A program made the translations under genes and the position numbers. The notes beneath the pieces are model-generated. The model was not told the DNA's origin and ran no database searches. It worked only from the letters and a program-made list of their open reading frames with translations. A stretch of 64,000 bases of DNA from Anaerolineales bacterium (GTDB taxonomy: Bacteria; Chloroflexota; Anaerolineae; Anaerolineales; UBA4823), in contig PQAL01000036.1 in assembly GCA_003105035.1 (NCBI GenBank), forward strand, positions 1-64,000, read 5' to 3'. This document shows, piece after piece, positions 1 through 64,000 of this stretch. How positions within the stretch are numbered: the stretch's first letter is position 1; every line of letters starts with the position of its first letter.

Positions 1-614
1 GCAATGATTGTGATGCCTAATTGGGAACAAAGCTCAACCAGGCCACTTTGAATTGGCCTTTGATCCAGCAGATTGAATTTCACTTGATTAGAAGCTAGCG
101 GGATATTATATTTTGCTAGTGTATCGAAAGCCAGCTGTGTTTGAGTCACGGAGTAATTGGAAACTCCGACGCTCCTTACGAGTCCCTCTTTGACCACTGA
201 TGCCATCGCTTCCATCCAGGTTGGAATAGATATCGGAGGAAACGGCCAGTGCATTTGATATAAATCGATATGATCTAATCCAAGCCTAGACAGGCTCCTG
301 ATTAAGGCGGATCGTAATTCTCGCTTATTCAATCGCCACGGGTAGGGCATGAATTTCGTCGCAACGATGATTTTTTGCGGGTCACGCCTCAGGCAGTCAC
401 CCAATAGCAGCTCAGATCTCCCATTTCCGTAAGCTTCTGCAGTATCAAATAAATTAATCCCAGCCTGCAAAGCGATATGATACATTTGTGAGACAACATC
501 GTTTCCGTTGCTAGACTCGTTGTAATTTGTTTTATAATCTGCCCATTGCATTAATCCGAAACCGATTGGTGATATCCAGATATCGGTTTTTCCAAGTGTG
601 AGTTCTTCTCTCAT
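1..614 (-). CDS. Aldo/keto reductase, 3' part cut by window edge
   Basis: The reading frame starts at an ATG at 614 and runs off the left edge, so about 204 N-terminal residues are visible. The catalytic tetrad of the aldo/keto reductase family can be placed: Asp57 and Tyr62 in NLFDTAEAYG, Lys87 in VATKF and His122 in DLYQMHWP. These proteins are TIM-barrel, NAD(P)H-dependent oxidoreductases acting on carbonyl compounds; the substrate cannot be told. A GGAG lies about 9 nt upstream of the ATG. The gene is divergent from the gene at 762, with a 147-bp AT-rich spacer. Confidence 0.9.
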   Translation of the reverse strand, partial: MREELTLGKTDIWISPIGFGLMQWADYKTNYNESSNGNDVVSQMYHIALQAGINLFDTAEAYGNGRSELLLGDCLRRDPQKIIVATKFMPYPWRLNKRELRSALIRSLSRLGLDHIDLYQMHWPFPPISIPTWMEAMASVVKEGLVRSVGVSNYSVTQTQLAFDTLAKYNIPLASNQVKFNLLDQRPIQSGLVELCSQLGITII

Positions 615-761
615 ATTTTCAACTCCGGCTAATTTTCATCACACATATTACACCATAAGCTAATATTTTGCCTATAGATCTTCGATAACAAGCTACTTAT
701 CTAAATTATTTCCAATGATTTGGTATACTAACGGCATTCCATCTCAAATCAGGATAATCTT

Positions 762-1391
762 ATGGCAGAAAATGCAGAATTCCTACCCTTCCACGCAATA
801 AACGAGTACATGCGTCCAGATTTCAGGTTGAAAGTCGTGCGGGAAACGCTCAATAATCAAACCAACCTGGATGAGTCATTGTCATCTGATCTGAATCACA
901 TGATCAAGAAATTCGTAAATGTGCCAGGCTTTCGGAGCAGTGACAAGGCACCCGCTTTGGTTAAAGTTGTTCCGACCTCCAAGGCATTCGAGAAAAATCC
1001 AGAGCTTGTTGCGGTGCTTTTAGCTGGCTGGGCCGAAACCCATTCAGATTTACGAGAAAAGGTTTATTCCCTGCTGCAGGCCCGGCATTGGAAAACGCTA
1101 TCTGAGAGTGAAGAGTCTCTTGCTTTATCGGCGCTCACTGAAGCTGTGAAGGAATGGCCTGTTTTTCCGATAAAGATGAACAGGGCGAAATTGCCGGGTT
1201 TCTATACACATTGGCCGAAGGATGAAGACTTTGAGGTTTTATACAAGAATTTTTCTGATTTATACCCTGATATTGAAGTCAGTATTGATAAAGTTAGCTT
1301 GATGGTTGTCTGGCTCAGCATGCGCCTACCATTACAGGTTGATGAAATTATTACGAAGCCTGGTGATGCCCCAATTTCCGAAAATCCGTAA
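762..1391 (+). CDS. Conserved-looking protein of unknown function, 209 aa
   Basis: I do not recognise this family. The protein has no signal peptide or membrane segment and is mostly predicted helical, with Trp- and Leu-rich stretches (AGWAETHSDLREKVY, LSALTEAVKEWPVFP). An AGGA at 751-754 sits 7 nt before the ATG, and a TATACT -10-like box lies at 724-729. It ends 36 bp before the YIP1-like gene and may be the first gene of that run. No catalytic motif is evident. Confidence 0.7.
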   Translation: MAENAEFLPFHAINEYMRPDFRLKVVRETLNNQTNLDESLSSDLNHMIKKFVNVPGFRSSDKAPALVKVVPTSKAFEKNPELVAVLLAGWAETHSDLREKVYSLLQARHWKTLSESEESLALSALTEAVKEWPVFPIKMNRAKLPGFYTHWPKDEDFEVLYKNFSDLYPDIEVSIDKVSLMVVWLSMRLPLQVDEIITKPGDAPISENP

Positions 1392-1427
1392 TAATTTTTC
1401 TCCATTTTCTTTCAAGGTTAATATGAT

Positions 1428-2204
1428 ATGACAGACGTAGCAGTCGCAAGCAGAAATAAGCGCTTTTATTGGAATTGGATTCCAGACGTACTACTCCGAC
1501 CACGTCGGGCATTTGAGCGAATTGCATCGGTTAATCTTTCTGTATGGATCACTCCATTACTTCTTCTATCCATTATGATATTGATTAACGTGCTCGTCGC
1601 TGGCCGAATCAAGAGTCAAGTTGCAATGACGGGAGAAATCACTTACCCGCCAGACTTCCAGTACTACTCGGCAGATCAGCAAGCTCAATACATGCAAGCC
1701 ATCCAATCCACCCAAGGCCCTGTATTTGTGTATGTGTTGCCGGCGATCACAGCGTTAGTCGGGATCTGGATCGGCTGGCTAATCCTTGGAGGTGCATTGC
1801 ATCTGGCAACAACGCTCTTCGGTGGCCGAGGCAGTACGCTGATGTCGATGAACATCGTTGCTTGGGCAAGCATGCCGCTGGCAATCCGTTCTCTTATCCA
1901 GATTGCTTACATGCTTATCACCCATAAATTGATTGTCTCCCCGGGTTTATCTGGCTTCAGTCCAGTCGGCGACTCGGCCGCAATTCAATTCCTCGGTCAA
2001 CTCTTGAAGGTAATCGATATCTATGTCGTTTGGCAGATCATCCTGCTCATCATGGGTACACGTAAGTCGACCGCACTGAGTCTGGTAAAGTCAGCCATCG
2101 CAGTTGTCTTAGTAGTGTTAATTTTCCTTGCCTTGCAAGCTGGTATTGCTTACCTGATGAGCTTGCTCGGTAACTTATCCATCACCCGCCCATTCTTTTT
2201 CTAA
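1428..2204 (+). CDS. YIP1-family integral membrane protein
   Basis: This 258-aa protein has a short basic cytoplasmic N-terminus (WIPDVLLRPRRAFERIA) followed by about five hydrophobic segments: near residues 38-58, 100-125, 140-165, 195-212 and 220-245. The leading xxxLxRPxxxFexI motif and the layout are typical of bacterial YIP1/DUF1282-like membrane proteins, whose role is not well defined. It lies 29 bp upstream of an ABC ATPase gene and in the same run as a secreted CARDB-like protein and a MacB-like permease. A link to that transporter is inference. Confidence 0.7.
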   Translation: MTDVAVASRNKRFYWNWIPDVLLRPRRAFERIASVNLSVWITPLLLLSIMILINVLVAGRIKSQVAMTGEITYPPDFQYYSADQQAQYMQAIQSTQGPVFVYVLPAITALVGIWIGWLILGGALHLATTLFGGRGSTLMSMNIVAWASMPLAIRSLIQIAYMLITHKLIVSPGLSGFSPVGDSAAIQFLGQLLKVIDIYVVWQIILLIMGTRKSTALSLVKSAIAVVLVVLIFLALQAGIAYLMSLLGNLSITRPFFF

Positions 2205-2233
2205 TAGTTGTTTACAAGCATCCCTATTAACTT

Positions 2234-2950
2234 ATGCCAGACCCGTTTGTCAAGATCTCTGAGGTATCTAAAGAATTTCCGATGGGTGGGACCATTGTCC
2301 GCGCACTGGATGGAGTTGATCTGGAGCTTGAGCATAACTCTTTCACCGTCTTGATGGGCCCCTCCGGCTCTGGGAAGAGCACGCTTTTATACCTATTAGG
2401 GGGGTTAGATCGTGTCACGCGCGGCCATATCGATGTGAATGGGCAGATATTGGACGAGTTAGATGAGAATACGCTGGCAGTCTATCGACGCCAAACTGTC
2501 GGGTTTATTTTCCAATCGTTCAATCTGATATCCAGTATGACTGCTCAGCAGAATGTTGCCTTTCCTATGCGGTTTAACTTCACGTCAAAGCGCCATCGCC
2601 TGGAAAAATCCATGCACGTCCTCAAGCAGGTAGGCCTGGGGGATCGTGCAGCACATAAACCGACCGAGCTCTCCGGTGGGCAGCAGCAAAGGGTCGCCAT
2701 CGCCCGGGCATTGATCAATGACCCAATGCTAATCCTGGCTGATGAACCAACAGGCAATCTGGATACGGCCAGCGGCGCAGGTATTATGCACCTGCTGTCA
2801 GAATTACATCTTCAGGGTCATTCCGTATTGGTTGTCACCCATGACGCACGCATGAAACAATTCGCCACGATGCACAAATATTTACTGGATGGGCGTATCG
2901 TCAGCGAAGATGAATATAATGCCGCATCAATCTTAACTACTTCCACATGA
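2234..2950 (+). CDS. ABC transporter ATPase, MacB/LolD type
   Basis: This is a 238-aa nucleotide-binding subunit. Walker A is GPSGSGKST at residues 42-50, the signature is LSGGQQQR near 146-153 and Walker B is [12 protein letters not shown] near 166-177, followed by a switch His in VVTHD. The NxDxAS region after Walker B is the pattern of the MacB/LolD/FtsE-like group that powers mechanotransmission or lipoprotein and peptide export rather than solute import. The matching permease is encoded two genes downstream at 4620. No clear Shine-Dalgarno precedes the ATG. Confidence 0.92.
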
Positions 2951-2990
2951 TTTATTTATCTATTGTAAGGGTATCTGAAGGGTAAATGAT

Positions 2991-4592
2991 ATGAAAAGAA
3001 ACCAGATCCATATTCTTTGTTTTTTTCTGCTTCTCACGCTGTTGGCAGGGATGTTTCTCCAGCCGAAGATGGTTAACGCCTTTAGTCCAGATAGCGTAAA
3101 TAGCAACGATACAAACAAGCTATTCACACAGCCGGTTACCCTCGGAGATGCAAGCGAGATATCTATTGACACACAGGCAACCATTTTAACCACAACGGTC
3201 ACGGTAGAACCACCTGGCTCATACGAACGGCCAGTCATCGTGGTTCAGACGTATAGCCTTGACCAGGACACAATATCTCCTGGGTCTGCATTTACTCTGT
3301 TTGTCACGTTATATAACGCTGGGCAGCAATATGCGACGAATATCGTGGCTACCTTTGCTTCAGCCTCCGGTGATCTTGTTCCCCGCCAGACTGGAGGTGT
3401 AGTTGCGGTTGGTGAAATTGCCCCTGGGAATCATGCAGAATTCGGCCAGCCCTTATACCTCAATACCGACATCTGGACATCAGTTGTATCCATACACATG
3501 TCGCTTAGCTATACGAATGAAGCTGGTATCACTTACAGTGAATCGTTTACGATTACTTTACCCGTACATTATATATACTCATCTAAGGCGACTGCTACTC
3601 CAACCCCCACGGTCACCCCGACCCCCTCATTCAAACCACAGCTCGTCATCACCGGTTATTCGACCGATATCGATCCTCTCCAACCTGGGACCCAATTTAA
3701 TCTAACCATCAACATCGCCAATTCAGGCGCGGCGACTGCAAAAAACGTTACAATGGTTGTAGGTGGAGGTAGTAGCTCTTCTGGAGGGGATACTGGAACA
3801 CCACAGCCAGGCGGTGTTTCAGGTGGAAGCGGTGAATTCACCAACTTTGCCCCGATTAATTCGTCGAATGTTCAATCACTGGGTGATTTTTCACCCGGAA
3901 CAACAAAAACTGCATTTCAGCCACTCATTGTGAATGTCTCAACAGCTGCAGGAGCATACCCTCTCAAAATCTCTTTTATTTATATCAATGATCGGAATCA
4001 GACTTTTGTTGACGACCAGGTAATCACCTTGTTGGTCTATCGTATTCCTAATCTGGAAATCAGCTTTTACCAGGATGTGTCATCCATTTTCGCTGGACAG
4101 TCCAATACGTTGCCAGTCCAGGTGGTAAATATGGGACGTAGCAGTGTGGTGCTCGGAAATATGAGCGTATCAGGAACTAGCGGACAATTCAGCAATAATA
4201 CGATCTTCGTCGGAAACCTTGAGCCAGGAGGCTACTTCACATTGGATGCAACCTACATTCCGGATGGGTCAGGAGTAACGGATGTGATTGTCTCAGTTGG
4301 TTATACCGATGATTTTAACCAATCTCAAATAATTACGCAGACATTGCCTGTGGATGTATTGGAACAACCGATTATTGAGCCTCCGAGTGATGGTATGCCA
4401 GGCGACGGATCTGAGATTCCCCCACAAGCCCCAGAAACATTTGTGCACAAGGTTTTGCGTTTTATCTTAGGCCTGATTGGCCTTGATTCAGCTCTGAATA
4501 CAGCCCAATCCGCGGGCAATAATCTTCCCATGGAGACTATAGTGCCGGGAGAACCAATCATTGCCCCTGCTCAGCCACTCAAAGGACCATAA
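2991..4592 (+). CDS. Secreted CARDB-like repeat protein between ABC subunits
   Basis: The 533-aa protein begins with a clear signal peptide (hydrophobic core FFLLLTLLAGMFL, cleavage near VNA-FS). The rest is beta-rich, with three similar modules that each open with a pattern like YSxDxDxxxPGxxFxLxxxxxNxG, typical of CARDB/COG1361-type Ig-like domains. A TPTPTVTPTPS linker follows the first module near residue 202, and the second contains a Gly/Ser-rich loop. The C-terminus has a short hydrophobic stretch (VLRFILGLIGL). It lies between the ATPase and permease genes, where a MacA-type adaptor would normally be encoded, so it may be an extracellular partner of that ABC system. Confidence 0.75.
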   Translation: MKRNQIHILCFFLLLTLLAGMFLQPKMVNAFSPDSVNSNDTNKLFTQPVTLGDASEISIDTQATILTTTVTVEPPGSYERPVIVVQTYSLDQDTISPGSAFTLFVTLYNAGQQYATNIVATFASASGDLVPRQTGGVVAVGEIAPGNHAEFGQPLYLNTDIWTSVVSIHMSLSYTNEAGITYSESFTITLPVHYIYSSKATATPTPTVTPTPSFKPQLVITGYSTDIDPLQPGTQFNLTINIANSGAATAKNVTMVVGGGSSSSGGDTGTPQPGGVSGGSGEFTNFAPINSSNVQSLGDFSPGTTKTAFQPLIVNVSTAAGAYPLKISFIYINDRNQTFVDDQVITLLVYRIPNLEISFYQDVSSIFAGQSNTLPVQVVNMGRSSVVLGNMSVSGTSGQFSNNTIFVGNLEPGGYFTLDATYIPDGSGVTDVIVSVGYTDDFNQSQIITQTLPVDVLEQPIIEPPSDGMPGDGSEIPPQAPETFVHKVLRFILGLIGLDSALNTAQSAGNNLPMETIVPGEPIIAPAQPLKGP

Positions 4593-4619
4593 CCTCTGAT
4601 AATGCCTTGTATGGTTTGA

Positions 4620-5942
4620 ATGAGATTTTTCGATTTACTTGCATTGATTATTGACAACCTTGGCAGACGAAAAGGCCGGGTTGCCTTAACCGCCATCGGG
4701 GTGATCATTGGCACATCAGCGGTGGTCGTGCTCGTCTCCTTAGCCATCGGTTTACAAAAAAATGCCACCCAGCAGTTATATCAGATTGGAGATCTAACAC
4801 AAATCCAGGTTTTTCCCAATTATCAGGAGATGGGACCTGTACCCAGCGGAGGGAAGGGTATTGGGAATTCCTCCACCCCGGTCCAGACAATAATCACGGA
4901 CGATACGATCGAGCAATTATCTGCCATCCCAGGGGTAAAGTCAGTCATCCCACGTGATTACATTCAGGGTGCATCGGTCTTAAAATACAATCGTATGGAG
5001 ACCTATATGGGGATTATAGGGGTTGGTGCGCCCGATCTTAGCTATCTGGGTGTTGATCTGCAGGGAGGTGATGATACCCTCAACCCCGGTACAGCAATCG
5101 TCGGATACCAGGTGCCTAACACATTTTATAATCCTCAATGGCGGCCAGGTCAGGCTCCACCCACCCCACCCGATCTGCTTGGACAAACCATAAAACTGGA
5201 AATCTTAAAATACGATCAGGAAGGAACTGAGACCCGAAAAACTGTTCCGCTCAAGATTGTTGGTTTTTTGAATGAGTCAAAAGGTGAGTCTGACTATTCA
5301 GTATATATGTCCCTGAGTGACGTGACTGCTTACAATCAATGGATCTTAGGCAGGCGGATCAACCGCGACCGGGATGGGTATAACCAGTTGGTTGTTAGTG
5401 TGGATAATGTCGATCAGGTGCTTGATATCAGCGAGCAAATCACCCAGCTGGGCTACCAGGCGTATACTCCCCAGTCCTATGTCCAGGGGATCAACAGTTT
5501 CTTCGTGATCATGCAGGTCATCTTCGGTGGCGTTGGCGCAATTTCGTTACTTGTGGCTGCTATCGGGATTGCAAACACCATGGCAATGGCTATCCTGGAG
5601 CGGACTAAGGAAATCGGCTTGATGAAAGCCATTGGTGCGACCAATCGCGATGTTCTAGCGATATTTTTAGGTGAAGCAGCAGGGATTGGCCTGTTGGGTG
5701 GTATAGGCGGCGTATTGGTCGGTTGGAGTGCCGGTCAGGTGATCAATGTACTGGCGCTTTCGTACCTCGCCGGGCAATCTGCTCAACAGGGTGGACCACC
5801 TCCAACCACAGCTGTATATACACCCCTTTGGTTGCCTATTTTCGCATTGATTTTTGCCACATTAATAGGTCTGATATCTGGTCTCTACCCGGCGCTGCGG
5901 GCAGCCACAATGGTCCCGGTCACTGCACTAAAATACGAGTAA
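4620..5942 (+). CDS. ABC transporter permease, MacB/FtsX type
   Basis: This 440-aa permease has the standard MacB layout. An N-terminal transmembrane helix with the RKGRVALTAIGVIIGTSAVV motif is followed by an extracytoplasmic MacB_PCD domain (about residues 45-290). Three helices of the FtsX domain follow (near 300-325, 350-375 and 400-425), with the conserved ERTKEIGLMKAIGATNRDV coupling loop and PALRAATMVPVTALKYE tail. It pairs with the ATPase at 2234. Its stop codon overlaps the start of dinB (TAATG), implying translational coupling. Confidence 0.9.
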   Translation: MRFFDLLALIIDNLGRRKGRVALTAIGVIIGTSAVVVLVSLAIGLQKNATQQLYQIGDLTQIQVFPNYQEMGPVPSGGKGIGNSSTPVQTIITDDTIEQLSAIPGVKSVIPRDYIQGASVLKYNRMETYMGIIGVGAPDLSYLGVDLQGGDDTLNPGTAIVGYQVPNTFYNPQWRPGQAPPTPPDLLGQTIKLEILKYDQEGTETRKTVPLKIVGFLNESKGESDYSVYMSLSDVTAYNQWILGRRINRDRDGYNQLVVSVDNVDQVLDISEQITQLGYQAYTPQSYVQGINSFFVIMQVIFGGVGAISLLVAAIGIANTMAMAILERTKEIGLMKAIGATNRDVLAIFLGEAAGIGLLGGIGGVLVGWSAGQVINVLALSYLAGQSAQQGGPPPTTAVYTPLWLPIFALIFATLIGLISGLYPALRAATMVPVTALKYE

Positions 5943-7156
5943 TGCAGAGAAAAATTCTTCATATCGATCTTGATGCTTTCTTCTGCTCCGTAGAGGAGAA
6001 TAACGATCCCGCGCTGCGTGGAAAAGCATTCGCCGTGGGCGGGCGTCCAGACCAGCGTGGAGTGGTAGCTTCATGTTCTTATGCGGCACGCCTTCGTGGA
6101 ATACATTCAGCCATGCCCATGGCGCAGGCCTTAAAATTACAACCCGATCTGATCATCGTCTCCGGCAGGCATAGCGATTATGGGAAAATATCTCACCAAA
6201 TAATGGATTATCTGGATACGCTCACCCCGCTTATTGAACAAGTATCGATTGACGAAGCATTTCTTGATCTGAGTGATCTGCCCGATTCAGCAGAGAGCCT
6301 TGCATCTGCCATTCAAGAATATATCCGCCTCAACTTCCATCTGCCATGTTCAATCGGTGTAGCAACCAGCAAACTGGTAGCGAAAATTGCCACGGATGTG
6401 GGAAAAGCTTCAAAGCGCTCCAACATGCCACCTCAGGCGATCAAAGTAGTCAATCCAGGTGAAGAAGCCGCTTTCCTGGCCCCATTGCCGACAAAAGCAT
6501 TGTGGGGGATTGGCCCGAAGACAGCAGAACGTCTGGATGAGCTGGGAATTCGCACCATTGGAGACATTGCGCGCACCCCAAAAACAGAACTCATCAAGCA
6601 CCTCGGTAAATTTGGCGAAGATTTAGGCAGGCGCGCCATCGGGATAGATGACAGCCCGGTTCACACCAGCCACACAGTAAAATCGGTCAGCAACGAAACG
6701 ACCTTTGCTCGTGACGTCTCAGATATCCAAATCCTGTATGAAACGCTCCATTCGCTCTCAGAAAGCGTTGGTCGCCGGCTTAGAAAGAAAAACCTGAAAG
6801 GTACCACCGTCAAACTCAAATTACGCTGGTCTGATTTCATTACCCTCACCAGACAGGCAACCCTTGATTATCCAACAAATGATGATCGTGATATCTATTC
6901 TTCAGTCAAAGAAATATTTAATAAGACCTGGGTCAAAGGCAAACCTGTGCGCTTGCTTGGAGTGGGCCTCACCCAATTTGAGAATCCTGCCAAGCAGCTA
7001 GGTTTATGGGACGCTCCACAGAAGAGCAATAATAAACTCTTCACCGCGGTGGATGATGTACGGAATCGGTACGGAAAAGATTCGATCATGCGCTTGAGTG
7101 ACTTAAAGTATAAAAAACCTTCAGAAACAGAGATTGATGAAGCTGAAAATGAGTGA
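5942..7156 (+). CDS. dinB: DNA polymerase IV (Y family)
   Basis: Start chosen at the ATG at 5942, which overlaps the upstream stop codon by one base; the family N-terminus (MQRKILHIDLDAFFCSVE) begins exactly there, although the frame stays open further upstream. Catalytic acidic residues are Asp9 in HIDLDAFF and the Asp-Glu pair in VSIDEAFLD near residue 102. Helix-hairpin-helix (LWGIGPKTAERL) and little-finger domains follow, and QLGLW near residue 357 resembles a beta-clamp binding motif. At 404 aa it is slightly longer than E. coli Pol IV. The enzyme carries out error-prone translesion synthesis. Coupling to an ABC permease gene is probably just operon layout. Confidence 0.94.
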   Translation: MQRKILHIDLDAFFCSVEENNDPALRGKAFAVGGRPDQRGVVASCSYAARLRGIHSAMPMAQALKLQPDLIIVSGRHSDYGKISHQIMDYLDTLTPLIEQVSIDEAFLDLSDLPDSAESLASAIQEYIRLNFHLPCSIGVATSKLVAKIATDVGKASKRSNMPPQAIKVVNPGEEAAFLAPLPTKALWGIGPKTAERLDELGIRTIGDIARTPKTELIKHLGKFGEDLGRRAIGIDDSPVHTSHTVKSVSNETTFARDVSDIQILYETLHSLSESVGRRLRKKNLKGTTVKLKLRWSDFITLTRQATLDYPTNDDRDIYSSVKEIFNKTWVKGKPVRLLGVGLTQFENPAKQLGLWDAPQKSNNKLFTAVDDVRNRYGKDSIMRLSDLKYKKPSETEIDEAENE

Positions 7157-7246
7157 TCACTATGCAATTTTTGAACCCAGCACTATTTCTTTGAATCGGG
7201 GTTATACGGCGTCACATCCATCCTCGGAAATCATGATGTTTGTCAT

Positions 7247-7275
7247 TTGACGCATTCAGGTAGTTTTAGTAATCT
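7247..7275 (+). promoter_or_regulatory. Promoter of the ferredoxin gene
   Basis: TTGACG at 7247-7252 and TAATCT at 7270-7275 are separated by 17 bp. The expected transcript start, near 7282, leaves a leader of about 60 nt ending in an AAGGAG Shine-Dalgarno before the ATG at 7342. Confidence 0.5.
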
Positions 7276-7341
7276 ATACGGAGTAATTTACGGGATCCGT
7301 AACTATACTTACTTTTCAGCCCAAAGAAGGAGAAAAAGACC

Positions 7342-7530
7342 ATGGCGATGAAAATCACTGAAGAATGCATCTCGTGCGGTGCCTGCACCCCGGAATGCCC
7401 GACAGAATCGATCAGCGAAGGTGACACCATCTATTTGATCAATGCCGATACCTGTGTAGAATGTGTTGGCCACTATGATTCACCCCAATGCGTATCGGTC
7501 TGCCCGGTTGATTGCATTGTTAAAGCATAA
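7342..7530 (+). CDS. 2[4Fe-4S] ferredoxin, YfhL type
   Basis: This 62-aa protein carries two cluster motifs: CISCGACTPECP near residues 10-21 and CVECVGHYDSPQCVSVCP near 38-55. The second motif has the 8-residue insertion between its second and third Cys that marks the YfhL/Allochromatium-type low-potential ferredoxins. It acts as a soluble electron carrier; the partner is not evident from its neighbours. A strong AAGGAG precedes the ATG, and the gene is framed by its own promoter and terminator, so it is monocistronic. Confidence 0.92.
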   Translation: MAMKITEECISCGACTPECPTESISEGDTIYLINADTCVECVGHYDSPQCVSVCPVDCIVKA

Positions 7531-7556
7531 GATCTGAATAAACTCGATCATAAGGA

Positions 7557-7596
7557 ATGCCAGTGTTCGTAATACGGATACCGGCATTTTCTTTTT
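7557..7596 (+). terminator. Rho-independent terminator after ferredoxin gene
   Basis: A 14-bp imperfect stem (7557-7570 with 7574-7587, one mismatch and two G-T pairs) with a 3-nt loop is followed by a T-rich tract. It separates the ferredoxin gene from the next transcription unit. Confidence 0.85.
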
Positions 7597-7603
7597 AATA
7601 TGG

Positions 7604-7633
7604 TTGGCTATATTTCCTTCTATACTCTATAAT
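7604..7633 (+). promoter_or_regulatory. Promoter of the GlmS-like gene
   Basis: TTGGCT at 7604-7609 and TATAAT at 7628-7633 are separated by 18 bp. They lie right after the ferredoxin terminator and about 70 bp before the ATG at 7704, which has an AAGGA upstream. Confidence 0.55.
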
Positions 7634-7703
7634 ATAATTCTTCAAGTCATCACTGCAATTTACTCCATCAGCAGAATCACAATAAAAGGAACTATCGAAA
7701 TTT

Positions 7704-9494
7704 ATGTGCGGTATTTTTGGGATAATCAGTAAAGACGAACAGGTTTTAGGTCCAATATTGACCAATGCAGCACAGAGATTGTCTTATCGGGGCTACGATT
7801 CGGTTGGATGTGCCACAATCACCAAAGGCGGACTTATCGATTTGAGAAAGGACGTGGGGAAGGTTGATGAAGTAGCTCCTCGGCTAAATTTCGCCGAGAT
7901 GGTTGGCAGCCGCGGCATCACCCAATTACGCTGGGCAACTTTTGGTTCTCCTTCTCCGGAAAATTCACAGCCTCATATCGATTCAAAAGGCTTGATGGTC
8001 GGTGCACATAACGGAAATGTAGTCAATAACCTTGAGTTACGCCAACAATTTATTTCGGAAGGCATGCTGGTCCGGTCAGAGAATGATGGTGAAACCTGCG
8101 TGCATGCAGTGGAGCGCTATGTAAACCAGGGATACGATCTCATCGATGCCATCCGTAAGGCATACAATGATCTACTGGGAGATTACTCCTTCGTTATCGG
8201 AAAAATCGGTGAAGAAAAGTTATATGCATTCAAAAAAGGCTCAGGGTTGGTGGCAGGTATCACTGGGGGTGCCACCTGCGTATCGTCAGATTTGCCATCC
8301 ATCCTGCCAATCACGCGGCGGGTGTTATTTATCAATGATGGCGAGATTGTGATATTACAGCCTGATCAAATTGACATCCGCAGTGTGAAAGATGGGTCAG
8401 TAATCCGACGGGATTTCGAGCTGATCACTGAAAGTATGGAGTTGGCTCAAAAGGGTGGCTATGCGCACTTCATGCTTAAAGAAATCCATGAACAATCTCA
8501 AGTTGCCCGTGAGCTGCTCCACATGCTGGATAATTCAACCGCTGTCGAGCCAATGGCACAACGCTTATTGAACGCCCGACACCTGTATCTGATCGGATGC
8601 GGAACCAGCTTTCACGCCTGCAGCATTGGCGCATATTATATTGCAAACCTTGCCGCCAAACCTGCCATCCCCGTCCTTGCCACGCAATTTACTTCCCAGT
8701 ATGGACCGACCCTTGGCCCGCAGGATGTGGGTATTTTTGTCAGCCAGAGTGGCGAGACCAAAGACGTCTTGAATGCCTTGGCCGTCGCAAGAAATCGCGG
8801 GATGCAATGTTTCGGCCTGGTGAATGTGATCGGTTCCACATTGATGAAAACGACGGAACTGCACCTGCCGTTGACTTGTGGCTACGAGATCAGTGTCCCC
8901 GCCACAAAGACGTATACCAACCAGGTGATAACTTTCCTCTATCTTGCGCTCAAGATGGGTAACCTATCCACCGTGGTATTGAGCACGCTACCTGAAATGA
9001 TTGATCAAACCGTTGATGATACCAACGCCCAGATCAACCGCCTGGAAGATTTGCTTGACTCTTGGAACGACAGCTACTGCCTAGGCTACGGTTCTACCTA
9101 TCCGATCGCCCTGGAAGGTGCGTTGAAACTCAAGGAAGTGACTGATATTCATTGTGAAGGCCTGCTTTCAACAGAGTTCAAGCATGGACCCTTAGCGGTG
9201 GTTCGGAGCGGCTACCCGATCATCTTCCTTGCCGGTCCCGAAGACATCCCGCTTATTGTAAGTGGTATTAATGAAGTTGCGTGCCGTGGGGCAAGGACGA
9301 TTGTGATCGGCGAAGAGGATTCCCGCCTGAGAGCAAACGCACACGAGATGATCACCATTCCGTCGACCGGGCCACTCCTCACTCCGATCCTGGCTATCAT
9401 CCCGATGCAGCTGCTTGCCTATCATGTTAGTGTTGGGCGCGGTTTTGATCCTGATTATCCACGTAACCTTAGTAAGACACTGACCGTGGATTAA
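7704..9494 (+). CDS. glmS: Glucosamine-6-phosphate synthase-like amidotransferase
   Basis: The 596-aa protein has a class II glutaminase domain (Cys2 nucleophile in MCGIFGI, RGYDSVG, residues 1 to about 215). Two SIS sugar-isomerase domains follow (about 275-400 and 440-580). Isomerase hallmarks are present: SQSGET, EGALKLKE, FKHGPLA and the C-terminal DPDYPRNLSKTLTVD with the fructose-6-P Schiff-base Lys. The family reaction makes glucosamine-6-P from fructose-6-P and glutamine for cell-wall precursors. In the glutaminase domain the usual TRWATHG reads LRWATFG and NAHPH reads NSQPH, so glutamine binding may differ. It could be a divergent paralogue; name by family resemblance. Confidence 0.85.
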   Translation: MCGIFGIISKDEQVLGPILTNAAQRLSYRGYDSVGCATITKGGLIDLRKDVGKVDEVAPRLNFAEMVGSRGITQLRWATFGSPSPENSQPHIDSKGLMVGAHNGNVVNNLELRQQFISEGMLVRSENDGETCVHAVERYVNQGYDLIDAIRKAYNDLLGDYSFVIGKIGEEKLYAFKKGSGLVAGITGGATCVSSDLPSILPITRRVLFINDGEIVILQPDQIDIRSVKDGSVIRRDFELITESMELAQKGGYAHFMLKEIHEQSQVARELLHMLDNSTAVEPMAQRLLNARHLYLIGCGTSFHACSIGAYYIANLAAKPAIPVLATQFTSQYGPTLGPQDVGIFVSQSGETKDVLNALAVARNRGMQCFGLVNVIGSTLMKTTELHLPLTCGYEISVPATKTYTNQVITFLYLALKMGNLSTVVLSTLPEMIDQTVDDTNAQINRLEDLLDSWNDSYCLGYGSTYPIALEGALKLKEVTDIHCEGLLSTEFKHGPLAVVRSGYPIIFLAGPEDIPLIVSGINEVACRGARTIVIGEEDSRLRANAHEMITIPSTGPLLTPILAIIPMQLLAYHVSVGRGFDPDYPRNLSKTLTVD

Positions 9495-9568
9495 TATGAA
9501 ATTTGGACTGGCAATTTGATTGAAATATATTCATGGACAGAAAGTAATCAACCAGGAGAGGCTTAAAA

Positions 9569-10834
9569 ATGGACAATGAAATCCGACAGCTGCTGAGAAT
9601 CGACGGCTCACGTCTAGATACACTCAATTCGATACTCTTGGACCCTGATATGCGGGTAGTGAATGATTTTCTCGAGGTGGTCGAAAAGTATGGAACCCCC
9701 GAGGAGATCAATCGAAAAGCTGAACAAGCCGGTAAGTTTGAAAACTTACTTGAGAAAGTTGCACAGATCAAACCTGAGTATCTCGAAGACCTGGATTGGC
9801 TCCAAAAACAACGCGACAGGTCAGCGTTTATCTCGATTGCCGAGTACCGGAAAAAGGTACTTGGTCCAAAAACAAAAGACATCCATTTTAAAGATGACTT
9901 TGCGGTAACTCTGGAAGTCAGCGCAAGCCAGTATTTCCCATGGATAAGGGAAATTGCCCAAAAATCGATCACCGAACAGCTGCTCATGCCAGGGAGGTTT
10001 ATCAAGGTTCGAAAGATGAAGGAGCAGGAATTGGATGGCGACTTACCTGCCATTGCAGCCGCCATGGACATCATTGGTGCTTCCTACGTAGAAACGTTGG
10101 ATACCAAGGGCACCGACGGTTCCAATGTGCATTTGGGTGGCCCGGCGACGATCACTGGCTATTTCGGTGGCGTCGGCCAGCCCAATCACTACCCATTGAA
10201 ATGGCTGGATGAGTTTCTATATTACTATACGAATTACGGCGTACGTCAGGTTCTTAACATTAACCCAGGTACGGTATTGCTGGGATACTTCTTATACCGC
10301 ATCGGGGTTAACATCGAATTCAAGATATCGGTCTTCATGGGGAACGATAATCCATATGCAGGCTTGTGGACGCTAATCGGGGCAAAATTATTCTCACGTG
10401 ATGATGGTACCTCCCCATTGATCGGTTTTAATTGGAGCAATTCAGTTAATAACGAAACCCTCGAAATCACCGCCCAGTTCAGGAAGGATTTCGGGTTTGA
10501 AGATGTTGTCAGGTTTGAGCACCATATCACGGAAACCTGGAAAAGTATCGTTCGCCAGCCATACAATCGGCGTGACGAGCTGGTCCAGCTCGCTGATCAT
10601 GTGGCCAATATCTCCGCCAAACACGAAGGTGGCGACCCGGAGGTTGACCAGGCACGCCCGCATCCATCCGATATCTTGGATTATTTCCGTGATAAGAGCG
10701 AAGTCATCGAATCGGGTGACTGGGAAAATCTAAAGACCAATTTCATTGATAAATTTGATGCTGCGAATCGTACGGCCTATGCCCTAACTCAGCACGGTTT
10801 ATCCTTTGTAGCCGCCCAGAACCTTCATAAATAA
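9569..10834 (+). CDS. Unrecognised 421-aa protein paired with amino-acid dehydrogenase
   Basis: I cannot assign this protein to a family. It is soluble, without signal peptide or membrane helices. A helical N-terminal third (residues 1-105) precedes a region with many Gly-rich and aromatic turns, such as HLGGPATITGYFGGVGQPNHYP near residue 190, NINPGTVLLGYFLYRIG near 230 and FMGNDNPYAGLW near 257. These look like the strand ends of an alpha/beta barrel, which is a guess. A GGAGAGG Shine-Dalgarno precedes the ATG. It ends 8 bp before the CBS-containing dehydrogenase gene, so the two are almost certainly co-translated and functionally linked. Confidence 0.75.
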   Translation: MDNEIRQLLRIDGSRLDTLNSILLDPDMRVVNDFLEVVEKYGTPEEINRKAEQAGKFENLLEKVAQIKPEYLEDLDWLQKQRDRSAFISIAEYRKKVLGPKTKDIHFKDDFAVTLEVSASQYFPWIREIAQKSITEQLLMPGRFIKVRKMKEQELDGDLPAIAAAMDIIGASYVETLDTKGTDGSNVHLGGPATITGYFGGVGQPNHYPLKWLDEFLYYYTNYGVRQVLNINPGTVLLGYFLYRIGVNIEFKISVFMGNDNPYAGLWTLIGAKLFSRDDGTSPLIGFNWSNSVNNETLEITAQFRKDFGFEDVVRFEHHITETWKSIVRQPYNRRDELVQLADHVANISAKHEGGDPEVDQARPHPSDILDYFRDKSEVIESGDWENLKTNFIDKFDAANRTAYALTQHGLSFVAAQNLHK

Positions 10835-10842
10835 GGAGACCC

Positions 10843-12714
10843 ATGATTCCTAAGCAAATGGAGGCTTTTCTTAAAGCCCGTATTCCAGAGCAAACCTGGA
10901 AGAGCCGACTGATCTGTGAAGACGGTAAATGTTTCATCGATTTTGGTCCACTGGATGTCGACCGCCTAGGCAGGCTTGGCATCGAGGTGGATAGCCTGGG
11001 GCCTAAAGTACTGGCATGTGTGTGGGATGATGAAACTCCACTGGAAGTGGGTGGTTACCTGGTCGTCGATAACCTGGCTATGGGCCGGCCATCGATGGGT
11101 GGAATCCGTATGCTACCCGACCTGACCCCTAGCACCATCCACAATTTAGCCAGGGGTATGACGTTAAAAAATGCCGCGGCCGACCTTCCCTATGGGGGTG
11201 GAAAAGCCGGCATCATTGCTGACCCTGACATGCCGATCGAGATCCACCAGGAAATTGTCAGGCGATTCGCAGGGTTGATCTACCGCTATCGAGATATTTA
11301 TCTGCCAGGGCCGGATGTGGGCACCAACGATGCCGACATGAAAATCATCGCCACAATGAATGGGCTGGATAATGCCCTTTCAAAGCCTGTTGAGATGGGC
11401 GGAAATCGTATCGATCAGCTCGGCGCAGCGGGTGGAGGTCTGGCTATCGCCCTTGAAGCATTGCTCGAGGAGCTACCTCGCTTACGCAACCTGCCGCAAT
11501 TCGCCAATAAAACCATCCCCGATCGAAGTGATATCACCATTATGTTGCAGGGTTTTGGAGCTGTAGGGGCCCACGGAGCACGCTACATCAAACAGCGCAT
11601 CCCTGAAGCGCATATTGTCGGTATCAGCGACATCTCAGGATATTTATACGACTTGAATGGATTACCCATCGAGCGCTTATTCAATGATTGGAAGGAAAAA
11701 GGAGTCGTCACCAAGGGGTATTACCAAGAAAAGCTGAGCAATCTTCCGCTTGGAAAATTCACTACCAAATTCTCCAGTTTTCCTGAGGACTTATTGCGGG
11801 AATCTGCTTTTTGTTTCATCCCCGCTGCTCCGGTGTCGAACTACCTTGATATCAACGATGTATCCAAACCATCCATGACGACTGACCGGATGGGTACCTG
11901 GGGCTTGATCATCGAAGGTGCCAACACGTATTCACCCGATCCAGATCGCAAATATGCCCGCTCACTGATGGAACGGGAAGTCTATCGTAACAAAGGTGTG
12001 CTAATTGTCACTGATTACCTGGTTAACTCTGGCGGTGTCATCTTTGCTTCCCAGGAAACACTAATCAAGACACCTAACCATCTACGCATCCCTGATCAGC
12101 TGCTGGGTGATTTCGAAGGGGTGAATAGCTGGCTTGAACAGCATGCTCAAGACTTTGGAGAGCTAGCTGAAAAAAGACTCAAAGCAGCAGAAACAGCCCG
12201 CGATGAGGTTATCAGGTGCAATATGCACGAGCTGGTTGATTTATTAATCTTGGATCCGGATCTCCTGCCTTGCGAAGCTGCTGAAAGCATCAGTATCAGG
12301 CGCATCACTTCCAAGGAGAAGGATCGAAAAGCATCCGATATCATGGCATCCATCATCACGATCCCTTCATCAGCCACCCTGCAGGAAGCGGCCAAATTAC
12401 TGGTCGAAACTGGTTGCCCAATTCTGGCGGTCGTGAATCCACGTGATGAATTGATCGGAGTATTATCCAATTGGGATATCACCAGGGCAGCTTCACGCGG
12501 CTCGATAGAAATGACGCTTCTCGAACAGGTCATGACCAAACAAGTGATCACTGCCAGGCCCGATGATGCCATTCTGGACCTGGTTCGCAAGCTTGAGTAT
12601 CACGAGATATCTGCCATGCCCATCGTGGATGGGAAAAAAGTCCTGGGCATGGTCAGTACCGACATCCTGGCGAGCCGCTCGCTCTACCGTTTGCTACAAT
12701 CCCAGCAGGATTGA
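10843..12714 (+). CDS. Glu/Leu/Phe/Val-type dehydrogenase with C-terminal CBS pair
   Basis: This 623-aa protein joins a complete amino-acid dehydrogenase (about residues 30-470) to two CBS motifs (about 496-555 and 559-615). The dehydrogenase part shows TLKNAAADLPYGGGKAGI with catalytic Lys121, the DVGTNDADM segment and a Rossmann QGFGAVG motif near residue 243. The family catalyses reversible NAD(P)-dependent oxidative deamination of L-amino acids. In glutamate dehydrogenases the lysine of the KGGLR motif contacts the substrate side-chain carboxylate; here the motif reads SMGGIRM (Met85), as in Leu/Val/Phe enzymes. The substrate may therefore be a hydrophobic amino acid. CBS pairs usually sense adenylates, suggesting energy control. 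AAGGAG precedes the ATG; a terminator follows the stop. Confidence 0.88.
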   Translation: MIPKQMEAFLKARIPEQTWKSRLICEDGKCFIDFGPLDVDRLGRLGIEVDSLGPKVLACVWDDETPLEVGGYLVVDNLAMGRPSMGGIRMLPDLTPSTIHNLARGMTLKNAAADLPYGGGKAGIIADPDMPIEIHQEIVRRFAGLIYRYRDIYLPGPDVGTNDADMKIIATMNGLDNALSKPVEMGGNRIDQLGAAGGGLAIALEALLEELPRLRNLPQFANKTIPDRSDITIMLQGFGAVGAHGARYIKQRIPEAHIVGISDISGYLYDLNGLPIERLFNDWKEKGVVTKGYYQEKLSNLPLGKFTTKFSSFPEDLLRESAFCFIPAAPVSNYLDINDVSKPSMTTDRMGTWGLIIEGANTYSPDPDRKYARSLMEREVYRNKGVLIVTDYLVNSGGVIFASQETLIKTPNHLRIPDQLLGDFEGVNSWLEQHAQDFGELAEKRLKAAETARDEVIRCNMHELVDLLILDPDLLPCEAAESISIRRITSKEKDRKASDIMASIITIPSSATLQEAAKLLVETGCPILAVVNPRDELIGVLSNWDITRAASRGSIEMTLLEQVMTKQVITARPDDAILDLVRKLEYHEISAMPIVDGKKVLGMVSTDILASRSLYRLLQSQQD

Positions 12715-12739
12715 TCAAGCGAGTTATCCTGCATAAAAG

Positions 12740-12771
12740 ACCTCTCCTGCAGTTCTACGGAGAGGTTTTTT
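12740..12771 (+). terminator. Rho-independent terminator after dehydrogenase gene
   Basis: An 8-bp perfect stem, ACCTCTCC at 12740-12747 with GGAGAGGT at 12759-12766, is followed by six T residues. It ends 3 bp before the -35 box of the next gene. Confidence 0.88.
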
Positions 12772-12774
12772 CAC

Positions 12775-12802
12775 TTGACAACTAGTACATTTGTTCTATA
12801 AT
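12775..12802 (+). promoter_or_regulatory. Consensus promoter for a leaderless radical SAM gene
   Basis: TTGACA at 12775-12780 and TATAAT at 12797-12802 both match the sigma-70 consensus, with a 16-bp spacer. The predicted transcript start coincides with the in-frame GTG at 12809. Confidence 0.8.
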
Positions 12803-12808
12803 ATATAC

Positions 12809-13951
12809 GTGGAGACTTATGAGAAATTAAAACTGGTTAGCGCACAGATGCACCTGGAATCTGCTGAAGACACCAGCTGTATCCAGGTCCCTAGTCGCAA
12901 GCAGGATAAAATCTCCGTCAGTGATGCGGTCTTGCCGAGTGGTAAGCGGATCTCATTGTTGAAGTCCCAGCTCTCCACAGTGTGTGAGCGGGACTGTAAC
13001 TACTGCCCCTTCCGCTCTGGGCGCGATTTTCAGCGTGCATCCTTCCAACCAGAGGAATTCGCAAAAATATTCTTATCCCTCTATCAGGCGCATATCGCTG
13101 AAGGGATATTCCTGAGCTCGGGAATATTCAATAATGGATCTTTCACACAGGACTATCTGCTGGATACAGCGGATATCCTGCGGAACAAACTGCATTTTAA
13201 GGGTTATGTCCACCTAAAAATCATGCCCGGGGCTGAATATGCCCAGGTAGAACGCGCCATGCAGCTGGCTGACCGGGTATCCATAAATCTCGAAGCACCG
13301 ACCACAGCTACACTACAAAAGCTTGCTCCAGGTAAACGATTCACCGAAGAATTAGTCCAACCGTTAAAATGGATCCAACAAATCCGGCAGACACAATCAC
13401 CCTATCATGGATGGGATCATCGCTGGCCTTCTTCAGTCACCCAGTTCGTAGTCAGTGCAGTCGGAGAGACCGACGTAGAGCTCTTAGCAACCACGGAATA
13501 CCTCTATAGCCAGCTCAAATTAAAGCGTACGTACTACTCAACATTCAATCCTATCCCCGATACACCGCTTGAAAATGTGCCGCCTGGCTCCCCACATCGT
13601 GAATTCCGCTTGTATGAAGCTTCTTTCTTGCTGCGCGATTATGGATTCGGCCTTGAAGACCTTCCATTTGATCGAAATGGGCACTTGCCCCTAGATATCG
13701 ACCCAAAGACCGCCTGGGCCAAAGAAAACCTGGTGTCGACCCCCGTTGAGATCAATGGGGCAGAAAAATATGAGCTGTTGCGTATACCAGGCATTGGACC
13801 GAAAACCGCAGACGCAATCCTGACCGCGCGTAGGATGGGTAAAATAACCAACCCCGAAATGCTACCCGCCTTCGGTGTAAATATGAAGAAGGCGGCTCAA
13901 TACATTTCAGTTAATGGCAAAAACCCTGCCAGACAAATCTCTTTCCTATAA
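12809..13951 (+). CDS. Radical SAM protein of putative DNA modification/repair family
   Basis: Start chosen at the GTG at 12809, because the TTG at 12791, also in frame, lies inside the promoter spacer; an ATG at 12848 is the alternative. The 380-aa protein has the radical SAM CxxxCxxC motif (CERDCNYCPF, near residues 58-67). At the C-terminus is a helix-hairpin-helix (LLRIPGIGPKTADAILTARR) that binds DNA non-specifically. This layout matches the family annotated as putative DNA modification/repair radical SAM protein (TIGR03916), which in other genomes often pairs with a uracil-DNA-glycosylase-like protein. No such partner lies next to it. The reaction is unknown. Confidence 0.8.
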   Translation: METYEKLKLVSAQMHLESAEDTSCIQVPSRKQDKISVSDAVLPSGKRISLLKSQLSTVCERDCNYCPFRSGRDFQRASFQPEEFAKIFLSLYQAHIAEGIFLSSGIFNNGSFTQDYLLDTADILRNKLHFKGYVHLKIMPGAEYAQVERAMQLADRVSINLEAPTTATLQKLAPGKRFTEELVQPLKWIQQIRQTQSPYHGWDHRWPSSVTQFVVSAVGETDVELLATTEYLYSQLKLKRTYYSTFNPIPDTPLENVPPGSPHREFRLYEASFLLRDYGFGLEDLPFDRNGHLPLDIDPKTAWAKENLVSTPVEINGAEKYELLRIPGIGPKTADAILTARRMGKITNPEMLPAFGVNMKKAAQYISVNGKNPARQISFL

Positions 13952-13965
13952 AACACTTGACTCCC

Positions 13966-13994
13966 TTGTTTTTTTTAATCGGATACTCTATACT
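13966..13994 (+). promoter_or_regulatory. Promoter of the hyuA operon
   Basis: TTGTTT at 13966-13971 and TATACT at 13989-13994 are spaced by 17 bp. The -10 box ends 8 nt before the hyuA ATG and there is no Shine-Dalgarno between them, so the message would be leaderless or nearly so. Confidence 0.55.
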
Positions 13995-14002
13995 CAGATA
14001 CC

Positions 14003-16036
14003 ATGTTACGCATTGGTATCGATATTGGCGGCACTTTCACTGATTTCATCGTGTACGAGCCCGAGAGTGGAAATATCCGTACGTTTAAACTCCCGTCTGA
14101 TCCCTCCGACCCGGCCAAATCTGTCCTTGATGGATTAAAACAAATTACTTCACATGGCGCTTTGCATGTTATTCATGGCTCAACCGTGGCAACCAATGCC
14201 CTACTGGAAGGAAAAGGTGCTCGAACAGCCCTGATCACCACCCAGGGTTTCAATGACATCCTACAGATCGGCCGGCAAAACCGCCCCAGCTTATACGATT
14301 GGAATGTTCCTCCGACTTCACCGCTTGTACCTTCAGACTTGAGATTTGAAGTTAGGGAACGAGTTGATCATCTTGGTAATGTTCTCATCCCCTTCGACCC
14401 AACCCAGCTGGAAGCAATCGCCCAACAGCTATCCCAATCACACATTGAGTCAGTCGCCATTTGCCTGTTATTCAGCTTTTTACATCCTCAGCATGAGCAA
14501 ATGATAGTAGAAAAACTCAGCGGGTATGCTTTTCCCGTTTATTTGTCAAGTGATATATTGCCAGAGTATCGGGAATATGAACGAATGAGCACCACGGTAA
14601 TTAATGCATATGTCTCTCCAATTCTTGATAGGTATCTCTCCAAATTAGCGTCTTCATTGGGCGATGTACACGTTGATATCATGCAATCCAATGGGGGGAT
14701 GATCAGCCTGCCAGAAGCACGCAGAAATGGTGCCCGGTGTATCCTATCTGGCCCAGCCGGGGGGATTTCAGGTGCAATGAACATCACTGAGAGTATCGTG
14801 TCACGTGATGCCTCGCAGTCAAGTCAGATTACACCAAAAGTGATCACCTTTGACATGGGTGGGACATCCACAGACGTATCGTTGATTAATGGTCATCCCT
14901 CCTTCACAACCGAAGCAGTCGTGGGAGGTTATCCGATTCGATTACCTCTGCTTGACATCCACACGATTGGTGCCGGTGGAGGCTCGATCGCCTATATTGA
15001 TTCAGGCGGTTCTCTACGGGTGGGTCCGCAAAGTACAGGTGCGATTCCTGGCCCAGCGTGTTATGGTATGGGGGATTCCCCCACGGTCACCGATGCAAAC
15101 TTAGTTTTAGGTCGCCTGCTCCCCGAATATTTTCTGGGTGGAAAAATGCACATAGACGCTGGCCGATCATGGCTCGCCATGGAAAAACTGGGTGTTCGCA
15201 TGCAGCGGACAGCAATTCAAGCTGCCAGGGGTGTCATTGAGGTGGTTAACGCCCAGATGGAGAGAGCATTGCGGGTCATCTCTATTGAACGTGGCCACGA
15301 TCCGCGCGATTTCTTCCTTTTTTCTTTTGGCGGAGCTGGCGGGTTACATGCTGTCGCGTTAGCCCGTCAGATGGATATCCCTAAGGTGGTTATCTCCCGG
15401 TACGCTTCTACATTATCAGCCTATGGCATGCTCGCCTCTGACGTGGTCAAGGATTACGTGAAGACGATAATGCTGCCTGGCACGACCGATATGTCCATAT
15501 TGGATGATCAATTCGAGCCGTTAATTGATAAAGGGATATCAGAAATGGCGAGAGAAGGAATAGCAGCGAACGAAATTGAGATCCAACCTAGTTTGGATGT
15601 CCGCTATGTGGGGCAATCCTACGAGCTAAATATAGCGTATTCCAAGGACTTCCTGGCTGCGTTCACCCAAGCCCACGATAGCGCGTATGGCTATTCTTAT
15701 ACTGGCAAAGAAACTGAAATTGTAAATCTGCGCCTGTGTGCTATCGGAAAAGTCCCCCGCATCCAGTTACCCAAACGCCCAACTAGGTTCCCATCCGAGG
15801 TACCTGCCCCGCTACGATCCATGCAGGTCGAGTTATCCAAAGGTTCAGAATTGATTCCTGTATATCAATATGATGATCTATTCCCTGGAACGGCACTATC
15901 TGGTCCTGCATTAATCGTTTCAGCAGATACAACCATATTCATGGATAATAATGATAAGCTGGAAGTCGATGAATTTGATAATCTTATCATTGATGTTTTT
16001 TTCAAACCCAAGCTATCCAACCAATTACTCAAGTGA
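14003..16036 (+). CDS. hyuA: Hydantoinase/oxoprolinase subunit A
   Basis: The 677-aa protein matches the HyuA family in length and layout. The N-terminal hydantoinase A domain has the phosphate-binding motif GIDIGGTFTDF at residues 5-15, and a second actin-like ATP motif FDMGGTSTDVSL lies near residue 285. The family performs ATP-dependent hydrolysis of cyclic imides (5-oxoproline, N-methylhydantoin) or, in related members, carboxylation of ketones, together with subunit B. Subunit B is two genes downstream at 17012, with a PRPP-synthetase-like gene between. The substrate cannot be told from sequence. The LctP-like permease at the operon end suggests an organic acid is imported or exported. 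Confidence 0.9.
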   Translation: MLRIGIDIGGTFTDFIVYEPESGNIRTFKLPSDPSDPAKSVLDGLKQITSHGALHVIHGSTVATNALLEGKGARTALITTQGFNDILQIGRQNRPSLYDWNVPPTSPLVPSDLRFEVRERVDHLGNVLIPFDPTQLEAIAQQLSQSHIESVAICLLFSFLHPQHEQMIVEKLSGYAFPVYLSSDILPEYREYERMSTTVINAYVSPILDRYLSKLASSLGDVHVDIMQSNGGMISLPEARRNGARCILSGPAGGISGAMNITESIVSRDASQSSQITPKVITFDMGGTSTDVSLINGHPSFTTEAVVGGYPIRLPLLDIHTIGAGGGSIAYIDSGGSLRVGPQSTGAIPGPACYGMGDSPTVTDANLVLGRLLPEYFLGGKMHIDAGRSWLAMEKLGVRMQRTAIQAARGVIEVVNAQMERALRVISIERGHDPRDFFLFSFGGAGGLHAVALARQMDIPKVVISRYASTLSAYGMLASDVVKDYVKTIMLPGTTDMSILDDQFEPLIDKGISEMAREGIAANEIEIQPSLDVRYVGQSYELNIAYSKDFLAAFTQAHDSAYGYSYTGKETEIVNLRLCAIGKVPRIQLPKRPTRFPSEVPAPLRSMQVELSKGSELIPVYQYDDLFPGTALSGPALIVSADTTIFMDNNDKLEVDEFDNLIIDVFFKPKLSNQLLK

Positions 16037-16061
16037 TTAATAGTTATAAGGTAAACCGATC

Positions 16062-17012
16062 ATGTCATCCCATCCACTACGAATATTCGCGGGTTCATCG
16101 CACCAGGCATTAGCTCACGAAGTCACCGATCTCCTGGGTGTTCCACTGGGTAACTCAACCACCCGAATCTTTCCCGATTCAGAGATATTTGTAAATATTG
16201 ATGAGGTCGTCAGGGACCAGGACATATTTTTCATCCAGACTTGTTCCATGCCGGTCAATGATCGCCTCATGGAACTTTTGTTATACCTGGATGCTTTTCG
16301 CCGGGCGAGTGCCCACTCCATCAGCGTGGTGATCCCTTATTTCCCGTATGCCCGCCAGGATCGTATGTCCCATGGGCGAGAAGCCATCAGCGCCAGGGTC
16401 GTGGCGAATTTACTTGAAAAACAAGGCGCTTCAAGGGTAATTTTCTTTGACATCCACAACCCAGCCATTCAAGGTTTCTTCAACATCCCGGTCGATCCGT
16501 TGTCAGCCATATCTCTCCTGGCGAATTACTACCGTAAACCCGAATACCGCAATTCTGTAATCGTCAGCCCGGATGTTGGGCGGGCCAGCCTGGCAGGTAA
16601 ATATGCAGGGTTGCTTGATCTACCGCTGGTCATCATGCATAAACGCAGATCCAGCCCCTTGGAAGTTAAAACCACGCACATCGTTGGCGATATCACCGGC
16701 CGCAGGCCAATCATCGTGGATGACCTGATCGCTGGCGGTAGCGTTCTCAAGCAATTGGATGACCTTTACCAGCATGGAGCCCAGGGAAAGGCTTGCCTGG
16801 CAATCACTCACCCGGTGCTTCTGCCAACTGCCCTTAAAAGACTGGACGAAGATGATCGGATCGAGAAACTAGTGGTCACCAATACCATACCAGTCCCTAA
16901 AGAAAAACTCCATCCGAAGCTGGAGGTAATTTCCATTGCGCCTCTGCTCGCAGAGATTATTAATCGTATTTATGGTGGTATCAGCATTTCAGAGAAAATG
17001 ATCTTGTCATAG
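16062..17012 (+). CDS. prs: Ribose-phosphate pyrophosphokinase-like protein
   Basis: This 316-aa protein aligns along its whole length with PRPP synthetase. It has [10 protein letters not shown] (family FSDGE), [20 protein letters not shown], a [11 protein letters not shown] segment matching the family DLHxxQIQGFF, and flexible-loop residues in HKRRSSPLE. The PRPP-binding loop normally reads DDxIDTGGT; here it is DDLIAGGSV, apparently one residue shorter and lacking the acidic residue after DDxI. The family makes PRPP from ribose-5-P and ATP. The unusual loop and its position between hyuA and hyuB raise the chance that it is a specialised paralogue. Its stop overlaps the next start by one base. 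Confidence 0.85.
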
Positions 17013-18637
17013 TGCCTATGCGCAATTCACAGAATTATTATCCGTCTGATCCGATCAGGCTCGAAATATATAAATACTTCTTCGCTTCCATTGCCGAGGA
17101 GATGGGCGCGGTGCTGCGTAAAGCCAGTTTTTCTCCTAATATCAAAGAACGGCGTGATTTTTCCTGCGCAGTTTTCGATCAGCATGGCAATATGATCGCC
17201 CAGGCAGCCCATATCCCTGTCCATCTGGGTTCCATGCCCATGTCGGTCCAATCTGCCGTCCAAAAATTCTCCGCTTCAGGTGAGAGGCTTAGCCCAGGCG
17301 ACACGATCATCGTGAATGATCCCTTCCTTGGGGGAACCCATTTGCCAGATATCACCCTGGTCAGTCCTTTATTTTTTGATACCGGCATTACAGCGGATGA
17401 CATGAAACCTGTCGCCTATGTTGCCAATCGCGCCCACCATGCTGATATCGGTGGTATTTCGCCGGGTTCGATGCCGATCGCGCGCGAGATTTTCCAGGAA
17501 GGGTTGATCATCCCTCCGGTAAAGTTTGTCACAGGTGGCACGCTTAACCAGGGCATACTTGACTTGATACTCGCTAATGTACGTACCCCCGAAGAGCGTA
17601 GCGGTGACCTAAAAGCCCAGATTGGCGCGAATCAGCGGGGTATCACCCGTTTGACTGATCTTATTCAACGCTACGGTCTGCAGGAAGTATCCCTGTACAT
17701 GCAGGAATTGCTAGACTATACCGAGCACATGACGCGCCGTCTGATTGCTGAAATCCCTGATGGGAAATACACGTTTTCTGATAATCTCGATGATAACGGG
17801 GTTACCGAGCAGAAAGTCCGCATCCAAGTTTCGATAAAAATTGAAGGAGAAAACGCAGAAGTCGACTTTACAGGTTCTGCTGAGCAACAGCCCGGCAGTA
17901 TCAACGCAGTGTACGCCATCACATTGTCAGCAGTCAACTACGTTTTCCGTTCCCTGATCGGCCTCGATGTCCCGAATAATAGTGGCTGCCTGGTACCTAT
18001 CAAGATCATCGCTCCACAAGGCACCGTCGTGAATGCCTTGCATCCTGCTCCAGTGGCAGGCGGTAACGTGGAGACGTCGCAACGCATCGTGGATGTGCTC
18101 CTTGGAGCCTTCGCCCAGGCATGCCCTGAGCGCATCCCTGCCGCCTCCCAAGGCACGATGAACAATGTGATGATCGGCGGATGGGATATTGAAAGGAAGC
18201 GATACTTCACCTATTACGAGACGATCGGCGGTGGAACGGGTGCCAGCCCACAGCAGGATGGTTTTTCGGCTGTCCATAGCCACATGACTAATACATTAAA
18301 CACTCCCATTGAAGCCCTGGAATATGCATATCCGCTTCAGGTCACACGTTATGCGATTCACAACACCAGCGGTGGAGAAGGGATCCATCGCGGGGGCGAT
18401 GGAATCATCCGTGAAATCAAGGTATTATGCGATGCACAGCTCACTCTGTTATCGGAGCGCCGCGTCACCCAACCGTATGGTCTCTCGGGTGGAGAACCAG
18501 GGCAAGCTGGAGAAAATCAGCTTATCCACGAGGGTCAAGTAACCCACCTACCCGGTAAAGGCAACTTTTATCTCTCAAAAGGTGATATTCTGAGTATTAG
18601 CACTCCGGGTGGTGGAGGCTTTGGACCTAAAAAATGA
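17012..18637 (+). CDS. hyuB: Hydantoinase/oxoprolinase subunit B
   Basis: The 541-aa protein is a full-length HyuB family member. It has a conserved N-terminal segment (IAEEMGAVLRKASFSPNIKERRDFSCAVFD), the metal-binding-like NDPFLGGTHLPDI and ANRAHHADIGGISPGSMP motifs near residues 105-160, and a Gly-rich end (STPGGGGFGPK). It forms the heteromeric enzyme with HyuA at 14003. The start is either the GTG at 17012, which overlaps the upstream stop, or the ATG at 17018; no Shine-Dalgarno is visible. Its stop overlaps the permease start by 4 bases (ATGA). Confidence 0.92.
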   Translation: MPMRNSQNYYPSDPIRLEIYKYFFASIAEEMGAVLRKASFSPNIKERRDFSCAVFDQHGNMIAQAAHIPVHLGSMPMSVQSAVQKFSASGERLSPGDTIIVNDPFLGGTHLPDITLVSPLFFDTGITADDMKPVAYVANRAHHADIGGISPGSMPIAREIFQEGLIIPPVKFVTGGTLNQGILDLILANVRTPEERSGDLKAQIGANQRGITRLTDLIQRYGLQEVSLYMQELLDYTEHMTRRLIAEIPDGKYTFSDNLDDNGVTEQKVRIQVSIKIEGENAEVDFTGSAEQQPGSINAVYAITLSAVNYVFRSLIGLDVPNNSGCLVPIKIIAPQGTVVNALHPAPVAGGNVETSQRIVDVLLGAFAQACPERIPAASQGTMNNVMIGGWDIERKRYFTYYETIGGGTGASPQQDGFSAVHSHMTNTLNTPIEALEYAYPLQVTRYAIHNTSGGEGIHRGGDGIIREIKVLCDAQLTLLSERRVTQPYGLSGGEPGQAGENQLIHEGQVTHLPGKGNFYLSKGDILSISTPGGGGFGPKK

Positions 18638-20193
18638 CCGGTGTTAATATCTTGAGCATCGTGGTGGCGATCTTGCCGGTGATCATCATCTTCTTACTCC
18701 TGGCAGTCCGTCGTACACCGGCAGACCTGGCTGGCCTGATCGGTTGGGGTGTAACCGTCCTGATCGCCTGGCTATATTTTAAAACCTCATTAAATGTTCT
18801 CTTGTTATCCAGCTTGGCGGGTATTATTGCTTCTTTACCCATTGCCCTGGTTGTGGCAACCTCAATTTTCCAGGTAACTGTCATGCAAGAGACTGGAGCC
18901 ATTGCCCGGTTAGTTGCATTGTTAAAAACCGTATCGCCAGGCGACAAAATTGTACAGATCATGCTGATCAACGTTGGCTTCGGCACAATGCTCACAGCAC
19001 TTGGAGCTGTCCCGGTTTCAATCCTACCCCCGATCATGCTCTCCCTGGGATATTCGTCTTTTATTGCCATCGCTCTGCCCGCCATTGGCTATGATGCGTT
19101 GACCACCTATGCCCTGCTGGGTGTGCCTGTGGTTGTGTTTGCCAATACTGTGGGATTGCCCGTGAATGAGGTTGGGATGTATTTCGCCCGCTTCATACCC
19201 GTGATCAGCACATGCATTGCCTTGGGGATGTTATGGATCATCGGCGGTTGGAAGATGGTATGGAAAGGCATAATCCCAGCTCTCATCTCAGGCCTGGTGG
19301 CTGGGTTCATCTGTGTGTGGATGAATAAGATAGGCTTGATTACCGTTACTGGGATTGCTGCTGGCTGTGGGGTGGTGATAGCCATGCTGCTTTACCTCAC
19401 CCTACGGAGAAAACCTTTATTGGATAGCAACATCATGGACGATGCCGATCGAACTGCGGCTCAAAAGATGACCTTATGGGCGGCAATTTCCCCATGGATC
19501 ATCCTTACCGTCGCTTCTCTCCTAGTCAATGCCCCATTTCTGCCATTCTTCAACCTGACATTCAGCCGCTTATCCATACCCCTGGTCATCATCCCTGGTG
19601 CACCCGAGAAGATTCGTTTCTTCTGGCAAGCCTATTTCTGGATTTTCGTCAGCACAATGCTGGCTTTACCTTTCTTAAAGGCATCAAGAACGAATATCAA
19701 GGCAAGCCTGCAGAAATGGCTGAAACGGGCCCCAAGACCGGTTTTCTCCGCTGCCATCTTCTTTGCCATCGCATATCTTTATAATCAGAGCGGTAAAAAT
19801 GCAAGCTGGGAGCTGCTACAACCAGGGCTCAACATGGTTGCCTTGCTGGCAAATGCATCGGCAGATGGGTTTGGTCATCTTTACCCGATCGTGGCACCAT
19901 TTTTAGGTTTGCTGGGCGGATTTATCAGTGGATCTGAGACATCTGCAATTGCTATGCTGACAAACCTGCATCTCTCCACTGCTGAGAAGATTGGTGCTGC
20001 GGGGCTGATCATCGCCGCTGCAAGCGGAATCGGTGCCGGGCTAGCCAGCGTTATATCGCCAGCCAAGCTTCAAAATGCTGCCGCCAGCATCGACCGTATC
20101 GGCGAAGAGACCTCGGTGATACGGATCACGGTGGTTATTTCGATGGCCATCACCGCTATTGTGGCTTTAATGGCTTTGGTCTGGGCTTACTAA
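18634..20193 (+). CDS. L-lactate permease (LctP) family transporter
   Basis: The 519-aa protein has about 12-13 hydrophobic helices and LctP-family features: a cytoplasmic loop near residues 255-280 and the late motif GGFISGSETSAIAMLTNL near residue 425, which matches the family GAFIxGSxTxSN segment. Known members import lactate or glycolate with protons. It is translationally coupled to hyuB (4-base overlap), so its cargo may be the substrate or product of the HyuAB enzyme rather than lactate; that is inference. Its 3' end overlaps the convergent gene at 20167 by 27 bp. Confidence 0.85.
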   Translation: MTGVNILSIVVAILPVIIIFLLLAVRRTPADLAGLIGWGVTVLIAWLYFKTSLNVLLLSSLAGIIASLPIALVVATSIFQVTVMQETGAIARLVALLKTVSPGDKIVQIMLINVGFGTMLTALGAVPVSILPPIMLSLGYSSFIAIALPAIGYDALTTYALLGVPVVVFANTVGLPVNEVGMYFARFIPVISTCIALGMLWIIGGWKMVWKGIIPALISGLVAGFICVWMNKIGLITVTGIAAGCGVVIAMLLYLTLRRKPLLDSNIMDDADRTAAQKMTLWAAISPWIILTVASLLVNAPFLPFFNLTFSRLSIPLVIIPGAPEKIRFFWQAYFWIFVSTMLALPFLKASRTNIKASLQKWLKRAPRPVFSAAIFFAIAYLYNQSGKNASWELLQPGLNMVALLANASADGFGHLYPIVAPFLGLLGGFISGSETSAIAMLTNLHLSTAEKIGAAGLIIAAASGIGAGLASVISPAKLQNAAASIDRIGEETSVIRITVVISMAITAIVALMALVWAY

Positions 20194-20640
20194 CTTTTTG
20201 TATGAACCAATCCAGGGTGTTCCCAGGCGGTTTTGCTGTGCCACCTTTACTGTGCTCAGCTTCTCTGTTACCTGGGCGGTTATTTTTGCAACGGTAGCCC
20301 AATCTTCATCTACAATGGCTTGTTTCATACTCTTCCCCCAATGATCTGCCCAAGTCCATTCCATGCGGTAGCGGTCTGCCTTGACCCAATAACCACGTTT
20401 TTCCCAGGCTGCTACCGATGTTTCAATCGTCTCACTAATCGCCACCAGTGAGAGGCTAATATAGGCAAGTAAATCCAGGGTCGTGCTGTCGAGATCGTTT
20501 TGTTCGGCCAGCTTGCGGATGGCCAGTGTAATCCCTTTTTCAAGGAGTTGCCTGTCTTTACCAGCACTACCCGTGTTAATCAAACGGCTCAATGGAAGCT
20601 CCTCATTCGAACTATTAATATATTGATAGAAATATCGCAT
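20167..20640 (-). CDS. Uncharacterised 157-aa protein
   Basis: No family is recognised. The protein is soluble and mostly helical, with a Trp-rich central part (YRMEWTWADHWGKSMKQAI). Start taken at the ATG at 20640. The open frame continues upstream across the tRNA-Leu gene on the opposite strand, but the residues there (GKAGLEPARLAAH) are the usual artefact of reading through a tRNA gene. The stop lies inside the 3' end of the permease gene. A TATAAT on this strand sits immediately before the ATG, so the true start could be slightly downstream. Confidence 0.6.
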   Translation of the reverse strand: MRYFYQYINSSNEELPLSRLINTGSAGKDRQLLEKGITLAIRKLAEQNDLDSTTLDLLAYISLSLVAISETIETSVAAWEKRGYWVKADRYRMEWTWADHWGKSMKQAIVDEDWATVAKITAQVTEKLSTVKVAQQNRLGTPWIGSYKKLVSPDQSH

Positions 20641-20656
20641 GATTATATCTGATTTA

Positions 20657-20685
20657 TTGACGTGCGCATCTCTCTCGCTTATAAT
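20657..20685 (+). promoter_or_regulatory. Promoter of tRNA-Leu
   Basis: TTGACG at 20657-20662 and TATAAT at 20680-20685 are spaced by 17 bp. The predicted start, near 20692, is 4 nt before the mature tRNA. Confidence 0.8.
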
Positions 20686-20695
20686 CCCCACCCGC

Positions 20696-20777
20696 GGGGA
20701 AGTGCTGGAATTGGCAGACAGGCATGACTTAGGATCATGTGCCGCAAGGCGTGCGGGTTCAAGTCCCGCCTTCCCCA
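20696..20777 (+). tRNA. tRNA-Leu (anticodon UAG)
   Basis: An 82-nt class II tRNA. The acceptor stem is GGGGAAG with CTTCCCC plus discriminator A. The anticodon stem-loop is CATGA-CTTAGGA-TCATG, with anticodon TAG at 20730-20732. A long variable arm is followed by the T arm GCGGG-TTCAAGT-CCCGC. CCA is not encoded. It reads CUA and, by wobble, other CUN leucine codons. No terminator is seen between it and the trigger factor gene, so the two may share a transcript. Confidence 0.96.
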
Positions 20778-20828
20778 TAAAGTATCTTACCCATGCCATG
20801 CTACGGGGTATATCAAAGGAATAATGAT

Positions 20829-22283
20829 TTGAAAATCGAACAACTACCTATTGAAAATCATCAAGTAAAGCTGACTGTCGAGGTCGAACCATCCCAGCTC
20901 GAGGAAGCCAAGCATCGCGCTGCCCGCCACATTGCCCAGCACAAGAAAATCCCTGGTTTTCGTCCAGGTAAAGCGCCGTATCCAATCATTGTGCGTACGG
21001 TTGGTGAGGAGGCTATCTTGGAAGAAGCGCTGGATATCCTGGTAAAAGACATCTATCCTAAAATCATTGAAGAAGCCAAAATCAATCCTTATGGACCAGG
21101 GTCGCTCGAAAATATGCTCAAGCTCGACCCTCCGACCTTTGAGTTTGTTGTCCCGCTTGAACCTCAGGTAACCCTGGGTGATTACAAGAAAATTCGTCTC
21201 CCCTACAAGCTTAAATCTATCACCAAAAAGGACATAAATAAGGTCCTGGATGACTTGCGTGATCGCCAGGTGGTGTTGGAACCCTCCGATCAACCAGCCA
21301 GGGAAGGCGACCAGGTTTATGTCCGTCTTAATATCACCCGTAAAAATCCTGCACAGGGTGAGATGCCATCCCTGGTCAATGACCGACGATTGCCGGTGGT
21401 TATTGCTTCCGAAAAGTCTCCCGATAAAAATGAGTGGCCTTACCCCGGTTTCTCTCGCAAGTTGCTTGGTATGGCAGGCAGTGAAGAGCAGCGTTTCGAA
21501 TACGCTTATCCGGAGGATGCTGAGTTCAAGGACCTGCGCGGTAAAGAAGTGGAAGTTCACGTAGTTGTGGAAGAGATCAAGAAGCGCCACCTGCCTGAGC
21601 TGACCGATGAATTTGCCCAATCCATTGGTGAACAATATGCGACCATGGATGCTCTCATTGAAGACATCCGCAAGTCACTCGAGAAGCAAGCCAAGGATGA
21701 ATACGACAACACCTATAACGATAAAATTATGAAGGAGATCCTCAAGGAGGCGGTGATTAAGTATCCGCCTCAGATGCTGGAACGTGAAGTCGATATGTTT
21801 ATCCACCAGCTGGAAGATCGCCTTGCACAACAAAAGCTAGATATGGAAACTTATCTCAAGATGCGCAAGATGGATGCAGCTGCTTTGCGTGAAGAGACCA
21901 AACCATTGGCTGAGGACCGTCTGAAACGCACATTAGTGTTGCTGGAGATCTCCAAACAAGAAAACATCAAAGTCGAAAATGCTGAATTAGAAAGCGAGTC
22001 GATGCGTACCCTGGATGAGCTTGGGCGGATGATGCCTCCGGACAAAGCCAAAAAGACCCTGACCAACGAGTTTGTGCGTGGAATGATTGGGAACATCGGC
22101 GCTGATCTGTTGGTTCAACACACCTGGGCATATTTACAATCGGTAGCTCGGGGTGAAGAGGAAGAACAGCAACCTGAACCCGCTGCAGTAGATGCAAGCG
22201 AAGCACCGACCATACCTGAAGAAACTGAAAAACCAAAAAAGAAAAGAACAACTAAAAAGGTGGAAAAGAATGAACCTGAATGA
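20829..22283 (+). CDS. tig: Trigger factor, ribosome-associated chaperone
   Basis: Start chosen at the TTG at 20829, 8 nt after AAAGGA; the residues before it match no family member. The 484-aa protein shows the ribosome-docking signature GFRPGKAP near residue 46, a FKBP-type prolyl isomerase domain (about 150-245) and a helical chaperone domain. It ends in a long charged tail rich in Glu, Pro and Lys. It binds nascent chains at the ribosome exit tunnel. Its 3' end overlaps clpP by 14 bp, a common chaperone-protease pairing. A weak internal promoter (TTACCC, 16 bp, TATATC) may lie between the tRNA and this gene. Confidence 0.93.
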
Positions 22284-22890
22284 TCCTTTATCTCTCGTCC
22301 CGATGGTGATCGAAACCAGCGGAAGAGGTGAACGTGCTTATGATATTTTTTCGCTGTTGCTCAAGAATCGCATTGTATTCCTGGGCACACCTATTAATGA
22401 CCAGATCGCCAATCTTACGGTCGCACAGCTTTTATTCCTGAACCAGGAAGACCGTGATGCCCCTATTTCAATGTACATCAATTCCCCGGGCGGTCAGGTT
22501 TATGCCGGATTGGCAATTTACGACACCATGCAAATGATCACGAATCCGATCAGCACTGTGGCAGTTGGTGTGACAGCCTCCTTTGGCACTGTCCTTCTCA
22601 CTGCGGGGACGAAAGGACAGCGTTATGCCTTGCCTCACGCAACGATCCACATCCATCAACCCCTGGGTGGTGTGCAAGGCCAGGCAACGGATATCGAGAT
22701 TGAAGCGCGCGAGATCTTGCGCCTGAAAACACGCCTCAACCAAATCCTGGCCAACCATACCGGACAGACCGTGGAAACTATCGAAAAGGATACTGACCGA
22801 AATTTCTATATGGATGCCAAAGGTGCAGTTGATTATGGTCTGGTTGATAAGGTTCTGGAATCGCCTGCCGAGAAGGTCGAGAAAAAGTAG
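22270..22890 (+). CDS. clpP: ATP-dependent Clp protease proteolytic subunit
   Basis: Start chosen at the ATG at 22270 inside the end of tig, where the family N-terminus ([22 protein letters not shown]) begins; a GGTGG/AAAAG-rich segment precedes it. The 206-aa serine protease has Ser104 in TASFGT, His129 in IHIHQP and the Asp in EKDTDRN near residue 176. The motif around the nucleophile (GVTASFG) differs slightly from the common GQAASMG. It forms tetradecamers with ClpX or ClpA/C ATPases; neither is in the window. A strong terminator follows. Confidence 0.94.
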
Positions 22891-22941
22891 ACGATTTCCA
22901 AGATATTTTTGGCTATACGAATATCATTAAGATAATTTATG

Positions 22942-22991
22942 GGATGTACCCGGATCAGCGGTTCCTCGATCAATCCGGGTGCATCCTTTTA
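22942..22991 (+). terminator. Rho-independent terminator after tig-clpP
   Basis: A 14-bp stem (22942-22955 with 22973-22986, one G-T pair) is followed by TTTT. The end of this tract overlaps a TATAAT at 22990-22995 that may serve the next gene. Confidence 0.85.
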
Positions 22992-23019
22992 TAATAAAGT
23001 GCCTCAGATATATAAAGTT

Positions 23020-23823
23020 ATGCAGACTGTGATCAATCGTAGTATGGTACAAGGTATGATCCTCGACATGGACGGTGTCTTATGGCGCGGCGATCAAGCC
23101 ATCGGAGACTTGCAGCGGATTTTCGAGATTATCGACAATATCGGCTGGAAGGTTACCTTTGCCACCAATAATGCCACCCGCAATGTCCAGCAATACATCG
23201 ATGGATTGGCGTCTTTCCATGTTCGTGCGCAGCCGTGGCAGGTGATTACTTCTGCCACAGCTGTCACTCACACTCTCACTTCCAGGTTTCAAGGTGGTGG
23301 TGCAGTCCATATCGTTGGCGAGCAAGGCGTGATTGAAGCTTGTGCCGAGCATGGCTTTTACCAAGCCGATACAGATGTGAAAGCTGTTATCGTCGGTTTT
23401 GATCGCAACCTGACCTATGAAAAATTGCGTAAAGCGACCCTGCTCATCCGTTCAGGGGTGCTGTACATAGGCACTAACCCAGATCTGACATTTCCAACCC
23501 CCGAGGGGTTGATCCCGGGTGCGGGATCAATCCTTGCAGCAGTCACGGCTGCTACAGGCATCCAACCAGTTGTGGTCGGGAAACCCGAGCCGTTGATGTA
23601 CCAGATCGCCCTCGAGCGCATGGCTATCCCCGCCGCCAATGTGCTGGTAGTGGGCGATAGGCCTGAAACCGACATTGCCTGCGCCCAGCAAATGGGCTGC
23701 CTGACCGCCCTTGTTCTTTCAGGTGTCACCAACGCCGCGCAGGCAGCAGCCTGGCAGCCGGTGCCAGATATCATCACTGCTGACCTGGTAAGTGTTATCC
23801 AGATGTTCTCTGGTGAAAGTTAG
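23020..23823 (+). CDS. HAD-superfamily phosphatase, NagD/PGP-like (class IIA)
   Basis: Start taken at the ATG at 23020; another in-frame ATG is at 23044, nearer the catalytic motif. The roughly 267-aa protein has HAD motif I (LDMDGVLWRGD), motif II TNNAT, a C2A-type cap and motif III/IV (VVGKPEP ... VVGDRPETDIACAQQ). These match the NagD/4-nitrophenylphosphatase/phosphoglycolate phosphatase group, which dephosphorylates small sugar or nucleotide phosphates with Mg2+. TATAAT at 22990-22995 is a possible -10 box with a weak -35. It lies 36 bp upstream of rlmN. Confidence 0.88.
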   Translation: MQTVINRSMVQGMILDMDGVLWRGDQAIGDLQRIFEIIDNIGWKVTFATNNATRNVQQYIDGLASFHVRAQPWQVITSATAVTHTLTSRFQGGGAVHIVGEQGVIEACAEHGFYQADTDVKAVIVGFDRNLTYEKLRKATLLIRSGVLYIGTNPDLTFPTPEGLIPGAGSILAAVTAATGIQPVVVGKPEPLMYQIALERMAIPAANVLVVGDRPETDIACAQQMGCLTALVLSGVTNAAQAAAWQPVPDIITADLVSVIQMFSGES

Positions 23824-23859
23824 CGATATTCGCGAATCTATCGCATGCAGTAAACGAGT

Positions 23860-24942
23860 ATGAGTTCCAACATATACGACATGAATTATGAAGAACTGGA
23901 AGCACAGCTTACCCAATGGGGTGAGCCTGCCTACCGTGCCAGGCAAGTGTGGGATGGACTTTACCAGCAGCTGTACAGCACTCCGGACCAATTCACCAGC
24001 CTGTCGAAAGCTTTTCGGCAGGCACTCACGGAGAATTTTTCGAGTTCAACCGAAAGTACCCAACCTGCCCTGACTGCCCTCCATCCAGTAAAAAAGCTGG
24101 TCGCTTCAGATGGTGAAACGGTCAAGACCTTGTTCAACCTGCACGATCACCGCCAGGTGGAAGCCGTATTGATGCGTTATGAGAAACGTCGTACTTTGTG
24201 CATCTCCACCCAGGCTGGTTGTGCCATGGGATGTGTCTTCTGTGCCACCGGTCAGATGGGTTTTAAGCGTGACTTATCCAGTGGTGAGATCGTGGAACAG
24301 GTCTTGTTTTATGCCCGCCAGCTTGCCCAAGACCATGAACAGGTAACCAATATTGTGGTGATGGGTATGGGAGAGCCATTTCACAATTATGAAGCTACAA
24401 TGCAGGCTATCCACACACTGAATGACCCACACGGATTTAACCTAGGCGCACGCCGCTTTACAATCTCTACCGTGGGTCTAATACCTGGCATCCAGCGCTT
24501 CACTGCAGAGCATTCGCAGGTTAACCTGGCGATTTCCCTGCATGCTGCGGATGATGACCTACGTTCTCAGCTATTGCCGATTAACCATAAATATCCCCTA
24601 GACAGGTTATTTGCAGCTTGCCTGGAGTATGTGCAAACCACTCACCGCCGTTTGTCTTTTGAATGGGCACTCATCCAGGGGGTGAATGACACGCCCGAGC
24701 AGGCCCGCTTATTAGCCCACAGGCTGATAAATTTGCGAGTTAAGGGATCCAGCTTGTGCCATGTGAACCTGATCCCGCTCAACCCCACGGGGAAATACTC
24801 AGGCCACGCATCACCCCATTCGAGTGCCGTGGCTTTCAAGCAGGTTCTTGATGAAGCCGGGATTGCCTGCACCATCCGTCTGCGCCGCGGCGTTGAGATC
24901 CAGGCTGGTTGCGGCCAGCTGGCGTCTAATTTAGCTAATTAA
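23860..24942 (+). CDS. rlmN: Dual-specificity 23S rRNA/tRNA adenine C2 methyltransferase
   Basis: This 360-aa radical SAM enzyme has the CxxxCxxC motif in CAMGCVFCATGQMGF (about residues 121-135). The methyl-carrying Cys is in EIQAGCGQL near the C-terminus and the second conserved Cys lies in the ATG-Q loop region. An N-terminal helical domain (EELEAQLTQWGEPAYRARQVW) is also conserved. It methylates C2 of A2503 in 23S rRNA and A37 in some tRNAs through a methylated-Cys intermediate. The following 127 bp contain only a weak TTCCTG/CAGGAA hairpin. Confidence 0.95.
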   Translation: MSSNIYDMNYEELEAQLTQWGEPAYRARQVWDGLYQQLYSTPDQFTSLSKAFRQALTENFSSSTESTQPALTALHPVKKLVASDGETVKTLFNLHDHRQVEAVLMRYEKRRTLCISTQAGCAMGCVFCATGQMGFKRDLSSGEIVEQVLFYARQLAQDHEQVTNIVVMGMGEPFHNYEATMQAIHTLNDPHGFNLGARRFTISTVGLIPGIQRFTAEHSQVNLAISLHAADDDLRSQLLPINHKYPLDRLFAACLEYVQTTHRRLSFEWALIQGVNDTPEQARLLAHRLINLRVKGSSLCHVNLIPLNPTGKYSGHASPHSSAVAFKQVLDEAGIACTIRLRRGVEIQAGCGQLASNLAN

Positions 24943-25069
24943 GTATATTAACACCTTAACCGATTGATCTATATAAGCTGAGCAAGTTGGACACGAATAC
25001 TTCCTGCTATGGTTCTACAGGAAAATTAGTATCTACGTAGCAGGTAGTGGATCATTTAGCTTGTCGATA

Positions 25070-26869
25070 TTATTCGGTCAGCTCAAACTCCAGATGGAGC
25101 ACTCGTATCCAAACCCCCATTTCTCTGCATGTGTTTTGTAATTGCATGCCTTGAGGGGTTTTTAATAATAAGTCGGTAGTGGCAATTACCCCACTGACCT
25201 GTTTATCAAGGATATGCTGCTCGAGCTTGGATAGGTCTCCCAGGATATTCACTCCGTGAATATTGCTGCCCCATTTTAAAGAGTCGTCGTCCAGAAACCC
25301 TACCACGGAGTACCCGATCTCTGGGTTCCTCTCAATCCAGCGCAGAGCAATCTCTCCGGCATCTTCAGCTCCATACAGCAGCACATTTTCACTCCGCTTG
25401 TCGCTGATTTTCCGGCTATAAAAACGGTCCAGGATCAGGAATGATGATCGTGATGCAGAGAGACCGAGTAGCAGATAGAGCGTGTAGAGTAAGAACACAT
25501 CACCTGTAAAAGGTTGATTTGGGATGATGAAGCGAATCATTCCCCAGGATACCCCCCCTGAAACGAATGCTGCGCCTGCATAACGCATCAGGTCGTTTAC
25601 ACCGATATAACGCCACATACCACGGTATACCCGGAAAAGGTAGAAAGCTCCGTATGTGACACCTAGAACGATCGGCCACGAGACAAGGAATAGGCCCATG
25701 CTGGTGGTGGTCATATTGAGCCCAAAGCGCGTCCAGAAGGCCAGGTAGTAAGTCACCCCAATTAATAAAAGATCGAACACAAGCTCAAATATCCGCCGCT
25801 TGAAGGTTAGGTTTATGATCAGGCGTGTAATGCCACTGGGTGCTTCCTGCTCGGAGGCAACGACTTTGATCCTCGCCAGGTAAGCCACAAATAACGAGAG
25901 TACGATTAATAAGATAGGGATGAGCACCAGGCTCAGGTCATAATCAAGTGCATCCAATCCAATCGACGCCAGCCCTGAAACGATGGCAATTGCATACAGC
26001 ACCAATACTGCCTGACGTTCCGATAGGCCAAAAGCCACCAGCCTATGTGAAGTGTGATCTTTTCCACCTTCAGCTGGTGATTGCCCTCTCAGGATGCGCG
26101 TGATGGTGACCAGCGCAGTATCCAGGATTGGCAGCAGGAATACCAGGGTTGGAACGCCGATAATGGCAAAGATATTTGACGCCTGTGTTCGCCGAGCGAT
26201 AGCCAAGGCCGCCAGGGTGAAGCCCAGGAACATGCTCCCGCTGTCACCCATAAAAATCTTGGCTGGTGGGAAATTAAATACCAGAAAACCGATGATGCTC
26301 CCAGCTAATGCCAACGATAAAATCAGCAAATCGTTATAACCTGAACGCCAAAAAAAGATCGCCAGGAAACCAGTGGTGATCAACGCCACACCACCCGCCA
26401 GACCATCCATATTATCCAGCAGGTTTATGGCATTGGTGATCCCCACCAACCAGAAGAAAGTCAGAAAAATATTAGCTATCGGCCAGCGGAAGAATTCGAT
26501 CGTGACATTACCGAAAAAGATGACAACGGTCGCAGCTAAGATTTGAAATGCCAGCTTCAATGGGGGGCGGATATGCATGAAATCGTCGTACAAGCCGATA
26601 CCGAACATGATCAAGACGGATACGAGGATGCTCCACCTTTGGGCAAGCATGATTCGCTCGCCCAGAATGACCATAACTGCTAATAAAGTAATGACAAATG
26701 CCCCGAATATCGCGATGCCACCCAGGGTTGGTGTCGGTTTCCTATGCCAGCGGTCTGCACGTGGTATCGCCACCTTGCCTGTACGGAAGCTGACCCTGCG
26801 TACCACAGGCACCAGTATCAGGCTGGCTATCGTGGCAATGATAAGTGGCAGAAATATCTGGTAGCTCAA
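25070..26869 (-). CDS. WecA/TagO-like glycosyl-1-P transferase fused to CapD-like N-terminal domain
   Basis: This 599-aa protein joins two modules. Residues 1 to about 325 are a polytopic undecaprenyl-phosphate N-acetylhexosamine-1-phosphate transferase with the family motifs LYDDF, NLLDNMDGLAGG, FMGDSGS and GGKDHTSHRL. Residues about 350-599 resemble the N-terminal part of PglF/CapD-type nucleotide-sugar dehydratases. That part has four membrane helices followed by a Rossmann segment (VLLYGAEDAGEIALRWIE, GFLDDD), but the catalytic dehydratase domain is absent. It would start polysaccharide assembly on the lipid carrier. It lies 27 bp downstream of the Wzy-like gene on the same strand. Confidence 0.88.
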   Translation of the reverse strand: MSYQIFLPLIIATIASLILVPVVRRVSFRTGKVAIPRADRWHRKPTPTLGGIAIFGAFVITLLAVMVILGERIMLAQRWSILVSVLIMFGIGLYDDFMHIRPPLKLAFQILAATVVIFFGNVTIEFFRWPIANIFLTFFWLVGITNAINLLDNMDGLAGGVALITTGFLAIFFWRSGYNDLLILSLALAGSIIGFLVFNFPPAKIFMGDSGSMFLGFTLAALAIARRTQASNIFAIIGVPTLVFLLPILDTALVTITRILRGQSPAEGGKDHTSHRLVAFGLSERQAVLVLYAIAIVSGLASIGLDALDYDLSLVLIPILLIVLSLFVAYLARIKVVASEQEAPSGITRLIINLTFKRRIFELVFDLLLIGVTYYLAFWTRFGLNMTTTSMGLFLVSWPIVLGVTYGAFYLFRVYRGMWRYIGVNDLMRYAGAAFVSGGVSWGMIRFIIPNQPFTGDVFLLYTLYLLLGLSASRSSFLILDRFYSRKISDKRSENVLLYGAEDAGEIALRWIERNPEIGYSVVGFLDDDSLKWGSNIHGVNILGDLSKLEQHILDKQVSGVIATTDLLLKTPQGMQLQNTCREMGVWIRVLHLEFELTE

Positions 26870-26896
26870 GGTTTCTTCCGTGCCGATGTTACAGCA

Positions 26897-29800
26897 TCAT
26901 GGCAGTTGCTGTGTTTGAGTGATGAATGTCTGTATTCGGCTGGTTGCTGATTCAGGGGCTCCAGCGAGGGCTGCCTTGGCATAATATTGGGCATTTACCC
27001 TATCCCCAATTTGATAGTAGAGCTTAGCGAGAGATTCCTGCACCTTCCACAGGTCACTTGCGCTTAATCCGCTTGTGATAGACTGCTCCAATACATCAAT
27101 GGCCTGCTGGATCTGGTTCCGGTCAATATTCATCGGATCCAGACTGGCCCTTTGTAAGTAGACATTGCTCAATGATATCAGGTAGCTGGCTTTAGAATTT
27201 GTGTCAGTATATTTCGTGACTGTTGCAGCGGTCTTGTAGTAATCTTCTGCCTGCTGGAGGGCTTCTAACTTAACACTACTATCCGTAGCTGCGCTGGCTA
27301 TGCGCATATAATAATCGCCCAGCAAGCCCTGAGTGAAATTGTACCTCTGGTCCAATGATTGAGCGCGCTGCAGGCGTTCTAATGCTTGCTCTGGCTGTCC
27401 CAGGAGCTGCATAGCCAGAACCGCCCACTCATCCCACAATGTGGAGTTGTTCGGGCTTAGCTCAACCGCGGTCGAGTAATACTGTGAAGCTTTTTCAGCT
27501 CGTTGCGTACGGTCTTCTGCATTGGTAGCTTTTCCAGCCCACCAAGTGTACAAGCGGGCCAGGTTTGCTGTGTGGTCAGTATTTAATGGGTTGATCTTCT
27601 GGGCATCTTTCAGGTCACTTTCAGCTTCTTGAATAAGCTTGTCCTGTTCCGTGACGGCCTCGGTGATCTTGGCTGTCTCCAGGTAGCTTCTACCTAAAAA
27701 TAGATAATAATGATCTTCCTTTGGCGCTTGTTTGAGAGCATTTTGATAGAGGAACGTTGCCACCTGCCATTGCCCATTTTTGGTGAAAGGCTCAGCCATT
27801 TTAAACGTAATATCAGCCTGGATAACATTAAGATTCGAGAAATTGACAGAAACGAGTAGCAAAATTACCAAGATCGGGGCAATGATCACACCAATATATG
27901 ATGGTGATATGCTGCGTGCAGGCCATTCATCCGGCATCAGATAAGCCAGCACGGCTAGTAATAATAGTACATATATATAATACTTAGTCAGTAAACCTCC
28001 GATGCTGGCTACCTGTGTATTCACGTCATTCACGTTTTGAGGTGTAAAACTCGCCAGTGTGGCTAAGCTAATGCTGTGCCACATCCAGAACAACACACCA
28101 ATACCAAGCGAGATCACCATCATTACTCCAAAGGCCTTTAGCCATTCTCTATCATCCGGTTTTCCTCCCGCTTCTGCAGCAAAGAGCAGAGAGCCAAGCA
28201 ACCAGGTAAATAATAAAAGGACAATGATACCTAACGATATGGCGTTTTCCTTACTCTCGAGACGAGTCAGGGAAGTCGTCAGTATAGAAATGAATGATGT
28301 GTAATGTGCTGAATTAGTGATGTAGTCAAAACCAAGCGTTGCCAGGATTAATCCAACGATGACCGCCCCGATCAAAACATTCCTGTACCAATCGGGTCGA
28401 TCACCAATCGCCCAGCGTTTCGTTCGGTCAGCCTTTCGTGACTGTCTTGCCGAAGAGCGCTCTTTCTTGCGTCCTGGTACATTGATTTTTTGCTCGGTGA
28501 TGATTGTGCTTTCGATTTTATCAAGGTCAGCCACCACCATTTTCGGTAACACAAAGCCGGTGACGATAATGACCCCCGCGAAGATCCAAAACAGCGTACG
28601 CGTGGCAACGATGGCTATTCCAAAATTGATCTCAACAAAATGGCCAATGATAGCTGAGAATAGGACGATCAACAAGGGATAATAAGGGTTCAGGTGAGCT
28701 GCGCTGCCAGTTTCAGAAGCGAAAAAGAGAGCATAGATTCCAAGATAAACCACGACCCCTGCGACCATCCCAAATGGTAAACCAACTCCCAGGTATTCGA
28801 TCCCTTTCAGAATGATCAAGGCAAGCGAGCCGATGATTCCTCCGCCGATCAGGCAGACAAAGAAGGTGATCCGGTTTTTCGATGTGTTTATTAACCCTTG
28901 CCATTTAAGCCCGAAGTAGAACACTGAGCTGAAAACAATGAGATATGCCAGCAAGCCCAGGTAGCCGGTGATGACGATGGAATCCCAGGTTTCATTATGC
29001 GAGCGATCAGGCGAAGCATTGCGTTTTTCCACCTGCCCTAGCTCTGGTTGGTAGAATTGGTTATATGCAACGTACATGGACTCAGGTCCATAGCCGATCA
29101 ATGGCCTCAGGAAGTTGAATTTATCTGTGCTGCCATCCGGGAAGACCAATGGTTGGTGCAAACCAACGAGCTTGACGGTTCCCTCCCAGATGTATTGGCG
29201 AACCAGGGCACTGTTGCTCTCGGAATTAAGCAAGTTGCCAAATCTGCCAACCGCAGGAGATCTTTTCAAAGTCTCCAGTGGACCCCCATTCATATTAAAC
29301 ACTGCCAGGAAGATCAATCCGGCTACGGCCAGACCGACGACTGTAAAACTCAGCCAACGTGCACGCCAGTAAATGGAATAAAGCAGGAGCAGGAAAAAAC
29401 CACCCACCAGTAAACCCAGGAGAGGGCCACGGCTACCGCTCATATAGATGGCGATCAGCTGCAGGAATGCAATAATTACATAGATTGTCGCCAGGATAAT
29501 ATGCTTGGATACATGTATCCCTGAGCTATCGGTTTCGCTATCTGACAAGATTGCAGTAAATGACCGGATAGCCCTCCCGATGGTTAGCGGGAACACCATG
29601 ATGAGGTAAGCCGCAATAAAGATTGAATTTCCCATGTTAGCTGCGATGCGGATCGAAACATTTCCGCCCCATGGGATTGGATCGATGCCATAGTGTTGCA
29701 GGAGTCCGTAGAGTGAAATAGGCAGGCTGGCAAAGATAACTGTGGTGACCAACCGGTTGATTTGTTCGTGTTTCCTTAAATTAGCGATTACCGATAGAAA

Positions 29801-30187
29801 TATCACTAGATACGAAAAGGTCGTGTAAGTGCCCTGTAAACGCTGGTAGGAACCAAACAAGCTGATGGATGGTGTAACCGAGAATATGGTTGAGAGCAGA
29901 TAGATGATTGCCAACCCCGTGACTGGGACAAGCAATGGATATTTGAATAGGTAAATAAATAGCGATTGATCACTCCCCTCCGATTTCCACTTTACCCCGC
30001 CTTCTTCAACTAATTTTATAATCCATGTCCCCAGGATTAACAAAGCCAGTGAGCGTAAGATGGCAATTTTATCCGGTTCGAAAATCCTGCTGGAATATAT
30101 GTTAAAAAAGATTGGGATTACGCTCACCGCTGCCAGCCAGGCAGCCTCCATCACCCCCAGGCAAAACCGACTAAATTTTGTTGGCAT
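26897..30187 (-). CDS. O-antigen ligase/polymerase (Wzy) family protein with TPR tail
   Basis: The 1096-aa protein has about 10-12 membrane helices in residues 1-500, including the Wzy_C-type motifs GSRGPLLG and RSHNETWDS in a large loop. Further membrane segments lie around residues 595-780. From about residue 800 to the end are TPR-like helical repeats (YLFLGRSYLETAKI, WDEWAVLAMQLLGQPEQAL, LLGDYYMRIA and others). Such proteins polymerise or transfer lipid-linked glycans outside the membrane; the TPR part may organise partners. The promoter is at 30219-30247. It is the first gene of a two-gene leftward unit. Confidence 0.85.
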   Translation of the reverse strand: MPTKFSRFCLGVMEAAWLAAVSVIPIFFNIYSSRIFEPDKIAILRSLALLILGTWIIKLVEEGGVKWKSEGSDQSLFIYLFKYPLLVPVTGLAIIYLLSTIFSVTPSISLFGSYQRLQGTYTTFSYLVIFLSVIANLRKHEQINRLVTTVIFASLPISLYGLLQHYGIDPIPWGGNVSIRIAANMGNSIFIAAYLIMVFPLTIGRAIRSFTAILSDSETDSSGIHVSKHIILATIYVIIAFLQLIAIYMSGSRGPLLGLLVGGFFLLLLYSIYWRARWLSFTVVGLAVAGLIFLAVFNMNGGPLETLKRSPAVGRFGNLLNSESNSALVRQYIWEGTVKLVGLHQPLVFPDGSTDKFNFLRPLIGYGPESMYVAYNQFYQPELGQVEKRNASPDRSHNETWDSIVITGYLGLLAYLIVFSSVFYFGLKWQGLINTSKNRITFFVCLIGGGIIGSLALIILKGIEYLGVGLPFGMVAGVVVYLGIYALFFASETGSAAHLNPYYPLLIVLFSAIIGHFVEINFGIAIVATRTLFWIFAGVIIVTGFVLPKMVVADLDKIESTIITEQKINVPGRKKERSSARQSRKADRTKRWAIGDRPDWYRNVLIGAVIVGLILATLGFDYITNSAHYTSFISILTTSLTRLESKENAISLGIIVLLLFTWLLGSLLFAAEAGGKPDDREWLKAFGVMMVISLGIGVLFWMWHSISLATLASFTPQNVNDVNTQVASIGGLLTKYYIYVLLLLAVLAYLMPDEWPARSISPSYIGVIIAPILVILLLVSVNFSNLNVIQADITFKMAEPFTKNGQWQVATFLYQNALKQAPKEDHYYLFLGRSYLETAKITEAVTEQDKLIQEAESDLKDAQKINPLNTDHTANLARLYTWWAGKATNAEDRTQRAEKASQYYSTAVELSPNNSTLWDEWAVLAMQLLGQPEQALERLQRAQSLDQRYNFTQGLLGDYYMRIASAATDSSVKLEALQQAEDYYKTAATVTKYTDTNSKASYLISLSNVYLQRASLDPMNIDRNQIQQAIDVLEQSITSGLSASDLWKVQESLAKLYYQIGDRVNAQYYAKAALAGAPESATSRIQTFITQTQQLP

Positions 30188-30218
30188 GCATTGTCACCTA
30201 TATTTGAAAATATCGGCT

Positions 30219-30247
30219 ACGATAACACAATTTTAAGAAGTCTGCAA
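30219..30247 (-). promoter_or_regulatory. Promoter of the Wzy-WecA fusion unit
   Basis: On the minus strand TTGCAG (plus-strand 30242-30247) and TATCGT (30219-30224) are 17 bp apart, leaving a leader of about 25 nt with AGGTGA before the ATG at 30187. Confidence 0.5.
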
Positions 30248-30254
30248 TAGCCTA

Positions 30255-30283
30255 TTGACGAGGCTTTTTAGACCAGATAGAAT
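30255..30283 (+). promoter_or_regulatory. Promoter of the wbp-like sugar operon
   Basis: TTGACG at 30255-30260 and TAGAAT at 30278-30283 are spaced by 17 bp; the leader is about 30 nt with TTGGAG before the ATG at 30321. Its -35 box lies 7 bp from that of the divergent promoter, so a shared regulator could act on both. Confidence 0.7.
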
Positions 30284-30320
30284 TACCAACATCCTAATTC
30301 TAAATGTTTTGGAGCATTAA

Positions 30321-31274
30321 ATGCCATTAAATTTTGCGGTGATCGGCGTTGCAGGCTACATTGCCCCCCGTCACCTGCGGGCCATTCGCGATACTGGCAA
30401 TCGCCTGATCGCAGCCGTTGACCCCAATGATTCAGTCGGCCTTCTTGACCAATATTCTTTTGATGTACGTTACTTCACTGAAATCGAACGCTTTGACCGT
30501 CATCTCGAAAAATTACGGCGTGGCTCCGATACTGACCGTGTGCATTATGTGAGCATCTGCTCTCCTAATTACCTTCACGATGCCCATTGCCGACTGGCTT
30601 TGCGAGTACATGCCAATGCCATTTGTGAGAAACCCCTGGTAATCAACCCATGGAATTTGGACGCACTACAGGATATTGAAACAGAATATGATGGTAAGAT
30701 CAACACAGTTTTGCAGCTCCGTTTGCATCCGTCACTGGTTGAGCTTCGAGACAAGCTGAGCTTATCGCCTACGGATAAGAAACACCAGGTAATCCTTACC
30801 TATGTGACCGCCCGAGGTGCCTGGTACCACACTTCGTGGAAAGGATATCCAAATAAATCCGGTGGGATTGCCACTAATATTGGCATCCATTTGTTCGATC
30901 TTCTTCTCTGGCTATTTGGGGAAGTAGGCTCGGTAGGTGTTTACTACTCTGACTCAGAGCGTATGAGTGGTTTCTTGGATCTTGAGCGTGCCCAGGTGCT
31001 ATGGTATCTCTCGATCAACTCAAACGACCTACCTTTCCCGGTTACCCCGGGCAGTAAAAGCACTTACCGTTCGATTTCCATCGACGGCGAAGAAGTGGAG
31101 TTCACCGAAGGCTTTACCGATCTTCATACTCGTGTATACCAGGAAACCTTGGCAGGCCGAGGGTTCGGGATTGACGACGCCCGCCCCTCCATTGAGCTGG
31201 TTCATCGAATTCGAGCAGCAACGATATCAACAACCACGGATGAGATCCATCCTTTCGTAAAAGGAAAACTGTGA
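30321..31274 (+). CDS. wbpB: UDP-GlcNAcA 3-dehydrogenase, WlbA/WbpB-like (Gfo/Idh/MocA)
   Basis: This 317-aa NAD-dependent oxidoreductase has a Rossmann start ([18 protein letters not shown]), the [10 protein letters not shown] strand and the catalytic EKPLV motif near residue 101, with a C-terminal alpha/beta domain. The N-terminal [14 protein letters not shown] pattern is specific to WlbA/WbpB, which oxidise C3 of UDP-N-acetylglucosaminuronic acid. The next three genes encode the matching transferase, aminotransferase and 2-epimerase, which supports the assignment. Its stop overlaps the next start (GTGA). Confidence 0.88.
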
Positions 31275-31888
31275 CAGACTATTTCCTCCACCCAAGCGCA
31301 TATATAGACGAGCCATCGTCTATCGGAAAAGGCACGAAAATCTGGCATTTTTGCCACATCATGGCTGGTGCACGTATTGGTGAACGGTGTATTTTAGGCC
31401 AAAACGTGATGGTGGGGAATGATGTGATTATCGGAAATAACGTCAAGATCCAGAACAATGTCTCAGTTTACACCGGTGTGGAGCTTGAAGACGATGTTTT
31501 TTGCGGACCTTCTTGCGTGTTTACCAATGTAATCAATCCACGCTCGCAGATCGTCCGCCGCAATGAATATCAGCGAACCCTGATCCAGCGCGGAGCTACC
31601 CTAGGCGCTAATGCCACCATCATCTGCGGAGTCACAATTGGCCGTTATGCCTTCATCGGTGCGGGAACCGTTGTGCGGCATGATGTACCGGATTATGCCC
31701 TGATTCTGGGTGTGCCTGGCGTTCAGAAAGGCTGGATGGGGCGCCATGGCAATCGCCTGAAACCAGACAAAGAAGAAGGAATTCTTATCTGTCCGTTAAC
31801 AGGTTGGCGATACCAATTGACCTCACTTACCTCGCTCCACTGCCTGGATTGGCCAGAAGACCGACCGCTACCTAGTAATAATGGATAA
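31271..31888 (+). CDS. wbpD: UDP-sugar 3-N-acetyltransferase, WlbB/WbpD-like
   Basis: This 205-aa left-handed beta-helix acyltransferase starts at a GTG overlapping the upstream stop. Hexapeptide repeats run from about residue 12 to 125 ([42 protein letters not shown]). The trailing [17 protein letters not shown] is characteristic of WbpD-type enzymes that acetylate the 3-amino group of UDP-GlcNAc3NA. It overlaps the aminotransferase gene by 8 bp. Confidence 0.9.
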
Positions 31889-33044
31889 TTCACCTATCCC
31901 CATCCTCGACCTTAAGGCACAATACGCTTCCATTCGAGGAGAAATCCTGGCTGCAATCAACCGTGTGCTGGACAGCCAGCAATTTATCCTCGGCGAAGAA
32001 GTAGTAGCTCTCGAAAAAGAGCTCGCGAATTACTGCCAGTGCCAATATGCTTTTGGTGTATCATCCGGCACAGATGCTTTACTGTTATCAATGATGGCTC
32101 TTGGCATACATCCCGGCGATGAGGTCATCACCACTCCCTACTCTTTTTTTGCTACTTCAGGGTCGATTGTTCGGCTGGGTGCGATTCCCGTTTACGTGGA
32201 TATCGAGCCAACCACCTTTAATATAAATTCCAGCCAGATAGAATCGAAAATCACAAAAAAAACCAAAGCCATCCTGCCCGTCCATCTGGCAGGGCAGCTT
32301 GCCGATATGGATCGGATCATGGACATAGCAAAGCGACATGGTTTATTTGTAATTGAAGATGCCTGTCAGGCGATCGGGGCTGATTACAAGGGCAAACTTG
32401 CTGGCTCAATCGGTGATGTGGGATGTTTTAGCTTTTTCCCCTCCAAAAATCTTGGCGGGTACGGCGATAGCGGTCTGGTCACCTGCAATGACCCGCAATT
32501 AGCTGACAAAATTGCCTTGCTCCGAAACCATGGACAACGTCCAAAATATCACAACATCCTGGTGGGGGGAAATTTCAGGATGGATGCTATCCAGGCAGCC
32601 GTTCTACGAGTGAAATTCAAGCACCTGGAGGATTGGACAGGTTTACGGCGGCAGCACGCAGCAACTTATAATCAATTGTTCTCCGAGAAAGGTTTATCGA
32701 TTTCTCTAGAGGACTTAGGGGTGAGACCCGGCATCGTGGTCCCAAGCGAGACAGGGTCTGGCCGACATATATACCATCTCTACATGATCCGTGTTATGCA
32801 GCGCGACCAACTGCTTTCATACCTTAAAGCGCAAGGAATATCAAGCGAGATCTATTATCCTATCCCACTGCACCTCCAGGCATGCTTCAGCGAGATGGGC
32901 TATAAAACCGGAGATTTCCCAAAAAGTGAAAGCGCCGCAAGCCAATCGCTATCATTACCGATCTATCCGGAATTAACCGATGAGATGATCTCAAGGGTGG
33001 TCGATACCATCGATTCTTATTTTAAAATCCACAACGGGGTATGA
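31881..33044 (+). CDS. wbpE: UDP-3-keto sugar aminotransferase, WlbC/WbpE-like (DegT family)
   Basis: This 387-aa PLP-dependent aminotransferase shows the DegT/DnrJ/EryC1 pattern: [29 protein letters not shown] and the Schiff-base Lys in [16 protein letters not shown] near residue 185. In the WbpB-E-D-I pathway it converts the 3-keto intermediate to the 3-amino sugar using glutamate. It lies between the acetyltransferase and the 2-epimerase genes (8-bp overlap and 6-bp gap). Confidence 0.9.
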
Positions 33045-33050
33045 CGCACG

Positions 33051-34109
33051 ATGAAAATCGTCACAGTTGTGGGAGCTCGACCGCAATTCATTAAGTCTGC
33101 TCCGGTCAGCAAAGCCTTGGCAAATGCCGGGCACACTGAATATATTGTCCATACCGGCCAGCACTATGATTATGGGATGTCAAAAGTGTTTTTCGAAGAA
33201 ATGGGCATCCCAGAGCCATGGATAAACCTCAATGTAGGATCTGGAACACCTGGGCAGCAAACCAGCCAGATGCTGGCACGAATTGAGCCAGCCATTATGG
33301 ATCAAAAACCAGATATTGTACTGGTGTACGGTGACACGAATTCTACACTGGCAGGTGCTCTGGCTACGGTGAAGCTTCACATCAAACTGGCACATATCGA
33401 AGCTGGATTGCGTTCGTATAACCGCCAAATGCCTGAAGAGCATAATCGAGTTTTGACTGATCATTGTGCAGACCTGCTTTTTTGCCCCACCCAGACCGCG
33501 CTCGATAATCTAGCTAACGAAGGTCTTACGGATGGGGTGCACCTGGTTGGAGACACAATGTATGATGCCGTGCTCCAATTCAGCACCCTTGCCGTGGAGA
33601 AATCATCCGTATTGAGCAGGTTCGGTATATCACCGAAGGACTATTTCCTCGCCACACTGCATCGAGCTTATAACACGGACGATCCTCAGGTTCTACGGTC
33701 AATCTTCTCCGCCTTGCAGCAAATATCGGATCTGGTCATCTTCCCTATCCATCCACGTACACTGCATGCCGTGCAGAAGGGTCAAATTTCTATTGCTTCC
33801 AATGTTCGCCTGGTTGATCCTGTAGGATATCTGGACATGCTGATCCTGGAAAAAAACGCAAGAGCGATCTTGACCGATTCCGGAGGCATTCAGAAAGAGG
33901 CGTATTTCTTCAAGGTACCCTGCCTCACATTGCGCTCTGAAACGGAATGGGTAGAAACGACAGACAGCCGATGGAACACACTGGTTGGTATCGATCCCGA
34001 TAGAATATCATCTGCCTTACATCAGCAAATTCCAGCTGATCGGCCTCATCCGCAATTTTTTGGCGACGGTCACGCCAGCGAGAAGATTGTCAGGCTGCTC
34101 AACCTTTGA
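33051..34109 (+). CDS. wbpI: UDP-N-acetylglucosamine 2-epimerase family, WecB/WbpI-like
   Basis: This 352-aa non-hydrolysing 2-epimerase has GARPQFIKSAPVSKAL, HTGQHYDYGMSKVFF, GDTNSTLAGALA, HIEAGLRSYNRQMPEEHNR and LTDSGGIQKEA. In context it more likely epimerises UDP-GlcNAc3NAcA to UDP-ManNAc3NAcA (WbpI role) than UDP-GlcNAc; WecB activity remains possible. It closes the four-gene sugar set; a 98-bp gap follows. Confidence 0.88.
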   Translation: MKIVTVVGARPQFIKSAPVSKALANAGHTEYIVHTGQHYDYGMSKVFFEEMGIPEPWINLNVGSGTPGQQTSQMLARIEPAIMDQKPDIVLVYGDTNSTLAGALATVKLHIKLAHIEAGLRSYNRQMPEEHNRVLTDHCADLLFCPTQTALDNLANEGLTDGVHLVGDTMYDAVLQFSTLAVEKSSVLSRFGISPKDYFLATLHRAYNTDDPQVLRSIFSALQQISDLVIFPIHPRTLHAVQKGQISIASNVRLVDPVGYLDMLILEKNARAILTDSGGIQKEAYFFKVPCLTLRSETEWVETTDSRWNTLVGIDPDRISSALHQQIPADRPHPQFFGDGHASEKIVRLLNL

Positions 34110-34207
34110 GCTCGCCGGGATCCCTGGCTGTAAAATGGATTACATTACTTCAGGAGAACCATAAACAACAAATCTATGGTATTTATCCATCGGGCTGAAA
34201 AGTCGCT

Positions 34208-35362
34208 ATGAAAATCATCGCCATGTTGCTCTCAAACTCCTTTAAGCCGGATCCGCGGGTGCTTAAAGAGGCCGAGCATCTGCAGAAGTCCGGTTACCAG
34301 ATACTCATCCTGTGCTGGGATCGTCAGGCAGATCTGGTTGCTGAAGAAACCCTAGCATCGGGAGTAAAAATCGTTCGAATCCAGAATGTCCTGTCTGGGT
34401 ATGGAATTGGCACCGGTCAGCTTGGTAAATTACCAAGGTTTTGGAAGGCAGTTCAACCTATCCTTGGAAAAATCAGGCCCAATTTAATCCATTGTCATGA
34501 TTTTGACACGCTGCCAGCCGGGTTATGGTATGCAAAACGACACCATATGCCCGTAATCTATGACGCGCATGAATACTATGCAGACCTGGTCAAGCCACGT
34601 CTGAAAGGATTTTCGGGTATTTTGTTATATCGTAGCATTCGTTGGGCTGAACGATTCTTTGCCTCTTATTCAAATGCAATAGTAACCGTCGATGACACCC
34701 TGGCAACGATCTATCGGAAATACAATCACCAGGTGATTGTTTTAGACCACTACCCGGAAAGACGTTTTGCGGAACAGGGAAACCCTGTTTTTTCCAGACC
34801 TACCCTGAAGATGATCTATGCAGGCCGTCTTTCCGTCGATCGAGGACTGCTTCTATATGTTGATCTGCTACGAATATTATTGGAAGAAAACATTCCAGCC
34901 CATCTGACCCTCGCAGGAGTATATACCCCAGAACATGAAAAGTTTCGTCTATTTGACTATGCGAAAGGTCTTGAAAAACACATCTCCGATTTGGGTTGGA
35001 TACCCTATGAATGCATATCAGACGTTTACCAAAGTGCTGACATTGGTCTCTCGATCTTATTACCTGAACCTCGTTATGTGGCGGCTGTGCCGGTGAAACT
35101 ATTCGAGTATATGGCCAGTGGTCTCCCCGTGTTAGTCAGTAATTTCCCAGCCACGGCAGAGATCATTAAAGATGCCGATTGTGGAATCCTGGTCGACCCT
35201 TGCGCAGACCTGAGCGAGGTAACCCCAAAAATCATTTCCTGGTGGAATGATCCTTCAGTACCTCGCCAACTTGGCGAGAACGGACGCAGGGCTATACTCT
35301 CCAAATATAACTGGGAGAACCAGGTCAATCGACTGGTAATGCTGTACCAGGACAATTTATAG
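34208..35362 (+). CDS. Glycosyltransferase family 4 (GT-B fold)
   Basis: This 384-aa protein has two Rossmann halves. The N-terminal part has NSFKPDPRVLKEAEHL and HCHDFDTLPAGLWYAK, and the C-terminal part has IYAGRLSVDRGL and the EX7E-like segment EPRYVAAVPVKLFEYMASGLP. It is a retaining GT4-type transferase for cell-surface glycan; donor and acceptor are unknown. No strong Shine-Dalgarno is seen. It is 3 bp from the next glycosyltransferase gene. Confidence 0.87.
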   Translation: MKIIAMLLSNSFKPDPRVLKEAEHLQKSGYQILILCWDRQADLVAEETLASGVKIVRIQNVLSGYGIGTGQLGKLPRFWKAVQPILGKIRPNLIHCHDFDTLPAGLWYAKRHHMPVIYDAHEYYADLVKPRLKGFSGILLYRSIRWAERFFASYSNAIVTVDDTLATIYRKYNHQVIVLDHYPERRFAEQGNPVFSRPTLKMIYAGRLSVDRGLLLYVDLLRILLEENIPAHLTLAGVYTPEHEKFRLFDYAKGLEKHISDLGWIPYECISDVYQSADIGLSILLPEPRYVAAVPVKLFEYMASGLPVLVSNFPATAEIIKDADCGILVDPCADLSEVTPKIISWWNDPSVPRQLGENGRRAILSKYNWENQVNRLVMLYQDNL

Positions 35363-35365
35363 CCC

Positions 35366-36592
35366 ATGCATATCCTATATTTATCCCAGTATTTTCCACC
35401 CGAGGCTGGCGCTACCCAGACACGTGCGTATGAAATGGCCAGGACCTGGGTTCGCCTGGGTCACCAGGTCACAGTCCTTACCGAGTTCCCTAATCATCCG
35501 TCCGGGATTATCCCCCCAGATTATCGCGGAAAATATATCGAAATAAAAGACCTGGATGGGATTAATGTAATCCGCGTGTGGGTAAAGGCTTCACCGAAGA
35601 AAAATTTCCACAACCGGATGCTCTTTTATCTCACCTACATGCTCAACGCCAGCCTGGCAGGATTACTTGCAGCACACGGAAAATTCAACTTTATCTACGC
35701 GACATCACCCCCGCTTTTCGTGGGTGCAGCAGCGCTGTTTCTCAGCTATACTAGACGTATCCCACTCATCTTCGAAGTTCGCGACCTATGGCCCGAATCA
35801 GCGGTAGCCCTAGGCGAGCTGGCATCTCCTAAAGCTATCACGCTGGCAACCAGATTAGAAGAGCAGTGCTACAACAAGTCTACGCAAGTAGTCGTCGTGA
35901 CGCATGGCATCTATGATCGCCTTCTTCAACGGGGTATAGCCAAATCTAAGCTATGCTTTGTACCAAATGGGGCAAATACTGATTTGTTCACCTATTCTGC
36001 ATCCGGCAGGCAGCGTATCCGCTCTGAACTAAATCTCGAGGGTAGATTCGTGGCGATATATGCTGGGATTCATGGTTTAGCTCAGGGGCTGGAGACGATC
36101 CTTGAGGCTGCTCGATTGCTTCAATCACAGGAGGATATCCATATTCTCATGATCGGCGATGGACCCAAAAAAGCGGAACTGCTTGAATTGGCTGGGAGAT
36201 ATAATCTGCCCAACCTCACCATGCTACCGGAAAAACCACGTGAACAAATCCCTGATTATCTGTCTGCCGCAGATGTAGCCCTGATCCCATTGAAAAAAGT
36301 GGAAATATTCAAAGGAGCCCTTCCATCAAAAATATTTGATGCCTGGTCTTGTTCAAGGCCGGTATTATTGAGCATCAATGGTGAAGCTCGCCAAATTGTT
36401 GAAAGTGTGCAGGGTGGTATATTTGTCCCGCTGGAAGATCCGGATAAAATGGCTGAAGCTCTATTGCATATGAAAGCAATTCCTGCAGAGCGGCAAAGGA
36501 TGGGGGAGAATGGCTTGAACTATACTCGGGCGAATCATTCACGCACAGCTCTGGCAGAAAAATTGATCCGCCACCTGGAAGAGCTAATCTGA
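35366..36592 (+). CDS. Glycosyltransferase family 4, WbuB-like
   Basis: This 408-aa GT-B enzyme starts with the signature SQYFPPEAGATQTRAYEMAR and contains FEVRDLWPESAVALGEL, FVPNGANTDLF, IYAGIHGLAQGLETIL and KGALPSKIFDAWSCSRPVLL. The pattern matches WbuB-type transferases that act on undecaprenyl-PP-linked sugars, often adding fucosamine or related residues. It is the last gene of the polysaccharide run; 96 bp separate it from smpB. Confidence 0.88.
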   Translation: MHILYLSQYFPPEAGATQTRAYEMARTWVRLGHQVTVLTEFPNHPSGIIPPDYRGKYIEIKDLDGINVIRVWVKASPKKNFHNRMLFYLTYMLNASLAGLLAAHGKFNFIYATSPPLFVGAAALFLSYTRRIPLIFEVRDLWPESAVALGELASPKAITLATRLEEQCYNKSTQVVVVTHGIYDRLLQRGIAKSKLCFVPNGANTDLFTYSASGRQRIRSELNLEGRFVAIYAGIHGLAQGLETILEAARLLQSQEDIHILMIGDGPKKAELLELAGRYNLPNLTMLPEKPREQIPDYLSAADVALIPLKKVEIFKGALPSKIFDAWSCSRPVLLSINGEARQIVESVQGGIFVPLEDPDKMAEALLHMKAIPAERQRMGENGLNYTRANHSRTALAEKLIRHLEELI

Positions 36593-36676
36593 CACCAATC
36601 GCCGCAGGTTGTTTCCCGTTCATTCGCATTACATAAAATATATAATCTTCCAAAATAGTCTGTTTTCTCCTTATGA

Positions 36677-36682
36677 TAGAAT
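36677..36682 (+). promoter_or_regulatory. Candidate -10 box of smpB
   Basis: TAGAAT ends 6 nt before the smpB ATG and no Shine-Dalgarno lies between. No convincing -35 box is seen 16-18 bp upstream, so confidence is limited. Confidence 0.35.
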
Positions 36683-36688
36683 ATCTGC

Positions 36689-37141
36689 ATGGGTGAAAAA
36701 GTTCTCGCCAGTAATCGTCGTGCCCGGCATGAGTACTTTATCTTGGAGACCTTTGAAGCAGGCATCGCCCTGCAAGGTAGCGAGATAAAATCTGTCCGGG
36801 CAGGCCAAATAAGCTTGGCAGAAGCCTATGTGCGTATCAATGGTCAGGAAGCCTGGCTCGAGGATGCTCACATTGCACCCTATGAACAAGCCAGTATCTA
36901 CAACCATGAGCCACGCCGGTCTCGAAAGCTTTTATTGCATAGCGGTGAAATCCGAAAATTATGGAATACCATACGTCAAAAAGGTGTAACAGTCATTCCA
37001 CTCACTGTTTATCTAAAAAATGGTCGAGCGAAGGTTGAAATCGCGGTTGCTAAAGGTAAAAAGCTATATGATAAGCGGGCAGAGATCGCCGAACGAGATA
37101 CCAAGCGTGAGATCGAACGCCAGATGCATAGCCGTGAATAA
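36689..37141 (+). CDS. smpB: SsrA-binding protein of trans-translation
   Basis: The 150-aa protein matches SmpB in full: N-terminal VLASNRRARHEYFILETFEAGI, GSEIKSVRAGQISL, the DAHIAPYEQAS and HEPRRSRKLLLH motifs, and a basic C-terminal tail (KLYDKRAEIAERDTKREIER). It binds tmRNA and places it in the A site of stalled ribosomes. No tmRNA gene was found next to it. Confidence 0.95.
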   Translation: MGEKVLASNRRARHEYFILETFEAGIALQGSEIKSVRAGQISLAEAYVRINGQEAWLEDAHIAPYEQASIYNHEPRRSRKLLLHSGEIRKLWNTIRQKGVTVIPLTVYLKNGRAKVEIAVAKGKKLYDKRAEIAERDTKREIERQMHSRE

Positions 37142-37185
37142 GTAGTCCTCAGACAACACAACCCTGGCAGGAGGGCGGGAAAACT

Positions 37186-37893
37186 ATGTTAACCAGTAAC
37201 CTATTAGCGTTAGTCATTACATTTGTTGTAGCCTTAGCCTGGCTCCGACTTAATGATTTTCTCGCCCATCGTGGTTGGGTTGAAAGCCGCTTGAGCAGAA
37301 AGATCATTCACATTGGCACAGGTCCATTATTTGTATTATGCTGGATATTATTTGACGCGGATCCAATCAATAAATACCTGGCAGCCCTGGTTCCCCTGGC
37401 ATTTACCATTCAATTTTTGCTTATCGGTACCGGGATAATGAAGGATGAGGCTTCGGTCAAAGCCATGTCCCGAACCGGTGACCGTCGCGAGATACTAAAA
37501 GGACCACTGTACTACGGCATTATCTTTGTCATCCTGACGGTCATCTTTTGGAAGTCTACGCCCACGGGTATTGTTGCGCTGATGTTGATGTGTGGAGGAG
37601 ATGGCCTGGCTGATATTACCGGTCGAAAATGGGGCACTATTCGCCTGGCTTGGAACAAGGAAAAATCATTGGTTGGTTCTTTGGGTATGTTTTTCGGCGG
37701 GTGGATTTGTTCTGTGGTGGTAATCTGGATTTTCATTGCAACTGGTGTCTTTTCCCTGCCCATCCAATCATATCTGTTCCCTATCACCCTGATCGCACTC
37801 ATTGGTACATTGGTCGAAGCCTTACCATTGAAGGATATCGATAATATTACGATTACCCTCTCTGCAGTTATCCTCGGGTATCTCCTTTTTTAA
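37186..37893 (+). CDS. Polyprenol/phytol kinase-like CTP-dependent membrane protein
   Basis: The 235-aa protein has about seven membrane helices and the SRKIIHIGTGP motif near residue 38, the hallmark of the DGK1/SEC59/VTE5 kinase family. A CGGDGLADITGRKWG segment with acidic metal-binding residues lies near residue 132. Members phosphorylate dolichol, phytol, farnesol or diacylglycerol using CTP; some are annotated as phosphatidate cytidylyltransferase. The substrate is unknown; undecaprenol recycling is possible. It lies 44 bp after smpB and is convergent with the next gene. Confidence 0.8.
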   Translation: MLTSNLLALVITFVVALAWLRLNDFLAHRGWVESRLSRKIIHIGTGPLFVLCWILFDADPINKYLAALVPLAFTIQFLLIGTGIMKDEASVKAMSRTGDRREILKGPLYYGIIFVILTVIFWKSTPTGIVALMLMCGGDGLADITGRKWGTIRLAWNKEKSLVGSLGMFFGGWICSVVVIWIFIATGVFSLPIQSYLFPITLIALIGTLVEALPLKDIDNITITLSAVILGYLLF

Positions 37894-37898
37894 TCCAA

Positions 37899-38615
37899 TT
37901 ACACTCTTTGAAATGCCATGAGCCATTGAGGCAACGTATCCAGCAACTTACGCATCATTTTCTCTGTATTTTGTTGGAAGTAGGCGAGATTTCCATAAGC
38001 TTCTCCACCTTTTTCACCCACAAGGTCGGTCACCCCTCGTAAAATGAGTAGTTCCGTTTGATTCCGGGCAGCTACCCAGGCAATTGCCCCCGATTCCCAA
38101 TCCCCCGCGCATGCGCCGAACCTTGATTTGAGGCTGGCAACTTGATCGCAAAAGAGATCACGGTCACCGGAAACCAGCAGTGTTCGGCGGACTGGGATTG
38201 GTAGCGTCTCTGGCAGCCAGGACAAATCAAGATATGTAGTGTAAAACTCGAGGTGCTCATCTGCATCACCCATCTGTTCGTAGATATCATAGATAATGGT
38301 TTTTTCAGCCAGGACGATTTCTTCACGCTCGATTTCACCTTTAATTCCACCGCACGTGCCAAGATTTACGATCAAATCGGGATGCCATCGATCGATCACA
38401 TATTGCGTCGATCCAGCCGCAGCTACCTTTCCCCAGCCACCATGGAAAAATATCACCGGCAACAGGCAGTCGGGGGTAAAGGCTAACTGGTATCGAAACC
38501 ATTCTCCATAAGGAGATTCCTGGGCTTTAAAGGTGGAAAAATACTTCTCTACTATTTTCCATTCAGCATCAGCAGAGATCAGGATGGTATAGATTGGATT
38601 TTTCAGCATATTCAT
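37899..38615 (-). CDS. Nucleoside phosphorylase / MTA-SAH nucleosidase-like protein
   Basis: This 238-aa protein has the PNP/UDP-1 fold pattern: ILISADAEWKIVEKYF, GWGKVAAAGSTQYVI, NLGTCGGIKGEI and CAGDWESGAIAWVAA with the catalytic Glu of the MTAN-like DxESGA motif. RGVTDL near the end supplies a ribose-binding Asp. It probably cleaves or phosphorolyses a purine nucleoside such as methylthioadenosine or S-adenosylhomocysteine. The family assignment is firm, the substrate is not. Confidence 0.82.
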   Translation of the reverse strand: MNMLKNPIYTILISADAEWKIVEKYFSTFKAQESPYGEWFRYQLAFTPDCLLPVIFFHGGWGKVAAAGSTQYVIDRWHPDLIVNLGTCGGIKGEIEREEIVLAEKTIIYDIYEQMGDADEHLEFYTTYLDLSWLPETLPIPVRRTLLVSGDRDLFCDQVASLKSRFGACAGDWESGAIAWVAARNQTELLILRGVTDLVGEKGGEAYGNLAYFQQNTEKMMRKLLDTLPQWLMAFQRV

Positions 38616-38629
38616 CCTTCAGTAATGTA

Positions 38630-38658
38630 TTGACCTGCATCACCAGACGGATTAAAAT
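38630..38658 (+). promoter_or_regulatory. Promoter of the FmdB-like gene
   Basis: TTGACC at 38630-38635 and TAAAAT at 38653-38658 are 17 bp apart; CAGGAG precedes the ATG at 38686. Confidence 0.7.
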
Positions 38659-38685
38659 AAAATATTCGCTTATTCAGGAGTCTTT

Positions 38686-38913
38686 ATGCCTATTTACGAA
38701 TACGTTTGCAAGGACTGTGGCACCCGCTTCGAGATACTACGTTCAATCAAAGACGCGGATAGCGCAGTGCCTTGTAAGACTTGCCAGAGCAATCAAACAC
38801 GACGCGCCCTTTCTGTCTTTTTCGCTCAAAGCGGATCTCAGATCATTGCTGGGAACAACAAAAGCGGTTGTGGCGGTTGCTCAGGTGGCTCTTGCTCCAC
38901 TTGCAATAACTGA
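38686..38913 (+). CDS. FmdB-family zinc ribbon protein
   Basis: This 75-aa protein starts with the FmdB signature MPIYEYVCKDCGTRFE. It has a C4 zinc site (CKDC near residues 8-11 and CKTC near 31-34) and a C-terminal Gly/Cys-rich tail (SGCGGCSGGSCSTC) common in this family. Members are small putative regulators of unknown partner. It has its own promoter and AGGAG Shine-Dalgarno and is convergent with the nitroreductase gene (6-bp gap). Confidence 0.9.
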   Translation: MPIYEYVCKDCGTRFEILRSIKDADSAVPCKTCQSNQTRRALSVFFAQSGSQIIAGNNKSGCGGCSGGSCSTCNN

Positions 38914-38919
38914 CCCAAA

Positions 38920-39429
38920 TCACCAACGCTCGAAGTGGATCAATTCTTCCAATGCTTTTCTCTGTTTGATCCCTGGCATATCATCAGGATATCCTAAGGG
39001 GGTTAATAAAACCGGTTCTACTTCATCTGGTAAGGCTAATACTTCACGCGCTTTCGCTTCGTCAAATGCTGCGATGAAACACGTTCCCAATCCAAGATCA
39101 GTGGCTGCCAGGATAATGTGGTCCATCACGATGCCTGAATCCACTCCCAGATATTGCCGGCCATCACGCCTGACCCAGGCTGTTGAGGGTGTACCCACCA
39201 CACACAGGACCAAAGGCGCCTGGGTAAACCATTCTCGCGGGTAAACAGCGCGTAAATCCCCTTCCCTGCCTTTCGTATGGATCACGACAATTTGAAAAGG
39301 CTGCCGGTTGCCGGCTGTTGGAGCTAACCGAGCCGCTTCCAAAACTAGCATGATTTTTTCATCTTCAACCGGGTCAGGTTTATATGCCCTGACTGAATAC
39401 CTGTGTTTGATTAACTCTTGAAATTCCAT
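38920..39429 (-). CDS. Nitroreductase-family FMN oxidoreductase
   Basis: This short 169-aa nitroreductase has the FMN-binding N-terminus (KHRYSVRAYKPDPVEDEKI), LEAARLAPTAGNRQPFQIVV and LGLGTCFIAAFDE, and ends with a TPLGYPDD motif. Homodimeric members reduce nitro compounds, quinones or flavins with NAD(P)H; the true substrate is not evident. A promoter is read upstream at 39469-39498. Confidence 0.9.
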   Translation of the reverse strand: MEFQELIKHRYSVRAYKPDPVEDEKIMLVLEAARLAPTAGNRQPFQIVVIHTKGREGDLRAVYPREWFTQAPLVLCVVGTPSTAWVRRDGRQYLGVDSGIVMDHIILAATDLGLGTCFIAAFDEAKAREVLALPDEVEPVLLTPLGYPDDMPGIKQRKALEELIHFERW

Positions 39430-39468
39430 TCGATCCTCGGCTAGAAGTAATGTGGAAATACTCGTGTA

Positions 39469-39498
39469 ATTTTACCGTATGGAAAGTGTATTGTTGAA
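39469..39498 (-). promoter_or_regulatory. Promoter of the nitroreductase gene
   Basis: On the minus strand TTCAAC (plus 39493-39498) and TAAAAT (39469-39474) are 18 bp apart. It is divergent from the promoter of the ATP-grasp gene. Confidence 0.45.
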
Positions 39499-39517
39499 AA
39501 TTCCTGGGATGATTTTC

Positions 39518-39546
39518 TTGACAGTCAGAATGATTCAATGTATCTT
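39518..39546 (+). promoter_or_regulatory. Promoter of the ATP-grasp ligase gene
   Basis: TTGACA at 39518-39523 and TATCTT at 39541-39546 are 17 bp apart, leaving a short leader with AAGGAG before the ATG at 39570. Confidence 0.7.
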
Positions 39547-39569
39547 ATGGCATCACATAAAGGAGAAGC

Positions 39570-40631
39570 ATGAAACATTTCAAGGTCGCACTTCTAGCAA
39601 ATCTCAAAAAGAACGCTCCTAAATTTGAAGGCATGCCCGCAGATCAATGGGATGACCTCGACTCGGAAAAAACTGTAAATGCCTTAGTGGAAGCAATTCG
39701 TGCTGGTGGGCATACTTGTGAATTCTTGGAAGGTAATCTTTCCCTTATTGATACGCTACCAGTATTTAAGCCGGACATATGTTTCAATATCTGCGAGAGT
39801 CATTTCGGGGATGCACGTGAAGCACAAATACCCTCCTTACTCGAGATGATGCGCATTCCGTACACGGGCTCAAAAGTACTCACCTTGGCCCTGGCCCTGG
39901 ATAAGCCGATGACCAAGCGAGTCATTGCATTTAACGATCTTCCCACGCCTGAATTTCAAACTTTTGAGCGTGTAAATGAACCGCTATCAGAAGAAATGAT
40001 CTTCCCATTATTTGTCAAACCCAGCCGCGAAGGTACCGGCATGGGTGTATCCCGCAATTCTATCGTTTACAACGAAGATGAGATGCGTGAGCAGATTTCG
40101 ACTATCATCAAAAAATACAAACAACCAGCCCTTGTTGAAAGGTATATCGAAGGTCGGGAAGTCACTGTAGGTTTTGTTGGCAACCTGCAAGGTCCTGTCG
40201 CCGCACGCCTTCCCGAGGACGAAAACGCCCGCAGGATAGTTGCTGGACTACATTTCCTACCGCCCATGGAAGTCGATCTGTCCCCCTTCTCAGATTCGGA
40301 TACGGTATATAGCAATCGATTAAAAGTTGAGCTTGCTGATCAACTCAATTACCTTTGCCCAGCACCGATCTCGGATGAGCTCAAGGAAGATCTAAACTGG
40401 TTGGCAGCGGCTGTTTTCCGGGTGATCGGTGCATTGGATGTTTCGCGGGTCGATTTTCGCCTGGATGCCCACGACAATTACAAGCCATATATCCTCGAAA
40501 TTAATCCCTTACCCGGCTTAGCGCCAATCATCTCAGACCTGGTAATCGAAGCCGCTGGTGAAGGGATCGGTCACACAGAATTGGTGAATATGATCTTAAA
40601 TACTGCCTTGGAACGTTACGGGATGATCTAA
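39570..40631 (+). CDS. D-alanine-D-alanine ligase-like ATP-grasp protein
   Basis: This 353-aa protein has the ATP-grasp layout of Ddl. An N-terminal domain carries GIPYTGS-like RIPYTGSKVLTLALALDK, followed by the ATP-binding KPSREGTGMGVS loop, VERYIEGREVTVGF and the Mg-binding RVDFRLD ... LEINPLPGL. The usual HGxxGEDG motif of the first subsite is replaced by ICESHFGDAREAQI, so the first substrate may not be D-Ala. It could join other amino acids or hydroxy acids. It is monocistronic and convergent with the next gene. Confidence 0.82.
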   Translation: MKHFKVALLANLKKNAPKFEGMPADQWDDLDSEKTVNALVEAIRAGGHTCEFLEGNLSLIDTLPVFKPDICFNICESHFGDAREAQIPSLLEMMRIPYTGSKVLTLALALDKPMTKRVIAFNDLPTPEFQTFERVNEPLSEEMIFPLFVKPSREGTGMGVSRNSIVYNEDEMREQISTIIKKYKQPALVERYIEGREVTVGFVGNLQGPVAARLPEDENARRIVAGLHFLPPMEVDLSPFSDSDTVYSNRLKVELADQLNYLCPAPISDELKEDLNWLAAAVFRVIGALDVSRVDFRLDAHDNYKPYILEINPLPGLAPIISDLVIEAAGEGIGHTELVNMILNTALERYGMI

Positions 40632-40646
40632 ATTTAGATTCTTCCC

Positions 40647-41207
40647 CTATTCCTTATTACCAGGCAAATCGATACCTTCGACCTTTTGGGACAAGGTATC
40701 GATTTTTGTTATTAATGCCTGGATATCATCTCGCGTGGGGATATGGCTTTCTTGTAAAAACTCAACTATCCGATCTTCGACGTTAAATATTACTTCTGTT
40801 TTCGGGCTAAGCGCCAGGAGCTTTTGTAAAAGCTGGTCGCCGACAAATTGATTTATCTCGCCACTTTCAATGAGTACTTGTATACGCCGGCTCAGTTCTC
40901 GGTCGAAATGGTGCGAGAAGTTTAATGAATGAAAGATATTTCTCCTGATCTCGTCGATGCGCTTACCCCCAGATTGGATCAAACTAGAAAGGAGATTTAC
41001 CGGCAGCTCGCCTTCCTGGTGTTTTTCTGACTCATAGATAATTTGCGAAAGCGTTGATGCGGTAATGTCATTCCCAGTATCATTTTCCATAACCTGGATA
41101 TCTTCCTGCTGCTTAATGATTTCGGCAATCTCATCCAGGTTGATATAGCGTTTCGTTTGAGTATTATATAGTTTACGATTCCGGTAGCGCTTAATAATTA
41201 CAGGCAT
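40647..41207 (-). CDS. PHB/PHA accumulation regulator-like DNA-binding protein
   Basis: Start taken at the ATG at 41207, because the next residues IIKRYRNRKLYNTQTKRYIN form the PHB_acc_N (PhaR) DNA-binding domain. That domain continues to about residue 62 (ITASTLSQIIYESE). The C-terminal two-thirds are helical and coiled-coil-like. PhaR represses phasin genes and is titrated by polyhydroxyalkanoate granules in proteobacteria. A phasin-like gene lies 54 bp upstream on the same strand, matching that logic, although no PHA synthase is in the window. Confidence 0.8.
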   Translation of the reverse strand: MPVIIKRYRNRKLYNTQTKRYINLDEIAEIIKQQEDIQVMENDTGNDITASTLSQIIYESEKHQEGELPVNLLSSLIQSGGKRIDEIRRNIFHSLNFSHHFDRELSRRIQVLIESGEINQFVGDQLLQKLLALSPKTEVIFNVEDRIVEFLQESHIPTRDDIQALITKIDTLSQKVEGIDLPGNKE

Positions 41208-41261
41208 ACCAATCCTGTGATACTCCAATAGGTTGCTGAATTTGACAAAGCCGAGCTAAAA

Positions 41262-41624
41262 TTAGCTTTTGGTCTCGTTTAATTCGTCGATTTTCTTTTC
41301 CAGGCTATTGAGCTTGGTATTAATCGTATCCATGTCGCTTTTGCTTGGAATATCGAGGTGCTCCAGCGCTTCAGCTACTCGCTTTTGCGTGTAACCCTTC
41401 CGGTCTTTGAAGAACTTTTCGCGCCGGGTTTTCATCTCCTTGATCATGCTTTCCCGGTCTTTTTCTATCGTTTCGCCACGTTCTGCGAGCTTATCGATAT
41501 GCTTTTCAAGTTTCTCATGCATGATGGACATGAAGCCAATTCCTGCCAGCATCATCCTTCGTAAACCGTAATGTAGAGAAGTGGTTTCATCCACGCTTTG
41601 TTTAGATTCTTCGTCAGGTGCCAT
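41262..41624 (-). CDS. Phasin-like PhaI/PhaF family protein
   Basis: The 120-aa protein is almost entirely helical and charged. An N-terminal amphipathic or hydrophobic part (GLRRMMLAGIGFMSIMHEKLEKHIDKLAERG) is followed by a long coiled coil and an LDIPSKSDMDTINTKLNSLEKKIDEL end. That last segment matches the PhaF/PhaI granule-associated proteins (family PF05597). It may coat storage granules or act as a general coiled-coil scaffold. An AAGGAG precedes the ATG. The partner gene is the PhaR-like regulator at 40647. Confidence 0.7.
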   Translation of the reverse strand: MAPDEESKQSVDETTSLHYGLRRMMLAGIGFMSIMHEKLEKHIDKLAERGETIEKDRESMIKEMKTRREKFFKDRKGYTQKRVAEALEHLDIPSKSDMDTINTKLNSLEKKIDELNETKS

Positions 41625-41767
41625 AATAATCTCCTTATGCTGCTATTTGTAAATAAGTATAACACAACGCGTCATATTCAGTGATACAAAAGATGAACTA
41701 GGATCTTCATAGCCAACTAACACAGAAGAGACTGTTATTTTCTATACACTCCCCCGTCCAATACCAA

Positions 41768-42232
41768 TCAACGTGCCTGATGAATAAAAATGATTGCAAA
41801 TCCTGCTAGAATGAGCCATAAGATGATAATAATTGCAGCCAACAACCGAAACCTTGGAGGTATTTCTGTCTTCCCCTCATTCACTGAGTCATTGCTTGAT
41901 AAATTGCTAACAGGTGTAACTGTTGCTGTCGGTGTGTCCGTTAATGCAGGAAAGACTAAGGTAATGGCAGGTAAAGGCACAAGGGTAGTTGTAGGTGTGC
42001 CTGCTTGAGTTTCATCAGGCGTGCCCGCTTGTGTTGCCCCAGGCGTTGTTGATAATCCCGGTGAAATAGATGTGGTCGGTTGTCTTTGTGTAGTCGTGCT
42101 TGTAGTAGCAGTAGCTGGCCCTGGGTATGGCTCTTGTGCAAATGTCGGCTGCAAAGCAATGAATATCATACTGCAGACAACAAGCAATATGACTAATCCA
42201 CCTTTGATGATTCTTGAATAGCAACTTTTCAT
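41768..42232 (-). CDS. Secreted Thr/Pro-rich protein with C-terminal membrane anchor
   Basis: This 154-aa protein has a signal peptide (GGLVILLVVCSMIFIALQPTFA), an extracytoplasmic Thr/Pro/Gly-rich region with a doubled TQAGTP motif, and a C-terminal membrane helix (LLAAIIIILWLILAGFAIIFI). It looks like an anchored, probably flexible cell-surface stalk; no enzyme domain is visible. The mature part begins EPYPGP. Function unknown. Confidence 0.65.
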   Translation of the reverse strand: MKSCYSRIIKGGLVILLVVCSMIFIALQPTFAQEPYPGPATATTSTTTQRQPTTSISPGLSTTPGATQAGTPDETQAGTPTTTLVPLPAITLVFPALTDTPTATVTPVSNLSSNDSVNEGKTEIPPRFRLLAAIIIILWLILAGFAIIFIHQAR

Positions 42233-42325
42233 GGTATGTCTGCGTGTTTACTGCTCTTATTGTACCAAAATAATCTCACCTATTTTTTACCCGGGAACAT
42301 CGAGGATAATCATCCCATGAATCTC

Positions 42326-42354
42326 TTGCCTTCTCGTCAATCCGCCTCTATAAT
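42326..42354 (+). promoter_or_regulatory. Promoter for a leaderless zinc-ribbon gene
   Basis: TTGCCT at 42326-42331 and a perfect TATAAT at 42349-42354 are 17 bp apart. The -10 box ends 6 nt before the ATG at 42361 and there is no Shine-Dalgarno. Confidence 0.7.
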
Positions 42355-42360
42355 CTCTGC

Positions 42361-43062
42361 ATGAGCCAGATCTCGATCCTATACCGATTGCAACAGATTG
42401 ATAGCCAGCTTGATAATACTCGATCGTCTTTAATAAATATCGAAAAGGCATTGTCCGATACCTCCTTAGTCCACACAGCACAGGAAGAATTTACCGAAGC
42501 AGAGACAGTTTATCAAAAAGAAGCTAAGCAATTGCGCGATATTGAGAACAAAGTGAGTGATGTGCGGGTAAAAATTGAGCAATCAGAGTCCTCCCTGTAC
42601 AGTGGCAAGATCCATAATCCAAAAGAAATGCAAGATTTACAAAATGAAATCGCTTCCTTAAAGCGCACGATTGGATCGCTTGAAGACCGAGAATTTGAAG
42701 TCATGATGGTTGTTGAACAAGCTGAAGCCACTCTCAAAAATCTGAAAAATGCGTTGACAGAAGTTGAGGGTAAGCAAATTGAACAACAAGCTGTGTTGAG
42801 TGGCGAGAGGACGAAACTATTGACCCAAATTGAGCGACTTGAAGCTGAAAGGAAAGCCACTGCACAACCTGTTCCGTCCACAGACCTCGCCCTTTATGAG
42901 CAGCTCAGGAACACACGCAAAGGTGTGGCCGTGGCAAAGATCACTTCACGAGCATGTGGTGCTTGTGGTGCAATGTTATCCGCAGCCTTGATTCAATCCT
43001 CCCAATCACCTGGTCAAGCAATCCGCTGTCCATCATGCGGCAGAATATTATATCCAGGGTAA
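42361..43062 (+). CDS. COG1579-type coiled-coil zinc ribbon protein
   Basis: The 233-aa protein has a long antiparallel coiled coil (residues 5-170), then a C4 zinc ribbon made of CGACGAML near residue 200 and CPSCGRILYPG at the end. This is the COG1579 group, predicted nucleic-acid-binding proteins of unclear function. The gene lies 16 bp upstream of the NACHT-HEAT gene and probably shares its transcript. Confidence 0.85.
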   Translation: MSQISILYRLQQIDSQLDNTRSSLINIEKALSDTSLVHTAQEEFTEAETVYQKEAKQLRDIENKVSDVRVKIEQSESSLYSGKIHNPKEMQDLQNEIASLKRTIGSLEDREFEVMMVVEQAEATLKNLKNALTEVEGKQIEQQAVLSGERTKLLTQIERLEAERKATAQPVPSTDLALYEQLRNTRKGVAVAKITSRACGACGAMLSAALIQSSQSPGQAIRCPSCGRILYPG

Positions 43063-43078
43063 GCATAGGATCAATGCG

Positions 43079-45559
43079 ATGAACTTCTTCAGAAATTTCA
43101 GCATAAGCTCGCCATCATTCTGGTTAGGTTTCCTCTCCGGTATCCTTTCTACCTGGATCATTTCCAGACTGGTGATCTATTTACCTCGAGCAGTGCGTTC
43201 CCTACGCAAAAATGTTAGTGGTGTACGTGAAAATCTTTCCACCAGCATCGATGCCCGTCTGCGTAACGATGTTTTCAGTTATGCTCAAAAACAGCACATA
43301 GCCTCCGTGCTGTTTTCCCTGGATGAAATAGCTATCACTCCAAAAGTGCTTACCCCGCTCATCCAGGCTGGCAAATCGATTGAATCTGCCCCAACAGATA
43401 GTGTCAGCGTTACCTTGCCTTATACTCCCGACTGGCCAGAGCTGGCAGCGATCTATAAAGCTTCCACGATGACATTGCTCGAAGCACTCCAAGGCGGGGC
43501 AAACATCATCCTCGGTGGCCACCCTGGCAGTGGAAAAAGCGTTGCACTTGCCTGGCTCGCATCTTCTATTGCTCGAAATGACCCCGGTCTGGGGATTTTA
43601 GCAGGTTACTTGCCACTCTATGTGCAAGCAACAGAAGTTTTTCATTTATTACACCATGTCGATGAAACTCCAGAGACAGTTGATGAAGCAACTGAGGGCA
43701 ATAATAAGTCCGCTGAGCGTAATTCTGATAAGAAGGTTCCTGATGCAAATGCTGCCCTGGATATCTTGATCAGGTCCATCTCCACCTATGTATCTCCACT
43801 TACTTTACCCCGATTGCCTGTCCTGGTCCGTTCAGCGGTGGAAAGAAATAAGGCTTTACTTATCCTGGACCGTTGCGATGAATTACCACCTGTTCAGGCA
43901 AAGGCTATCTGCCAGTATATCCAGACCCTGCTAGAGGCATACCCGAAACTCCGTGTGATATGTGCCTTATCCTACGATGATCTGGCTGGCTTCCCGGCGT
44001 TGGGTTTCAGCTTGCTTGCCATGGCATCCTGGGGTGAAGATGAGCGTAATGAGTTTTTAAAGCGTTGGGGCCAAGTATGGAGTAAATGGATTAATAAGCC
44101 GGAAAAGAATGCTGTTAAAAAGATAAATCCCATCTACCTGAACAGCTGGCTGAAGGTGGAAAACACCCTACTCAAGCCATTGGAATATTCACTAAAAGTA
44201 TGGGCTGCCTATGCGGGTGATATTATCGGAGCCGATGGAACGAGCGCCATTGAAGCCCATATCCGCCGCTTATCACTGGACACGGGGGTTAAACGGCCTA
44301 ATTTGGATAAGTTTGCCCTTCAGCTTATCCAAGAATGTAGTTTTGCTTTAACTACACATGAAGGTGGATTTGATGCGCTCTCAAGCACAGGCATTTTGAT
44401 TAGCTATCCCGGTTCCCAATTTGGATTTTCTCACCCAATTTTAGAAGCGTATTTGGCTTCCAATGCATTATCCGATACTGAGAACCTAATAAGCATTCAA
44501 AATCAATCCCCTTGGGTCGGTAAGACCCTGGTTTTTTATTATTATTCCCGCGTGGGAGATGTCTCTCCATACATCAATGATTTTATCCAGGAAGATGATA
44601 TTCTACACACCAATCATCTAAACATTGCCCGTTGGCTTCAGGTAGCACCGAAAAATCGACAGTGGCGAAGCAACATCCTGCGTACATTAACAACGATCCT
44701 GCAGAAAGAGAAAGATACGCCTTCCCTGGCTGCAAAAATAATCTCGGGCCTGGCTTTTTCAGGCGATTCAGGTGTCACGGTCTACTTTCGCCAATTATTA
44801 AAGTCAGAGTACCAATATCTTAAACCGCTGGCTGCTTTGGGGTGTGGGGTCATTGGCGAGAAAAAAGCTATTGAAGATTTAGTCGTACTGCTATCGGAGG
44901 AATCGCCGGCATCTATTCGCACAGCCAGCCTGGCTTTAGCCGCCATAGGAGACAAACAATCGCTCGAGATTCTGGCTTCAAACCTGCTAAACGGTAGCGA
45001 GCTCGCCCGTCGCTGCGCAGCTGAAGCTCTGGCGAATAATCCCATCGAAGGTTACCCAGCCCTAAAAGATGGTAGCAGTATGGAAGATCTGCTGGTCAGG
45101 CGTTCGGTAGCGTTCGGCCTAATCCGCATCAACCAACCCTGGGCAATAAAAATCGTCGAGAATATGCAGCTTGAAGACAATGAATGGGTCGTCCGCAATT
45201 CCGCTTTGCAGGCGTTTGAGGAATACCGGCGTAAGATTAACTACGCGCCAAAGCCATTACCCGAGCCGACTGAGTTAGAATGGCTGGCCAACTATGCAGT
45301 AAAGATTGGCACCAATGTCGCACCTGGAAAACCAGCTGATGATCTGGTGGCGAAAGCCCTGGCGAACGGCACCCAGGATGAAATTCTGAATGCCCTGGAT
45401 TATCTTCGAATGAAATGCGATGTGGAAAGGATCAATGATATTTATGCGGCTTACACCCAAAATACCGGGGAAATCAAGGATATTGCGTATTACGTGCTGT
45501 GGATGATGATGGTTGCGGGCATTAAGCTACCAACAGCCATCAGATATGACATCCAATAA
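43079..45559 (+). CDS. Membrane-anchored NACHT-like NTPase with HEAT repeats
   Basis: The 826-aa protein starts with a membrane helix (FWLGFLSGILSTWIISRLVIYL, residues 17-38). A NACHT/STAND-type P-loop domain follows: Walker A GGHPGSGKS near residues 145-153, Walker B LLILDRCDELP near 260-270 and a sensor-like RVICALSYDDL near 296. From about residue 520 to 760 are HEAT-type helical repeats (LKPLAALGCGVIGEKKAIEDL, IRTASLALAAIGDKQSLEIL and others). STAND proteins of this kind act as switches in signalling or defence. No effector domain such as a nuclease is seen. A hairpin terminator follows. Confidence 0.82.
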   Translation: MNFFRNFSISSPSFWLGFLSGILSTWIISRLVIYLPRAVRSLRKNVSGVRENLSTSIDARLRNDVFSYAQKQHIASVLFSLDEIAITPKVLTPLIQAGKSIESAPTDSVSVTLPYTPDWPELAAIYKASTMTLLEALQGGANIILGGHPGSGKSVALAWLASSIARNDPGLGILAGYLPLYVQATEVFHLLHHVDETPETVDEATEGNNKSAERNSDKKVPDANAALDILIRSISTYVSPLTLPRLPVLVRSAVERNKALLILDRCDELPPVQAKAICQYIQTLLEAYPKLRVICALSYDDLAGFPALGFSLLAMASWGEDERNEFLKRWGQVWSKWINKPEKNAVKKINPIYLNSWLKVENTLLKPLEYSLKVWAAYAGDIIGADGTSAIEAHIRRLSLDTGVKRPNLDKFALQLIQECSFALTTHEGGFDALSSTGILISYPGSQFGFSHPILEAYLASNALSDTENLISIQNQSPWVGKTLVFYYYSRVGDVSPYINDFIQEDDILHTNHLNIARWLQVAPKNRQWRSNILRTLTTILQKEKDTPSLAAKIISGLAFSGDSGVTVYFRQLLKSEYQYLKPLAALGCGVIGEKKAIEDLVVLLSEESPASIRTASLALAAIGDKQSLEILASNLLNGSELARRCAAEALANNPIEGYPALKDGSSMEDLLVRRSVAFGLIRINQPWAIKIVENMQLEDNEWVVRNSALQAFEEYRRKINYAPKPLPEPTELEWLANYAVKIGTNVAPGKPADDLVAKALANGTQDEILNALDYLRMKCDVERINDIYAAYTQNTGEIKDIAYYVLWMMMVAGIKLPTAIRYDIQ

Positions 45560-45583
45560 AATCAAACCTGCCGGACACAACTG

Positions 45584-45620
45584 AAACACCGTCAATGAGC
45601 ATGGCGGTGTTTACTAATTT
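45584..45620 (+). terminator. Hairpin terminator after the NACHT-HEAT gene
   Basis: An 11-bp stem (45584-45594 with 45602-45612, one G-T pair) and a 7-nt loop are followed by a modest T-rich stretch. Confidence 0.6.
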
Positions 45621-45642
45621 TATGAATTCCTCAATAATGTAT

Positions 45643-45906
45643 TTAGTTTATTAATGAAGACATTACCCTGATCAAGATATTCCCCAACACCTGGATAATG
45701 ATAAGTAATACAATCGGGCTGATATCTAAACCGCCTATGGGAGGGATCATTCGTTGCAAAGGACGCAATAGCGGATTGACAATCCGATCAACAAACGACC
45801 TCACTGGGTGATATGGATCCATAAAATATGATAGAAACACTTTTACAATGATCAGCGCCGTGAGTAGCAAAACGATTAAATTTATCGCTCTTATCAGGTA
45901 AATCAT
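45643..45906 (-). CDS. YggT-family membrane protein
   Basis: The 87-aa protein has two membrane helices (residues 3-27 and 60-82) around the conserved YHPVRSFVDRIVNPLLRPLQRMIPPIGGLDISPIV segment of which the core is FVDRIVNPLLRPLQRMIP. YggT proteins are linked to cell division, osmotic stress or thylakoid organisation. It is the last gene of the leftward run and lies 16 bp after yggS, a common pairing. Confidence 0.9.
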   Translation of the reverse strand: MIYLIRAINLIVLLLTALIIVKVFLSYFMDPYHPVRSFVDRIVNPLLRPLQRMIPPIGGLDISPIVLLIIIQVLGNILIRVMSSLIN

Positions 45907-45922
45907 AATATGTCTCCTTTTA

Positions 45923-46657
45923 TTACCCCACTCTGGGTCCTAAAATCGCTTGCCCGATCCTCACGCAGGTAGACCCTTCCTGGATTGCGACATCGAAATC
46001 TGAGCTCATTCCGATGGACAGCTCATTGTAGCCCACAAGTTGCAGATGACTGATCACATAGTCTTGAAATTTCCGCAGGCTTTGGAAATAAGGTCGTGAC
46101 GCTTCTGCATCATCTGAATATGGTGGCATTGTCATCATGCCGAGGACGTTTAGATTCGGTAATCTCAGGATATGCTCAATATCCGGAAGTATGTTCCCCC
46201 AATTCTCCTGCCGTTGGATATCCCAACCAGATTTTGTATCTTCACCACTGACGTTAAATTCTAAATAGACTGGAAGAGTTTTCCCAATTTCCACACAAAA
46301 TCTGTTTACCCTTTCAGCAAGCTTTAGGCTGTCAAGCGAATGTAAACAATGGAAATATTCGCAGCAGTCTCGTGCTTTACGACTTTGCAGATGTCCGATC
46401 ATATGCCAACGAAGTCCCGGATAATTTGCCAGGGTCTGTATCTTGGGCACAGCTTCTTCAACATAATTTTCACCAAAATCGAGAGCTCCAGCTTCGATCA
46501 CACACTTAATCAACTCACTCGGCTTGGTCTTGGTGACAACGATCAACTTGACATCCTCTGGGTTGCGTCCAGCCTGCCTGGCGGCTCGCTCGACCTTTTC
46601 TTTTACCAGGTAAAAATTCTCTTGGATCGTTTTTTCCAAGGAAAATTCAACGCCCAT
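45923..46657 (-). CDS. PLP homeostasis protein, YggS/PLPBP family
   Basis: The 244-aa protein has a PLP-binding TIM barrel with the Lys in LIVVTKTKPSE near residue 44. It also has FGENYVEEAVPKI, WHMIGHLQSRKA, EFNVSGEDTKSGW and the phosphate-binding LSIGMSSDFDVAIQEGSTCVRIG. It regulates intracellular pyridoxal phosphate and has no known enzyme activity. It is in an operon with pgeF (3-bp gap) and yggT. Confidence 0.94.
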   Translation of the reverse strand: MGVEFSLEKTIQENFYLVKEKVERAARQAGRNPEDVKLIVVTKTKPSELIKCVIEAGALDFGENYVEEAVPKIQTLANYPGLRWHMIGHLQSRKARDCCEYFHCLHSLDSLKLAERVNRFCVEIGKTLPVYLEFNVSGEDTKSGWDIQRQENWGNILPDIEHILRLPNLNVLGMMTMPPYSDDAEASRPYFQSLRKFQDYVISHLQLVGYNELSIGMSSDFDVAIQEGSTCVRIGQAILGPRVG

Positions 46658-46660
46658 ATT

Positions 46661-47452
46661 TCATTCCCCAGCCTCTAAACCTAACATGATCCCAAAGCGT
46701 CCAGTTTTTCCATGTTCACCACGATGCGAGTACCAGTCATCCATATGACATTGTGTGCACAATCCAGCAATTTCGATTTTTCCAACGCCTGCCTCGCGCA
46801 AGCTTATTTCATTTGCCAGCCATAGATCCAGATATATCTTGCCATCATGATTAATTAGAACCTTTGCAGCATCGTTCTTATACGATGAGACGACCTTTTT
46901 GGCAACATCGCTTTGAATTTGATAATGATCCGGACCGATAGATGGCCCAATGGCTGCTAACAAATCGGTGGTTTTACTTCCGAAACAAATCTCCATCTTA
47001 CGAATGACCTTATTGGCGATTTTATTGACTGTCCCAATCCAGCCAGCGTGAGCGAGTCCCACGGCTCGATTTTTGGGATCGTAGAAGAGTATTGGCACAC
47101 AATCTGCAAATCTCATCAATAGCGTGACACCTGGCTGGTTAGTGATCATTGCATCAGCCCGTAAATGAACTTCACCAGTATTTAGCGGCCGGGTCGCACG
47201 TACAACTTCGCTGCTGTGCACTTGATACACATCATACACACTTTTAAGATCAATTCCCGTTGTCGTGAAGGCTTTTTCCTTGTTCCTCTGCACCAGACTT
47301 TTGTCATCGCCTACAGACGAGCCAAAATTCAAGCTTTTCCATGGCGCTGGTGAAGTTCCCCCCTGGCGGGTGAATACTGCGTGATATAACCCTGGCAGAT
47401 CAAAGGATGAGAACCGGTTGTACTTAATCGAGCCTGATTGAATTACTTGCAC
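46661..47452 (-). CDS. pgeF: PgeF/YfiH (LACC1-type) multicopper-like purine nucleoside enzyme
   Basis: The 263-aa protein has the family motifs HAVFTRQGGTSPAPWKSLN, the metal-binding RFADCVPILFYDP and GLAHAGWIGTVNKI, and the late LCTQCHMDDWYSHRGEHGKTGRFG. Members have been reported as polyphenol oxidases, peptidoglycan-editing factors and purine nucleoside phosphorylases. Conserved zinc ligands (Cys in ADC, His in AHAG, and the downstream Cys/His) are present. The gap to yggS is 3 bp. Confidence 0.92.
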   Translation of the reverse strand: MQVIQSGSIKYNRFSSFDLPGLYHAVFTRQGGTSPAPWKSLNFGSSVGDDKSLVQRNKEKAFTTTGIDLKSVYDVYQVHSSEVVRATRPLNTGEVHLRADAMITNQPGVTLLMRFADCVPILFYDPKNRAVGLAHAGWIGTVNKIANKVIRKMEICFGSKTTDLLAAIGPSIGPDHYQIQSDVAKKVVSSYKNDAAKVLINHDGKIYLDLWLANEISLREAGVGKIEIAGLCTQCHMDDWYSHRGEHGKTGRFGIMLGLEAGE

Positions 47453-47455
47453 AGG

Positions 47456-48460
47456 TTATTCTTTCGTGCTCCCTTGTTCAGCAGCCCATTTATTTGCCTG
47501 GGATTGCTTACCCTCCAAAAACTTCCGATTATCATGCATCGAGGCTTCCACGTACGGATATCCAAACCAGGCAGTCATGAAGCCGAACAGGAAGCCGGTC
47601 AATGTACGGAGAAAAGGAGTGCTTTCACGCAGTGGTAAGAAATTTAAAGGTGGCTGGCTGAATAGCTGGCTTAAACCGTCGATCGCGATGGGTAGGATGC
47701 CGATCACAATCCATAGTATCCAATGAATAGATTTAATTTTCCTTCGAAAGATGGCAAAGATTAATCCAAAAATCAGAATCCCGCCATAGATGTCTACGTC
47801 CCTCTCGCATAAAGCTACTTTATAACCTAATTGTTCGTCGCCAACAAAAGCTCTGGCTGCCAGTAAGTCATAACCGTCCAGACCAGTTGCTTGCTGGTAA
47901 GAAATTACCCCCTCGATATTCGCCTCTGCCCGTGGATATGCTGATTGCTCACCGAATAAAAAAAATGACCTGAATGCGAGCTGATGGCAAACAAATCCAT
48001 ACGCGCGGTAAACCACATTTGCTGGGGCAGTTGCTCCAGCTTTCATCAAAATCGGCGCTAAAAAGGAGCCACCCAGGTATAAGAACACGAAGATATTAAA
48101 AATAGCCAGATAATGACGCGCTAACCACAAGCTAAGGTTGTCTGATTTCGTCCACTTGACAGGGATCTGCAAGCGTCCTTCTTCGATGGCGCGGTCAAGT
48201 TTCGCTTCTTGTTCAATGCTTTGCTTAACCGCTTGAAGCGATATCTCCAGGTCTCTCTTTTCTATCGGAGCGGAAAGTTTATACGGGCCTACAACCACTA
48301 CCGGCACATTAAACCCATACTGGCTGCGTAATCTGGCATCGCTATCAACATCGAGTTCAGTTAAATGATGGGGCACATCGGACTGAAGCTCATCCAGATA
48401 AGTACGGGCGATCTCACATAAGTGGCAGTCTTTCCGGCTATAAAGAGTGACTTCAATCAT
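47456..48460 (-). CDS. Glutaredoxin-like domain fused to DUF2085 membrane protein
   Basis: The 334-aa protein begins with a thioredoxin-fold domain (residues 1-85): redox motif Cys12-His-Leu-Cys15 and a cis-Pro in NVPVVVV. Membrane helices follow from about residue 120. They carry the DUF2085 motif VCHQLAFRSFFLFG and LCERDVDIYGG, whose Cys/His residues may bind metal or form disulfides. It lies downstream of ccdA, which moves electrons across the membrane, so a thiol-redox role is plausible. A GGAG precedes the ATG. Confidence 0.82.
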   Translation of the reverse strand: MIEVTLYSRKDCHLCEIARTYLDELQSDVPHHLTELDVDSDARLRSQYGFNVPVVVVGPYKLSAPIEKRDLEISLQAVKQSIEQEAKLDRAIEEGRLQIPVKWTKSDNLSLWLARHYLAIFNIFVFLYLGGSFLAPILMKAGATAPANVVYRAYGFVCHQLAFRSFFLFGEQSAYPRAEANIEGVISYQQATGLDGYDLLAARAFVGDEQLGYKVALCERDVDIYGGILIFGLIFAIFRRKIKSIHWILWIVIGILPIAIDGLSQLFSQPPLNFLPLRESTPFLRTLTGFLFGFMTAWFGYPYVEASMHDNRKFLEGKQSQANKWAAEQGSTKE

Positions 48461-48589
48461 CGATAATCTCCAATAAAATTCGTGTGATCTCCCACATTGG
48501 TGCAGACCAATATAATTTTCTTTATCACTAATTCGTATTCAAGCTTCTTCGTAAAGGATAGGTAATCATCAAACAAGGTCGTGATTTTT

Positions 48590-49381
48590 TCAGGCGTTTT
48601 CCTGACCTTTAATTTCCTGCTTTGTGACCGCCAGGGCATGCCCGCTCAAATATCCCAGGTAGGCAGGCACAAGTGGCAACACACAAGGCGATAAAAATGA
48701 CAATAGCCCAGCCAGCATAGCAGTAAAAATACCTGGTACACGTCCACTGGTGGGTATATCCAGGTATAGCCCTGACTGGAGCGCCCAGCGTGCAATGGCG
48801 GTCATCTGGGCGGAAAGCATCAGGATGCCAATGGCAATGATCAAGACACCTGACAATATCTGGAATAAACGCATGTGTTTGCGTAATTTCTTCACCAAAG
48901 GGATGGTCTGATTTATCGCCAGTGCCAGGATCAAAAATGGTATTCCCATTCCAATGGAATATGCCAGCGATAAATACATCGCCTGACCGACCGTATTTGA
49001 GCTAAATCCAAGTGTCAGGATTGCCCCAAGGGTTGCCCCGATACACGGGCTCCATCCCGCGGCAAAAAAGATGCCCATGGCGAGCGAGCCCCAAAAGGTG
49101 CCAGTTTTCCCTGTGTACTCATGCCGGGTATCCATGTTAAACCAGCGTAAATGGATAATATCCATGGTAGCCAGGCCAAAGATGATCAAGACTAACCCGC
49201 CGATGCGGCCAATTAAGACCTTATTATCCACGAATACCTGGCCAAGCAGGGTTGCTGCTCCACCCCAACCGATGACAAACACGATGGAAAACCCAATTAC
49301 AAAGGCAATCGCATGGAAGAATAAATAACTACGGCCTTTCGGTTTGGGTCTCAATTCCAAGGTATTTTCGCTTATCGACAC
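48590..49381 (-). CDS. ccdA: CcdA-family thiol electron transporter, circularly permuted
   Basis: The 263-aa membrane protein has all six CcdA helices but in the order 2-3-4-5-6-1. It starts with the linker and helix 2 (FHAIAFVIGFSIVFVIGW). Helix 3 (RIGGLVLIIFG) and helix 4 with the second redox Cys (FFAAGWSPCIGATLGAIL) follow, then helix 5 (SIGMGIPFLILALAI) and helix 6. The protein ends with what is normally the N-terminal helix (AGLLSFLSPCVLPLVPAYLG). The start is a GTG at 49381 with an in-frame TAA directly upstream and a GGAG, so no helix 1 can precede. CcdA passes electrons from thioredoxin to extracytoplasmic thiols for cytochrome c maturation. Confidence 0.88.
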   Translation of the reverse strand: MSISENTLELRPKPKGRSYLFFHAIAFVIGFSIVFVIGWGGAATLLGQVFVDNKVLIGRIGGLVLIIFGLATMDIIHLRWFNMDTRHEYTGKTGTFWGSLAMGIFFAAGWSPCIGATLGAILTLGFSSNTVGQAMYLSLAYSIGMGIPFLILALAINQTIPLVKKLRKHMRLFQILSGVLIIAIGILMLSAQMTAIARWALQSGLYLDIPTSGRVPGIFTAMLAGLLSFLSPCVLPLVPAYLGYLSGHALAVTKQEIKGQENA

Positions 49382-49422
49382 TTATTCACTCCAATAAAGG
49401 GATCTTATACTCATACACAGAT

Positions 49423-50532
49423 TTATGTTTCAATCACTTGCACTGTAGTACTGTTGTCACCGGTGAGTGAGATATCGACAGTCCCTGGATCATATGGAAT
49501 TTGTGGGAGGCTCCAGCGAAAAATCCACTTGGCGTCTTCCGGCAAGGTGTTCACACAGCCATGTGATTTCGGAGTGCCAAATTCATTATGCCATACGGTT
49601 GCGTGGATTGCAACGCCTCCGGTGGCAAATAATGAAGCCCAACCGATTCCAGGCAGGTCATACGGGGCACCTGTGGTTCCTCCGCTCATCTGAAGCGAGA
49701 TGAATTTCCGAGAGACCAAAAACGAGCCCAGCGGTGTCGACCATTTATCGACGGCATTGCCATACATATCGTACTTTGCACCTGTTGATACACGACAATA
49801 ATAGACCTCAGTGTCACCTTCAAAACACGATAGTGTCTGTCGGGTGACATCGATCACAATTTTCTTGTTCTCGATTTCTGGGTTGATCGGCGCGAGCTCA
49901 TTCGACGCAATTGGATGAACCGCCTCTGCAGGTACCCAGAACATATCTACCCCACCATAATAATTCGGATTACACCGGTAGAAAGTATTGCCTGCGTCAT
50001 CGGTTTTTATCTGGTCGATGAAATAAACTTGCCCGTAATAGACCCGCAGGGGTAAACTCTCATCAAGGCGGGCTTTTACCCAAGAGTTCGATGAAGGGTT
50101 CGTTACCAGGGACATGTCAGCATACGGGACGGTGACTTCAACCCACATCCCTTCACCCATGCTCATCGTTTGCAATTCAGTGATCGGCTGGTTCAGAATA
50201 TTTTTTACCGGTTGTATGTAGGCTGCATAAACATAACCATCTTGGGTTTCTACCCAGCGCTGGTTAAAATAATTCATGTTGGGCACTTTCGCAATTGCAT
50301 CCCTGTACCATGGGATAACTGCATCTTCATATATAACACCCAAGGTTTGACTATCTTCAGAAGGGGCAGATTTAATTTCAACCATTCCAATAATACACAC
50401 ACGCCCCAACCGTTCATAATCTGGGAAGCTGGTTTGATACAAGTTAGCAAGAAAGGGCGTAAACCCAATCGTGGAAGCGCCAAGCCCAAGCAGTTTAATA
50501 AAATTTTTCCTCGATAATGTTCCGGATTTCAT
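49423..50532 (-). CDS. L,D-transpeptidase (YkuD) with N-terminal signal
   Basis: Start taken at the ATG at 50532, not the upstream ATG at 50571, which overlaps the -35 box. The 369-aa protein has an N-terminal SRKNFIKLLGLGAS segment resembling a Tat-type or plain signal, then SH3-like domains (RLGRVCIIGMVEIKSAPSED). A C-terminal YkuD domain has catalytic His and Cys in AIHATVWH and SHGCVNTLP near residue 335. It cross-links peptidoglycan 3-3 or attaches proteins. It is the first gene of the leftward run and lies 41 bp upstream of ccdA. Confidence 0.9.
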   Translation of the reverse strand: MKSGTLSRKNFIKLLGLGASTIGFTPFLANLYQTSFPDYERLGRVCIIGMVEIKSAPSEDSQTLGVIYEDAVIPWYRDAIAKVPNMNYFNQRWVETQDGYVYAAYIQPVKNILNQPITELQTMSMGEGMWVEVTVPYADMSLVTNPSSNSWVKARLDESLPLRVYYGQVYFIDQIKTDDAGNTFYRCNPNYYGGVDMFWVPAEAVHPIASNELAPINPEIENKKIVIDVTRQTLSCFEGDTEVYYCRVSTGAKYDMYGNAVDKWSTPLGSFLVSRKFISLQMSGGTTGAPYDLPGIGWASLFATGGVAIHATVWHNEFGTPKSHGCVNTLPEDAKWIFRWSLPQIPYDPGTVDISLTGDNSTTVQVIET

Positions 50533-50542
50533 ATGAAGCTTA

Positions 50543-50571
50543 AGCATAACCTGAAAGGAATTCAAGGTCAA
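50543..50571 (-). promoter_or_regulatory. Promoter of the L,D-transpeptidase gene run
   Basis: On the minus strand TTGACC (plus 50566-50571) and TATGCT (50543-50548) are 17 bp apart. The -10 box ends 10 nt before the ATG at 50532, so the leader would be only a few nt. Confidence 0.6.
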
Positions 50572-50697
50572 TAGACAAGCTTTCCCAGTGCATTAAGGTT
50601 TAATTAATACTTTTCGAATAACGTTAAATTCCTGGTGTTTATCTATTGTATAATCTTCCTGAACACATCCACGTGTATTGCCAGGATTACGCAATTT

Positions 50698-51678
50698 ATG
50701 ATTATGACAAAACCACTGGTTATCCTTACCCACACATTACCAGACGAATGGATCACATCCCTCCACACAGAATGTGAAGTCGTTGCTGGACCCCAAGATG
50801 CCACACAATTTGACCCTAAGTTAACTCAATATCTCCCCAGAGCAGAGGGATTATTCACCTTGCTCACCATACCGGTGAATGAAGACTTGCTATCCCAAGC
50901 GCCTCAGCTGCGTGTGGTCAGCAACATGGCGGTTGGGGTTGATAATATCGATCTTCCAGCCTGCACACGTCGCCGAATCCCGGTCGGTAACACGCCGGGC
51001 GTGCTCACACACAGCACTGCCGACCTGACCATGGCATTAATGCTTTCGATTGCCAGGAATCTCCCCCTTGCCAGCCTGGATGCACGTGAAGGCCGCTGGA
51101 AAACATGGTCACCTGCGGGATGGCTGGGGATTGAGCTGCACGGCTCGACTCTCGGGATTATTGGTATGGGGAAAATTGGCCAGGCTGTTGCCCAGCGCGC
51201 TTTGGGTTTTGGCATGCAAGTAATTTTTTCTGATCCTGAGCCCAAGCAGGTCATAAATACCACGCAAAGTTCGCTTGATGAGTTATTTCAACGTAGCGAC
51301 TTCATCAGCTTACATGCCCCACTTACCCCAGATACACGTGGAATGATTAACCACATCACGCTTTCCAGGATGAAACCTAGCGCCGTACTAATCAACGCCG
51401 CCCGCGGCTCACTGGTGGATATGGCTGCCCTGACCGAGGCTTTAAGACACCACAAAATCGCAGCAGCAGCTCTGGATGTGACAGACCCTGAACCGCTTCC
51501 ACCCAGCCATCCATTATTCAGCTTGCCAAACTGCTTAATCGTGCCCCACATCGGTTCTGCTACTTATCAAACCCGCCGAAAAATGGCTGAACTCGCCTGT
51601 GCAAATTTATTAGCTGGCTTGAAAGGAGAACCTCTCCCCCATTGTGTTAATCCGGAAGTTAATATTCCAGAAGGATAA
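50698..51678 (+). CDS. D-isomer-specific 2-hydroxyacid dehydrogenase
   Basis: Start taken at the ATG at 50698 (a second in-frame ATG is 6 nt on); TATAAT at 50649-50654 lies in the upstream open frame. The roughly 326-aa enzyme shows NMAVGVDNIDLPACTRR, the NAD-binding GSTLGIIGMGKIGQAVAQRA, the catalytic Arg in LINAARGSLVDM, Glu in DVTDPEP and His in IVPHIGSAT. It resembles glyoxylate/hydroxypyruvate reductases. It lies 6 bp upstream of the radical SAM gene, so the pair may form one pathway. Confidence 0.92.
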   Translation: MIMTKPLVILTHTLPDEWITSLHTECEVVAGPQDATQFDPKLTQYLPRAEGLFTLLTIPVNEDLLSQAPQLRVVSNMAVGVDNIDLPACTRRRIPVGNTPGVLTHSTADLTMALMLSIARNLPLASLDAREGRWKTWSPAGWLGIELHGSTLGIIGMGKIGQAVAQRALGFGMQVIFSDPEPKQVINTTQSSLDELFQRSDFISLHAPLTPDTRGMINHITLSRMKPSAVLINAARGSLVDMAALTEALRHHKIAAAALDVTDPEPLPPSHPLFSLPNCLIVPHIGSATYQTRRKMAELACANLLAGLKGEPLPHCVNPEVNIPEG

Positions 51679-51684
51679 CAAACT

Positions 51685-52587
51685 ATGATAAAGCTGAATG
51701 GTTTACACCTGTTACTTTCATACCAATGTACCTTCGAATGTGAACACTGTTTTGCCTGGGGAAGCCCGTGGCAAACCGGCACAATGACCCTGGCCACCAT
51801 CCGCCGAATTCTGGCCCAGGCAAGTGAAGCTGGCACAGTTGAATGGATATATTTCGAAGGGGGTGAACCCTTTTTATATTACCAGACTATGCTAGCGGGA
51901 ATCAACCTGGCCTTCGAACAAGACTTCAAGGTCGGCGTGGTCACGAACAGCTACTGGGCAACTTCGCTGGAAGATGCCTTATTATGGCTGACACCTCTGG
52001 CGGGAAAAATCCAGGACCTGACCATCAGCAGTGACCTGTTCCACTTTAGCGAGAAGGTCAGCAAGCAATCCAAATATGTTACTGAAGCAGCTAAACAGCT
52101 GGATATTCCACTGGGCATCATCTGTATAGAACAGCCCGACATCGATGCGCTTTCATCGCTGGGGCAAATCCCATCCGATTCGTCATCGATCATGTTTCGT
52201 GGCCGGGCAGCTGAAAAACTTGCCCCGAAGGTCCCCCATTACCCAGCCGAGCAATTCACCAGCTGCCCGCATGAAAACCTGTCCGACCCCGGGCGGGTAC
52301 ACGTCGATCCATTCGGTAACCTGCACATCTGCCAGGGAATATCTTTAGGGAATATCTTGGCTGAAGATCTCGACACGATTTGTGATCTATTCGATCCCGA
52401 AACGAATCCGATCATTTCACACCTGCTAGACGGTGGGCCTTATAAACTATCAAAAACGAACGGGGATTTCGTCCCTGGAGAATATGCAGACGCCTGCCAC
52501 CTGTGCTTTGAGACCCGAAAATTCCTGCGCAACCAATATTCAGATATCCTCACCCCCAATCAAATGTATGGCGTAGTGACAGATTAA
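51685..52587 (+). CDS. Radical SAM protein with C-terminal Cys cluster region
   Basis: The 300-aa protein has the radical SAM motif CTFECEHC near residues 13-20 and the SAM-binding GGEP motif (WIYFEGGEPFLYY). Late Cys residues lie in FTSCPHE, HICQG and CHLC, which may bind an auxiliary Fe-S cluster as in SPASM-type enzymes. The HVDPFGNLHICQG pattern is typical of that group. The reaction is unknown and no precursor peptide gene is seen nearby. An AAGGA lies shortly before the ATG. Confidence 0.82.
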   Translation: MIKLNGLHLLLSYQCTFECEHCFAWGSPWQTGTMTLATIRRILAQASEAGTVEWIYFEGGEPFLYYQTMLAGINLAFEQDFKVGVVTNSYWATSLEDALLWLTPLAGKIQDLTISSDLFHFSEKVSKQSKYVTEAAKQLDIPLGIICIEQPDIDALSSLGQIPSDSSSIMFRGRAAEKLAPKVPHYPAEQFTSCPHENLSDPGRVHVDPFGNLHICQGISLGNILAEDLDTICDLFDPETNPIISHLLDGGPYKLSKTNGDFVPGEYADACHLCFETRKFLRNQYSDILTPNQMYGVVTD

Positions 52588-52652
52588 TGACTATACGCAA
52601 GTCATTATGAATATCTGGATAAGGATCAACCCATATACGAATATGCACTTGC

Positions 52653-52680
52653 TTGACAGGCTCACAACCCATGGTAAACT
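52653..52680 (+). promoter_or_regulatory. Promoter of the proS leader
   Basis: TTGACA at 52653-52658 and TAAACT at 52675-52680 are 16 bp apart. The predicted start, near 52687, opens a leader of about 150 nt before proS. Confidence 0.75.
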
Positions 52681-52688
52681 AAGCACTT

Positions 52689-52754
52689 ATGATGAATTTC
52701 GCCTTTCCCACCCCTTCGCCAGCGAATCGAAATCAAACCACGTTTTCGATCTGA
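52689..52754 (+). CDS. Candidate proS leader peptide, 21 codons
   Basis: A short frame starts with ATGATG 8 nt after the -10 box and ends at TGA 52752-52754. Three of its 21 codons are Pro (CCC, CCT, CCA at residues 7, 9 and 11, in FPTPSPA), and it sits upstream of a terminator hairpin and prolyl-tRNA synthetase. That is the layout of ribosome-stalling attenuation. The segment 52713-52720, over these Pro codons, can pair with 52767-52774 (8 bp, one G-T). Translation is not shown by sequence alone. Confidence 0.4.
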   Translation: MMNFAFPTPSPANRNQTTFSI

Positions 52755-52790
52755 TGGTGCTTATCAGGTGAAGGCCAATCTCGAACTCAG

Positions 52791-52823
52791 ACGCCCTCTG
52801 GATTGAAAACCAGAGGGCGTTTT
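52791..52823 (+). terminator. Attenuator-like hairpin in the proS leader
   Basis: A perfect 11-bp stem, ACGCCCTCTGG at 52791-52801 with CCAGAGGGCGT at 52810-52820, and an 8-nt loop are followed by TTTT. It lies downstream of the promoter at 52653 and only 17 nt before the proS start, so it would stop transcripts before the gene unless an antiterminator forms. Confidence 0.75.
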
Positions 52824-52840
52824 ACAATCAGGAGGTAGCC

Positions 52841-54595
52841 ATGCGCATGACACAATTATTCGGACGAACCTTTCGCGATGCTCCATCCGATGTCGAAATG
52901 CCCAGCCATCAATTGCTTTTAAGGGCAGGCTTCATTCGCCAATTAAGCGCGGGGATATTTTCTTATTTACCCCTCGCCAAGCGCTCGTTGACGAAAATCG
53001 AAAACATCATGCGCGCAGAAATCAATGCGATCGGCGGCCAGGAAGTAACTATGCCGGTTGTCCACCCGGCAGAGATCTGGCAGCAGACCGGTCGATGGTA
53101 CAAAATCGGAAGCGAGATGGGCCGCTTTAAGGATAAAAACGAACGCGATATGGTCCTTTCCATGACCCACGAGGAAGTGATTGCAACTCTCGCACGGGAT
53201 GAAGTGCATTCTTATCGCCAGCTACCCTTGTTGTTGTATCACATTCAGACCAAATGGCGTGATGATCCGCGCCCACGGGCAGGGCTGATCCGCGCCCGTG
53301 AATTCACGATGAAGGATAGTTATAGCCTCGATAAAGATCAAGCCGGTCTGGATAAGCAGTATGAAGCCCACTATCAGGCCTACCATAGGATCTTCAAACG
53401 CTGTGCGCTACCGGTGACAGCTGTCAAATCCGATACAGGCATGATGGGTGGAAAAACTGCCCATGAATTCATGTACCTGACCCAAGTCGGCGAAGACACC
53501 TTAATGATCTGCGATCATTGCGGATACTCGGCCAATCGCCAGATTGCGCTCCACAAGAAACAACCACACACGGACGACCTGCGGTTAGCCATCGAAAAAG
53601 TGGCTACTCCCGCGTGTAAAACTATTGATGATTTAGCTCAGTACCTGAATATCCCCACCTATAAAACAGCCAAAGCTGTTTTCCTGATCGCCACCCGTGT
53701 TCAAGGTACAGAACGGAAGGAGCAATTTGTCTTTACCGTCGTGCGGGGGGATATGGATGTAAACGAGACCAAGTTGGCGTCAATCCTCCAAGCCGTCGAG
53801 CTCCGCCCAGCCACCGATACCGAGATCCGTGCAGTTGAGGCAGAGCCTGGCTATGCTTCCCCGGTGGGTTTAAAGAATGTACTGGTGGTCGTGGATGACC
53901 TCATTCCCCTGAGCACCAATTTGATTTCCGGGGCAAATATTGAAGGATACCATCTACGCAATGTGAACTATGGGCGCGATTACGCGGCTGATATTGTGGC
54001 CGATATTACCCTGGTGAACGAAGGCGATAGATGCATCGAATGCGGTAATCCACTTAAGTCTGTGCGCGGTGTCGAGGTCGGTAACATCTTTAAGCTGGGT
54101 ACCTGGATCAGTGAAGCAGCTGGATGTTACTTCCTTGATTCTGAAGGGAACTCCCAGCCGATTGTCATGGGCTCGTATGGTATTGGATCCGGTCGCTTAT
54201 TAGCCTGCATTGCTGAGGAACACCATGATGAGTATGGACTGATCTTGCCGGTCACTGTTGCACCTTACCAGGTCCAGCTTGTGCTCCTGCCTTCGAAAGC
54301 TGAGCAGGAGAGCCAAGGTATCGTGTCAGCTGCTGATGATCTTTACCATACACTTCAGAATACAAATATTGAAGTATTGTTTGACGATCGTTCTGAAAGC
54401 CCAGGAATAAAATTCAACGATGCTGACCTGATCGGTAACCCCATCCGTCTAACTGTCAGCGAGCGTTCGCTAAAAAATGGTGGTGTAGAATTTAAACGCC
54501 GCGATTTTCCTGAAAAAACCATTATTCCAATCGAAAATGTGATCCCGACGGTTATTGATGAGATCAAGAGCCTAGAAAATATTACTCATTCATAA
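52841..54595 (+). CDS. proS: Prolyl-tRNA synthetase, bacterial type
   Basis: The 584-aa class II synthetase has motif 1 around PLAKRSLTKIENIMRAEI, motif 2 with RDDPRPRAGLIRAREFTMKD and motif 3 in MGSYGIGSGRLLACIAEE. A YbaK-like editing insertion lies between motifs 2 and 3 (about residues 225-380), and an anticodon-binding domain is at the C-terminus. It charges tRNA-Pro and edits Ala-tRNA-Pro. GGAGG lies 5 nt before the ATG. The upstream leader with terminator hairpin suggests control by tRNA-Pro charging. Confidence 0.95.
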   Translation: MRMTQLFGRTFRDAPSDVEMPSHQLLLRAGFIRQLSAGIFSYLPLAKRSLTKIENIMRAEINAIGGQEVTMPVVHPAEIWQQTGRWYKIGSEMGRFKDKNERDMVLSMTHEEVIATLARDEVHSYRQLPLLLYHIQTKWRDDPRPRAGLIRAREFTMKDSYSLDKDQAGLDKQYEAHYQAYHRIFKRCALPVTAVKSDTGMMGGKTAHEFMYLTQVGEDTLMICDHCGYSANRQIALHKKQPHTDDLRLAIEKVATPACKTIDDLAQYLNIPTYKTAKAVFLIATRVQGTERKEQFVFTVVRGDMDVNETKLASILQAVELRPATDTEIRAVEAEPGYASPVGLKNVLVVVDDLIPLSTNLISGANIEGYHLRNVNYGRDYAADIVADITLVNEGDRCIECGNPLKSVRGVEVGNIFKLGTWISEAAGCYFLDSEGNSQPIVMGSYGIGSGRLLACIAEEHHDEYGLILPVTVAPYQVQLVLLPSKAEQESQGIVSAADDLYHTLQNTNIEVLFDDRSESPGIKFNDADLIGNPIRLTVSERSLKNGGVEFKRRDFPEKTIIPIENVIPTVIDEIKSLENITHS

Positions 54596-54632
54596 GCATC
54601 AGGAAAATCATCACGCATATAGGTTAAATTCA

Positions 54633-57629
54633 ATGCCCACAATTCACTTGATCAGCCATACTCATTGGGACCGTGAATGGTACCTGACTTTTCAACAGTT
54701 TCGCTTGAAATTTATTCATTTACTCGATAATGTACTGGATATTCTCGAAAGTGATGACCAATTCTGCTCATTTTTGCTGGATGGTCAGACGATTATCCTT
54801 GAAGATTACCTCGAAATTCGCCCTGACCGCAAGACACAAATAGAGAGGTTCATTAAGAATAAACGCTTATTTATCGGGCCGTGGTATGTCAGTCCTGACG
54901 AATACCTTATCTCACCGGAATCGCATATCCGTAACCTGCTCGCAGGTGGAAAAATCTGTCGGGCGCTGGGTGGAAAAATGCTGGTTGGATACCTGCCCGA
55001 TACTTTCGGTCACATCGGCCAGATGCCGCAGATCCTGCGCGGTTTCCAGATCGACAATGCCTGTCTGTGGCGCGGCTTGGATGACCATCCGTGTGAGCTT
55101 GAGTGGCAGGCACCGGATGGCTCGAGGATACTACTATCTTACTTGCGTGACAGTTATAGCAATGCAGCCAGCCTGGTCACTAGCGATCCTGAGAAGTTTT
55201 CCAGCCAGGTGGATGATCTGGTCCAGTCTCTCGGTCCGTATGCGCGGTCTGATCAGGTTTTGCTGATGTACGGCACCGATCATATGGAACCTTCGCCTGA
55301 CTTGAGCAAGGCAGTAGCATATTATCAAGCAAACGATGAGCTATATGAGCTACTAATCTCGAATCTGCCGAATTACTTCACTTCAGTACAGGCTAGCCTG
55401 GCATCCCAATCTGCCAAGCTTCAAATAATGAAGGGAGAGCTTCGTTCATCGAAACATTCTCCCCTGCTACCCAATGTATTGTCTACACGCATATGGCTTA
55501 AACAGCATAATTTTACCTGCGAAAACGAGCTGCTAATGTGGGTAGAGCCATTCGCTACCTGGTCGCAGTTGCTGGAGTATCCGCAAAAACAGACTGCTGC
55601 CGTCAACGCGTTTAGATCAGGTAGTTCAATCGTCGATCAACAGCCTGTCATCGCCTATGCCTGGAAACTCTTGATGCAGTGCCATCCGCACGATTCAATC
55701 TGTGGGACCTCCATCGACCAGGTCCATCAGGAAATGCGTGCCAGGTTTGATCAGGTTGACCAGATCAATCACGAGCTGGTGAGGCAGGGACTATTCTCTA
55801 TCAGTGAGCATATCGATACGCAAAGTTCTTCACCTCCTAATTTCTCAGATGGCTCAGCAAAAATGTCTGCGGTAATCGTTGTTTTTAATGCCAGCGATTC
55901 CCTCCAAACAGGCCTGGTCCAGCAAAAAATCATGCTGGAAGATCATCTTGGCTCATCTGAGCTGCTCGATAGCGAAGGCAATCCGGTCGTGTATGAACAA
56001 GCAGGCATGGGCTCCAAGGAGCTGATCTCCATGAAGCTTGACAGGAAAGCCATGAAACAGGCGATGAATATGATCCATGAGGGAAATGTGGCCGGATTGG
56101 TTATCCGTGATTTCAAGCTCACCAAACAAGACGGTAGCGCTCTGGTACAGGCCACCCTATCAGATCATGCCCAGGTTGATAATAATAAGTTGAAGTACGG
56201 AATGGGTCAGATGGAAGCCATGCTGGCTGATCCTGGAGTGCATGAATATATCATCCAGGCATATTCGGACCCGGAAATCGAGATCACCCTGGTTGCCCGG
56301 GATGTGCCACCCCATGGTTACCGTTGTTACTACCTGAAAGGAGTAGCTACCCATGAAGGAAACTCTCCTGAGCCACCAAAACTAAACCCCATTGCCTCGC
56401 GTCTGATTCCAATTGCTGGAAAACTCGCCCAATCTCCATTTTTTTCCAGATTGCTGTCTGGCAGTGAACAGAAACCAACAAATAAACCTCAAAAAATGGA
56501 GAATGAATATTTTATTGTGGAGGCTAAGCCTGGTGATAAGGGTCTTGTCATCACCGATAAACGCACGGGCCAAATATTGGTAGATTCCAATCAATTGATC
56601 GACGGCGGAGACAGCGGCGATTTGTATAACTATTGCCCTCCACAGCAGGATGATGTGTTTACAGCACGAATAAAATCAGTAATGGTGGATGAGTACCGTA
56701 CGAAGCAGCAATTAATTGTCGGTTATGAGCTACAGATACCGAAGGAGCTCACAAGAAATCGGTCAAAACGCGGCAAAGTGCGCGTAAGCGTACTAATCAC
56801 CAGTACATTTCAGCTGGTGCCTGGGGTGCCACGGATCGATATCCATACTGAGATTGACAACCCGGCTCATGATCACCGCCTGAGAGTACACTTCCCGGCA
56901 CCGTTCCACGCTGAGCATGCCTTTCATGACGGGCACTTCGAAATTGTGCAACGCCCGATAGGTATCACCACTTACGACGAATCCAGGGAAGAGCCACCTC
57001 GAGCAGAGGTTCCGCAATGCCAATTTACAGCCATCAGCAGTGGAGGTCACAGCATTATGCTCGCTAACCGTGGCCTCCCCGAGGTGGAAGTTTTTATTAA
57101 TGATAAGGGTAATGCTGAAATCGCCATGACCCTGATGCGTTGTATCGGGTGGCTTTCTCGGGATGACCTCACCACTCGTAAAGGCCATGCAGGGCCGATG
57201 GGAGTTGCCACTCCGGAAGCACAGCTAGATGGTAGATATGCCTTTGATTACTCGGTCATACCGGGCGACGGCCAGTGGAGGACCTCCGTAAAGCACGCAT
57301 ATGCTTTCAACACCCCGTTCAAAGCTATTACGACTTCATTTCATATTGGAAATTTGCTAAATACCAGCTCTCTGGTGGAAAGCTCAAATCCTGATTTTGT
57401 AATTACTGCGATAAAAATGGCTGAAGATGGCTGTGGGTTTATTGTCCGTGGGTATAACAACCTGCCCGTATCGCTTAATACAACATTACGCTTGTTCCGT
57501 ACATTCAAGCAAGTACACCTTAGCCAGATGGACGAGGAACCGCTCAATCCAATCCCTATGTCAACCCAAGGCTTAGTTGCCCTGCAGGTAGAAGCCCATA
57601 AGATTATTACCCTCAGGTTCGTCGATTGA
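54633..57629 (+). CDS. Glycoside hydrolase family 38 alpha-mannosidase
   Basis: The 998-aa protein has the GH38 catalytic domain. The zinc site HTHWDREWY is near residues 8-16, the nucleophile Asp is in GYLPDTFGH near residue 132, MYGTDHMEPS follows, and QCHPHDSICGTSIDQVH lies near residue 350. Long beta-sandwich domains fill the C-terminal half. No signal peptide is present, so it is cytoplasmic. It may trim alpha-mannosides or, like MngB, a mannosyl-glycerate derivative; specificity is unknown. It lies 37 bp after proS. A region around residues 560-600 looks like a less conserved insert. Confidence 0.9.
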   Translation: MPTIHLISHTHWDREWYLTFQQFRLKFIHLLDNVLDILESDDQFCSFLLDGQTIILEDYLEIRPDRKTQIERFIKNKRLFIGPWYVSPDEYLISPESHIRNLLAGGKICRALGGKMLVGYLPDTFGHIGQMPQILRGFQIDNACLWRGLDDHPCELEWQAPDGSRILLSYLRDSYSNAASLVTSDPEKFSSQVDDLVQSLGPYARSDQVLLMYGTDHMEPSPDLSKAVAYYQANDELYELLISNLPNYFTSVQASLASQSAKLQIMKGELRSSKHSPLLPNVLSTRIWLKQHNFTCENELLMWVEPFATWSQLLEYPQKQTAAVNAFRSGSSIVDQQPVIAYAWKLLMQCHPHDSICGTSIDQVHQEMRARFDQVDQINHELVRQGLFSISEHIDTQSSSPPNFSDGSAKMSAVIVVFNASDSLQTGLVQQKIMLEDHLGSSELLDSEGNPVVYEQAGMGSKELISMKLDRKAMKQAMNMIHEGNVAGLVIRDFKLTKQDGSALVQATLSDHAQVDNNKLKYGMGQMEAMLADPGVHEYIIQAYSDPEIEITLVARDVPPHGYRCYYLKGVATHEGNSPEPPKLNPIASRLIPIAGKLAQSPFFSRLLSGSEQKPTNKPQKMENEYFIVEAKPGDKGLVITDKRTGQILVDSNQLIDGGDSGDLYNYCPPQQDDVFTARIKSVMVDEYRTKQQLIVGYELQIPKELTRNRSKRGKVRVSVLITSTFQLVPGVPRIDIHTEIDNPAHDHRLRVHFPAPFHAEHAFHDGHFEIVQRPIGITTYDESREEPPRAEVPQCQFTAISSGGHSIMLANRGLPEVEVFINDKGNAEIAMTLMRCIGWLSRDDLTTRKGHAGPMGVATPEAQLDGRYAFDYSVIPGDGQWRTSVKHAYAFNTPFKAITTSFHIGNLLNTSSLVESSNPDFVITAIKMAEDGCGFIVRGYNNLPVSLNTTLRLFRTFKQVHLSQMDEEPLNPIPMSTQGLVALQVEAHKIITLRFVD

Positions 57630-57689
57630 GCTACCAGCAATCGTATGATTGAGCGTCAGGTAAGATCGCATTGGTGGTTATGACGATTT

Positions 57690-57727
57690 ACCGGTTTTGC
57701 ATACTATTAATATATTAATAACCGGTT
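57690..57727. repeat. Inverted repeat with AT-rich palindromic core
   Basis: ACCGGTT at 57690-57696 and AACCGGT at 57720-57726 form a 7-bp inverted repeat around the perfect palindrome ATTAATATATTAAT at 57706-57719. It could be a weak terminator for the mannosidase gene or a protein-binding site upstream of tatA. Confidence 0.4.
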
Positions 57728-57796
57728 TGAAGAATATTATTCCAAAGCGAGTATAATAATTATGCATAAATTTTCAAAGCGCAAGGAGAGAATTAC

Positions 57797-57985
57797 ATGC
57801 CTAGCTGGCTTGGTGGACCTGAATTATTAATTGTCTTGGTTATCGTAATCCTGATATTTGGCGTCGGTCGGATCGCCAATATTGGTGGTGAGCTTGGTAA
57901 GGGGATCAGCGCCTTTCGAAAAGGGCTGAAAGGTGACGAAGAACCTAAGCCTACTGAAGAAGAAAAGAAGGAAGGGCAGGGTTAG
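57797..57985 (+). CDS. tatA: Twin-arginine translocase subunit TatA
   Basis: The 62-aa protein has one membrane helix (ELLIVLVIVILIFGVG), the FG hinge, then an amphipathic helix (GELGKGISAFRKGLKG) and an acidic tail. TatA multimers form the pore of the Tat pathway. tatC is not in the window. TATAAT at 57752-57757 is a likely -10 box with a weak TTGAAG -35 (19 bp). AAGGAGAG precedes the ATG. Confidence 0.92.
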   Translation: MPSWLGGPELLIVLVIVILIFGVGRIANIGGELGKGISAFRKGLKGDEEPKPTEEEKKEGQG

Positions 57986-58041
57986 CTCCGACTACTCATT
58001 AATTGTTGTTTTCTTCTTTTCTAATTATAGAATATTCATAG

Positions 58042-58070
58042 CCGTTGACGATTGTCAGCGGTTTTCCTTT
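58042..58070 (+). terminator. Terminator after tatA
   Basis: An 8-bp stem, CCGTTGAC at 58042-58049 with GTCAGCGG at 58054-58061 (one G-T pair), is followed by TTTTCCTTT. Confidence 0.75.
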
Positions 58071-58098
58071 AAATGATGGGTTTTGATTGATGCGAATA

Positions 58099-58142
58099 TA
58101 AAAAAAGAAGTGCCTGCATTCACTTGCTTTGCAGGCACTTCT
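58099..58142 (-). terminator. Strong terminator of the beta-oxidation operon
   Basis: A perfect 13-bp stem (58130-58142 with 58106-58118, minus strand) with an 11-nt loop is followed by a T tract (A residues at 58101-58106 on the plus strand). It lies 12 bp after the SCP2 stop. Confidence 0.92.
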
Positions 58143-58153
58143 ACTTGCTGCAG

Positions 58154-58483
58154 TTACTTCATTTTGAAAAACGAAGTCAGCTTCATCGCCAGGTTCAAGT
58201 CACCTTTTAGCTGAAGCTTACCCTGCATGAAAGCTGCCATGCCATCCATCTTGCCCAGCAGGATGTCGCCAAACTCTCTGCCATCCGCGGTCAGAGTCAC
58301 TTTCGGATTTTCAGTAATGCCTTCGACCACTTTGCAAGCGCCATCCTTGATGGTGATGATCCAATCTCCACCTTCATCTCCAGTTAAATGGTATTGGATC
58401 ACCGCATCCACCCCTGCAGCTTTCTCTGGCATGAATGCTTTCTCGTGGTTTTGGATCAATTGCTGAACAGTGTATTCTGTCAT
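58154..58483 (-). CDS. SCP2 sterol-carrier-type lipid-binding protein
   Basis: The 109-aa protein is a single SCP2 domain, with AGVDAVIQYHLTGDEGGDWIITI and a C-terminal GKMDGMAAFMQGKLQLKGDLNLAMKL segment, of which the core MQGKLQLKGDL is the family hallmark. These domains bind fatty acyl-CoA or other lipids in a hydrophobic tunnel. As the last gene of the beta-oxidation operon, it may present acyl-CoA to the enzymes. No oxidative site is present. Confidence 0.92.
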   Translation of the reverse strand: MTEYTVQQLIQNHEKAFMPEKAAGVDAVIQYHLTGDEGGDWIITIKDGACKVVEGITENPKVTLTADGREFGDILLGKMDGMAAFMQGKLQLKGDLNLAMKLTSFFKMK

Positions 58484-58527
58484 TTTCGCTCTCCTTGTAT
58501 AATCACTCTCGTTATGTCTGGGCAGGC

Positions 58528-59730
58528 TTAATTTATATTCTCAAATATTCCCGCTGCACCCATGCCACCACCGATGCACATGGATACCATGCCAAATTGC
58601 ACGTTTCGGCGCTTCATCTCGTTGATCAATTGCGTGGTTAGCTTGGCGCCGGTGCATCCCAGTGGATGGCCCAGGGCAATCGCCCCACCGTTAACATTGG
58701 TGATTTCAGGATTTATACCCACTTCACGGATAACAGCCAGGCTCTGTGCAGCAAATGCCTCGTTGAGCTCAATCAGGCTGATGTCACTCAGGCTCAAGCC
58801 GGCCAACTTTAGCGCCTTGGGTATTGCAACGATTGGCCCAATACCCATATATTCGGGCTCTACACCCCCCACTGCAAAAGCGACGAAGCGTACTAGCGGC
58901 TTCAATCCAAGGCTTTCAGCCTTAGCGCGTGACATGATGATCACCGCTCCAGCACCATCGGACATTTGCGAGGAGTTCCCCGCAGTCACGGTACCGCCTT
59001 CCTTGAAAGCGGGTTTTAATTTCGCCAGTGCTTCTACTGTCGTATCTGCCCTGGGTCCTTCATCCCTTGTAAATACATATGTATTTCGTTTTAATGTCCC
59101 TGATTTTTCATATTCCACCAGCTCGACTTCCATGGGTACGATTTCAGGATCGAATATGCCTGATACCACAGCCCGGTTAGCTTTTATATGGCTTTCATAG
59201 GCAAATGTGTCCTGGTCTGCCCGGCTGATCCCGTACTTTTCCGACACATTTTCAGCGGTCAACCCCATCCCAAGATAAGCTCCCGGCCACTCGGCTGCCA
59301 GGTACGGATTAGGGGAAAATTTCAGCCCGGTCATGGGTACCATGGTCATCGATTCAGCACCGCCAGCGATAACACAGTCCATTTGTCCTGCCATGATGCC
59401 AAAAGCAGCATGGGCAATACTCTGCATGCCTGAAGAACAGAAGCGGTTGATCGTCTCGGCTGGCACCGTAACTGGCAGGCCTGCGCGTAAAGCGACCAGG
59501 CGGGACATATTCAAACCTTGCTCACCCTCCGGAAATGCACAGCCCAGGATGACATCGTTTACATCTTCAGGTTTCAATCCTTCGGCGCGTTTGAGCAGTT
59601 CTCTAATCACTGCCACTGCCATCTCGTCCGGCCTGACGGTAGCCAGGCTACCGCGTTTTGCCTTTCCAACCGCAGTCCGGGCAGCAGCCACAATTACAGG
59701 ATCACGGGAAGCATCAATAGTTGTCATCAT
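58528..59730 (-). CDS. fadA: Acetyl-CoA acyltransferase (3-ketoacyl-CoA thiolase)
   Basis: The 400-aa thiolase has the acyl-accepting Cys in [14 protein letters not shown] near residue 94, His in LNEAFAAQ and [10 protein letters not shown] motifs, and the second Cys in [11 protein letters not shown]. It cleaves 3-ketoacyl-CoA with CoA in the last step of beta-oxidation. It lies 13 bp downstream of the FadB-like gene on the same strand. GGAGAG precedes the ATG. Confidence 0.95.
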
Positions 59731-59743
59731 TCACTCTCCATTA

Positions 59744-62155
59744 TTAATTCCGTAACGGCTTGCCGGTTTGCAACATGTTGATCATGCGCTGCCTGGTCTT
59801 CTCTTCACCACACAGCGACATAAATGCCTCACGTTCCAAATCCAGGATATATTGCTCATCAACCCAGGTTGGCTTGCTGATGTCACCGCCTGTCATGACA
59901 ATGGCAAGCTTACCGGCCATATGGGCTTCATATTCAGTGATGTACTTGCCTTCCTTCATCATGTGGATGGCTACACGCAAAGCCCCTAAAGCATCCCGCC
60001 CTGCCGCATAGATCTTCTCCGGAAGCGGTGGATGGTAGCCTGTTGCCACCATGTGCAGCACTTCTTTCTTCGCCTCAGCCAGTAGCAGCTCCTTGTTCAT
60101 CACTACCCGGTCATTCGGACCGAGTATGCCCATCTGTCGGGCTTCCTCGGCACTGGTAGCCACCTTCGCCAAGCCGATCTGTTGGAATACACGCTGCAAG
60201 AAAGGCAGTACTTCCGCTCCATCGGTTTTCATCGCCGGGTTGACGATGCGGCGTAACATTTCCTTGGTCCCACCACCTGCTGGTATCACCCCCACACCGA
60301 ATTCCACGAAACCGGTGTACAGCTCAGCTGCAGCTACCACCCGGCTTCCGTGGGTCGTCACCTCAGCGCCACCACCCAGAGCCAGACCAGCCGGAGCAAC
60401 AATTACTGGCTTGGGGGAGTAGCGGGCTTTCATATTCAAGTCTTGTAAACCCTTGACAATGCTATTTAATTTTTCCCACTCACCCATTTGAGCAGCCATC
60501 ACCACCAGCATGATATTTGCACCGGCGCTGAAATTATCGGCTTCATTGCCAATCACCATACCGACAAAATCGCGCTCCAAACGTTCCTGGCCGGCGACGA
60601 TCATGTTAGCAATATCTTCGTCCAGGGCGTTCATCTTGGTGTGGAATTCCACGCAAGCCACACCGTCGCCCAGGTCGAACAAGGTAGCTCCTGGGTTCTT
60701 GTCGATCACTTTCTGCTCTTTTAGTAGAACCAAAGAAGCTGGACGTTTGATGATCTCATATTTCCCCAGCACTGGATTATAGACACCGACCTTGATGCCT
60801 CCTTCATATTTATAGAATGTATTGAATCCACTGGAGGTCATTTTACCAACCCAATCAGCTGCAGGGAAACCAGCTTGCTTCATGGCTGGTAGGGTCTCTA
60901 CCACGCCCAGCATATCCCACACTTCAAACGGACCAGCATCATGCCCGAACCCCCAGCGCATGGCATCGTCCAATGGCTTGGGTGTATCAGCAATCTCCGG
61001 AACAAGCTCGGAAGCATAGGATAATCCCTGGTATGTCAGAGCCCGCACAAGCTGGCCGGCGCGATCTTCAGCAGAGATCAAGATCTTTAATTTTTCACCC
61101 AGATCTTCACTATCTTTCACCTTACCGATCGACTCAAAGCGTACTTTTTTTGGTGCTTCATAGTCCATCGTTTTTAAATTCATCGACCAGAATTCGCGGT
61201 TTCCTTCCGGTGTGCGCACCTCTTTATAGAATCCCTGCTTCACCTTGTTGCCGAGCCAGCCTTTTTCAACCATCGTATGAATCATGGTATTGACTGGTAC
61301 AGAATTCAGGTATTTCAAGGCATGTGTATCATTGGGTATAGCTGGGGCGAGATTATTTCCCACATGTTCCCATACATCGATACCCACCAGGTCGATCAAT
61401 CTGAAGGTGGCTGTCTTTGGCCTGCCCATAGCTGGGCCAGTTATAGCATCCACTTCATCCACAGTGTAGCCGTTCTCCAGGATGTAATCCAGGGCAAAGG
61501 CACCTCCACCAAATCCCAACCTGTTGGCGATAAAATTAGGTGTATCCTTGCATAGCACAATCCCTTTTCCTAACCGATATTCGCCAAACTCACTGATTGC
61601 CTCAACAACCGCTGGTAAGGTATCTTTGGTCGGGATTACTTCCAGCAGTTTTAAGTAACGTGGCGGGTTGAAGAAGTGTGTGCCCAGGAAATGTTGCTTA
61701 AAACCATCCGACAGACCTTCGGCGATCGATGTGACCGGTATTCCTGAGGTGTTAGTGCTGATGATGGTATTCTCAGGTCGGATGGCATCGATGCGCTTCA
61801 TCAAATCTTGCTTAATTTTCAGGTTCTCCACGATTGCTTCGATCACCCAATCTGCTGACTTGATCACCTCCAGATCGTCTTCCAGGTTCCCGATGGACAC
61901 CAAAGCAGGCATTTCGGAAGTGAAGAACGACGCGGGTCGAGATTTGATCGCCCGGTCAAGCCCCTGTTGGACGATGCGATTACGCACCACCTTGTCTTGC
62001 AGGGTCAATCCTTTTTGTTCTTCTTCAGGAAGCAGCTTATTTGGAACGATGTCGAGCAAGGTCACCGGCACACCTGCGTTGGCCAGATGAGCTGCCACTG
62101 CGGCACCCATCGTCCCCGACCCGATGACCACAGCCTTGTGAAATTTGTATTTCAT
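59744..62155 (-). CDS. fadB: 3-hydroxyacyl-CoA dehydrogenase / enoyl-CoA hydratase
   Basis: The 803-aa protein has an N-terminal NAD-binding dehydrogenase (VIGSGTMGAAVAAHLANAGV, residues 9-28) with HFFNPPRYLKLLEVI near residue 150 and a helical C-terminal half. From about residue 500 follows a crotonase/enoyl-CoA hydratase-like domain (GDGVACVEFHTKMNALD, ADNFSAGANIML, GLALGGGAEVTTH). The order is dehydrogenase first, hydratase last, the reverse of E. coli FadB but common in other bacteria. It carries out hydration and oxidation steps of beta-oxidation. AGGAGGAACC precedes the ATG. Confidence 0.93.
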   Translation of the reverse strand: MKYKFHKAVVIGSGTMGAAVAAHLANAGVPVTLLDIVPNKLLPEEEQKGLTLQDKVVRNRIVQQGLDRAIKSRPASFFTSEMPALVSIGNLEDDLEVIKSADWVIEAIVENLKIKQDLMKRIDAIRPENTIISTNTSGIPVTSIAEGLSDGFKQHFLGTHFFNPPRYLKLLEVIPTKDTLPAVVEAISEFGEYRLGKGIVLCKDTPNFIANRLGFGGGAFALDYILENGYTVDEVDAITGPAMGRPKTATFRLIDLVGIDVWEHVGNNLAPAIPNDTHALKYLNSVPVNTMIHTMVEKGWLGNKVKQGFYKEVRTPEGNREFWSMNLKTMDYEAPKKVRFESIGKVKDSEDLGEKLKILISAEDRAGQLVRALTYQGLSYASELVPEIADTPKPLDDAMRWGFGHDAGPFEVWDMLGVVETLPAMKQAGFPAADWVGKMTSSGFNTFYKYEGGIKVGVYNPVLGKYEIIKRPASLVLLKEQKVIDKNPGATLFDLGDGVACVEFHTKMNALDEDIANMIVAGQERLERDFVGMVIGNEADNFSAGANIMLVVMAAQMGEWEKLNSIVKGLQDLNMKARYSPKPVIVAPAGLALGGGAEVTTHGSRVVAAAELYTGFVEFGVGVIPAGGGTKEMLRRIVNPAMKTDGAEVLPFLQRVFQQIGLAKVATSAEEARQMGILGPNDRVVMNKELLLAEAKKEVLHMVATGYHPPLPEKIYAAGRDALGALRVAIHMMKEGKYITEYEAHMAGKLAIVMTGGDISKPTWVDEQYILDLEREAFMSLCGEEKTRQRMINMLQTGKPLRN

Positions 62156-62242
62156 GGTTCCTCCTCCATTACAATTGTTGTGTATGTTCCAAAGATAGGA
62201 CCATCTATTTCAAATTTTCTTTTATTGGATGAGACCTTTCGT

Positions 62243-63490
62243 TTAACGCAGGTCCCTGCCAGTGTAGCCCAGGATATTGCGTGCTACGATCAATCGGTTG
62301 ATCTGCCCGGTTCCTTCATAAATATCACTGATTTTGGCGTCCCTAAACCATTTCTCCAGCAAAAATTCGCAGCTGTAGCCCAGCGGACCCATGATCTCCA
62401 CCGCCTTCTGTGTGATCTTGGTGACCACATCGCCACCGCGCACCTTCGACATCGATGCTTCGCGAACGTTGTGCTTCCGGTTATCCGCCATCCAGACTGC
62501 CTTGAGCACCAGCAACCAGGCAGAGCGCAGCTGGACTTCCATATCTATCACATCGCGCTCTATGCTGGTCAGTTTCTGCCGGGGGAGACCGTACCGGATA
62601 GTGATCCCCTGCTGGGCAAGCAAATCTTTGAGCAACTCAAGCGTCGCCCTGGCCACACCCACTGCTGTTGCACCAATGAGAGGCCGGGTAGCATCAAAAG
62701 TAGCCATGGCACCCTTAAACCCTTCGGTAGACTTTTGCTCCACCTCTGGACTGCCCAGGATATGATCGAATGGCACTCGGCAATCCTCCAGCACGATCGA
62801 GGCAGTGTCACTGGCCCTGATGCCCATCTTATCCTCGAGCTTGGTCACCTTTGCACCGGGTGTCCCTGCTTCGACAACAAACGAGCGTATTCCCGCCCTT
62901 CCCGCAGATGGATCGATGGTCGCCCATACTACGACCAGCCCATCGCCTTCCTCGAGCGCTTTTTGCCCGCAGGTAACAAAGATTTTTTCACCATTCAAGA
63001 TCCATTCATTTTTCTCTTTATCCAAGACTGCCGTAGCCCGAATGGCTGAGTTGTCCGATCCAGCTCCAGCCTCGGTCATCGCCATGGCTCCAAAAGCAGG
63101 TTTTTCTGAGTTAAATCTAGCCAGGAATTTTTTCTTTTGCTCCGCGTTTCCTGCTGCTTCGATAGCTGCCGAGCCAAGGCCACCTCCAGGCATGCACAGG
63201 AACAGCCCAACGTCACCATAAGAGAGTATTTCCAACATCGAAGCTAACATCTGATAACCGATACGTGGCCGTTCTTTCCCTTCTGCATCTTTTTTCGGTT
63301 CAGATGGCGCTAGACCACCCCCTCCACCTGCCATTTGTTGAACCGAATGCATAAAGTTAATGAATTCCCAAGGGATCTCGTGCTCATGATCATCAAAATA
63401 ACGCGAAACAGGCCGCATCCGGTAATCGGCAGCAATTTTCAGCATCTCATTCTGCTTGGCAATTGGTTTAGGTGCTTCAAATTCGATCAT
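62243..63490 (-). CDS. Acyl-CoA dehydrogenase
   Basis: The 415-aa flavoprotein shows the FAD/acyl-binding motifs MTEAGAGSDNSAIRATA and WILNGEKIFVTCG. The C-terminal helical bundle has EIMGPLGYS and the signature DIYEGTGQINRLIVARNILG. A loop near residue 58 is Gly-rich (AGGGGG). It catalyses alpha-beta desaturation of acyl-CoA, passing electrons to ETF. It is adjacent to a second acyl-CoA dehydrogenase gene; the two may form a heteromer or have different chain-length preference. Confidence 0.93.
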   Translation of the reverse strand: MIEFEAPKPIAKQNEMLKIAADYRMRPVSRYFDDHEHEIPWEFINFMHSVQQMAGGGGGLAPSEPKKDAEGKERPRIGYQMLASMLEILSYGDVGLFLCMPGGGLGSAAIEAAGNAEQKKKFLARFNSEKPAFGAMAMTEAGAGSDNSAIRATAVLDKEKNEWILNGEKIFVTCGQKALEEGDGLVVVWATIDPSAGRAGIRSFVVEAGTPGAKVTKLEDKMGIRASDTASIVLEDCRVPFDHILGSPEVEQKSTEGFKGAMATFDATRPLIGATAVGVARATLELLKDLLAQQGITIRYGLPRQKLTSIERDVIDMEVQLRSAWLLVLKAVWMADNRKHNVREASMSKVRGGDVVTKITQKAVEIMGPLGYSCEFLLEKWFRDAKISDIYEGTGQINRLIVARNILGYTGRDLR

Positions 63491-63532
63491 TTTCTCATCT
63501 CCTATTTCTATTTTCTCTCACCTTACCCAGGC

Positions 63533-64000
63533 TTATACGATCGCCAACCCGGTGAAGGTAGCAAAACCACGACCTTCACGCATCCATTTTTCGACGGGAT
63601 GCTCCCGGATATAGCCGTGACCACCTAGAATTTGTACTGCACGGTCGGTCACCATCATGGCCATATCAACTGCACCTGTGTAGGCCAGATATGCTTCCTT
63701 GTACGCATCTTCTTTCCCGGTATCGAGCATCCAGGCGGCTTCCCAGGTGAGCACACGGATAGCCTCGATCTCGGTCGCCATCTCGGCCATCATAAAGGCG
63801 ATCGATTGCTTCTGAGCCACCTTCATTCCGAACACCTCACGCTCTTTGGAATAATTTATGGCGTAATCCAATGCAGCCTTTGAAACACCCAATGCCAATG
63901 CAGCATTCGCCAGCCAGGCTGATGCCAGAATGGGAGCAAAATCATGCCCACCTACGCCGCCTAGCCGGTTGGTAGTGGGAATTTTTACCTCATTGAACTT
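63533..64000 (-). CDS. Acyl-CoA dehydrogenase, 5' part beyond window edge
   Basis: The frame is open to the right edge, so only the C-terminal 155 residues are visible. They include VPTTNRLGG-like IPTTNRLGGVG, the ALGVSKAALDYAINYSKEREVFG segment, KQSIAFMMAEMATEIEA and the C-terminal GGHGYIREHPVEKWMREGRG with the arginine pair of the family. It is the most upstream gene seen of the beta-oxidation operon; the gap to the next gene is 42 bp. Confidence 0.92.
   Translation of the reverse strand, partial: KFNEVKIPTTNRLGGVGGHDFAPILASAWLANAALALGVSKAALDYAINYSKEREVFGMKVAQKQSIAFMMAEMATEIEAIRVLTWEAAWMLDTGKEDAYKEAYLAYTGAVDMAMMVTDRAVQILGGHGYIREHPVEKWMREGRGFATFTGLAIV

Follow-up and report, generated by a model that had tools for sequence, protein, structure and literature searches.

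An unnamed family of predicted TIM-barrel proteins in Anaerolineales with a PanB-like partner that has no tie to pantothenate synthesis

What is the role of a protein that is strongly conserved, has hundreds of genomic relatives and is covered by no family model? This question is raised by a 421-residue product, here called X421, encoded on contig PQAL01000036.1 of an Anaerolineales bacterium (assembly GCA_003105035.1), the first 64,000 nucleotides of which form the window analyzed here (Table 1). A first-pass annotation had described X421 as an unrecognised, barrel-like protein ending 8 bp before a dehydrogenase gene, and had proposed that it may be an amino-acid fermentation enzyme working with that dehydrogenase. 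The spacing was correct, as X421 ends at 10834 and the dehydrogenase ORF begins at 10843, so that 8 bases separate the two. The ORF was confirmed to be a real protein-coding gene by a pattern search of GTDB genome contigs, in which 350 of 375 candidate stretches encoded a relative.

Table 1 Features of the X421 locus (coordinates refer to the window).
Feature	Position	Strand	Remarks
Shine-Dalgarno-like AGGAGAGG	9554..9561	+	7 nt before the X421 ATG; read by eye
X421 ORF	9569..10834	+	ATG start, 421 aa; predicted helical N-terminal domain (residues 1-105) and TIM barrel (residues 106-421)
Gly-rich loops after barrel strand 3 (X421 residues 179-205)	10103..10183	+	From the model and the 64-sequence alignment
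E317-H318-H319-I320, end of strand 7	10517..10528	+	Invariant; candidate metal/acid-base site (inferred role)
K351-H352-E353-G354-G355, end of strand 8	10619..10633	+	351-354 invariant; candidate metal/acid-base site (inferred role)
Shine-Dalgarno-like AAGGAG for the dehydrogenase	10833..10838	+	By-eye reading; overlaps the stop codon of X421
ELFV (Glu/Leu/Phe/Val) amino-acid dehydrogenase with two C-terminal CBS domains	10843..12714	+	623 aa; Pfam; accessory partner
Sigma-70 consensus TTGACA-16-TATAAT	12775..12802	+	12/12; before the radical-SAM gene, 3' of the dehydrogenase; consensus match only

Sequence searches gave X421 no name. Neither Pfam nor NCBIfam returned a family for the window protein at E≤1, and 55 relatives searched one by one against Pfam produced only scattered weak matches (best E 0.026). 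The PDB, searched by single sequence and by profile, held no meaningful sequence relative, PHROGs contributed only a family of no known role (E 0.059), and profile comparison with the PanB2, DapA-like and MetE-like neighbor families described below detected no relation (probability <1% in all three). The result named beforehand as speaking against an unrecognised protein, a confident hit to an established family, was found in none of Pfam, NCBIfam, the PDB or the 55 relatives. No description of the family or of its pairing with PanB2 was found in the open-access literature, an absence that is not proof.

The best 80 of the 350 relatives show 68-79% identity and derive nearly all from Anaerolineae and other Chloroflexota metagenome-assembled genomes (MAGs); a few of these 80 are labeled Spirochaetes, Cyanobacteria or Eubacteriales, MAG labels that may reflect binning errors. 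X421 was present in 12 of 201 genomes of the phylum and in 62 of 151 genomes of the order (68 copies), and its cyanobacterial spread amounted to 1 of 292 genomes, which was the query's own. A phage search found no match, and plasmids yielded one record, from Polaromonas sp. P1-6 (55% identical, annotated as 'hypothetical protein'), a possible culturable host for X421 genetics. The X421 alignment comprised 55 sequences from 81 loci with a copy, leaving out incomplete, odd-start and stop-bearing copies, and 47 sequences were used in a separate comparison. To assess invariance, the Polaromonas row and 8 of 11 further divergent loci were added (L109, L110 and L112 failed the motif filter), and 89 columns were invariant over the resulting 64 sequences, divergent copies included.

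AlphaFold2 was used with the 55 sequences and modeled X421 (pLDDT 90.2, pTM 0.89) as helices to residue 104 followed by an eight-stranded barrel, with strands counted by eye from the DSSP list; the barrel modeled alone reached a pLDDT of 86. These models predict a (beta/alpha)8 TIM barrel, in agreement with the earlier 'barrel-like' reading, and X421 is an unnamed, new TIM-barrel family. The fold searches suggested alongside structure prediction in the first-pass annotation, run here against the PDB (full model and barrel alone) and a viral library (full model), returned only generic barrels. The top VIA-align row was a designed TIM barrel (Z 12.5 for the whole model and 13.5 for the barrel alone; rmsd 3.5-3.6 over 208-210 residues), with many unrelated barrels within 1-2 Z of it. 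The rows included 3-keto-5-aminohexanoate cleavage enzyme, transaldolase, MTHFR and glutamate mutase E, and families absent from these lists are not thereby excluded. With Foldseek, the best match to the full model was a class II fructose-bisphosphate aldolase (E 8e-4, TM 0.33), and class II aldolases made up most of the 30 rows at E≤0.001 for the barrel alone (best such row 5.5e-5, TM 0.43, rmsd about 8 Å); TM values were ≤0.46 throughout, i.e., weak fold matches. Because these matches are weak and unrelated barrels lie within 1-2 Z of the top row, the structure does not set the reaction class. A role as barrel subunit in a mutase of the cobalamin type was considered for X421, as glutamate mutase E (6h9e_B) stood high in the VIA list for the full model (Z 11.8, rmsd 4.2, 250 residues aligned, range 28-412). 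Against this, glutamate mutase E was tied with unrelated barrels and fell to rank 41 for the barrel alone (Z 11.3, rmsd 3.8, 221 aligned), X421 had no Pfam match at all, and no B12-binding small subunit was seen by eye in the neighbor lists, making a mutase subunit very improbable.

Conservation within the models suggests where a reaction could take place. Residues T179, G181, D183, G184, N186, H188, G200, G201, G203 and P205 are invariant in the 64 sequences, and the loops at residues 179-189 and 200-203, among the most conserved, were modeled with low confidence, so that they are probably ordered only with a ligand or metal. Together with E317-H318-H319 and K351-H352-E353, these loops suggest a candidate metal or ligand site.

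The dehydrogenase downstream carries ELFV N- and C-domains and CBS domains that all exceed the Pfam cut-offs, and reached no equivalog cut-off in NCBIfam. CBS domains have a role in control by adenosyl ligands, and the pair found here suggests such control of the dehydrogenase. Because a 12/12 sigma-70 consensus follows the dehydrogenase, X421 and the dehydrogenase may form a two-gene unit of their own, with the radical-SAM gene behind it likely a separate one. This radical-SAM/HhH protein (12791-13951) lies behind the perfect consensus and, as its called TTG start falls within the promoter match, probably starts further downstream. Beyond it (14003-18637), a ribose-phosphate-pyrophosphokinase-like gene (by eye) lies between genes for hydantoinase A and B, an order also found in the syntenic relative L001.

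Were X421 a dedicated fermentation enzyme whose main partner is this ELFV-CBS dehydrogenase, the two genes would be expected to travel together, and in one direction they do. Besides the 8-bp spacing, 14 of the 15 dehydrogenase-bearing genomes among the 151 of the order also have X421, and in each of these 14 the dehydrogenase gene follows X421 on the same strand, at up to about 530 bp in 13 and at 1.9 kb in the remaining one. In the other direction, only 14 of the 62 X421 genomes carry the dehydrogenase, compared with 60 of 62 for PanB2, and L001 has the order glmS-PanB2-X421-radical SAM without it. The dehydrogenase is therefore accessory to X421 and not an obligate partner, and a dedicated pairing with it is improbable. 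Of the earlier proposal, the adjacency stands for genomes in which both genes occur, where they are neighbors, and the link to amino acids is in keeping with neighbors that are mostly amino-acid enzymes; the dehydrogenase as obligate partner is not supported.

The main partner lies outside the window. X421 is paired near-obligately with a divergent paralogue of the vitamin-B5 enzyme PanB (ketopantoate hydroxymethyltransferase), here called PanB2, which was present at 52 or more loci in the neighborhood survey and at most loci directly precedes X421; 52 is an undercount because the ORF caller drops overlapping ORFs. Among the matches listed for the 151 genomes of the order, X421 was found in 62, PanB2 in 61 and both in 60 (Fisher p 1.5e-38, which overstates the association because related genomes are not independent). 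PanB2 was defined by rows 69-100% identical, the next rows being ≤52% and the count being split at this identity gap; all PanB2 counts are among the matches listed, and PanB2 fragments may be missed. For 57 of the 68 X421 copies, PanB2 precedes X421 on the same strand at a distance of ≤1 kb (11-667 bp between the genes). Exceptions in the order, again among the matches listed, were two genomes that have X421 and no PanB2 (G275 and G325) and one that has PanB2 and no X421 (G226). Outside the order, several genomes with X421 lack PanB2, which counts against a module. The window genome is one of few in which PanB2 lies away from X421, on contig C5, where it overlaps the following class I aminotransferase gene by 4 bases; an aminotransferase directly after PanB2 was found in this genome and two more. 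So close a match in presence and adjacency, near one-to-one, would also be produced if X421 were a non-catalytic subunit required by PanB2 (a pseudo-barrel or activator). We consider such a subunit unlikely, as the 89 invariant columns with dense polar residues at the barrel-strand ends resemble an active site, and as X421, in the absence of PanB2, adjoins other aldolase or PLP genes in three cyanobacterial MAGs and on the Polaromonas plasmid.

By profile, PanB2 appears to be an ordinary ketopantoate enzyme. The copy of the window genome (G000:C5) scored 324 bits with the Pantoate_transf profile (PF02548 cut-off 28.7) and 278.7 bits with the NCBI panB model TIGR00222 (cut-off 207.55), and was also above the cut-off of NF001452. 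The same genome has a separate canonical panB-panE-panC cluster (PanE assigned by eye, PanC also by search), to whose PanB it is 47% identical. Equivalents of E. coli D45, S46, D84, K112, E114, H136 and E181, which we take to be the catalytic residues of E. coli PanB, are conserved in 52-53 of 53 PanB2 sequences (one gap). The E. coli pocket residues I202, I212 and V214 are absent from all 53 sequences, which have Leu, Leu and Ile at positions 202, 212 and 214 and His at 209, compared with I/V/V and D in the canonical copy. E. coli PanB variants at I202, I212 and V214 are altered in their 2-oxo-acid range (PMC7610986).

Co-occurrence across the 151 genomes separated the two proteins. Canonical PanB occurred with PanC in 102 of 106 PanB genomes (107 genomes have PanC; p 2e-26). 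For PanB2, no tracking of PanC was found among the matches listed (47 of 61, p 0.2), canonical PanB was present alongside it in 47 of 61 PanB2 genomes, and 12 of the 14 genomes with PanB2 as the only PanB lack PanC. PanB2 thus shows no tie to pantothenate synthesis. These data bear on a further explanation, in which ketopantoate is formed or cleaved by PanB2 while the substrate of X421 is pantothenate or pantoate, X421 being, e.g., a hydrolase releasing beta-alanine. The scores above the NCBI panB cut-offs agree with it, as do a class III aminotransferase after one X421 copy, a PanE-like gene near one cyanobacterial copy, and a PanB of 47% identity adjoining X421 in one genome of another class (L092). 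Set against the independence from PanC, the coexisting canonical PanB and the pocket changed in 53 of 53 sequences, we give a pantothenate role little credence. The results point to PanB2 being mislabeled as panB in databases; since standard models give this label to the partner of X421, pantothenate synthesis would be inferred for genomes without PanC. Three genomes that are 97-99% complete (G281, G295 and G322) have PanB2 and X421 and neither canonical PanB nor PanC, so that an automatic pantothenate call from 'panB' would be wrong for them.

The remaining neighbors of X421 and PanB2 are mostly amino-acid genes, and each gene beyond PanB2 is varied and found at few loci. Homoserine dehydrogenase (HSD) precedes PanB2 in three g135 genomes (one genus), two of which have an aminotransferase behind it; these g135 genomes carry another HSD gene at a different place. 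A PanB2 route replacing HSD found no support, as HSD is present in 123 of the 151 genomes, with and without X421, and its presence does not separate X421 genomes from the others. A run of Lrp-PanB2-X421-class III aminotransferase-PurU (formyl-THF deformylase) was seen once (L110). A second X421 copy (L109) sits in the order ABC transporter (by eye)-Cys/Met lyase-RidA-X421-PALP-racemase-aminotransferase-MttB. With one copy scanned, tryptophanase-like genes were found at L034, L042 and L067, the last with a glycine C-acetyltransferase about 10 bases before X421, and, likewise from one copy, an L-piperidine-6-carboxylate-dehydrogenase-like ALDH at L035, L037, L038 and L062. X421 is preceded by a DapA-like (pyruvate-type) aldolase gene in two cyanobacterial MAGs; a DapA-like gene adjoins X421 on its upstream side at L047 and is close by at L036. 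On the Polaromonas sp. P1-6 plasmid (CP087967.1, L115:10134-18255), X421 has a divergent TyrR-like regulator on one side and SDR, OsmC, DsbA, Lrp and methionine-gamma-lyase-like genes on the other. Some adjoining genes (thiolase, CysRS, ATPases, ABC exporters/transporters) look unrelated and count against a module. A protein of ~346 aa occurs near X421 or the dehydrogenase in five loci (L027:7445-8482, L055:9160-10206, L028, L054 and L058). With one copy searched in each case, Pfam gave nothing at 1e-5 and NCBIfam nothing at 1e-20 for this protein; by eye we take it to be UroD/MetE-like, and it is possibly another unnamed family.

Overall, the pairing of X421 with PanB2 in anaerobic bacteria suggests a so far undescribed step in the breakdown of amino acids and in one-carbon metabolism. 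Our preferred reading, to which we assign an even chance, is that X421 is a TIM-barrel enzyme forming a two-enzyme module with PanB2 for hydroxymethyl/C1 transfer on an amino-acid-derived 2-oxo acid. An amino acid would be converted to its 2-oxo acid by the ELFV-CBS dehydrogenase, an aminotransferase or a PLP lyase, and PanB2 would move a hydroxymethyl group between this 2-oxo acid family and tetrahydrofolate. The direction would most likely be catabolic, yielding methylene-THF and a simpler 2-oxo acid, as suggested by PurU, a transporter and Lrp among the neighbors, each in few loci. X421 would then catalyze a neighboring lyase or isomerase step on the same hydroxy/oxo-acid pool, probably metal-dependent and using the invariant cluster of E317-H318-H319, K351-H352-E353 and H188. 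The operons with HSD and aminotransferase and the exchange of PanB2 for a DapA-like aldolase weakly favor 4-hydroxy-2-oxobutyrate (from homoserine) or a near relative as the substrate, a choice that is tentative. It is rather unlikely, though conceivable, that the pair is a natural and so far undescribed one-carbon module in which 4-hydroxy-2-oxo acids (e.g., homoserine-derived 4-hydroxy-2-oxobutyrate) donate hydroxymethyl groups to tetrahydrofolate, as a counterpart in nature to the engineered homoserine/HOB routes. X421 would then be the first known member of a new family of TIM-barrel enzymes and would prepare or consume the substrate.

If the two-enzyme module does transfer one-carbon units on 2-oxo acids derived from amino acids, amino-acid fermentation and C1 flow in uncultured Anaerolineae would have to be redrawn, and engineered one-carbon routes would gain a natural pair of enzymes. 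Pairing with PanB2 also makes a long-standing 'hypothetical protein' directly testable.

Comparison with known systems places the components of this locus at different distances from their relatives. The window dehydrogenase has both ELFV domains in common with ELFV dehydrogenases and differs from them in its two CBS domains and in reaching no NCBIfam equivalog cut-off. Class II (zinc) fructose-bisphosphate aldolases account for most barrel-only Foldseek rows and, like X421, have conserved His near the strand ends. The invariant H188, H318/H319 and H352 of X421 are candidate counterparts of their three-His zinc site, at low Foldseek TM values (0.39-0.46). As differences from these aldolases, X421 and its 55 relatives have no Pfam match to the aldolase family, the rmsd is mostly 7-10 Å, and there is an extra helical N-domain. 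The closest known relative of PanB2 is PanB (PF02548, TIGR00222), with 47% identity and all seven checked catalytic residues kept. PanB2 departs from it at positions 202/212/214/209 (changed in 53 of 53), in the lack of PanC co-occurrence, in the pairing with X421 and in its frequent placement by amino-acid genes. For the proposed chemistry, the closest parallel is the synthetic homoserine cycle of engineered E. coli, which combines an aldolase and an aminotransferase around 4-hydroxy-2-oxobutyrate/homoserine (PMC8224422). This cycle differs from the putative X421 module in being an engineered assimilation route without X421. The HSD-PanB2-aminotransferase operon, with 4-hydroxy-2-oxobutyrate as the inferred substrate, would encode a natural form of such a cycle.
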